Below the pieces are notes generated by a model. It saw nothing but the letters and a program-made list of their open reading frames with translations. It was not told where the DNA came from and ran no database searches. Positions 1 through 40,890 of a stretch of 40,890 bases of DNA are shown here, piece by piece. A program made the position numbers and the translations under genes. The DNA comes from Alphaproteobacteria bacterium (GTDB lineage Bacteria; Pseudomonadota; Alphaproteobacteria; Rhizobiales; JAJRRF01), in contig JAJRRF010000181.1 in assembly GCA_024279735.1 (NCBI GenBank), positions 1 through 40,890 on the forward strand, in the 5' to 3' direction. How positions within the stretch are numbered: position 1 is the first letter of the stretch; every line of letters begins with the position of its first letter.

Positions 1-101
1 GGCATTGATCAAGTGTTTCATAAGGTTTCCTCATTATGTCGTGAAACAAATCAGAAAATCTTAACGCTTTTTCAATGTCTTATGCAAATTAGTCGTGTAC
101 T

Positions 102-845
102 ATGATCAGCCATATAGTTCCCGCCAAAGATCATTATATGGAACTGGCTAGTATTTTGGGTTTCGTTGGTCTGTTAAGTCCTATGGTCGTGGCATTTTGG
201 CTTGTTTTCCGAAATGCCAGCTTGAAAGAGGATGTCCTGAGCAGGGTTTTCACTTTTAAATCCATCAAGGCATTCTACCTTTTTGTGACATTTTTTCTGA
301 TGCCGGCCAGTATCCTGCTTGCCCAGGCTATATCCCTATTGTTTGGCTATAGCCCGTCTCAATTTGCGATAACAGGACATTTTACTTTTTCGTCTGGCAT
401 CTTTCCTGTATGGTTTATGTTGGTGATAGCTCCCCTTATTGAGGAGTTGGCCTGGCATTCCTATGGGACGGACTGTTTGCGCCAAAGGTTTAATCTCTTC
501 AAGACCTCCCTTATTTTTGGTGTTTTCTGGGCACTTTGGCATATACCCCTTGGGCTGATTAACAATTATTATCATAGCAATATTGTTGAGACTGGCTGGA
601 TTCATGGTGTGAATTTTTTGGTCAGTGTCATTCCTTTTGTCCTGTTGATGAACTGGCTCTACTATAAGACAGGGCGGAATATATTGGTTGTCACTATTTT
701 TCATATCAGTGCTGGATTCTTTAATGAAATTTTTGCGACCCATCCAGACAGCAAGGTGATACAGACAGTATTACTCTCTGTGCTCGCCTTTTTTATCATT
801 ATGAAAGATAAGGATTTCTTTTTTAAAACCAAGTTTGTGGATTGA
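102..845 (+). CDS. CPBP family intramembrane protease-like protein (Abi/CAAX protease type)
   Basis: Multi-TM protein with PLIEELAWHSYGTDCLRQRF (EExxx motif 1), FGVFWALWHIPLG (motif 2 with His) and FHISAGFFNE (motif 3). Confidence 0.8.
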   Translation: MISHIVPAKDHYMELASILGFVGLLSPMVVAFWLVFRNASLKEDVLSRVFTFKSIKAFYLFVTFFLMPASILLAQAISLLFGYSPSQFAITGHFTFSSGIFPVWFMLVIAPLIEELAWHSYGTDCLRQRFNLFKTSLIFGVFWALWHIPLGLINNYYHSNIVETGWIHGVNFLVSVIPFVLLMNWLYYKTGRNILVVTIFHISAGFFNEIFATHPDSKVIQTVLLSVLAFFIIMKDKDFFFKTKFVD

Positions 846-915
846 GTTTATCCGTGAGTTTATCGGTTGGCAAACCTGAAATTCCTGAATTTTTATACAA
901 AAACACAAGGCATGG

Positions 916-1761
916 CTACTGATCCATCAGCTGGGCCAGTCTGACAAAACCAGCAACGCTGATCTGTTCGGCCCGTTCGGTGGGGGGGATTCCTGCGGCT
1001 TCCAGCAAGGCTATCGGGTCGGCAGAGACCTGTTTCAGGCTGGCGCGCAGCATTTTGCGGCGTTGGCCAAAGGCTGCGGTGGTTATCTTTTCCAATGTCC
1101 CTATATTGCAGTCCTCGGCAGGTTTTTCTATCGGCCTGAATGTAACGACAGCGGACTCCACTTTGGGCGGAGGCATAAAGGCCTCAGGCGGCAGGATCAG
1201 AGCAATATCGGGCACAGTCCGAAACTGGGACAGCACAGACAGCCGGCCATAGGTTTTTGAGCCAGGCGGCGCAACAATCCTTTGGGCAACTTCCTTTTGG
1301 AACATCAGGCTCATGGCATTATAGAAGGGCGGCCAGGGCGAGATTTTGAGCCACTTGACCAGCAGCGGTGTTGCAACGCAATAGGGCAGGTTGGCTATAA
1401 TCTTTAGGCCAGAAAAATTGCTGACATCCAGTTCCAATGCATCCCCCTCAATCACTTCCAGACGGCCTGGATAGGCCGCAGCAATCTCGGCCAGGATCGG
1501 CAGGCAACGCGGATCCTTTTCAACCGCAATCACCTTGTCAGCCCCCTCAAGCAACAGGGCGCGTGTCAACCCGCCGGGGCCGGGGCCAATTTCCAGGACT
1601 GTCTGACCCTCCAGCGAACCCGACAGGCTGGCAATTCTACGTGTCAGGTTCAGGTCGAGCAGAAAATTCTGCCCCAGCTTCTTTTTAGCTGAAAGGTCGT
1701 GAAACTTTATAATGTCACGCAGGGGAGGAAGGTTATCAGGTAGCGTTGCCATAAGGGTCAA
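916..1761 (-). CDS. rsmA: 16S rRNA (adenine(1518)-N(6)/adenine(1519)-N(6))-dimethyltransferase
   Basis: [47 protein letters not shown] motifs; follows pdxA as in the canonical cluster. Confidence 0.96.
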
Positions 1762-1995
1762 TTATTTTCCATAATATCCGAAGTGCCAACTGCTATGACG
1801 CATCCAGAAAGGTGCTGTCCCATAAGGATACCCTCAGAAATAAAGGATCAGGATAGCGTAGGAATTTTGTGTGTCAGCTAGGCTAAAAATGCGCGTATAG
1901 TTAGGCTATACAAGTATTTTTGAAACGACGCTGGCATGCAAAAGAACAAGCTAAACGATTCGGTTAATTTTGAGGGTCTCCTAAGGTATCAGCCA

Positions 1996-3027
1996 TTATT
2001 TTGAGGTGATGCCATCCGTCATTCGTGAAGCCATTTTAATGGCCTCCACCAGACTGCGCGGGTTGGCCTTGCCAGTGCCTGCAATATCATAGGCCGTGCC
2101 ATGGTCTGGCGATGTCCTGACAAAGGGCAGGCCAAGCGTAACATTTACACCGCTGTCAAAGGCCAAGGTCTTGATCGGGATCAGTACCTGGTCGTGATAC
2201 ATCCCCATCACCACATCATATTTTTGCCGTGCCTCCTCATGGAACAGGGTATCTGCGGGATGAGGCCCTGATACTTCCAGCCCCATCTTGCGCATTTTTT
2301 CTATTGCCGGAATAATGATCTCCTTTTCCTGCATTCCCATAGAACCGCCTTCGCCAGCATGGGGGTTCAGGCCTGCAATGGCCAGCCTTGGCCGCTCCAG
2401 TCCAAAATAGTGCCTGAAGGCATCTCTGGTAATCTGGCACGTCTTGATGAGCAGGTCTTGCGTCAATTTTTCTGAAACCTGAGACAGGGCAATATGAATG
2501 GTGACGGGAACAACATTAAGCTGCTTTGAAGCCAGCATCATCACTGGGAATATCGGCTTCTGTCCGTCAACAGAGGCGAGGGAGGCCAGAAATTCAGTAT
2601 GGCCAGGGAAGCGGAAACCCGCATCATACAGGACTTCCTTATTGATCGGGTTGGTGACCACCGCGCGGGCTGCGCCGCCCTGGACAAGCGAGACAGCCTG
2701 CTCTATTGAGCCAATGACAGCTTCTGCATTACCGTTGTCGGCAATGCCGGCACTCACAGGATTTTGACAGGGCAACGGCAATACAGGCAATGCAGCATCA
2801 AACACATTGCCAGTTTCTGAAATATTTTGGATATCCTGAAGAGCTATATCAAGCCCCATAACACTGGCACGTTGGCGCATGGTATCCAGGCAGCCAATGA
2901 CACAAAAGGCAGGCAGTGCCAGGCCAGCGTGCTGAAGCCATATCTGCAAGGCCAGGTCAGGCCCAATACCCGCAGGGTCTCCCATTGTTAGGACAATGGG
3001 CAATTTTTTGTTTGGTGGTAGACTCAT
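1996..3027 (-). CDS. pdxA: 4-hydroxythreonine-4-phosphate dehydrogenase
   Basis: TMGDPAGIGPDLAL, NPHAGEGGSMGMQEKEIIIPAI, MYHDQVLIPIKTLAFDSGVNVTLGLPFVRTSPDHGTAYDIAG. Confidence 0.97.
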   Translation of the reverse strand: MSLPPNKKLPIVLTMGDPAGIGPDLALQIWLQHAGLALPAFCVIGCLDTMRQRASVMGLDIALQDIQNISETGNVFDAALPVLPLPCQNPVSAGIADNGNAEAVIGSIEQAVSLVQGGAARAVVTNPINKEVLYDAGFRFPGHTEFLASLASVDGQKPIFPVMMLASKQLNVVPVTIHIALSQVSEKLTQDLLIKTCQITRDAFRHYFGLERPRLAIAGLNPHAGEGGSMGMQEKEIIIPAIEKMRKMGLEVSGPHPADTLFHEEARQKYDVVMGMYHDQVLIPIKTLAFDSGVNVTLGLPFVRTSPDHGTAYDIAGTGKANPRSLVEAIKMASRMTDGITSK

Positions 3028-3096
3028 GGCTAAGGCTTAACCAATTCCAAAACTATTTTCAAGCCTCTAGCCACAAACCCAGCATAGTCCAGTGAT

Positions 3097-4224
3097 CTAT
3101 CTGTATTCAATGTTGGCATCCTGCCGGAGATCCCGCAAATGTCTCTTGGCAAGGCGGCTAATAGCTTTCTTCTTCAGGAAAGCCTCAACCTTTTTCCGTT
3201 TTGCCGGATCGCCGCTTTTGATAACGACCTTTTTTCCGCCACTGCTACATCTGGTATAAAGGGCAACAAAATCATTAAACAGGACAGGTGCGCTGAGCTG
3301 TCCATCCTTGCGCCCCTTGATTGCAGTCCTTATCTTGGCATATTTCATACCATTATTAATATATTTAATTTTGACATTGGATTTCAGAGCAGCCTTTTGG
3401 GTAATCTTGTTACAGGAAGACAGGTTTTTGCGAAAGGTGTCAGCCTCAACAAAGCGTTTTGACTTGTCAGCCTCTGATGACTTGGCCTTTTGGGGGAAAA
3501 TAAAACTAACTTTCAGTATCTTGACCTTGTCAGCAGTTGAAGATGCGACCGATTTCTTGGTAGATGACTTGTCCTTACGCATCAGCTGTTGAATTTCTTT
3601 TTCTGTAACAGAAACCTGACGACCAAATTTGCTGTAGATATAACGTTGCCAACTATTATTGATACGGATACGTTGCTGAAGTTTCTTAAAGCTGACACCT
3701 TGGGATTTCAAAGCCTTCTTGAATTGGGCAAGTGTGAGCGGCTTTCCTGTCTTGGGGTGTTTATTGCCGCTTGCCAGCCGCTTCATCATTTTGTTGGCAT
3801 CTTCCATACTCAACAATACATTATTTTTTTTTGCTGCCTGGTATTTTAGCCGTTCATCAATCAAATCCTGGATAACCGCCTTGCGAAGCCTGGGCTTAAA
3901 ACTTCGGGCAACATCCCTTTTAATCTGGGCAGCCAGCTTTCTTTGCAGTTTTTGAGCCTCTTCCTTTGATGTAGGGCGTTCCCGCTGCACCATTTCACGC
4001 CATTTTTCTTTAGTTGAATTTGACTTAAAACGCTTCATCATTGCTAATCTGAGAGCTTTTGAACGTGCCAGTTTAGCCTTGAGGCCTTCCTCAATATCAA
4101 CTGTTGTAATCAGGTCATCATTGACGATAACCTTGATGTCGGCAAAAGCGGGGGAAACAATACCCAGAACAAAGAGTGTCAGGACAACAAGAAGTGTTCT
4201 GCTATAACGGGCTAAATCTATCAT
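3097..4224 (-). CDS. SurA N-terminal-domain-like periplasmic chaperone (no clear parvulin domain)
   Basis: Signal peptide (LLVVLTLFVLGIVSPAFA), IKVIVNDDLITTVDIEEGLKAKLA (SurA N-terminal pattern); lies between lptD and pdxA, the usual surA slot; very Lys-rich. Confidence 0.75.
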   Translation of the reverse strand: MIDLARYSRTLLVVLTLFVLGIVSPAFADIKVIVNDDLITTVDIEEGLKAKLARSKALRLAMMKRFKSNSTKEKWREMVQRERPTSKEEAQKLQRKLAAQIKRDVARSFKPRLRKAVIQDLIDERLKYQAAKKNNVLLSMEDANKMMKRLASGNKHPKTGKPLTLAQFKKALKSQGVSFKKLQQRIRINNSWQRYIYSKFGRQVSVTEKEIQQLMRKDKSSTKKSVASSTADKVKILKVSFIFPQKAKSSEADKSKRFVEADTFRKNLSSCNKITQKAALKSNVKIKYINNGMKYAKIRTAIKGRKDGQLSAPVLFNDFVALYTRCSSGGKKVVIKSGDPAKRKKVEAFLKKKAISRLAKRHLRDLRQDANIEYR

Positions 4225-4630
4225 CTGTAAAATATCACATTATTAAAGTAATTTTTCAAAACCAGGTTTGACAACATTACGGTTTCGGAATGAGGGCAGG
4301 TGTCCTTGCGCCCCTTTTGACACATAGATCGTTCCGGGACAGGCAAGACCTGGCTCAATAATGACAGTCATTCATTTCCCTGAAATAAGGACAGGAAACA
4401 ATAACACAATACATAGATGCAAAATGAATCACTAGAAGAATCCTAGACTGAAAAAATATGCAAAATATGACAAACTTTAGCCTTTTGAGATGTTCAGTAA
4501 TATATTTATCCTGATTATTTTGGGGCATCCATAAATATGGTCAAGCCCAGTCACCTCTTGCCTCAACATCTTTCATATAGGCGGATATCTTAACCAGCAG
4601 ACCACAGGGGCAAGCTCACACAAAATTCCA

Positions 4631-4736
4631 CTAGAGCAAAATGCATTTAATCCCGATCATTTTTTACTCCAGAGTCCCTATTGGTCGCATACTTTAATCA
4701 GACGAGCCGAGCGGACTTGTCTTCATTATGCTCTAG
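4631..4736. repeat. Palindromic-ended repeat, family A copy 1 (~106 bp, CTAGAGCAAAATG...CATTATGCTCTAG)
   Basis: 12/13 terminal inverted repeat; 28 nt at the left (4638-4665) identical to 17743-17770, and a 19 nt right part (acttgtcttcattatgctc) identical to copy 2. Confidence 0.88.
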
Positions 4737-7054
4737 TTTGGGGTTTCCTCATTCAGTGAATAGTTATAACCAAACCCACCCAAATGTTTGAGCTCAAACC
4801 GGAACATAACAGAAGTATCAGGCTTAATATCATCATCTGATGTGAATGTTTCAGTCAGGTTTACAGCAAACAAGAAACATTCATCAGCATATTTCAGGCC
4901 GATCGTATCAGACAATATAAAGCTGTCCTCTATATCATAGCGAATACCGCCCAGAAGATACCAGTTCTTGACCAGTTGGACACTTGCATTTGCACTGACC
5001 TGGTGTTTCTGGTCATCAGCTCCAGGATTGGCACTCTGGTATATGTGGTTTCCGGCCAATGTAAATGGGCCATAGTTAGCGACCAACGAATTATCAATGC
5101 GCCTTAAAGAAAAGTCATCCTCATCAAAACGTGCCTGGGAAATGAAACTCAAGTTTGAATTGGGTTCAAGGTAAAGTCCAGCAACATAATCGGATCTGCT
5201 TGTTTCAAGGCCACTATCATAGTTTGTATCATTGGTAATAAAGGAAGAATATGAATTTTCGCCTGCAAGATGAAAACTCTGCCCAACAACAGCTTTGATA
5301 TAACCACCCTCATGAAACTGCACAGTATATTGCAATCCAACATTTGCCCGTGTCCCAGTCTCAAAACGGTCATAGCCAGAAAACTTGTCTGTATCGAACA
5401 GCAGGCTATCATCAAAAACCAGGCTTTGGGCATCCTCATTCACAACCTGTTTATTATTGCCACTATTTACATGTGTCACGATCTGGCCGATAGGCTCAAT
5501 AACATGCGATGCTGTTTCTGAATGAGAAACAAATGGGAAGCGATAATCTATGCCGCCCGTAAACATCCCGCGACTGAAACTGTCCTCAGTTGTTGTCACT
5601 GTATTTGTACCAACATTAAACTCTTCGTCCTTAACATTATAAAGGTCGCCACGAGCCTGGGCAAATGGTGTAAACATCTGGCCAAAATTATCTGTCAGGG
5701 TCTTGCGCCATTTGACTTCGGCAATGGCACGGGTCGATTCATCACCAATATCCCTTTGCAGATCGGTAACATTGGCATTAAAACTGAATTCACCGCCAAG
5801 AACCGGGTCACTGGCAACATAATTATAATCAATCAGCGGCGCAGCGGTAGAGTTAGAATTAGTCTCGTCATCATCAATAACCAGTCCGCCAAAATGATAG
5901 AGCTGTGCAGAAAAATAACTTTTTTCTCCTTGTCCAATCAGATATCCCTTGGAGACACGGTCTGTACTACGGATAGTGTCAATCTTATAATATCTTCTAT
6001 AGGTATCATCAGAATCGACGGTCACATCCCAACCGACATTCCAGTAGCTTCCCAGAGAAAAATCACCTTGAGAAGCAATAGAACCGCGCCAGTCGCGCTC
6101 CTCAACTGTTGTTGTGAAAGGGTTACCATCACTGACCTGGTCTGTCTGGAATACTCCTGACAAATTTACCTGGTAGCTGCCATTAGCCAATCTGTGACGC
6201 CAGTTGGCTTTTCCCATAAAGCCCTTTTTGGACATATAGACAGGGGTCAGGGTGACATCATAATTTTCCGCCAAAGCCAGATAATAGGGTGTGGCAGCAA
6301 TCGTACCCAACTCTCCTGAAAACCCAATTGACGGGGTCAAAAATCCAGATTTCTGTTTCACAGTTGGGTCAGCATGGGAGAAAAAGGGCAAATACGCGAT
6401 AGGGACACCCATAAATTCAAAGGTGGCATCCTCATAGGAAATTGTCTTTTCAATCTTGTTATGAATGATTTTTTGAGACTTGATTTGCCAGATCGGAGCT
6501 TTTTCAGGATGGTCTTTACAGGCCTTACAGGGGGTAAACATACCACTTGTAAAGATAGTTGTATTGCCGCCATCAATACGCTTGGCTGACTTGGCACCAA
6601 TCCTGGTATCATCTTTTGCTACAACTTTCAGGGACTGGATAAAGCCTTGTTTAAAGTCATCGGTAAGTTCAATTTTTTCAGCTGTGACAATTGCTCCATC
6701 AGGTTCCTTGATACGCACATTGCCTTCAGCAATCAGGCGGTTCTGACCTTTAAGATAGGTAACCTTATTGGCAACGAGGGTATAGTCATTATAATAAATC
6801 TCGACATTACCCTGAGCCTTGACAGCATTTTGCTTGTTGTCAAAGACAAGCTCATCTGCCTGGATAAGCATAGGTTTCTTATCATTGGACTTAACATCCT
6901 GACCAAGCAGGGCATTCTGGGCAACAGCATTTGAAGGAGGCAGAATCAGGCCAGCAGACAAAATCACAGCCAACATGCTGACAAGCAATTTTGGGCGGAA
7001 AGACCTAGGCCTGGTTACATCCCCCAAATGCGATATGACAATCGGTATAGTCAT
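4733..7054 (-). CDS. lptD: LPS-assembly protein LptD
   Basis: ADELVFDNKQNAVKAQGNVEIYYNDYTLVANKVTYLKGQNRLIAEGNVRI (OstA-like N-domain), beta-barrel C-terminal region, Cys pairs; adjacent to lptG. Confidence 0.95.
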   Translation of the reverse strand: MTIPIVISHLGDVTRPRSFRPKLLVSMLAVILSAGLILPPSNAVAQNALLGQDVKSNDKKPMLIQADELVFDNKQNAVKAQGNVEIYYNDYTLVANKVTYLKGQNRLIAEGNVRIKEPDGAIVTAEKIELTDDFKQGFIQSLKVVAKDDTRIGAKSAKRIDGGNTTIFTSGMFTPCKACKDHPEKAPIWQIKSQKIIHNKIEKTISYEDATFEFMGVPIAYLPFFSHADPTVKQKSGFLTPSIGFSGELGTIAATPYYLALAENYDVTLTPVYMSKKGFMGKANWRHRLANGSYQVNLSGVFQTDQVSDGNPFTTTVEERDWRGSIASQGDFSLGSYWNVGWDVTVDSDDTYRRYYKIDTIRSTDRVSKGYLIGQGEKSYFSAQLYHFGGLVIDDDETNSNSTAAPLIDYNYVASDPVLGGEFSFNANVTDLQRDIGDESTRAIAEVKWRKTLTDNFGQMFTPFAQARGDLYNVKDEEFNVGTNTVTTTEDSFSRGMFTGGIDYRFPFVSHSETASHVIEPIGQIVTHVNSGNNKQVVNEDAQSLVFDDSLLFDTDKFSGYDRFETGTRANVGLQYTVQFHEGGYIKAVVGQSFHLAGENSYSSFITNDTNYDSGLETSRSDYVAGLYLEPNSNLSFISQARFDEDDFSLRRIDNSLVANYGPFTLAGNHIYQSANPGADDQKHQVSANASVQLVKNWYLLGGIRYDIEDSFILSDTIGLKYADECFLFAVNLTETFTSDDDIKPDTSVMFRFELKHLGGFGYNYSLNEETPN

Positions 7055-7062
7055 AAAATCTG

Positions 7063-8148
7063 TTACCCATCTTCCTGATGCAAAAGTACTGTTGTCGCAA
7101 TTATTCCAGTGATCAGTGCCGGCATCCAGACCCCCAAAACAGGACTGACACTCCCGGCTCCCGCAAAATTTTTCGTGACTTCAGAAAACAAAAAGAATAC
7201 AAAACCAGTCCCCAGACCGACAAGTACCATTTTCTGAACCCCTCCAAACCTGAATACCCCCAAAGACGTTGTGGCTGCCAACAAGATCATTACCATAAAG
7301 ACCAACGGTCTGGATAACATCCCATAATGTTGGATTTCATATCGTAACGACGGCAGCCCCGTGTTTTTAGCTATGCGTATCTGATTCGGCAACTCCCAAA
7401 AAGAAACACTTTCAAGTGACCCCAGGCTATTCTGAACCTGTTCAGGTGTCAGATATGTCCCGATTGAATATTTGTTATAGTGCTGGCTGCCGAACCCGAC
7501 AACACTGACCCTTACATCACTCAAAATCCAATTTCCTTTAGCCAATATAGCCTCTCTTGCCTCAACGCGCTCTATAAAATTCTGATTCTTATCAAATAGA
7601 TAGACTGTGATACCATTTAGCAACAGTCCCTGACTGGAACTCGCCTTGGCATGCAGGATTGAGGAACCATCAACGCTTTTTTGCCTCAGCCAGGCTCCGT
7701 TGCCTGTGGATTTAAACATGGATTTAGAGCGTCCGAAGGTTTTGGCAAAGATTTTATCCGCCTTGGCCTTGGCCTTGGCCGCCATCGGATTATAGAGTGT
7801 AAAAGAAGCCACACCCAACAGGGCAGCCAGGATAAGGACGGGTGTCATAAAGCCCCAGACAGACATCCCGTTTGCTCGGTAGATTGTCAGTTCTGAGCTT
7901 CGGCTCAAAAGCAGGAAGGTACCGATCCCACCGATAAGGATTGCAAAAGGAAAAATCATTTCTGTAAAGCCAGGCATCCTCAAAAAGGTCATCTGGGCTG
8001 CCAGAAAGAAGGGGGCATCACTTCTCTTGGAACTGATCCTCAACATTTCCACAAAATCTATCAAGAAGATGAGAACCACACACATCAGATAGGTTAGCAA
8101 AACATTGATGAGAAATTTTTTTGAAATATACCAGTTGAGTCTTTTCAC
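7063..8148 (-). CDS. lptG: LPS export ABC transporter permease LptG
   Basis: YjgP/YjgQ family topology: LIFLIDFVEMLR, ELTIYRANGMSVWGFMTPVL, GVQKMVLVGLGTGFVFFLFSEVTKNFA. Confidence 0.95.
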   Translation of the reverse strand: MKRLNWYISKKFLINVLLTYLMCVVLIFLIDFVEMLRISSKRSDAPFFLAAQMTFLRMPGFTEMIFPFAILIGGIGTFLLLSRSSELTIYRANGMSVWGFMTPVLILAALLGVASFTLYNPMAAKAKAKADKIFAKTFGRSKSMFKSTGNGAWLRQKSVDGSSILHAKASSSQGLLLNGITVYLFDKNQNFIERVEAREAILAKGNWILSDVRVSVVGFGSQHYNKYSIGTYLTPEQVQNSLGSLESVSFWELPNQIRIAKNTGLPSLRYEIQHYGMLSRPLVFMVMILLAATTSLGVFRFGGVQKMVLVGLGTGFVFFLFSEVTKNFAGAGSVSPVLGVWMPALITGIIATTVLLHQEDG

Positions 8149-8223
8149 AACAATGCTCCTCTAAACGCTCATTTTTTGAACGCAAATGAATATGGACAAG
8201 TCTGTGGCAGCTTTACCCAAGGA

Positions 8224-9348
8224 TCAGGCTGACTGTACCTTTTTATTTTTCCTGCCAGAAGTTGTTCTTGAATAAATCAGGAACAGGGCAAAAATAATGC
8301 CGGCAAGTGGGATAATATAGAGCAAGGGGACTGCTGACGGATTTTTGACAACCATGTTGGTCGTAGCCAGTCCCATGACACGGAAAAATATTGAGCTGAC
8401 AAAGGCTACAACGACCGCATTTGTCCGGCCATGGCGTGTTGTCCTAGCATGACCCAAAAACCCCACAATAAGCAAGATATACAGCGTTGGGTAAAGCGGG
8501 GTCGTTAGCCTTTCATGAAACTCAGCCCTCCATTTTCCAGGTTTTGCCTTGAAATAAACATTGTCTTTTGGAGGGGCATACAGTTCAGACAAGTAGCTTT
8601 CCTTGGCTCGGTAAGAAATGGCCTTGGAGGACTGCTTGTCCAGTGAGGATAGGTTGACCATATATTGGTCAAAGGCAATGATCTCTACATCCTCACTGCC
8701 TGTCTTGTGCCTGTTGATATGTCCCTCAAACATCACCATAAAGGCACTGCCATCGCGTTTTATGACCCTCGCACGCTTGGACATGAACGTAATGCCTTCC
8801 TTGGGGTTGCGGGTATCATGCACCAAAAGACCCAACAGCTCTCCATTCTTGGCTCTGTCCCGTATATGGAATGTCAGTCCCTTTTCCGCCCTGGAAAATT
8901 TTCCTGACTGCAAAACAGAAGACACCATGTCTGTTCTGACCTTGACAATATAGCCTTTCAGCATCCTGAGACTTTTGGGCTGGAGATAGAAATTTCCAAA
9001 CATCACAAAGGCTGTGACAAAACTACCCAACAGCAAGAACGGGATGGTGATACGCCAGATTGAGGTACCCGCCGCCGTCAGGATAATCAGTTCACTATCA
9101 TTATTCAGACGGTTAAGGGTATGGATAGATGAAATAATAAGTGCCAGGGGTGCGATAATGAGCAGCAGCGTTGGCAGAGTCATCGTTGTCATCTTGAAGA
9201 ACAGCCAAAAAGTCTGGTTCTGGGCTGTCATCAGTTCGAGCTGTTTCAGAGCTGTAGCAATCCAGACCAGCAGGGCAAGAGTGGTCAGGATTGTCATGAT
9301 TGCGCCAGCGGCTTGCCGGAACACATATCTGCTAAAGAGATCCATCAT
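8224..9348 (-). CDS. lptF: LPS export ABC transporter permease LptF
   Basis: YjgP/YjgQ family: RYVFRQAAGAIMTILTTLALLVWIATALKQLELM, DSELIILTAAGTSIWRITIPFLLLG. Confidence 0.95.
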   Translation of the reverse strand: MMDLFSRYVFRQAAGAIMTILTTLALLVWIATALKQLELMTAQNQTFWLFFKMTTMTLPTLLLIIAPLALIISSIHTLNRLNNDSELIILTAAGTSIWRITIPFLLLGSFVTAFVMFGNFYLQPKSLRMLKGYIVKVRTDMVSSVLQSGKFSRAEKGLTFHIRDRAKNGELLGLLVHDTRNPKEGITFMSKRARVIKRDGSAFMVMFEGHINRHKTGSEDVEIIAFDQYMVNLSSLDKQSSKAISYRAKESYLSELYAPPKDNVYFKAKPGKWRAEFHERLTTPLYPTLYILLIVGFLGHARTTRHGRTNAVVVAFVSSIFFRVMGLATTNMVVKNPSAVPLLYIIPLAGIIFALFLIYSRTTSGRKNKKVQSA

Positions 9349-9450
9349 ATATCGGGTATCCTGACCAAAAACTCTTTATATTCAGATTGGCTCGCAAGAG
9401 CAGACAATCATCTTTAACGATGATTCGTTATTTGATAAACAGTAAATAAT

Positions 9451-9476
9451 TTATGAACTGATATTATGAACTGATA
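9451..9476. repeat. Tandem 13 bp duplication TTATGAACTGATA x2 in the divergent lptF/pepA intergenic region
   Basis: Exact duplication ttatgaactgata|ttatgaactgata read directly. Confidence 0.9.
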
Positions 9477-9691
9477 TAAAGTATAACACTATGAAATTCA
9501 TAAGGCCAAAAAACAGGCATACACAACAAATTATAAAAAATCTGGGTATCCTTTGTCACTTTAATCTTCAGCAAGTGCTTTTTTTGCTACTTATCAGCTG
9601 AAATTGCTTCTATAGTCCGCTGGAAAAAACGTGTGCCAGCAATGTCGCAACCTTGGATAAGCCAGGACAATAATATTTTACCGGAGAGAAA

Positions 9692-11194
9692 ATGACAAAA
9701 CCAGTAACCGTGACCTTTGACGACATTCCTAAAAACCCTACAGGAACAATTGCAGGCCTGTGTTTCCCCAAGACGGTCTTGGGGGACAGCATGGCGGCAC
9801 TGGACGACCAGTCTGGCGGCACTGTCAAGCGGGCAGCCACTGTTGAAGACTTTGAGGGCAAAAAAGGGACATCCCTGAAGCTCGTGACACCTTCAGGGCT
9901 TGAGAAGGTCAACAGCCTGACATTGCTGGGAACAGGTGATAGCAAAAGCCATGATAAAAAGGACTGGCTTCTGCTTGGCGGCAAATTCTATTCCCTGATC
10001 GGAAAAGGTGACAAGGGTCATGGCACACTTATCCTTGAACCTGGCAGCGACGGCACGCCTGATAACGGGGCTATTGTCCAAATCGCACTGGGCTTGATAC
10101 TGGCCAGCTACAAATTTGATAAATACAAGACAAAAAAAACCAAGGGTTCAGCCAAGTCCCTGACAAAAATTACGGTTTTCTGCACTGATCCCAAAGGGTG
10201 TAAAAAATTGTTCAAGGCGCAAAAGGCTCTTTCCGAAGGTATCATGACAGCCCGTGACCTCGTCAATGAGCCAGCAAATATCCTTGGGCCTGAAGAATTT
10301 GCCAAACGGATTGAGGCCTTGGAAAAGACTGGCCTGGAAGTTGAGATCCTCTCTGAGAAAGATATGGAAAAACTTGGGATGTTCGCCTTGCTGGGTGTCG
10401 GTATGGGCAGTGAGCAAAACAGCTCCCTTGCCATCATGCGCTGGAATGGTAATCCCAAAAAGAAAACCAAGCCACTGGCGTTTGTTGGTAAAGGCGTGAC
10501 CTTTGATACCGGCGGTATCTCTATCAAGCCATCTGCCAATATGGGTGACATGAAAGGAGATATGGGCGGCGCAGCCTGTGTTACTGGGCTAATGCAGACC
10601 CTGGCACTCCGTAAGGCCAAGGTCAATGCGATTGGTGTTGTCGGGCTTGTTGAGAATATGCCAGCCCATAATGCTCAGCGGCCTGGTGATATTGTCACCT
10701 CCATGTCTGGCCAGACCATTGAGGTTTTGAACACCGATGCCGAGGGTCGTCTCGTTCTGGCTGACGCGCTCTGGTACACACAGGACCGCTTCAAGCCTGA
10801 GTTCATGGTCAACCTGGCGACCCTGACAGGTGCGATTATGGTCGCGCTTGGTAAGGAACATGCGGGGCTATTTTCCAACAGTGATGACCTGAGTGAGAAA
10901 TTGCTAGAATGCGGCCTGAAGACAGATGAAAAGCTGTGGCGGATGCCTTTGTCTGACAAATATGACAAGCTGATCAATACCAAGAATGCTGATATGAAGA
11001 ATATTGGCGGCCCATATGCTGGCTCGATTACCGCTGGCCAGTTCCTGCAACGCTATGTCAATGACACGCCCTGGGCGCATCTTGATATTGCTGGTACTGC
11101 AATGGGTTCACCGCAAACTGACATTAACAGAGGCTGGAGCAGCGGCTTTGGTGTCCAGTTGCTCAACCAGCTGGTGGTGGATCATTATGAATAA
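9692..11194 (+). CDS. pepA: Leucyl aminopeptidase (M17)
   Basis: GKGVTFDTGGISIKPSANMGDMKGDMGGAACV and NTDAEGRLVLADAL signature; divergent from lptF. Confidence 0.97.
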   Translation: MTKPVTVTFDDIPKNPTGTIAGLCFPKTVLGDSMAALDDQSGGTVKRAATVEDFEGKKGTSLKLVTPSGLEKVNSLTLLGTGDSKSHDKKDWLLLGGKFYSLIGKGDKGHGTLILEPGSDGTPDNGAIVQIALGLILASYKFDKYKTKKTKGSAKSLTKITVFCTDPKGCKKLFKAQKALSEGIMTARDLVNEPANILGPEEFAKRIEALEKTGLEVEILSEKDMEKLGMFALLGVGMGSEQNSSLAIMRWNGNPKKKTKPLAFVGKGVTFDTGGISIKPSANMGDMKGDMGGAACVTGLMQTLALRKAKVNAIGVVGLVENMPAHNAQRPGDIVTSMSGQTIEVLNTDAEGRLVLADALWYTQDRFKPEFMVNLATLTGAIMVALGKEHAGLFSNSDDLSEKLLECGLKTDEKLWRMPLSDKYDKLINTKNADMKNIGGPYAGSITAGQFLQRYVNDTPWAHLDIAGTAMGSPQTDINRGWSSGFGVQLLNQLVVDHYE

Positions 11195-11371
11195 CTGGTG
11201 TTACGCAAATTTCAAACGATCGTGCAAAACTTGCTTCTCAGATGGAAATACGAAGCGAAAGCGAAGTCAAAGGGCAACGCCCCATCACTAAAGCAGGCCG
11301 CCTTGTAGCGCGAGGCTGCGTGCCTTTGGAATCCGTAACATCAATGAATAAGTCCTGAGGACTTGCTCCTG

Positions 11372-11402
11372 TGTTGGTCAATGGTTCTGTCATTGGCCAA
11401 CA
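11372..11402. other. Strong intergenic stem-loop (TGTTGGTCAATG gttctgt CATTGGCCAACA)
   Basis: 12 bp arms, 11/12 complementary with the remaining position a G:U-type pair on one strand; no poly-T tract adjacent. Confidence 0.7.
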
Positions 11403-11575
11403 AACATGGCCATTCCATCAGCCATATCATCCTGAAAAGCCCCATAAACTGTAGACCGCATAAAAGTTTTCCATAATATCTATTATGCGAACAGACACTG
11501 TAGCAGCAAGTTAGAAATGTCTCACATTCTGACGGATATTCAGGCGGTGTTTGACACCTCCTTTTTAGGGATGCC

Positions 11576-13168
11576 CTACTCTTCTTCAACTGGCTTGTCT
11601 GGGACGCGGTAAACCACCTTACGCATCAGGCTGGCGCAACGCTCGCGGGTCGCCTGTTCCAAAGCTAGTCCAGGACGGCAGTCCTTGGTCAGGAAGCGTT
11701 CCAGGTCGCCAATGCGTCCGCCCTGTTCATCCGCCACTTCACCCAACACATCCTGGGTCTTGGTACTGTCCATCCGAGCCAACACATCCTCATGCAAATA
11801 GGTCATGGCAATTTGGGAGGGGTTGGAAAGTTGCTGCACCCTATCAAAGTCCTGCTTCCACAGATAGATTGCCCCAGCAATGCCAAGGATAGAAATCACT
11901 GGAACGGTAATGCTGGTAAAGCGCAGGAACGGAGATGGCCGCCATTCAGGGTCAAGATCACGGCTCAGTTTGCGCTTATAGGCACGCAGGGAAGGCCGCA
12001 GCACTTTACGGGCAAACAGTTCCATCAGCAAAGGCACAAACAAAAGCAGTGAAGTCCAGAACATGCTGGCAGTCTTGTAACCATATTTGGTGGCGCGGAC
12101 AATTGGCTTGGCCACTTTCATGATCTTGAACATACGCGGTCCAAAAATATGGAACAATGCAGGAGTTCTCTTGCCAAAAATCTTGGTCAACCGCTGTGCC
12201 TTGGCCAGCTTGGCTGTGGTGCCAACATATTTCAGGATGCGGTAGGCCTCTGTAAAGGATGTACCAGCCCTGATGGCCTTGACCTGGCCAAACATTTTGG
12301 TCAGCCGCTTTGAACTGCCAACCCGCAAAAATTTGGTGGGCTGCTTGAAAATGGCCTTGGCTTCCTTGAACGACATTTTTGCCAGTGACTTTTTCAGCAG
12401 CGGAATATCGACAGCTTTCTTGACCAGGGGCTTGACCAGACGGGCAAACTTGTGTCCCTTCTTGCCTGTCTTGACCACCTGCTTGGCAATCGACGCGCCG
12501 CCCGCCGCCGCTGGGTTGGCGGTAAACACACTGATGGCCGTGGCCCCGACCCCGAATAGCGACAGCCCGACAATCACATCATCCACTTCCTTGCCCTTTG
12601 ACCAGTTCATGCCTTGATGGGTCAGGTCAGCCACGTCACCCAACACAAACATGTCAGAGGCGGCGTTACAGGCCAGGCCTTCTCCTGTCGAGACATCACG
12701 GGTAAACATAGAGGTCACGCAGTTTTTGGCCATCCGCCAATAGCGGCGCAATGGCTTGTAGGCTTTTTTGAATTTTGCAATCGTTTCAGGCTGTACGCCG
12801 TATTTTTCAGGGTCTTTCCTGACGATCTTATAATAGATATTGGCGCGCTCAAGGTCATCCTGTTCCAAAGCCTGCAAAATTTTGCCGTCAATATTGCCGC
12901 TGATAACAGCCAAGGGCAGTTCCAACAAGATGGTCCGTTTGATGTCTGCATCATTGGGCTGTCCTGAAATCACCACATCCATGGTTCTGGAGGCCAGCAC
13001 ATAATAATAGCCCACCGAGACAAAGGCCGTCAGCACCAGAAAAATCTGTGCCCAACGTACCATAAGCAGCTTGCGCTCAATTTTCTGGACCTTGTTTTGT
13101 GTCAGTTCTGGGGTCATGGTGTGCGCCGATTGGGTTTGGGTCATTATTCCATTGGGGATTGGCAACAA
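11576..13168 (-). CDS. Uncharacterised multi-pass membrane protein
   Basis: 530 aa, N-terminal TM (RWAQIFLVLTAFVSVGYYYVLA), Gly/Ala-rich central hydrophobic segment, two further TM segments; no family recognised. Confidence 0.85.
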   Translation of the reverse strand: MLPIPNGIMTQTQSAHTMTPELTQNKVQKIERKLLMVRWAQIFLVLTAFVSVGYYYVLASRTMDVVISGQPNDADIKRTILLELPLAVISGNIDGKILQALEQDDLERANIYYKIVRKDPEKYGVQPETIAKFKKAYKPLRRYWRMAKNCVTSMFTRDVSTGEGLACNAASDMFVLGDVADLTHQGMNWSKGKEVDDVIVGLSLFGVGATAISVFTANPAAAGGASIAKQVVKTGKKGHKFARLVKPLVKKAVDIPLLKKSLAKMSFKEAKAIFKQPTKFLRVGSSKRLTKMFGQVKAIRAGTSFTEAYRILKYVGTTAKLAKAQRLTKIFGKRTPALFHIFGPRMFKIMKVAKPIVRATKYGYKTASMFWTSLLLFVPLLMELFARKVLRPSLRAYKRKLSRDLDPEWRPSPFLRFTSITVPVISILGIAGAIYLWKQDFDRVQQLSNPSQIAMTYLHEDVLARMDSTKTQDVLGEVADEQGGRIGDLERFLTKDCRPGLALEQATRERCASLMRKVVYRVPDKPVEEE

Positions 13169-13374
13169 GGCAACAGCCCCAATGCTATTTCCGCAACCCT
13201 ATACTAGACTCCTTATTATGGCCATAGTGAGAAACCTAACCATTTCAAGGGGGCAATAAAGAGATGAGAGGTTTTGGGAATGAAAGGAGTGTGCAGATAA
13301 TTTCTAATTTTTTGAAAAAATATTTTTCAGCTACTTGAATGTGACAAATTGATGCACTATATTGTAAAATAATA

Positions 13375-13548
13375 GTAACTCCCCAGCTTCTTTTTTCACG
13401 TAAATACGCGGTTTCAAGCGGAATACAGTCTAAAAATCCTGTTTTTTAATGGAAAAATGATCATATTTTAGTGGTTTTAAAAATAAAGATTTATTTTTAT
13501 CCTTATTTATCAATTAGTTAACACACCTAAAACAAGCTGGGGAGTTAC
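13375..13548. repeat. 174 bp MITE-like element with perfect 15 bp terminal inverted repeats (GTAACTCCCCAGCTT ... AAGCTGGGGAGTTAC)
   Basis: Right arm is the exact reverse complement of the left arm; AT-rich non-coding interior. Confidence 0.8.
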
Positions 13549-13814
13549 AAAAAGAGAAACATTATTAAACTGGCTATTGCTGCGATTATCACCTGTACAA
13601 TTACCCCGACTGGGGAAAGTGGGTTGCTGACCAGTCCAATAACAAAGAAAAACAGGAAAAAACTGGCATATAGTTTATAGTTTGCCCATGATCTTGGCAT
13701 CATATAGAGACTGAATTTTATGAGGTCAAACAGTGAGAATGGATAAGAAACGTGCATAAACCAGGCTTTCCTGCAAAGGTTAGGGCAATTTATCCCGTAT
13801 ATAAAAACTATCAT
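13545..13814 (-). CDS. Small membrane protein (hypothetical)
   Basis: 89 aa with hydrophobic C-terminal half (ASFFLFFFVIGLVSNPLSPVGVIVQVIIAAIASLIMFLFL); stop codon lies in the terminal inverted repeat of the 13375-13548 element. Confidence 0.5.
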   Translation of the reverse strand: MIVFIYGINCPNLCRKAWFMHVSYPFSLFDLIKFSLYMMPRSWANYKLYASFFLFFFVIGLVSNPLSPVGVIVQVIIAAIASLIMFLFL

Positions 13815-13844
13815 TTAAATAATGCAACAATGTTCTTTTTAAGG

Positions 13845-13920
13845 TTTGCCCCCCCAAAAAAAATATCCACAGCCCTGTCCGTGGATAAAAGCACTCTTCT
13901 TGATCGAAGGCCATTGTTAG
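13845..13920. repeat. Hairpin-containing repeat, family C copy 1
   Basis: TTGCCC...AAAAATATCCACAGCCCTGTCCGTGGATAAAAGCACT...GGCCATTG; near-duplicate at 14895-14988; TATCCAC/GTGGATA stem. Confidence 0.7.
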
Positions 13921-14275
13921 AAAAGCCTTTCCCCTGCCACAGGTTTTGTGGCAACACCATCCCCTTTAAGCCATTTTCAAAAAGGAGTGTCCATTTTTAT
14001 GCCATAATTAGGCCATAACAGGTCTACACATAAAAGCAAGATGGCAGCCCTGTTCGGGGTTCAGGCCATACAAGTATGTAACACCAATAGAGTTCCTGGC
14101 CCTTTATCTCTGATAATATGGTTGGTGTGTCAAGTACCAGTACAGACTGTTTCCCATACCCGTTGCGTTGTTGTGATACATTCTGCCTTCTCATTGATAT
14201 TCAGGCATACCGCTGCCCAAGGACTGTTTTGCCCTTCTGCGATGGCATGTCACCACTAAAGCCAAAGAGGTCATT

Positions 14276-14725
14276 ATGAAAAGATTTACAGCCCTGCTTA
14301 CACTTGCACTTTCTCTTATCATTCCTGCTGCCTTCGCTCCTGCCAATGCAGGGTCGCCTATGTCAACTGCTTCAATATCATCAAAAACGCAGTCAGCAAC
14401 GTCCCTCCTGACCCTTGCCAAAAAGCATGGAGAGACCCTCGCCCTGACCGAAAAACAAAAGGCCTCGATTGGCCTATGGCTTTCCGAAACTGAAAAACAT
14501 ATGCGTTTCCTGGTTCACAAGACTGCCATTCTTGAAAAAAGCGTTGTCCGCAATGCCCTTAGGGGCAAGGACAAGGCATCCCTCCTGAACAAGATGGAAG
14601 AGACCAATAACCTGCGCAAACAGATCCTCAGCCAAAGGCTTGACTGCCGTGACAACCTGAACAAGATCCTGGACAAGACACAATGGCAGAAACTGGTTGC
14701 ACTCTATAAAACAGAAGTGCAGTAA
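14276..14725 (+). CDS. Small secreted/periplasmic protein, Spy/CpxP-like
   Basis: Signal peptide (MKRFTALLTLALSLIIPAAFAPANA), helical, ends with DCRDNLNKILDKTQWQKLVALY, reminiscent of LTxxQ-type repeats. Confidence 0.7.
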   Translation: MKRFTALLTLALSLIIPAAFAPANAGSPMSTASISSKTQSATSLLTLAKKHGETLALTEKQKASIGLWLSETEKHMRFLVHKTAILEKSVVRNALRGKDKASLLNKMEETNNLRKQILSQRLDCRDNLNKILDKTQWQKLVALYKTEVQ

Positions 14726-14820
14726 TCATCGGTTCAAAGATGCTACCTTTTGGGGACAGGTGAAATCCAGGTTTCCATAAGGCTTGCCTTGAAACAAAAA
14801 ACTTCAATGCAGCCTTTGCA

Positions 14821-14850
14821 GCCAGGACATCTGTTGTCCTGGCCTTTTTT
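14821..14850 (+). terminator. Rho-independent terminator
   Basis: GCCAGGACA tctgt TGTCCTGGC followed by CTTTTTT: perfect 9 bp stem and U-tract. Confidence 0.9.
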
Positions 14851-14894
14851 ATGTCAGAAAATCCAGGTTTGACGCAGAAATCCCGAAAACAAGA

Positions 14895-14988
14895 TCTGCC
14901 CCAAAAATATCCACACCCGTCCTCAGTCCCAAAACCCTGCCAAAGCTCTGTCCGTGGATAAAGCCACTATCTTTGTGCAATGCCATTG
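14895..14988. repeat. Hairpin-containing repeat, family C copy 2
   Basis: TGCCCCAAAAATATCCACA...CTCTGTCCGTGGATAAAGCCACTATCTTTG...GCCATTGA; matches copy at 13845-13920 with an internal insertion. Confidence 0.7.
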
Positions 14989-15081
14989 AACTACCTCTGC
15001 CTTGCTCTATGGTAGGCCGCAAGGATAGTACGGGTTATACCAAACCACATATGGGATCTTGTTTTCAGAGGGAAGCTTTTT

Positions 15082-15264
15082 GTAACGCAAATACATGGAT
15101 AAGTAACTTGACAACTTATTGAAAATAAATATTTTTTGTCATCCTGAACTTAGTTCAGGATCCATAATCCCAGAGCCTAGTTATTGTAAAGCAGAAACTG
15201 GACAAAAGATTTGACATTTGTGGTTATGGATTGCGGATCAAGTCCACAATGACAAGAAGAAAGT
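15082..15264. repeat. Palindromic repeat family B, copy 1 (GTCATCCTGAACTTAGTTCAGGATCC ... mirrored right end)
   Basis: CCTGAACTTAGTTCAGG core palindrome at 15140s; outer arms TTTTTGTCAT...GGATCCATAATCC and GGTTATGGATT...ATGACAAGAA are imperfect inverted repeats; shares the TAACGCAAATA start and GTCATCCTGAA core with 40668-40755. Confidence 0.72.
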
Positions 15265-15414
15265 CGTTGCCTTATGTGATTTAGAAATACCCGTTCGCAA
15301 AAGGAGTCTCACTTTCAAAATGGAGGTAATCCTGATGGGCAGAGTTGTTTCAACATTTCTAAACGTCTCTCCTTTTGTGAATTAATATAATATTATGAGG
15401 GACAGGGGCAAAAA

Positions 15415-17238
15415 ATGCAGCGGGCACAGGAAATATTGGAAAAGACATTTGGCTATGATGCCTTTCGTTTTGACCAGGCAGACATTATCAAGACCCTGAT
15501 TGACGGTGGGGATGTTTTGGCCCTGATGCCGACTGGCGGCGGCAAGTCCCTAACCTACCAAATACCTGCCCTGGTGCGCAAGGGCTGCGCCATTGTGGTC
15601 TCCCCGCTAATTGCCCTGATGCAGGACCAGGTGGCTGCCCTGAAACAGGTCGGCGTGAAGGCTGCCTTCCTCAACTCCACCCTGAGCCAGGAACAAGGTT
15701 TTGAGGTGTTGCAAAATTTGCGCGACGGCAAACTTGACCTGCTCTATATTGCGCCAGAGCGGCTGGTCAATGACTATATGCTTGACCAATTGCGCTACGC
15801 CGACCTGTCACTGTTCGCGATAGATGAGGCGCATTGTGTGTCGCAATGGGGGCATGACTTCCGCCCTGAATATCGCCGCCTGTCTGTGCTGCATGACCAT
15901 TTCCCCGATGTGCCGCGCATTGCGGTCACCGCCACCGCAGATGAGCGCACCCGTGAAGAGATTATCCAGCAACTTGCCCTGGGACAGGCAAAAACCTTTA
16001 TCTCCAGCTTTGACCGCCCCAATATTCGCTACACCATTACTGAAGGCAATGGTGGCCGCAATGCCCTGGCCAAGTTTATCGAGAGTGAGCACCAGGGCGA
16101 TGCGGGCATTGTCTATTGCCTGTCACGCAAAAAGGTCGAAGAGACTGCCAGCTGGCTCAGCAAACAGGGCCATAACGCCTTGCCCTATCATGCTGGGCTT
16201 GACCCGCAGGTGCGCCAGGATGCCCAGGAACGTTTCTTGCGTGAGGATGGCATAATCATCTGCGCCACCATTGCCTTTGGCATGGGAATCGACAAGCCAG
16301 ATGTGCGTTTTGTTGCCCATATGAATTTACCCAAATCGATTGAGTCCTATTATCAGGAGACAGGCCGCGCTGGACGTGACGGCCTGCCAGCCAATGTCTG
16401 GATGTCTTACGGCCTGCAAGATGTTATCCAGCTCCGCAGCTGGGTCGAGGACAGTGATGCGGGCGAGGAACATAAGCGGGTACAGGCACATAAACTGGAC
16501 GCGCTGCTGGGGCTGTGTGAACAGTCAGACTGCCGCCGCATTGCCCTGCTTGGCTATTTTGGCGAGACCCTGGAAGAACCATGCGGTAACTGTGACAATT
16601 GTCTTAGCCCACCGGAAATGTATGACGGCACAGTTGATGCACAAAAATTGCTCTCTACCGTCTACCGCACCGGACAGATGTTTGGTGTTGGCTATCTGGT
16701 GGATATTCTCAAGGGCAAGGAAGATGACCGTATCAAGCGCAATGGCCATGACCAGCTCAAGGTTTTTGGCATGGGAGATGACAAGACCAACCCGCAATGG
16801 AGCCGCATTGTCCGCCAGCTGGTGGCCGGGGGTTATGTCTATGCCGATGTCGAGAGTTATGGCGCGATCAAGCTGACTGACAAGTGCCGCCCTGTCCTGC
16901 GCGGTGAACAGACCCTGATGCTCCGCATTCCGGTCAAGGCCAAGCTGTCCCCTGCCAGGAAGCGCAAGTCCAACCGTCCTGTCTTCAACCTGTCTGAAAC
17001 CGACAAGCCGCTTTATGACGCACTGAAAACTTTGCGCACCAACCTGTCCAAGGCCGGCAATGTGCCGCCCTATGTGATTTTCGGCGATGCCACCTTGGAA
17101 GAACTGATTACCTTCCGCCCCGACACAGGCGACGCGCTGCTGATGATTACCGGCATCGGCGAAACCAAGCGCGACCGCTACGGCAAGATGCTGCTAGAAG
17201 TCATCGCCCAACACCCCAAAGTAGAGGCCGCCGAGTAA
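15415..17238 (+). CDS. recQ: ATP-dependent DNA helicase RecQ
   Basis: [80 protein letters not shown], zinc-binding CGNCDNCL, C-terminal HRDC. Confidence 0.97.
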
Positions 17239-17260
17239 CCCACATAGTGGGTTTTGTTTT
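17237..17260 (+). terminator. Terminator of recQ
   Basis: AACCCAC ATA GTGGGTT followed by TTGTTTT, overlapping the recQ stop codon. Confidence 0.75.
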
Positions 17261-17374
17261 GGGTGCGGTGGGGTTGTTTGGGGATAAAGCCTCTTAAATT
17301 AAGACCTGAATACATAGGAACAGACCCAGATTTCAGAGAAAGTAAGAAATAATGAACTATACCTCCCCCCATTT

Positions 17375-17692
17375 ATGCTTGATGCTTTCCATTGTCCATT
17401 CTGCGGAACATATTCTCACATGTCTTGGCAACCCTTATTTTACCCAGGACAAATGATGGGCTCTGGAAGGTCTCAATACTTATTAGCTCAATGTGCTAAA
17501 TGTAGCAAAGAAGGCTTGTGGCAAGAAGGAAGAACAGAAGCTCTTGAAGATAGGCACGGCACTTTATTATTTCCAGACAATGGCTCTGCACCTTTACCAG
17601 AAATAGTGCTGAACAAAAAGATGCCAAATCAAAGAAACAATCCCCCTAACCCTGTCATCCCAAGACGCAAGATCTTGGGATCCACGCCGTGA
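17375..17692 (+). pseudogene. Truncated DUF4145-like N-terminal fragment running into repeat DNA
   Basis: FHCPFCGTYSHMSWQPLFY...LAQCAKCSKEGLW (paired CxxC pattern typical of DUF4145); last ~17 residues (NPVIPRRKILGSTP) are encoded by a GTCATCCCAAG...CTTGGGATCC palindromic repeat. Confidence 0.5.
17652..17690. repeat. GTCATCC-type palindromic repeat, possible third family B member
   Basis: GTCATCCCAAGACGCAAGATCTTGGGATCC; CCCAAGA...TCTTGGG palindrome in the same layout as the 15137 and 40721 copies. Confidence 0.55.
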
Positions 17693-17741
17693 ACCCTCTG
17701 CCAGAGACAACCAGCCAGTGTTATAAGGACAACGCCTTCAG

Positions 17742-17839
17742 AAAAATGCATTTAATCCCGATCATTTTTTGCTCCAGAGTCCTTATGGGTTGCATAGTTT
17801 AACCAGACAAGCCCTAGGCGACTTGTCTTCATTATGCTC
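17742..17839. repeat. Palindromic-ended repeat, family A copy 2
   Basis: Nearly identical to 4638-4733 in the same orientation; outermost CTAG ends degenerated. Confidence 0.88.
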
Positions 17840-17844
17840 CCAGG

Positions 17845-19869
17845 TCAGTCTTTTGCCTGCTGCTGGAGCTGCGGTTTCCCGTTATATTTTTCCAGAGCCA
17901 GGCGTGCCTTCTTGACCACGGCATCGGCGATGGCGGCGTGGCCTTCGGCGGTCGGGTGGAAAGCTCCGCTATAGGTGCCGGCCAACAGCACCTGAAACCA
18001 GGACAGCTTTTTGGAACGGAACACCCTTTTGACAATATTGCCCCTGGCCTGGTAATGCACTGCCAAATAGGCATCATTGGGGGTGCGGAACCAGCGTTGC
18101 CGCGCGGCATAGGGGCGGAAGTCAGCTGGGTTAAAACCGCTCCATTTTCCCTTGTGTAACAGCGGGAAACTCATGTTTTCGGCCAGGCTGTATGGATTGT
18201 CCTGGCTGACCGCGCAAAAGCCGTGGCCGCGAAAACTCTCCCTGTGGGCATCGACAAAGGTCCACCCTTGAGCCTTGGCCGAACTGCGCATCACACTATA
18301 AAGCTCATCACCAAAGGCTTCCCCGCGCTCCAGTTCCTTTTCATTGACCCTGAATTCTGGATGCACCGAAAAGCCCCCGCTGTCTTTTGTGCAGATGCTC
18401 GTGCCATCCTGTTGGAAGGACATCCCTGGATAGGCTGTCAGGATAATCCGTTCCGGCTCTGACCAGGGAATGCCCAAAATATAGTGCATGGCCTTGTTCA
18501 GAGCCTTATAGCGGTGTCGCAGTTCCTTAAGCTTGCTGCGTGCGATTGAGAGGCTTGAACCATAGGTTGCCGCCCTTCTCAAAAAAGATTTCTGCCTGAA
18601 TACCGCTCCGGCCACAATTTTTGAAAACCCAACATCATTGCCACCAATGGAGACCATAACCAGGTCAATCTTGCGTTTATTCTTGTTATAGCATTTCAGC
18701 AACACCAGTTCAGACAGGTCAGGCACACGTCCAACCTGGGAATAGGCAGAGGTATAGTCCTTTTCGGTTGCCGCCTCTCCCTCCCCGCAAATTGCATTGG
18801 AAACCGCGCTGATCTGGGGCAGGAAGGGATAACTTTTTGCCCAGTCCGTGCCCTTATATCGCTTGAACAGTCCAATGGGGATCTCGGCACCGGCGCAGGC
18901 AAAGCCAGCATAGGTCACAGCCCTTTTGGGGTTTTCAAGTGCCAATTGCAGGGCAGCCCTGAGCTGGTAGGAATAGAGCGAACGGTGACAGGGTCGGGCT
19001 GACCAGTCTGCCGCCTTTGACTGGAACGCTGGGTCACCAATGGTTTTCCAGTTGCCCTCACGGGTCGGGTATCCCGCTAGCTCCTTGCCAGAAGGATCCT
19101 TACCGTAATAGGCAGCCCTACTACGGGACAATTGCACAGGATGGTCAGGATTGCCCTCGCCTGAGGCAAAGCTGTCCCCGATGCCGACCACAAAAATATC
19201 CTTGACCGTAATATCCTGCCAGGCAATTTCCCTGCCATTCATCATCACAGTGATACGCGCCCCCTTTGGATAGGGAATGTTCAGCTTGACAGGGGCTGTG
19301 CAGTCTTGGCTGACCTTTTGGTAATGTTTGCGTCTATAGGATCTTTTGCCAGAAAGGGGTGAGACATGCCAGTTACAATATTCGCCATAACTGTCCACCC
19401 TGTCCATTTTAGCAATTATGGTATGGGACTCTGGAAAGATATAGTTGGTATTCTGGCTGTTACAATGCTTATAACGCTTGTTAAAGGTATCCCAGCAGGT
19501 TTCCTGATAGACCAGGTCTGCCCAGCCCCTTGAAAATTTTTCCGAAAGTTTGCGCTCAGTCGCCAGTATTGGGTTCTCGGACTGGCCCTCTTCCAGAGTG
19601 TCCAGTACATCCTGGTGCATCTTGGTTGAAAGTGGATTGGTAAACAGGCGAAACGGATTTTCCAACTTCCAGACAATTGCCCCTGTGTTGGGTTCAGCCT
19701 GTTTCTCAGCAGGTTGTTGCTCCTGTACAGTCTTTTCTGGATCAGCTTCAGACTTCCCTGCTTCAGGAATATCATAATATTGCGCCTGCGCTGCCATCGT
19801 CATGCCAAACAGAACCAGAAGAGAAAATAATAATTTTAGATAGTTTTTCATTTTGCCGCCGTCATTCAA
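17845..19869 (-). CDS. Large secreted SGNH/GDSL-type hydrolase
   Basis: Signal peptide; VVGIGDSFASGEGNPDHPV (block I), VMVSIGGNDVGFSKIV (block III GxND), HPTAEGHAAIADAV (block V). Confidence 0.85.
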   Translation of the reverse strand: MNDGGKMKNYLKLLFSLLVLFGMTMAAQAQYYDIPEAGKSEADPEKTVQEQQPAEKQAEPNTGAIVWKLENPFRLFTNPLSTKMHQDVLDTLEEGQSENPILATERKLSEKFSRGWADLVYQETCWDTFNKRYKHCNSQNTNYIFPESHTIIAKMDRVDSYGEYCNWHVSPLSGKRSYRRKHYQKVSQDCTAPVKLNIPYPKGARITVMMNGREIAWQDITVKDIFVVGIGDSFASGEGNPDHPVQLSRSRAAYYGKDPSGKELAGYPTREGNWKTIGDPAFQSKAADWSARPCHRSLYSYQLRAALQLALENPKRAVTYAGFACAGAEIPIGLFKRYKGTDWAKSYPFLPQISAVSNAICGEGEAATEKDYTSAYSQVGRVPDLSELVLLKCYNKNKRKIDLVMVSIGGNDVGFSKIVAGAVFRQKSFLRRAATYGSSLSIARSKLKELRHRYKALNKAMHYILGIPWSEPERIILTAYPGMSFQQDGTSICTKDSGGFSVHPEFRVNEKELERGEAFGDELYSVMRSSAKAQGWTFVDAHRESFRGHGFCAVSQDNPYSLAENMSFPLLHKGKWSGFNPADFRPYAARQRWFRTPNDAYLAVHYQARGNIVKRVFRSKKLSWFQVLLAGTYSGAFHPTAEGHAAIADAVVKKARLALEKYNGKPQLQQQAKD

Positions 19870-19966
19870 GAGAGTTAACCAATGATTCCTAAAGAAAGAT
19901 TGTGTTTTTTTGTCGACTTTCTACAGTCCCCTGATTTTCTTTGAGTCTAAATCATTGAACAGCCAG

Positions 19967-20866
19967 CTACACCTTTTTTAGATAATGCCCCAGCCCCTTG
20001 TAACTGGCACGCCAGAGGGTAAAAAATTGGGACAAAGGATTAAGCCGCAAAAACATAGTGTGGTCAGTATCATCATTCTGCTGCCACTGTTTGATATATT
20101 TTGCGCCAAGAGCCAAAGGCAGGAAAATGTCCTGGCAGGGTTTTGGAGTTTTTGAGACTACCCCTGCTACAAAAGCCATTTTTTTTTCAAGCCCAGTGAC
20201 CTGTATCTCTTTATACGCCTTCATCTGCGTGCCAAATTTCAGAACTGAGCCCTGGCCTCCCTCCACAGGAAGTTGGACAGGCTGATCCAGCACCAGAGCC
20301 ATATGAGCCGCAATAACGGTGGGATGTGCCAAAGATATAAACTTTATCATGGCTGTGATATTGCCTGCGCAGTTAAACAGTTCTTCATCCATGGCCTGGT
20401 TCTCCTTGTCATCAGTTGGTGAAAAGCTGCTGACCTGCCAGGCAATGCGGTACAAATTCCCCCATATTGCTTCCTGGTAAAGTGTAAAGGACTGGCTATC
20501 CCTGAGATAATGCTCCCCGAACTCCTCTTCCCTGGCATCAATAATCTTATGAAAAAGAGCAGAGTCCAGACCGTACTCCCCAATCACTTGGGTCAGCTGG
20601 TCCGCAACAGGATGCCCTGACAGGTTTTCCTGCTGCCTGCCTGCCTGCTCGACCACATCATGCCACCATTGCAAGCGAATTTTTCCAAGCATTGGCTCGC
20701 GCACCTGGCGAGATATTTTTGCCAGTTCACAGTTAAACGCATAGACTGTCCACAAGGCATGGGCATGGGCAGGATTTCCAAATAGTGCAGACAAATAGCT
20801 TTCCCTGTCACAGGCTTTCACCAGAGACCTGATATGGAGGTTTTGTTGCTGGTTGTTTAACAGCAC
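19967..20866 (-). CDS. Squalene/phytoene synthase family protein (NDUFAF6-like)
   Basis: CDRESYLSALFGNPAHAHALWTVYAFNCELAKISRQVREPMLGKIRLQWWHDVV; follows the Mth938-like gene. Confidence 0.85.
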   Translation of the reverse strand: MLLNNQQQNLHIRSLVKACDRESYLSALFGNPAHAHALWTVYAFNCELAKISRQVREPMLGKIRLQWWHDVVEQAGRQQENLSGHPVADQLTQVIGEYGLDSALFHKIIDAREEEFGEHYLRDSQSFTLYQEAIWGNLYRIAWQVSSFSPTDDKENQAMDEELFNCAGNITAMIKFISLAHPTVIAAHMALVLDQPVQLPVEGGQGSVLKFGTQMKAYKEIQVTGLEKKMAFVAGVVSKTPKPCQDIFLPLALGAKYIKQWQQNDDTDHTMFLRLNPLSQFFTLWRASYKGLGHYLKKV

Positions 20867-20874
20867 TTTTCAGC

Positions 20875-21282
20875 TCAGCCCTTTGCACTTTGGACATCGA
20901 CGGCAATCAGGGCAGCTGCGACAGCGCGCTTTTCATCCATACAGATATTATAGGTGCGGCAGGCGGCTCCGGTATCCATAAAGTCAAAGCCAATATTTTG
21001 CTGCTCAAAAGCCCTGCGGATATTAGAAGAAGGAAAAAGTTGCTGGTCACCTGTACCAAACAATAAGAACTCTATCCTGTCCTTTTGCTGGAAAACCTTG
21101 TTAAAGCTGTCCAGGGAAATATCCTCGAAACTGGTCACAGGCCAGCTAAAGACACCGCTGGGTAAAAACAGCACAGACCCGACATGGCTCATTTCCGCAA
21201 AGCGAAACCCATTATTGCCGTAAGCATCAATCTGGGGCTGTCCAGGAAAAAAGGCTTCCTTGTCTGTCATCCTGTTTTCCAA
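20875..21282 (-). CDS. Mth938-like domain protein (DUF498, NDUFAF3-like)
   Basis: GNNGFRFAEMSHVGSVLFLPSGVFSW, FLLFGTGDQQLFPSSNIRRAFEQQNIGFDFMDTGAACRTYNI; adjacent to secF. Confidence 0.9.
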   Translation of the reverse strand: MENRMTDKEAFFPGQPQIDAYGNNGFRFAEMSHVGSVLFLPSGVFSWPVTSFEDISLDSFNKVFQQKDRIEFLLFGTGDQQLFPSSNIRRAFEQQNIGFDFMDTGAACRTYNICMDEKRAVAAALIAVDVQSAKG

Positions 21283-21285
21283 TGG

Positions 21286-22230
21286 CTATACCGTTCCTTC
21301 TTCCTGCGGTGCGCCCTTAACAGCGTTGCCGCTCCAGTCCCTCTTGACCCCAAGATAAAGCAGCACAGGAGAGGCAACAAAGATTGAGGAATACGTCCCG
21401 ACCACAACGCCCCAGATCATGGCAAAGGTAAAGCCCCGCAGAGCCTCGCCGCCAAAGATATAAAGAGCCAACAACGCAGCCAATGTGGTCACAGATGTCA
21501 TGATCGTCCTGGAAAGGGTCTCATTGACAGACAGGTCCAATAACTGGTCCAGCGGCTTTTTCTTATATTTACGTAAATTTTCTCGTACCCTGTCAAACAC
21601 CACCACGGTATCATTGAGCGAATAGCCCACAATGGTTAGCAAGGCCGCAATAATGGGCAGGTTAAATTCCATCTGCAACAGGGAAAACACTCCGATGGTC
21701 AAAATCACATCATGCACCAGGGCAGCAATCGCACCCACCGAAAATTGCCACTCAAACCTGACCCAGATATAGAACAACACAGCCAGGATTGAGAGCCCGA
21801 CAGCCTCAATACTGGATGTGACTAGTTCACCCGATACAGTAGGCCCAACCACCTCTGTCCGCTGGAACTTGATCCCCTGGCCATCCAGAGCCTTCTTGAT
21901 CTTGTCAACAACCGCCTGTTGCGCCTTCTCTCCACCAGGCTGGGTTTCTGCCCGTATCAGCACAGATTTAGGGTTGCCAAAAAGCTGGAGTTGCACATCC
22001 CCCAGTTCCAGACTGCCAACCTTTGTGCGCAAGTCTTTAAGGTTTGCAGTATCCTTGGTCTCTATCTCAACCAGGGTGCCACCAATAAAATCAATGCCAT
22101 AGTTTAGGCCGCGTGTTGCGAACAGGAATATGGAAGCAATAATGCCAATTGTTGACAGCATCAGTGCCATCTTGCCATAAGATACAAACTTAATTTTTGT
22201 ATCTGTCGGTACAGGGTGAATGCCCTTCAT
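21286..22230 (-). CDS. secF: Protein translocase subunit SecF
   Basis: GLNYGIDFIGGTLVEI, GYSLNDTVVVFDRVRENLRKYK, SRTIMTSVTTLAALLALYIFGGEALRGF. Confidence 0.97.
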   Translation of the reverse strand: MKGIHPVPTDTKIKFVSYGKMALMLSTIGIIASIFLFATRGLNYGIDFIGGTLVEIETKDTANLKDLRTKVGSLELGDVQLQLFGNPKSVLIRAETQPGGEKAQQAVVDKIKKALDGQGIKFQRTEVVGPTVSGELVTSSIEAVGLSILAVLFYIWVRFEWQFSVGAIAALVHDVILTIGVFSLLQMEFNLPIIAALLTIVGYSLNDTVVVFDRVRENLRKYKKKPLDQLLDLSVNETLSRTIMTSVTTLAALLALYIFGGEALRGFTFAMIWGVVVGTYSSIFVASPVLLYLGVKRDWSGNAVKGAPQEEGTV

Positions 22231-22313
22231 GTCTTTCTCCTAAAGGCCAGCACCCATTAAGGGCTGGTTCCAGTATTATATAATTCTTCTAAATTTCCAA
22301 AACAGGTATCTGG

Positions 22314-23936
22314 CTATATTGGAATTTCGGTATGTTTTTCCCTCTTGGCCCACCAGGACACAATCAGCCTGGTCAGTGTAAAGGCGGTAAATACGGATGT
22401 GATGATACCGATTGACAGGGTGACGGCAAAGCCCTTGACCGGCCCCGACCCCATAAAGAACAGGATCACGGCAGCAATAAAGGTTGTGATATTGGCATCA
22501 ACAATCGTGCCGAACGCCCGTCTATACCCTGCATCAATCGCATTGATAACGGGCTTGCCATTGCGTATCTCTTCACGGATACGCTCATAGATCAACACGT
22601 TGGCATCTACCGCCATACCCACCGTCAGTACGATACCAGCAATGCCCGGTAATGTAAGTGTTGCCTGCAAGATCGACAGGATTGCCATCAGCAGGATCAT
22701 GTTGACAACCAGGGCGACATTGGCAAACAGGCCAAATGTCCCATAACTGACAAAGACAAGGGCGATAACAACAACCAGACCCAGCATTGAGGCCATGAAG
22801 CCTGCTGCGACAGCGTCCTTGCCCAGGCTCGCCCCGACAGTCCGTTCCTCAACAACCTGCAAGGGAGCAGGAAGCGCGCCAGACCTCAAAAGGATAGACA
22901 TCCTGGTGGTTTCCTTGGAGGAAAAAGATCCGCTGATCTGCCCTGACCCAGTCAGGATAGGTTCCTGGATGGTTGCCGCAGAGATCACTTTGTTATCCAG
23001 CACAATTGCAAACAGGCGGCCAACATTCTTACTGGTGGCCTGGCCAAAGGATTTTGCGCCGTGTCCATTAAAACGGAAGGTAATGACAGGCTGGTTGGTG
23101 CGCGGATCAAAGGAAGGCTGTGCATCAACCAAATCCGTACCGCCCACAATCACCTTTTTCTTCAGGATATAGGCTGTGGTCTTGATCCCATCTTGATATT
23201 CCCAAACCCTCTCAGACAGGAACGGGACACGGCCAGACTTGTTTTCGTTAGGGCCAAAGGACGGGTCAACCATCTGGAATGTTAGGGAACCTGTCTTGCT
23301 GATCAACTTTTTAAGCTCTTCTGGGTCTTTCAAGCCAGGAACCTGAACCAGGATACGGTTCTTGCCCTGCCTCTGGATGGTCGGCTCTGTTGTACCCAAA
23401 GCGTTGATCCTGCGCCCAAGGGTTTCTATCGCAAAACCCAGTGCCTTGTTGACACGCTGGAGCAAAGCGGGTTTCGTAATATTGATTTTGATCTGTTTGT
23501 CAGCTGTCTCAACCACGGTCAGGTTTTTGGCACTGACACCGCCCATAATTGAGTTGTTCAAGTCGACAACCAGATTTTTCTGGAGCAATGCCAGGGCTTT
23601 CGCCTGCTCTGACCCCTTACCTATACGGACAAGAATCTCCTTGCCAGAAATATTGGTCTTGGCGACATGCTCAATCTTGTTCTTCTTCCAAAGCGTCTCA
23701 GAAATATCAGAACGGATAGAGTTCAGCCAGGTTTTTACGATAAAAGAGGTATCCATTTCCAGCAGCAAATGGGAACCTCCCTGCAAATCCAGCCCCAACT
23801 TCACTTGCCTGTTAGGCAAAGGGTCATTTATTCCCTCTACCGATTTTTTGGAAAACAGGTTGGGGGCAGCATACAGGATACCAAACAAGGCCGCAGCGAT
23901 GATGGAAATTGTTTTCCATTTTGAAAAATACAACAT
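22314..23936 (-). CDS. secD: Protein translocase subunit SecD
   Basis: VKLGLDLQGGSHLLLEMD, GMAVDANVLIYERIREE, GYRRAFGTIVDANITTFIAAVILF. Confidence 0.97.
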   Translation of the reverse strand: MLYFSKWKTISIIAAALFGILYAAPNLFSKKSVEGINDPLPNRQVKLGLDLQGGSHLLLEMDTSFIVKTWLNSIRSDISETLWKKNKIEHVAKTNISGKEILVRIGKGSEQAKALALLQKNLVVDLNNSIMGGVSAKNLTVVETADKQIKINITKPALLQRVNKALGFAIETLGRRINALGTTEPTIQRQGKNRILVQVPGLKDPEELKKLISKTGSLTFQMVDPSFGPNENKSGRVPFLSERVWEYQDGIKTTAYILKKKVIVGGTDLVDAQPSFDPRTNQPVITFRFNGHGAKSFGQATSKNVGRLFAIVLDNKVISAATIQEPILTGSGQISGSFSSKETTRMSILLRSGALPAPLQVVEERTVGASLGKDAVAAGFMASMLGLVVVIALVFVSYGTFGLFANVALVVNMILLMAILSILQATLTLPGIAGIVLTVGMAVDANVLIYERIREEIRNGKPVINAIDAGYRRAFGTIVDANITTFIAAVILFFMGSGPVKGFAVTLSIGIITSVFTAFTLTRLIVSWWAKREKHTEIPI

Positions 23937-24025
23937 AAGGGGTCTGTTTTCCTGTTATAAAAGAGAACCAAGTGAACCTGCGGACAGGGTCAATTCTATA
24001 GGATAATATTTAAATTCTGCGAACT

Positions 24026-24130
24026 CTAGTGCATAGTGCGAGCAAATCGTTACGATTTGCGGTTAAGATATGCGCCATATAAGGGCTAGGGCAAGGTCGT
24101 CCGATCGGAATTGCTTGCAATTTGCTCTAG
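24026..24130. repeat. Palindromic-ended repeat, family A copy 3 (opposite orientation, diverged)
   Basis: Reverse complement begins CTAGAGCAAATTGCA...CCGATC and ends ACTATGCACTAG, matching copy 1 ends and the CCGATC and CGCATA..TTAA blocks; contains the internal palindrome GCAAATCGTTACGATTTGC. Confidence 0.7.
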
Positions 24131-24170
24131 TCACTACGAACCTGTTCAGGGTCTGTCAGCCAGCCTATTC

Positions 24171-24488
24171 CTAGACAGGGTTAGCCTTCACCCGTACTTC
24201 ACCAATCGCAGAGCGTAACATCTTGATCTTGACACCATCGGAAATCTCAACTTCCACCTCTGCATCATCAATGACTTTTGTGACCTTGCCAAGAATGCCG
24301 CCGCTGGTCACAATAGCGTCGCCGCGTCTCAAGGAGGCAACCATATCCTGGTGTTCCTTCATCTTTTTTTGTTGCGGACGGATAATCAGGAAATACATCA
24401 CCAAAAAGATAAGCAAAAATGGGATCAACTGGATGATTGCATTGCCGCCTCCTGGCGCAGCCTGAGCCAGGACTGGATAAAAAAACAT
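24171..24488 (-). CDS. yajC: Preprotein translocase subunit YajC
   Basis: FLLIFLVMYFLIIRPQQKKMKEHQDMVASLRRGDAIVTSGGILGKVTKV. Confidence 0.96.
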   Translation of the reverse strand: MFFYPVLAQAAPGGGNAIIQLIPFLLIFLVMYFLIIRPQQKKMKEHQDMVASLRRGDAIVTSGGILGKVTKVIDDAEVEVEISDGVKIKMLRSAIGEVRVKANPV

Positions 24489-24771
24489 GTGACGACTTCC
24501 TTTGTTCAGTTAGGTAACGAAAAATCTTGCATTGCAGGTATAGATATTAAAGATAGAGCCAGGTTACAGGATTACAATAACTGCCGTGAAAAAACACCCC
24601 AAATTTCCATTCAGGCCGTTACGTTGCGTCTCAACTTTAGAGACTTTTTGATTACTTGATAACAGACTGATTATAGCAGCCCTGTAGGCTTTGCAACATG
24701 TGTTAAGAAAATTATCTGCAAAAAGTAATAAACTAGGGATAAATACCCGACATTAAGGAACAGCAATCGCA

Positions 24772-25665
24772 ATGTCTTTCCAGCATAAACTTCTCCAGCA
24801 AATGACTTCTATCGGACAAAGCCTGGAACGGCTTTCCCCTAATCCGCCCCGTTCCCATAACTTTTCAAATGCCACTGCTTTCTTGTGGCATGGCGATTCC
24901 CTCACATTTACAGACATCAAACAGGTCTGGGCTATTCCCCTCACCTTGCTGAAAGGGATTTCCTCGCAAAAGCAGACCCTGCTTGATAACACGAAACGAT
25001 TTTCTGAGGGCTACCCTGCCAATAATGCTCTGCTTTGGGGAGCCAGGGGGATGGGGAAAAGCAGCCTGGTCAAGGCTGTCCATGCCGAGCTGCAAAACAA
25101 CACTGCTGGCGCAAAAAAATCAGGCACAGCAAAAGCAGGCTTCCCCTGTCCGAAACTTGTTGAGATTCACAGGGAAGACATTGAAAGCCTGCCCGCCTGC
25201 CTATCCATTCTCAAAAAGTCAGCGGACAGGTTTATCCTGTATTGTGATGACCTGTCTTTTGATGATGCCGATACGTCCTACAAATCCCTAAAAGCAGTCC
25301 TTGAGGGTGGCCTGGAAGGCAAACCGGAAAATGTACTGTTTTACGCCACCTCCAACCGACGACACCTGATGCCACGCGACATGATTGAGAATGAACGCTC
25401 CACAGCAATACATCCGTCAGAATCAGTAGAGGAAAAGGTCTCCCTGTCAGACCGTTTTGGCCTTTGGATCGGCTTTCACAACTGCTCCCAGCAAGATTAT
25501 CTCGATATGGTACAGGGCTATGCCAGGTATTTTGGACTGGATACGGAAAATATTGGGGCAGATGCGATTGAGTGGGCAGCAACCAGGGGCGCGCGTTCAG
25601 GCAGGGTTGGCTGGCAGTTTATCCAGGACAAGGCTGGCAAACAAAAAAAACGGCTGCCACTGTAA
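24772..25665 (+). CDS. DUF815-family ATP-binding protein
   Basis: NNALLWGARGMGKSSLVKAVHAEL (Walker A), RFILYCDDLSFDDADTSYKSLKAVLEGGLEGKPENVLFYATSNRRHLMPRDM. Confidence 0.92.
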   Translation: MSFQHKLLQQMTSIGQSLERLSPNPPRSHNFSNATAFLWHGDSLTFTDIKQVWAIPLTLLKGISSQKQTLLDNTKRFSEGYPANNALLWGARGMGKSSLVKAVHAELQNNTAGAKKSGTAKAGFPCPKLVEIHREDIESLPACLSILKKSADRFILYCDDLSFDDADTSYKSLKAVLEGGLEGKPENVLFYATSNRRHLMPRDMIENERSTAIHPSESVEEKVSLSDRFGLWIGFHNCSQQDYLDMVQGYARYFGLDTENIGADAIEWAATRGARSGRVGWQFIQDKAGKQKKRLPL

Positions 25666-25678
25666 TAAATGGCAACCG
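25643..25678 (-). terminator. Minus-strand terminator of the M23/LysM gene, overlapping the 3' end of the DUF815 CDS
   Basis: Minus strand: CGGTTGCCA tttattacag TGGCAGCCG followed by TTTTTTTT (one internal mismatch). Confidence 0.75.
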
Positions 25679-25702
25679 CTTTATGATAGACTGAGCATTG
25701 TG

Positions 25703-27100
25703 CTACTTGCTCATATATTGCATGGGGTCGATCGGCTTGGAGCCCTTACGAAGTTCAAAATGAAGCTGTGGCTGGCTGACATCACCGGTCTTGCCAACAA
25801 GGGCAACAACCTGACCACGCTTGATACGGTCGCCGCGCCTGACCTTCAGGCTGCTGTTATGGGCATAGGCAGATACGAAATTATTGGCATGGCGGATCAG
25901 GACAAGATTACCATATCCCTTAAGCTCGCTGCCAGCATAGGCGACAACACCATTATCAGCGGCCTTAACTTGCGTTCCCATTGGGACAGCAAAATTCACA
26001 CCATCATTATTTTTACCATTGGCCATTGGGCCAAACTTGGAAATGATACGCCCACGAACTGGCCAACGAAAGCCGCCAACCCTTCTTTTTGGGGCAGCTT
26101 TACGGACTGTTTTCAGGGCTGCAAGTTTCCTTGGCCTAGGAATTTTCGCAACAACAGCTTTTGGCTTGACAGCTTTTGGGGCAGACCTTTTATTCCACAA
26201 CCCTGTCCTTGCTGCATCATTGCGTGAACCGGAACTGTCTTTCAGCTTGGCGACCCGTCTCACTGGCTTCATGCCAGGCTTAAGAGAAAGTTTCTGGCCA
26301 ATACGAAGACCTGCATTCTGCTCCAGACCATTCCACTGCGCCAACTGGACATAGCTGACCCCATATTTCCGTGCAACTGAATAAAGCGTTTCACTGCTCT
26401 GGACAGTATGGCTGATCGCTGATGTCCTGTTTTTGTCAGAAGCATACTGGAAATTAGAGACCGGTTTTGGCGCAGATCTGGATGTCCTGGGTTTGGCTGA
26501 AGCCACAACATTCCTGCTACCACCTTTTGCTGGAACCGTAAGAAGTTGTCCAAGACGAACAGTAGTGTCCTCCATATTATTGGCAGCCATAAAGTCAGCA
26601 GGCTTCAGGCCATAACGGCGGGAAATGCTGTATAATGTGTCACCCTGGACAACGCGAACGGTATTTTCATTCGTTGCACCATTATTTTGTGAATATGATG
26701 TGGCAGGCTTTCCTGATCCAAAATTTGAGATACGGCGCGGCTGGTAAGAACGCTGCCTGGAAGGCGGAGAGAGTTCGCGGACAGTCTCGCTCTGGACATT
26801 GCCCCGGCTGTAAGAAGCAACCTTGGCATCTTGTCCTGAAGACGTGTTGGAGGAGCTGTCATACTCATCCGCAACACCGCTGTCATAAGACCTACCTGAC
26901 CTGCTAGACCTGGAAGGCGTTGGATAACTGTTCGTGTCACCAAAAATTGAACTGTCTGTCTCTGATGAATTATATCCCATCGCAGGGTAGTCAAAACGTG
27001 TCACACCTGTGCTACAAGCAGAAAGAAGCAGGCTTGCCCCAATTATGATTGCAGATGATGTGTAGTTACCCAAATTTTTATTCATAGTCTTGTTACCCAT
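25703..27100 (-). CDS. LysM-containing M23 peptidoglycan endopeptidase-like lipoprotein (NlpD/EnvC type)
   Basis: Lipobox LLLSACS, two LysM repeats (VVQGDTLYSISRRYGL; TVQSSETLYSVARKYGV), M23 domain (GRIISKFGPMANGKNNDGVNFAV...QLHFELRKGSKPIDP). Confidence 0.94.
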   Translation of the reverse strand: MGNKTMNKNLGNYTSSAIIIGASLLLSACSTGVTRFDYPAMGYNSSETDSSIFGDTNSYPTPSRSSRSGRSYDSGVADEYDSSSNTSSGQDAKVASYSRGNVQSETVRELSPPSRQRSYQPRRISNFGSGKPATSYSQNNGATNENTVRVVQGDTLYSISRRYGLKPADFMAANNMEDTTVRLGQLLTVPAKGGSRNVVASAKPRTSRSAPKPVSNFQYASDKNRTSAISHTVQSSETLYSVARKYGVSYVQLAQWNGLEQNAGLRIGQKLSLKPGMKPVRRVAKLKDSSGSRNDAARTGLWNKRSAPKAVKPKAVVAKIPRPRKLAALKTVRKAAPKRRVGGFRWPVRGRIISKFGPMANGKNNDGVNFAVPMGTQVKAADNGVVAYAGSELKGYGNLVLIRHANNFVSAYAHNSSLKVRRGDRIKRGQVVALVGKTGDVSQPQLHFELRKGSKPIDPMQYMSK

Positions 27101-27345
27101 GTCGTCCTGTCCCTCTACTGCTTAGAACCCGCCTGATACAGGGCTAAAACACCCTGGTTTCGGTTCGTAGATCGCCTCCCTGCCGGGAATTTATAACTGT
27201 AAAATATAGTGGGGATTCAAGACATGGGTTTGACCAGCATAAGGCGCAAATAAGGCAATCAGCCTGCTGGGCAGCTATCCCTGGTTTATGACCAGTATTC
27301 TAAATTTATGGTTAACAAAAGGTTAACGCCAATTCACACAAATTA

Positions 27346-27981
27346 TCAATCTTTGGACAACAGGGAAAAGTGGGATTCCCCCAGGGTTTTTATATCTGGC
27401 CTGTCCTCATAGTTGCGCAGCACAATAAGGTGCTGTGACCCATCTTCCTGGGTTTGCGGATAAACAATAATACCTTTGGGGCGGAGCTGTTCATATAACC
27501 CAATCGGCAAGTCATCTACACCTGCTGCAATAACAATCCTGTCAAACGGCCCCTGTTCCAGCCAGCCCTGCCAACCATTACCCACCAGTGTGGCTATGTT
27601 GTGGAGTTCGAGATCCTGAAACCTTTTTTCTGCTGCCACCATCAGGCTGCGCTGGTTTTCAACTGTATAGATACGGCGTGCTATTTTGGCCAGGACAGCA
27701 GCCAGATAGCCGCTCCCAGTACCGATCACAAGAACCCTGCACTCTTCCTTGAGCCACAGAGCCTCACAAATTTTGGCAACAATATAGGGTTCAGGAATAG
27801 TTTGCCCCTCCCCAATAGGCAAGGCCATGTCCCTATAGGCATATTCACGAAAAGCTTCTGACACAAAACGGTGTCGTGGTGTCAGCTCAATCGCATTGAG
27901 TACCTCGCCATCAAGAATTCCCTTGCTGCGCAGGGTCATGATCAGGTTGATTCGGTCCTGCTTATCGTCCTGTTGATCCAT
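27346..27981 (-). CDS. pcm: Protein-L-isoaspartate O-methyltransferase
   Basis: TPRHRFVSEAFREYAYRDMALPIGEGQTIPEPYIVA, VLVIGTGSGYLAAVLA. Confidence 0.93.
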   Translation of the reverse strand: MDQQDDKQDRINLIMTLRSKGILDGEVLNAIELTPRHRFVSEAFREYAYRDMALPIGEGQTIPEPYIVAKICEALWLKEECRVLVIGTGSGYLAAVLAKIARRIYTVENQRSLMVAAEKRFQDLELHNIATLVGNGWQGWLEQGPFDRIVIAAGVDDLPIGLYEQLRPKGIIVYPQTQEDGSQHLIVLRNYEDRPDIKTLGESHFSLLSKD

Positions 27982-27997
27982 TGGTCGTCATGCCCCG

Positions 27998-28774
27998 TTA
28001 TGATTTCCCGTCCCCAAAAATACCTTTCAGGTCATTGACCGTCTTTTGGTGGGTCATGTCAAGATGCAGCGGGGATACTGAAATAAAGTTGTCCCGCAAG
28101 GCTCCCAAATCTGTTTGGGCGGGCGGATTTCCCTTGTCCCTGCGGTAAAACAGCCAATAATAGGGATCATGCTGCATATCTATGCGCTTGTCATAACGCA
28201 ACAGCAGGTTTGGGTTACGCTGCCCCTGCTCTGTAACCTTTGTCCCCCTGACCTCAGATGACGTGCAGGCAGGGAAATTAATATTAAAAAAGATCTCTTC
28301 AGGCCAGCCCTTTTTCAACAGTTTACTGATAATGTCGGGGCCATGGTCTCGCGCCAACGACCAGTCAATCGCCCCCAGCCCCTCGTCAGGCCGACGCTGG
28401 CTCATGGCAATGGAAGGGATACCCAGCAAGGTACCCTCAATTGCGCCAGCGATCGTCCCTGAATAGGTCACATCATCAGCAGCATTCTGGTCGTTGTTCA
28501 CCCCAGAAATCAGCAGGTCAGGCTTCTTGTCCGTCATCAGTTCCAACACACCCATCAAAACGCAATCCGTTGGCGTACCCGAAACAGAGAATACTTGCTC
28601 TTCAAGCTGGTTGACCCGCAACGGAACTTGCAATGTCAGGGAATGGGATACCCCGCTCTGGTTGGTCATCGGGGCCACAATCCAGACATCGTCACTCAGG
28701 CTCTGCGCAATATCCCTCAGTGCTGCCAGTCCCTGCGCCCCGATACCATCGTCATTGGTCAGTAAAATCCGCAT
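27998..28774 (-). CDS. surE: 5'/3'-nucleotidase SurE
   Basis: MRILLTNDDGIGAQGL, VSGTPTDCVLMGV, ISGVNNDQNAADDVTYSGTIAGAIEG. Confidence 0.97.
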   Translation of the reverse strand: MRILLTNDDGIGAQGLAALRDIAQSLSDDVWIVAPMTNQSGVSHSLTLQVPLRVNQLEEQVFSVSGTPTDCVLMGVLELMTDKKPDLLISGVNNDQNAADDVTYSGTIAGAIEGTLLGIPSIAMSQRRPDEGLGAIDWSLARDHGPDIISKLLKKGWPEEIFFNINFPACTSSEVRGTKVTEQGQRNPNLLLRYDKRIDMQHDPYYWLFYRRDKGNPPAQTDLGALRDNFISVSPLHLDMTHQKTVNDLKGIFGDGKS

Positions 28775-28784
28775 TCACTTCGCC

Positions 28785-30065
28785 TCAAGATTTTTCAATT
28801 TTTTCCAGTCCGCCCATATAAGAACGCAGGGCTTCAGGAATCATGATAGAGCCATCTTCCTGTTGATAGTTTTCCAGTACAGCCACCATCGTCCGGCCAA
28901 CGGCCAGCCCTGAACCATTTAGGGTATGGGGGAAATGCAGGGTTTTTCCGCCTGCTTCCCTGAAACGGGTCTTCATCCGCCGCGTCTGGAAATCCCCGCA
29001 GACTGAACAACTGGAAATTTCGCGGTAACTGTCCTGACCTGGCAGCCAGACTTCAAGGTCATAGGTCTTGCGGGCAGTAAAGCCCATATCGCCTGTGCAA
29101 AGGGTCAGCACCTGATAGGCCAGCCCCAGCCTCTTCAATATTTCTTCGGCGCAACCTGTCATCCGTTCCAACTCATCCATCGCTTCACGGGGATGGACAA
29201 CGGACACCATCTCAACCTTGGAAAACTGGTGCATCCTGATAAGGCCGCGTGTGTCCTTGCCTGCCGACCCAGCCTCGGAGCGGAAACAGGGCGTATGAGC
29301 GGCAAAGCGTTTTGGCAGCTCGGATTCTGCCAAAATCTGCTCTCGAACCATGTTGGTCAGCGGCACTTCTGCTGTCGGTATCAGCCAATAGCCGTTCTCA
29401 GTACGGAACAGGTCTTCGGCAAATTTAGGGAGCTGGGCAGTACCGAACACCGCCTCATCCCGCACCAGGATCGGTGGGACAACTTCGGTATAACCATATT
29501 CTGTGGTGTGGATGTCCAGCATGAAAGCAGCCAGTGCCCGTTCCAGGCGCGCCAGCGGCCCAGACAATACGGCAAAGCGCGCGCCAGACATTTTGGCTGC
29601 TGTCTCGAAATCCAGCATTCCCAAATCTTCACCCAGGTCAAAATGCTCTTTGGGGGTAAAGGAAAATGAGGGTTTCTCGCCTTCTGTGCGGGTCACGACA
29701 TTGTCAGCCTCGCCGCCGCCATCAGGGACTTCATCAAGAGGAATATTGGGCAGGCTGGCAAGTAGTGCGTTCAAATCATCCGCAATCTTGCCGCCCTGCT
29801 TTTCCCCGGCCGCATAGTCCTCTTTCAGGGAGGCAACCTCGTCCATCAGTTCCTTTGCTTTGGCCTCATCACCGCTGCCCTTGGCCTTGCCAATCTGTTT
29901 CGAGACAGCATTGCGACGGGTCTGCATCTCTTGCAACTTGGCAATATGGGCGCGATTCTCTTCATCCAGTGCCAGAATTTCAGCAGAATGAGGCTGCATA
30001 CCTCGCCTCTTCAGTCCCCCATCAAAATCTGCTGGGTTTGCCCTTATCCATTTGAGGTCATGCAC
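28785..30065 (-). CDS. serS: Seryl-tRNA synthetase
   Basis: [102 protein letters not shown]. Confidence 0.98.
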
Positions 30066-30218
30066 CGTCTTGTCTCCGCATTATGTCTTGTTATGTAAGA
30101 ATATGATGTGGAAACAGCTATACGCCCCCAGCCAGGCAGCGTCCAGGGCAAAGTTCTTTTTACGCAAGTCTAAATTAGGAATATGAACCCACCCTTGAAT
30201 ACCCACAAATAATAGGCT

Positions 30219-31019
30219 TTACTGGTTATCCTGTTCCTGCCTTTTCTTCTCCACATAACCCACCGACAATATAGAGACCTCATAAAGCAGGTAGGTTGGT
30301 ATGATCAGGGCAATCAGGCTCAGGGGATCAGGCGGGGTCAGGAACATCGCCACAACGGCAATGCCAAGCAGGGCGTGCTTTCTTTTGGCTTTCAGGCCTT
30401 CTGCACCAATCAGGCCTGTTTTGGCCATCAGTGTCAGGATCAAGGGCAACTGGAAGCATATCCCAAAGGCCAGGATCAGGGTCATGATCAGTCCTAGATA
30501 TTCCATCGCCCTGGGCAGCATCTCAACCGAAATGCCCGCCTCATTAATCTGCATTTTCAGGAAGAACCCAAGAGCCATTGACATGGCGACATAATAGACC
30601 AGCGCAGCCCCCATCACAAACAAGACTGGGGTAGCTATCAGAAATGGCAGAAAGCTTTCACGCTCACTTTTATACAGGCCAGGCGCAACAAACATATAGA
30701 TTTGGGTGGCAATGATGGGAAAGGCCAGAAATATCGCGCCGAACAGTGCCAGCTTGACATAGACAATAAACAGTTCTTGCGGTGAGGTTGTGATCAGCTT
30801 GACGGACTTTTCAGCCAGTTCCATGCCATAAAAACTAATCATCGCGTCCTTGAATGGCATCACCAGAATTATATAGATATCCTTGGAAAAATAAAAACAG
30901 ACCAGGAAGGTCACAAAAATCCCAGCCATCACCCAGATCAGTCGCTGACGCAACTCAACAAGGTGTTCCATGATCGGGGCTTTGGTTTCGTCAAAGTCGC
31001 TTGCTGTCTTGTCAGTCAT
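30219..31019 (-). CDS. tatC: Sec-independent translocase TatC
   Basis: PIMEHLVELRQRLIWVMAGIF, SPQELFIVYVKLALFGAIFLAFPIIATQIYMFVAPGLYKSER, LTPPDPLS. Confidence 0.97.
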   Translation of the reverse strand: MTDKTASDFDETKAPIMEHLVELRQRLIWVMAGIFVTFLVCFYFSKDIYIILVMPFKDAMISFYGMELAEKSVKLITTSPQELFIVYVKLALFGAIFLAFPIIATQIYMFVAPGLYKSERESFLPFLIATPVLFVMGAALVYYVAMSMALGFFLKMQINEAGISVEMLPRAMEYLGLIMTLILAFGICFQLPLILTLMAKTGLIGAEGLKAKRKHALLGIAVVAMFLTPPDPLSLIALIIPTYLLYEVSILSVGYVEKKRQEQDNQ

Positions 31020-31054
31020 AATTACGGGTTACCATGTTTCCTGGTTGCAGCCAC

Positions 31055-31804
31055 CTAAGCACCGCGCCTGTCTGAGTCTGCCATTGCAGCTTCACGTTTT
31101 TCTGCCTGCCGCACACGTTCAAGCCTTTTGGCCATTGCAGCCTCTTCCTGTTCAGCCTTCACAGACTCCTGAAATTTTTGGCGGCCTTCTTCCAAGATGT
31201 CCTTGCTGGTCCTGGCTTCGCCCAGATATTCCTCTTCATCAAGCAAGGCCCCGTCGTCATCATCGTCATGCTGGACAGCAAGCTTGCCAATCGCGTTTTC
31301 ATCTGGACCTGAACCTGTATTTTCTGCGCCAGAAACCTGGCCATCATCCTTGCCTTGCCTGCCGACTGCTTCCGGTTCATCATCACTTTCAGAAGGTTCT
31401 TTTTTACTATGATGGGTCACTTCACCATCGGCACTGGTCTCTATCACCTCATCAGGCTCATCCCAATCAAGATTTTCATCTTCATCATCTTCATAAACAG
31501 GTTTTTTGTCCGATTTTTTATCAGCATCATCAAGCTCGGTAAAGTCCAGGCCAATATCCTTTTCAGACGGCAGGGCAGCCTTGACATCCTCAACTTCCTT
31601 CAGGATATTATCCTTGATATCTGCGATCTGAGTGTCCCGGACAACATCATCAAACTGGGAACGAAAATCATCGGCAATCCCCTTGACCTTGCCAAAATAC
31701 TTCCCACAAACACGCAAGAACTGGGGCAACTCTTTTGGCCCGACAACCAAAATTGCCAGGGATGCTATAATAAAAAGTTCGCTCCAGCCAATATTTCCAA
31801 ACAT
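31055..31804 (-). CDS. tatB: Sec-independent translocase TatB, with a long acidic C-terminal extension
   Basis: MFGNIGWSELFIIASLAILVVGPKELPQFLRVCGKYFGKVKGIADDFRSQFDDVV. Confidence 0.93.
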   Translation of the reverse strand: MFGNIGWSELFIIASLAILVVGPKELPQFLRVCGKYFGKVKGIADDFRSQFDDVVRDTQIADIKDNILKEVEDVKAALPSEKDIGLDFTELDDADKKSDKKPVYEDDEDENLDWDEPDEVIETSADGEVTHHSKKEPSESDDEPEAVGRQGKDDGQVSGAENTGSGPDENAIGKLAVQHDDDDDGALLDEEEYLGEARTSKDILEEGRQKFQESVKAEQEEAAMAKRLERVRQAEKREAAMADSDRRGA

Positions 31805-31949
31805 TTAAAAATATTTTCACCCGTATTTTGACACGACCCTGAACCAGGATATTGTCTTGAATATACCCTGAAGTGATAACACTTGCCATCACCTAAGAAG
31901 GAACATGGTTAAGGCTCAAGACCTGATTGCCCTGCCCTTTTTCAGTTCC

Positions 31950-32183
31950 CTAGCTTGCCTTGGAATTTTCATTTACACTTGTGCTGCCGACTTTTTCGTC
32001 AGCATCATGATCAATGGTTTTTCCCTTTTCAGAAGCGGCAATTTCCGGCTCATCATCTGCCATACCTTTCTTAAAGCTTTTAATACCCAGGGCAACGTCT
32101 TCCATCATCCCTGAAATTTTGCCGCGTCCAAACAACAGGACTGCAAGCAGAGCGATTAATACTAATTGATACCCACCTGGCAT
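31950..32183 (-). CDS. tatA: Sec-independent translocase TatA
   Basis: LVLIALLAVLLFGRGKISGMMEDVALGIKSFKKGMADDEPE. Confidence 0.93.
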   Translation of the reverse strand: MPGGYQLVLIALLAVLLFGRGKISGMMEDVALGIKSFKKGMADDEPEIAASEKGKTIDHDADEKVGSTSVNENSKAS

Positions 32184-32382
32184 AGACTTCTCTCCAAAAT
32201 AACTTTTTCAACATTTTAAAACCTGGCAACATGCTCCATAACAAAACATCTGCCACTACTGACTGCCATTATCATAACAATCCAGTTCCATTATAGACAA
32301 GATTATCATGTTTTTAATATGACTATAGCATAGATCTCCCCGCTTGAGACTCTTTAATTCCGCCGCATCTCCCAAAGCCTGT

Positions 32383-32997
32383 TCAGGACTGCGTTTTCGG
32401 CGGTGTGATCCTAAAAATATGGTCTGGCTCAACTGATGAAAACGCAGAATATCCCATAACTGCCATCGGCCGCAACTGCCCCATATCCACCATGCCGTCC
32501 CTGATCGCGTGGTCATCAATATAGATGCCAACCACCTTGCCGATCACCATAGAATAGTTTTCTCCGCCCTTTTCATTGCTGGGCAGCTCAATTGTATCAT
32601 GATGCAGGCATTCCAGGGCAACGGGGCTTTCCTTGACGCGCGGCGGCCCTACACTCCCTGATGGCGCAGCATTCAGCCCTGAGAAAGACATCTCATCAAT
32701 TTCAGGCGCATGGCTTAGGCTGGAAAGCAGCATTTCATTTTTCAGACTAAAGGTGGCCAGGGAACAGACAAACTCCCCCTGTTCCTCAGCATTACGCTGG
32801 CTGTCCTTGCGTCCCCGTGACGAAAACATCACATAATGTGGGTTTTCGGAAACCAGGTTGAAAAAACTGTAGGGTGCCAGGTTGACAACCCCCTTTGCAT
32901 CAAGGGTTGAAATCCAGCCAATAGGCCTTGGGGTAATGAGGGCTGTAAACGGGTCAGTCTCAAGACCATGATTATTGGTCTCAACATTATAGTACAA
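32383..32997 (-). CDS. Flavin reductase family protein
   Basis: FTALITPRPIGWISTLDAKGVVNLAPYSFFNLVSENPHYVMFSS; flavin-reductase-like split-barrel pattern. Confidence 0.9.
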   Translation of the reverse strand: MYYNVETNNHGLETDPFTALITPRPIGWISTLDAKGVVNLAPYSFFNLVSENPHYVMFSSRGRKDSQRNAEEQGEFVCSLATFSLKNEMLLSSLSHAPEIDEMSFSGLNAAPSGSVGPPRVKESPVALECLHHDTIELPSNEKGGENYSMVIGKVVGIYIDDHAIRDGMVDMGQLRPMAVMGYSAFSSVEPDHIFRITPPKTQS

Positions 32998-33042
32998 TTT
33001 TTTAGTCCTGTGTTCTGTGTCATGTATTCAATATTCAGTATT

Positions 33043-33684
33043 CTAAAGCGGCTCTTCATCATCGGCAAACTCACCTGACGGGGAAGGCTTTGGCATTGAG
33101 AAGCTAGCAGCTATTGTGCCCTCAAGCAAACCGGCTTCCTTGAACTCCTCCATTCCCGGCAAATCCGACAAATTTTCCAAACTGAAATGGGACAAAAATT
33201 GTTCTGTTGTCCCGTAAGTAATTGGCCTGCCTGGCACTTTCCTGCGGCCACGCATCCTGACCCACTCCACTTCCATCAGCACATCCAGCGTTCCCTTCGA
33301 GGTCGCCACACCGCGAATTTCCTCAATTTCTGAGCGGGTGGCTGGCTGGTGATAGGCAATAATTACCAATGTTTCGAGGGCAGCCTGGGACAGTTTCGTT
33401 GCTGCCGCCGCCTGCCGTTGCAACAGGCCTGACAGGTCTTCTGCCGTCCTAAAAACCCATTTATCCGCAATGCGTACCAGGTTAATGCCCCTGCTGGCAT
33501 ATATTCCCTCCAGCTCCTTCAGATATCTCCCGACATCCTCATCAACATTAATGTAGGTCTGTAGCTCCTTTGTCTGCATTGGTCTTGTAGCAGCAAACAA
33601 CACAGCCTCCAATATACGCAAATTTTCAATGCGTTCTGCCGAAGTCAAATGTGTCACATTAGAGGAAGGGCTTTCATCTCTCAT
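33043..33684 (-). CDS. scpB: SMC-Scp complex subunit ScpB
   Basis: LRILEAVLFAATRPM, LSQAALETLVIIAYHQPATRSEIEEIRGVATSKGTLDVLME. Confidence 0.95.
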   Translation of the reverse strand: MRDESPSSNVTHLTSAERIENLRILEAVLFAATRPMQTKELQTYINVDEDVGRYLKELEGIYASRGINLVRIADKWVFRTAEDLSGLLQRQAAAATKLSQAALETLVIIAYHQPATRSEIEEIRGVATSKGTLDVLMEVEWVRMRGRRKVPGRPITYGTTEQFLSHFSLENLSDLPGMEEFKEAGLLEGTIAASFSMPKPSPSGEFADDEEPL

Positions 33685-34520
33685 CAGGCATCCCCTTTAC
33701 GGTTCAGGCTCTTTTCAGGAGTGACAGCACGAAGATAAAGCGGTGTATAACTGCCATCCTGACGAATTTCAGCATGGCCTTCACGCACCATTTCCAAGGA
33801 TGCCCCAAAACTGGCAGCCAGGGCGGTGCGCCTTTCTTCCGGATCTGCCAGATAGGCAACAAGATAGCTGTCTATTGTTGTCCATTCAAAATTCATCTGC
33901 AACATTTTTTCCAACTTTTTGCGGGCATCCTTCAGCGACCAAACCTTCCTTTTCTTGACAGTCACAACCTTGACGGCCTGAATTTGGCGAAGACCCGCAT
34001 AGGCCTTGAGCATCTGGTACAGGGTTGTATCATAGTCAGGCGACCCTTCACAGGCTACTATTTCCAACCCTTCCGGCAGTCCCCGCCCAAAGACATCAAT
34101 GCCAAGCTGCGGCTGTTCCAACAGCATTTTTGAAGCCTTGCGCATTGCCTCAAGACGCTTCAGCCTGTGTGCCAGCAGGGCAGCCAGTTCATCACCGCTC
34201 AGTTCTTCCTCGCCATCATCAGGATCAGGCGGCAACAATAAACGGGACTTGAGATAAGCCAGCCAGGCTGCCATCACCAGATAATCAGCAGCAACATCCA
34301 GTTTCAAGGACTTTGCCTGATGGATGAAAGCAAGATATTGCTCAACCAGTGGCAAGATCTCTATTTGGGTCAGGTCAAGCTTTTGCTTGCGAGCCAGGGT
34401 CAACAACAGGTCAAGCGGCCCCTCGAAACCCTCTATATCAATGACAAGCCCCAGTACCTCCCTGTCATCCTCTTCAAAAGGAGGACTGTCCTGCTCACTG
34501 TAAGTTGGGGGCTGAGACAT
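33684..34520 (-). CDS. scpA: Segregation and condensation protein ScpA
   Basis: FEGPLDLLLTLARKQKLDLTQIEILPLVEQYLAFI, DYLVMAAWLAYLKSRLLLPP. Confidence 0.95.
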   Translation of the reverse strand: MSQPPTYSEQDSPPFEEDDREVLGLVIDIEGFEGPLDLLLTLARKQKLDLTQIEILPLVEQYLAFIHQAKSLKLDVAADYLVMAAWLAYLKSRLLLPPDPDDGEEELSGDELAALLAHRLKRLEAMRKASKMLLEQPQLGIDVFGRGLPEGLEIVACEGSPDYDTTLYQMLKAYAGLRQIQAVKVVTVKKRKVWSLKDARKKLEKMLQMNFEWTTIDSYLVAYLADPEERRTALAASFGASLEMVREGHAEIRQDGSYTPLYLRAVTPEKSLNRKGDA

Positions 34521-34521
34521 C

Positions 34522-35574
34522 TTACCTCGTTCCGTTCAGCAGTTTTACATAATAGTCCGCTTTGTCGCGGTCAAACTCTTCAGCCTGGCCAAGTAAATCA
34601 ACCGAGGCCTGGAAGCGGCGCAGGGCATCGCCTGCCAGGACAGGGGACATTTCGCCTGTCTGCCTGACCTGTTCCAAAATCCCTTTGCAATAAAGCCCGA
34701 CATCACAGCCAGCATCCAGCACAGCTTTTGCCCTTACAGCCATAGAACCTGACAAGGCTTCCATATACAGGTCGTCGCTCATAACCAGGCCATCATAGCC
34801 AATCCAGTCACGGACAATATCCTTCATAATGCCTTTTGAGGTGCTGACAGGCTGGTCTTTATCAAGTGATGGGATAAGAACATGGGCTGTCATGGCCAGC
34901 GGCAAGTCATTCAGGAGCTTAAACGGCATGAAATCCACAGTTTTCAAACTATCCAGGTCCGTATCCAGCACAGGCAGTTCATGATGGCTGTCCGCATCGG
35001 CGCGGCCATGCCCCGGGACATGCTTGATAACTGGCAAAACGCCCTGAGATAGATGTGCCTGCGCAGCAACTTTTCCCAATGTCACAACCGTTGCTATATC
35101 CGTGCCATAAGCACGGTCACCAATAATATCATGGCTGCCCTCTACTGGAATATCCAGGACAGGCACACAATTGACATTAATGCCAAGGGCAAGCAGTTCA
35201 CTCGACAAAAGTTGATAGACCAGCCTGGTGGCTTCCAGCCCCTTCGCAGCATCGTTATGATACAGCTCACCATAAGAACGTCCAGTTGGCCACTGTCTCC
35301 AGCTCCCTGCCCCCGCCAGATGCTGCCACAGGACACTTTCTGGAACAGGTTTGAGCCGCTGGACTCTGCCACCCTCCTGGTCAATCAGGATAAGGACGGT
35401 CTCATCACCGACAGCTTCCCTGAACATGGCAACCAGATCCCTGATCTGGTTTGGGTCTTGGCAGTTTCTGTCAAACAGGATCAGGCCGCAGGGAGGCAAT
35501 TCCCTGAAGAGTGACTTTTCTTCTTCTGTGAGGACTGGTCCCGCACATCCAGTAATATAGGCTCTGAGTTTCAT
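34522..35574 (-). CDS. nagZ: Beta-N-acetylhexosaminidase (GH3)
   Basis: GLILFDRNCQDPNQIRDLV, IDQEGGRVQRLKP, VIKHVPGHGRADADSHHELP, MSDDLYMEAL. Confidence 0.95.
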   Translation of the reverse strand: MKLRAYITGCAGPVLTEEEKSLFRELPPCGLILFDRNCQDPNQIRDLVAMFREAVGDETVLILIDQEGGRVQRLKPVPESVLWQHLAGAGSWRQWPTGRSYGELYHNDAAKGLEATRLVYQLLSSELLALGINVNCVPVLDIPVEGSHDIIGDRAYGTDIATVVTLGKVAAQAHLSQGVLPVIKHVPGHGRADADSHHELPVLDTDLDSLKTVDFMPFKLLNDLPLAMTAHVLIPSLDKDQPVSTSKGIMKDIVRDWIGYDGLVMSDDLYMEALSGSMAVRAKAVLDAGCDVGLYCKGILEQVRQTGEMSPVLAGDALRRFQASVDLLGQAEEFDRDKADYYVKLLNGTR

Positions 35575-35670
35575 AAGGCTGGGAGTATCGACACTATCGG
35601 GGTGTGGTCAAGCAGAAACTGGCATTTATGCCAATTTCCTTGTCCCACAAGCTGGCTGGGGAAAAAATGA

Positions 35671-36936
35671 TCATTTTTGCCTGATTAGGCAGTCCCCGCC
35701 AGCGTCCTTAAGTTGCTGGCAGACATCCATGGCAGCACTCCTGCTATTGATTGGACCAACACGGACACGGTAATAAATTCCTTTTGCCCCCAGGTCAGCC
35801 TTCTGGATATCAGAGGTATAGCTTCCCAGGATAGAGACATATTGTTGTTTCAGCTTGGAAAAAGCCTGCATTGCACCGTCATGACTGCGGCGTGCGGCAA
35901 GCTGGAGCAAAAAGTCTCCTGATGAAATCCCCATTGGGGAAGATTTAGGCGTAGCAGCAGGGGCAGCCATTGGCGTGTTGGAGGCAATCCGGCGCGGCTT
36001 ATACTTGAACTTGCCATTTGAAGAGGTTGGCCGCTGTTCTACGCGTTGGGGAGCAGAGCCGCGTAATTTCGTACCGATACTGGCATTATTGTTGACAAAC
36101 AAACGTCTGTCACCAACTGGCCTTACAGCGGCAACCTGAACCACTTTCTTAACAGTTTTAGGCTGCGCTGTTACGGCCTTGGCAGGTACATTTTTTGAAC
36201 CTGGCCTGATCACCCTGCCATCAGGAAGAACAACAAATGTCTTGACTGACTTGGGCGCACCAATAACATTTTTGGTTGTCCTAACATGTTTCTGGGCATT
36301 TTCCCTGACAGAAGCTGCTTTGGCCATGGTACTCACTTCAGGTTTTTCAGCCCTGGTACGCAAAGTCTCGTTTTGCGGCCTGTCCTCTCCCCCACTCCGG
36401 TCATAAATCAGTTTATTGGTATTTTGGAACACCTTGCCGCCCGAGTTTTCAGGCTTGACCTTGGCTGTCGTGGAAGTGGCCTTAATAAAAGGGACAGAGC
36501 CTCCGCTGCTTACTGTATTGTTAGTGAACTGGGTATTATAGACATATGCCGCCACCCCGCCCAGACCAATTGAACCTACCAGGGCAAAAATCACAGGCAA
36601 CTTACTTTTGGCCGCAACCGGTGCTGCGCCATATTGCTCAGCATACATGCCCTGGTCAGCGACCGGGGCTGCCTCTGAGACAGGTACGCCAGCATTGACT
36701 GAAACACCGTAATCTTCTGGCGGCGCAAAATTTCCCTGAAGGGCAGGCTCGCCCAAAGCAGGCTGAGCCTGGGGAGCAAGGGCAGGCTGTTGCTGGAAAG
36801 GCTGCTCAACATAGTCCTGTTGGGGCACTGAGGCTGGCCGGGCAGGCTGGATTGGGTCTATATAGACAGGCTGGCCATTCTGGTCCAGGTAATATTGCTT
36901 ACCGTTCTGGTCAACATAATATTGGGTTTCGTTCAT
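35671..36936 (-). CDS. SPOR domain-containing membrane protein
   Basis: Single TM (LPVIFALVGSIGLGGVAAYVY), C-terminal FLLQLAARRSHDGAMQAFSKLKQQY...YYRVRVGPINSRSAAMDVCQQLKDAGGDCLI. Confidence 0.9.
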   Translation of the reverse strand: MNETQYYVDQNGKQYYLDQNGQPVYIDPIQPARPASVPQQDYVEQPFQQQPALAPQAQPALGEPALQGNFAPPEDYGVSVNAGVPVSEAAPVADQGMYAEQYGAAPVAAKSKLPVIFALVGSIGLGGVAAYVYNTQFTNNTVSSGGSVPFIKATSTTAKVKPENSGGKVFQNTNKLIYDRSGGEDRPQNETLRTRAEKPEVSTMAKAASVRENAQKHVRTTKNVIGAPKSVKTFVVLPDGRVIRPGSKNVPAKAVTAQPKTVKKVVQVAAVRPVGDRRLFVNNNASIGTKLRGSAPQRVEQRPTSSNGKFKYKPRRIASNTPMAAPAATPKSSPMGISSGDFLLQLAARRSHDGAMQAFSKLKQQYVSILGSYTSDIQKADLGAKGIYYRVRVGPINSRSAAMDVCQQLKDAGGDCLIRQK

Positions 36937-37063
36937 TGATTCTACCTGCTTCTTTCAGTATGTGCCGCTTCAGGCAACGCGCCTGAAATATTGATGTGAT
37001 ATAATAGCCCAGACTTTCAGACTCCAACAACACAACGCTACAACCCTTACACCCTTGCCAGGC

Positions 37064-38821
37064 CTACATCTCATCGACAGGCTCAACGCCCAATATTTGT
37101 AACCCTGAAGATATGACTGCTGCCGTAGCAGCAACCATGGCAAGGCGTGCTGCTGTCAACTGTTTATTGTCTCCAGAGATAAACCGTAAATGTGGTATAT
37201 CTGTGCCTTTATTATACAGTGAATTGAAATTGCTTGCCAAATCATTAAGATAGAACGCAATCCTGTGCGGTTCATGCATTAATGCCGCACTTTCCACAGT
37301 TTTTGGGTATTGGGCGAGACATTTTATCACAGCAATCTCGGCTTCGTCCGTCAACAGACCCAAATCTACACTGTCCAGGTTCTGCGGATCAAAGGTCATA
37401 TCTGGCATCATTTCAGGCAATTTACGGTGCAGCACAGACTGGGTGCGGGCATGGGTGTATTGCACATAATAGACCGGATTCTCCCTTTTGTTCTCCACAA
37501 CTTTGGCAAAATCAAAGTCCAACGCAGCGTCATTCTTGCGGTACAGCATCATAAAGCGCACCACATCCTTGCCTACCTCATCGACAACTTCCCGCAGGGT
37601 GACAAATGTCCCTGCCCGTTTTGACATTTTCAAAGGTTGCCCGTCCCGAAACAGGTTGACCAACTGGACAATCTTGACATCCAGCGTCCCTTTGTCATCA
37701 CTCAGGGCTTTCACGGCTGCCTTCATCCGCTTGATATAGCCGCTATGGTCTGCGCCCCAGACATCAATCATCTGGCCAAAACCCCTGTCGAACTTGTCCC
37801 TGTGATAGGCCATGTCGGACGCAAAATAGGTATAGCTGCCATCTGACTTGACCAGGGCACGGTCGACATCATCACCGTAATCTGTTGAACGGAACAGGGT
37901 CTGCTCACGTTCGTCCCAGTCCTCCAGCAACTTGCCCTTGGGCGGCGGCAGAGTGCCTTCATAGACAATGCCGCGTTCCTGCAACTCGGTAATGGTTGCC
38001 CTAACCACATCCTTTTCCCCCTGGATCAGGGAACGTTCGGAGAAATAGACATCAAACGATATATCCAGGGCTTTCAGGTCATCGCGGATCATGTCCATCA
38101 TCGCATCAATGGAAAAGTCCTTGAACAGGGCCAGCCATTCAGCCTCATCCTTGCCCAGATAGTTATCCCCATATTTTTCAAACAGGGCCTGTCCGACAGG
38201 TTTCAGATAATCCCCGGGATAAAGCCCTTCCGGGATTTCAATGGACTGCCCCGCAGCCTCGCAATAGCGTAGATAGGCAGACCGTGCCAGCACATTGACC
38301 TGGTTTCCAGCATCATTAATATAATATTCGCGGGTGACATCATAGCCGGCAAACTCCAGCAGCCGCGCCAAAGCATCGCCAAAGATCGCGCCGCGACAAT
38401 GGCCAACATGCATCGGGCCCGTCGGGTTGGCCGAGACAAATTCCAGATTGACCTTTTGGCCTCTGCCCGCTTCAGAGCGGCCATATTTTGTGGGCGCATC
38501 CAGAATCAGCGGAATAATCTGAAGCCAAAACGCTTTACCAATGGTCAGGTTGATAAACCCAGGCCCGGCAATATCCACTTTGTCAATATCGCTATGGCTT
38601 TCCAGCTTTTCCGCAACCTTCTGCGCCAGGTCGCGCGGTTTCATCTTGGCAAACCGCGCCAGCACCATCGCCACATTGGTTGATATGTCGCCATGGCTCT
38701 CATCACGCGGGGTCTCTACACTCACGCCCTTCCAGACCATGTCAGGGGACATCACCCCCTCAGACTGGAGCTGCGTCACGGCATCAAGGATAATGCCCTC
38801 AAAATGGGAAAATACGTTCAT
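37064..38821 (-). CDS. argS: Arginyl-tRNA synthetase
   Basis: [29 protein letters not shown] (HIGH), [20 protein letters not shown] (KMSK). Confidence 0.98.
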
Positions 38822-38894
38822 AATTTTTTGGTTTCTCTTGTTGTTTTTGGGCTTGCACTAACAGGTATTTGTTTTTACAGGAAATTGCGAATTG

Positions 38895-39359
38895 TTATAC
38901 TTTAGCCTTTTGGTGATAGCTGGTAAGGTGATTGTCAAGAGACCAGATAAAAATCTCTTTGGCTGGAGAGATGGCACAAAACCTTTCAAACTCCTTGATA
39001 ATGGTCAAATCGCCAAAGCCTATCTCTCTCATAGCCAACTCTGGAAACTCAGACAACCAACGGGCAAAATCATTGGTCAGAGGACATTCACTTATTGTAT
39101 AAGGAGCTTTCCCATCAAAGGTATCACGAACTTCTTGGATAAAAAGATTGGCAACATCTCGTCTTTGTCTTCCATCGCCATTTTGGGCAATATGATTTCC
39201 TGTTTCTAAAATGGTCGCAATAGGCAGCATAAACTTGCATTTGCGATTCTTATGTTTTTCAAAAGTGTTAAGGATTTCGTCTCTATCCCTATTCAGCTTT
39301 GGTACATTGAGAATAGTGACAAAAACACTGGTATCAATGAGACAGATAATACGGCTCAT
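38895..39359 (-). CDS. PIN-domain protein (putative RNase effector)
   Basis: LIDTSVF (D9), ATILETGNHI (E52), GFGDLTIIKEFE (D117), IWSLDNHL (D142): acidic PIN layout; start overlaps the upstream ATPase stop (ATGA). Confidence 0.8.
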   Translation of the reverse strand: MSRIICLIDTSVFVTILNVPKLNRDRDEILNTFEKHKNRKCKFMLPIATILETGNHIAQNGDGRQRRDVANLFIQEVRDTFDGKAPYTISECPLTNDFARWLSEFPELAMREIGFGDLTIIKEFERFCAISPAKEIFIWSLDNHLTSYHQKAKV

Positions 39360-40645
39360 TCACCAATACCCCGCATCCGTTCAAGCCACTCCTCGTCTTT
39401 CTCCTTCTGTTCTTCAGCTGAAACAGGGTTTTTAACAAAACGGTCAACAATACCATTTGTGACTAATGTGCCAAGAGGTCCCTGAAACACCAACCCCTCA
39501 TAATCATCAAGATCACTCAAACGTACAAGGCGGCTATCGCCGTCTTTGGGATCGCGGTATGAAAACACCACATCGCCCAAGGCCTCATCTGGCAGTGCAT
39601 CCATCAGGGCGGGGTTATGGGTGGTGAGCAACAGGCGTATTTTGCGCTCCTTAGCTTTTTCCAGCATCATCGCCAGCAGTTCATGCGCCCTTGACGGGTG
39701 AATGCCGTTATCCACTTCCTCAATCACCACTGTTGAATTTTCGGGCGCGGAAAGAAGGGCGGCAGCAATTGCCAGCACCCGCAATGTGCCGTCTGAGAGA
39801 AGCTCCCCCAACACAGGACGTTCCTCGCCGCCAAAAGTTTCAACCAGCTCAAAAAAGTAGCGGCCACGGCGGTCATCCTGAAGCCTTATATCTGTAAAAT
39901 TTTGCTCTGGCAGGCTTTTAATAAAGTTAAGCAGCGGCTCTCTATTCTCTTCCTTTGCCCAAAGGGTTTGCAAAACGCCCGCAAGGTTTGAGCAATCATT
40001 GCGCAGTGTTTTTTCAGGAACACTATCACCGCGCATTTTCGAGGGGATTGGGTCGATGAATAGATTTACCTTAAGAAATATTTGATAGAGTTCTACTGAT
40101 TGTAATGCCTCAAACTGAAGCGGGTTATTTGTATCAAACAAAGCAGCTAAATTTTCAATATGTCCCATTACAGATGTTATATTCGGAATATCAAGTATCA
40201 GACCATCTTTAAAGGTAACAACATTCCTATTTTCTTGGAAAGGAAATACTTTCCCAGTATCATTTTTTTCCACACTATATAAAGAGCGTTCATCTTCAAA
40301 TATTTCTTCCTCCAAAACTTTTAAACCATTGTTTTGTCGTCCCAATGTTATCAAAAATTTATTCCATGTTGGCCACTCAATCTCACACCCCAGCGTAAAT
40401 TCCTTAGCCCCGTGATGCCCCAGGTCACGGCTACTGCCGCGAAATATCTTGTTGCTGTCATCAATATTATGCTGAATGGTGGACAGCTTTTGCCCTTCGG
40501 CCAAAAAGCTTAGGAAGCGGAAAGCCTCAATGGCGTTGCTTTTCCCAGAGGCATTTGCCCCAATCATCAGGGTCAGCGGCGCAAGCGGCAAGGACTGCTT
40601 TTTGCCAAAACTCTTGAAATTCTCGATAGTGATAGATTTTAGCAT
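39356..40645 (-). CDS. ABC/AAA_21-type ATPase (OLD/SMC-like)
   Basis: SITIENFKSFGKKQSLPLAPLTLMIGANASGKSNAIEAFRFLS (Walker A), LLSDGTLRVLAIAAALLS (signature-like), STVVIEEVDNGIHPSRAHELL (Walker B), LLLTTHNPALMDALP (H-loop). Confidence 0.9.
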   Translation of the reverse strand: MLKSITIENFKSFGKKQSLPLAPLTLMIGANASGKSNAIEAFRFLSFLAEGQKLSTIQHNIDDSNKIFRGSSRDLGHHGAKEFTLGCEIEWPTWNKFLITLGRQNNGLKVLEEEIFEDERSLYSVEKNDTGKVFPFQENRNVVTFKDGLILDIPNITSVMGHIENLAALFDTNNPLQFEALQSVELYQIFLKVNLFIDPIPSKMRGDSVPEKTLRNDCSNLAGVLQTLWAKEENREPLLNFIKSLPEQNFTDIRLQDDRRGRYFFELVETFGGEERPVLGELLSDGTLRVLAIAAALLSAPENSTVVIEEVDNGIHPSRAHELLAMMLEKAKERKIRLLLTTHNPALMDALPDEALGDVVFSYRDPKDGDSRLVRLSDLDDYEGLVFQGPLGTLVTNGIVDRFVKNPVSAEEQKEKDEEWLERMRGIGE

Positions 40646-40667
40646 GACAGTCCTTCCTTATCTATTT

Positions 40668-40755
40668 AACGCAAATAATGAAGCGTCTTTGTAAGATACT
40701 GATTCAGTTACTATTCTTTGTCATCCTGAATTTATTTCAGGATTCATACACCAAT
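40668..40755. repeat. Palindromic repeat family B, copy 2 (TAACGCAAATA...GTCATCCTGAATTTATTTCAGGATTCATA)
   Basis: Same start and core as the 15082 copy; the right half seems to be missing or too diverged to see. Confidence 0.65.
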
Positions 40756-40854
40756 AGTTCGGACAGTTTTCACCCAACAAAAAAATAAGTGAGCCCTCAA
40801 TTTGTGGGAAGATGGTGTTGTAAACGACATCAATCCTTCAAAACGGAGGAACTC

Positions 40855-40890
40855 ATGGACATTGTAACAACTGTTCTGGATCAAATGCCA
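40855..40890 (+). CDS. Start of an ORF truncated by the window edge (MDIVTTVLDQMP...), possibly a transposase
   Basis: ATG preceded by a strong GGAGG ribosome-binding site; continues off the end. Confidence 0.35.
   Translation, partial: MDIVTTVLDQMP

Follow-up and report, generated by a model that had tools for sequence, protein, structure and literature searches.

A PDC-M07-type ABC ATPase–PIN gene pair, a candidate phage-defense module that recurs beside type I restriction genes

Introduction

Ocr is an inhibitor of restriction, and in the prrA-D locus the gene prrC sits between hsdS and hsdR. In PARIS, AriB tRNases are retained, three to an AriA hexamer, until their release by a phage protein, of which Ocr is an example (PMC12409363). 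The prrC gene is associated with a type I restriction locus, and the Hsd complex keeps its product inactive (PMC3506569). For retron-Eco7, neither PtuA nor PtuB is toxic by itself, whereas PtuAB is toxic and tRNA-Tyr is depleted (PMC11555353). According to its citation in PMC12988326, the PDC series of candidate systems was put forward on the basis of "guilt by embedding" within known defense loci (Payne et al. 2024, bioRxiv 10.1101/2024.01.29.577857); PMC12988326 describes validation as still pending for most of the PDCs discussed there. Here, we analyzed a gene pair encoding an ABC-type ATPase and a predicted PIN protein in a 40,890-nucleotide stretch of an alphaproteobacterial genome (contig JAJRRF010000181.1; hereafter, the window). 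The pair is already listed as a candidate, PDC-M07, and what we add concerns what it may be.

Results

Family membership and protein features

The ATPase matched the PADLOC model PDC-M07A over residues 1–426 (E = 6.6e-166), the PIN protein matched PDC-M07B over residues 4–152 (E = 1.7e-60), and the two genes have the PDC-M07 layout, being adjacent on the same strand with a 4-nt overlap (Table 1). The preliminary description had held that an ATPase with a stand-alone PIN partner was no named system, but PADLOC carries just this pairing, and by these sequence matches the pair belongs to PDC-M07, a two-gene phage-defense candidate. A literature search found no paper naming PDC-M07 and no published test of the pair.

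Table 1. Positions of the gene pair, its motifs and its upstream border in the window.
Feature	Positions	Strand	Remarks
AAA_21 ABC-type ATPase gene, 429 aa	39356-40645	-	ORF translation, Pfam, PADLOC; predicted sensor/gate
Walker A, GANASGKS	40538-40561	-	ATPase residues 29-36
Signature-like LSDGT (ABC)	39785-39799	-	ATPase residues 283-287
Walker B and D-loop-like VVIEEVDNG	39704-39730	-	VVIEE, ATPase residues 306-310
H-loop TTHNP	39611-39625	-	ATPase residues 341-345
ATGA stop/start overlap, predicted translational coupling	39356-39359	-	ATPase stop over PIN start
PIN-fold protein gene, 154 aa	38895-39359	-	AlphaFold and PADLOC; predicted RNase effector
PIN acidic residue D9	39333-39335	-	kept in 77/77 aligned relatives
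PIN acidic residue E52	39204-39206	-	kept in 76/77 aligned relatives
PIN acidic residue D117	39009-39011	-	kept in 76/77 aligned relatives
PIN acidic residue D142	38934-38936	-	kept in 77/77 aligned relatives
End of multi-copy insertion sequence	40752-40890		borders pair upstream; context, not part of the system

The ATPase matched Pfam AAA_21 (E = 1.2e-31) and, distantly, the PADLOC models of AriA (4e-31). The nearest PDB folds of its AlphaFold model (pLDDT 90.8) were SMC/Rad50 heads and PtuA of retron/Septu. Residues G29, G34, K35, S284, D285, G286, E309 and E310 were invariant in an alignment of 66 ATPase sequences, and the H-loop residue H343 was conserved in at least 90% of them. The smaller protein had no significant match in Pfam or NCBIfam, and a profile search detected no solved-structure relative by sequence; because Pfam gave no match, the PIN assignment is that of the AlphaFold model. 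This model, built on 77 sequences, had a pLDDT of 95.1 and a pTM of 0.88, and its best PDB matches were almost all VapC/FitB toxins (probability 1.00, target TM-score up to 0.72), consistent with a confidently predicted VapC-like PIN fold. The Foldseek E-values to VapC were modest (best 9.7e-4), so we infer RNA as the substrate from the fold only. All four acidic residues of the predicted active site occurred together in 76 of the 77 aligned relatives. The Walker A, LSDGT, Walker B EE and TTHNP motifs, as well as the four acidic positions, had been pointed out in the preliminary description; each is present, and the motifs are conserved across the 66 ATPase relatives.

Some family members encode natural dead effectors, in which an intact PIN frame beside the ATPase has lost catalytic residues. 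These comprise L089/L015 from Magnetococcales, with loss of E52 and D117, and L025 from an Anabaena cylindrica plasmid, in which D9 is replaced by Y.

Surroundings of the pair in the window

Downstream of the pair is argS, on the same strand. Upstream, at a distance of 107 bases from the ATPase gene, the window enters the end of an insertion sequence, which is present in about 40 near-identical copies genome-wide, many of them at contig ends. The G+C content is 39 to 45% across most of the pair, compared to about 51% around it. The gene upstream of argS in nine or more relatives from the same order (loci L134-L151; compare window positions 38821-38895) is one that we take, from its C-terminal sequence, to be dGTPase-like. 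In the genome studied here the ATPase–PIN pair occupies this place, and a search of the genome with one such dGTPase-like protein found none; the gene may have been lost or may be too divergent. The ATPase was absent from all 60 order-level relatives searched. On account of the low G+C content, the insertion sequence border, the position in place of the dGTPase-like gene and the absence of the ATPase from those 60 relatives, the pair looks like a recent horizontal arrival. A phage origin was set aside, as phage records contained no close PIN relative and a scan of viral contigs yielded only three ATPase loci.

The reading frame of the insertion sequence begins MDIVTTVLDQMP in the window. A 34-base stretch at positions 40714-40747, gtcatcctgaatttatttcaggat, recurs beside other copies of the insertion sequence and looks like a small dispersed palindromic repeat. 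On a different contig of the same genome (L154 188-861, contig C109), a VapC-like PIN gene that follows a small antitoxin-like gene adjoins a further copy of the insertion sequence; this looks like a separate, ordinary toxin-antitoxin pair.

No restriction operon adjoins the pair in the window, where argS lies on one side and the insertion sequence on the other. We also rejected a defense island around this copy, because the neighbors scanned (argS, a SPOR-domain protein, RecQ, LptD and an aminopeptidase) resemble housekeeping genes; the names argS and SPOR are assigned from sequence.

Genomic context in relatives

A genome collection was scanned with the ATPase clade as the seed, since the PIN relatives together form too diverse an alignment for this purpose, and the scan gave 80 loci. 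Type I restriction genes were found within 8 kb in 25 of these loci and in none of 40 control regions, each 17 kb long, taken from genomes carrying the pair, mostly from the same contigs (Fisher p = 2e-5, an approximate value given the relatedness of the loci and the building of the type I restriction profiles from annotated plasmid copies). In 13 genome loci, hsdR came immediately after the PIN gene, usually in the order hsdM-hsdS-ATPase-PIN-hsdR, and the same order with PIN before hsdR was found on two annotated plasmids, from Vibrio and Photobacterium. This position between hsdS and hsdR is the slot where prrC is found. Restriction-linked copies span Gammaproteobacteria, Betaproteobacteria, Cyanobacteria and others, and on the ATPase tree they need ten changes, at least six of which are forced by well-supported branches; the restriction association has therefore been gained or lost repeatedly. 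Other direct neighbors in relatives matched BREX, Wadjet, Zorya, Dpd and methylase models. The relatives of the window copy thus occur in defense contexts (type I restriction, BREX, Wadjet, Zorya and Dpd), in agreement with the defense-like reading of the preliminary description. That the family has entered type I restriction operons again and again goes beyond this earlier reading from sequence only and is the most useful lead of the analysis.

The distribution is sporadic (1 of 61 order-level relatives and 13 of 399 genomes of the phylum). An ATPase with an SMC/Rad50-type head domain might instead have a housekeeping or repair role, such as RNA processing coupled to DNA damage, that merely resembles defense; the patchy occurrence in the order, the carriage on plasmids and the defense neighbors all speak against such a role, and we consider it very improbable.

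Pairing of the two genes

One of the 80 loci lay at a contig edge, leaving 79 that could be assessed. The PIN gene directly follows the ATPase gene in 73 of these, being intact in 69 and broken in four (L033, L047, L056 and L071), and it is absent from six (L028, L054, L079, L086, L103 and L105), the ATPases of which all retain their motifs. The intergenic gap was −4 nt in 36 of 71 relatives and −8 nt in 25. Protein distances of the two partners correlated with a Mantel r of 0.77, compared to a shuffled maximum of 0.34. An ATPase-seeded collection cannot reveal orphan PIN genes, and for these we relied on separate PIN-seeded searches. In 399 genomes of the phylum, 14 of 15 PIN matches had an adjacent ATPase gene, the lone exception (L012) being a truncated PIN remnant; three further PIN copies all adjoined an ATPase gene, as did the PIN genes of the six plasmid copies inspected. 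Among these roughly 23 PIN-seeded cases, a small number, no intact PIN gene without an ATPase was found.

These data agree with the preliminary description of a genuinely coupled pair. Of the observations that it named as counting against it, two were looked for and not made: homologs of the ATPase nearly always adjoin a PIN gene (73/79), and the acidic PIN residues are kept (76/77). The ATGA overlap that it reported is present, and 61 of 71 relatives have a gap of either −4 or −8 nt. The two-ORF ATPase–PIN unit is real, far beyond what chance would give, and it is conserved and mobile. Pairing is asymmetric, in that an ATPase gene may stand without an intact PIN partner, whereas for an intact PIN gene the pairing was obligate in the cases seen. 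The ten loci without an intact PIN gene (six absent, four broken) indicate that the ATPase may act alone.

In two of the PIN-less loci (L028, from Halomonas sp. Y3, and L105), the ATPase gene lies between hsdS and hsdR; one small ORF separates it from hsdS in L105, and a search of the Halomonas sp. Y3 genome found no PIN related to the PDC-M07B type. Sister ATPases that match PDC-M07A less well overlap another kind of partner, about 190 to 200 aa long (L132:2772-3380 and the ORF downstream of the L123 ATPase). This partner had no Pfam or PADLOC match and carries a DLFLLC(L/I)DRD motif, perhaps Toprim-like, so that an effector swap is possible.

The asymmetry fits a PIN protein that is harmful alone and one that is useless alone equally well. 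In the latter case, the ATPase would be an activator, forming with the PIN protein a single nuclease machine, as in PtuA-PtuB, whose cleavage of nucleic acid would be set off by binding of the ATPase to invading DNA or to DNA ends, the PIN protein being harmless by itself. The proximity of the ATPase fold to PtuA and Rad50, the toxicity of PtuAB but not of either protein alone (PMC11555353) and the lack of orphan PIN genes would all suit this arrangement. However, VapC-like PIN folds are usually active without a motor, and the hsdS-hsdR slot is that of the restrained PrrC; we regard activation as fairly unlikely, and restraint of the PIN protein by the ATPase as the more probable direction of control, an assessment made by analogy.

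Under another reading, the pair is simply a toxin-antitoxin addiction module whose ATPase serves as an unusual antitoxin, and it is maintained on mobile DNA without a role in defense. This reading would account for the VapC-like fold, the plasmid copies, the overlap and gene order, and the finding of the ATPase without PIN but never of an intact PIN without the ATPase. It accounts poorly for repeated insertion within operons of type I restriction and next to genes of BREX, Wadjet and Zorya, and an ATP-hydrolyzing antitoxin of 429 aa would be costly; moreover, a DNA-binding part for autoregulation was not seen. We judge this explanation improbable.

Discussion

The analogies to PARIS and retron-Eco7, together with the VapC-like PIN effector, lead us to regard an ATPase-gated RNase that stops translation as the most likely function of the pair. 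With moderate confidence, we propose a PARIS- or PrrC-like arrangement with a PIN effector, in which translation is halted once interference by a phage is sensed. The SMC/Rad50-like ABC ATPase would be the sensor and gate, and the VapC-like PIN ribonuclease the effector; the two proteins, translated together, would presumably form a complex in which the ATPase holds the PIN protein inactive. Such restraint until infection, which the preliminary description had already suggested, is plausible by analogy with AriAB of PARIS (PMC12409363). The trigger would be a change caused by the phage, the likeliest candidates being a phage protein and interference with the restriction machinery of the cell, as for PARIS and PrrC. 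On sensing it, the ATPase would release or activate the PIN protein, which would cut an RNA of translation, most likely tRNA, and thereby stop both cell and phage; protection would follow from this arrest.

A more specific version, which we put forward only tentatively and think doubtful as it stands, casts PDC-M07 as a PIN-based equivalent of PrrC in split form. Its ATPase would monitor type I restriction enzymes or phage-made inhibitors of them and free a VapC-like tRNase when restriction is disabled. If so, the guarding of restriction would have been reached again with a different nuclease fold, and the gap between hsdS and hsdR would be a recurrent slot for restriction guards.

A conserved ATPase–PIN unit that has repeatedly entered type I restriction operons at the prrC position raises the question of whether a phage anti-restriction protein switches on the PIN RNase. 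If one does, restriction would be backed by unrelated nucleases, namely HEPN in PrrC, Toprim in PARIS and PIN here, all under the control of an ABC ATPase, and one general rule would emerge from several separate defense systems.

Compared to the described systems, the pair shares with PARIS an ABC ATPase and a separate nuclease encoded by two adjacent genes, and its ATPase is distantly related to AriA; AriB, however, is a Toprim tRNase, whereas the effector here is a PIN protein. Membership in PARIS was rejected because there was no AriB match and PDC-M07A fits the ATPase far better than AriA does (7e-166 versus 4e-31). Septu and retron I-A PtuA-PtuB likewise combine an ABC ATPase, with a fold matched by ours, and a small nuclease, but PtuB is an HNH nuclease; neither a reverse transcriptase nor a non-coding RNA was seen here, and with a PIN-fold partner in place of an HNH PtuB we rejected Septu as well. 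The separation from PARIS and Septu drawn in the preliminary description holds on these grounds, the effector being neither a Toprim AriB nor an HNH PtuB. Its statement that the pair is not a standard VapBC also stands. The nuclease has the predicted VapC PIN fold and the four acidic residues, but it lacks a Pfam PIN-family match and its partner is an ATPase of 429 aa; with this gene upstream, argS downstream and no small DNA-binding VapB-like antitoxin next to the PIN gene, VapBC was rejected. PrrC and RloC resemble the pair in coupling an ABC-type NTPase to an RNase, and the type I restriction linkage of prrC is shared by many relatives of the pair. PrrC and RloC differ in being single fused proteins with a HEPN-type nuclease, whereas here the ATPase and the PIN nuclease are separate proteins, and no hsd genes adjoin the pair in the window; membership was rejected on these three points. 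PDC-M07 itself is matched by both proteins over their full length, with top scores and in the same adjacent order, and we found no difference from it. The novelty of the locus is accordingly modest, and the pair is a further member of a catalogued but uncharacterized candidate defense system.
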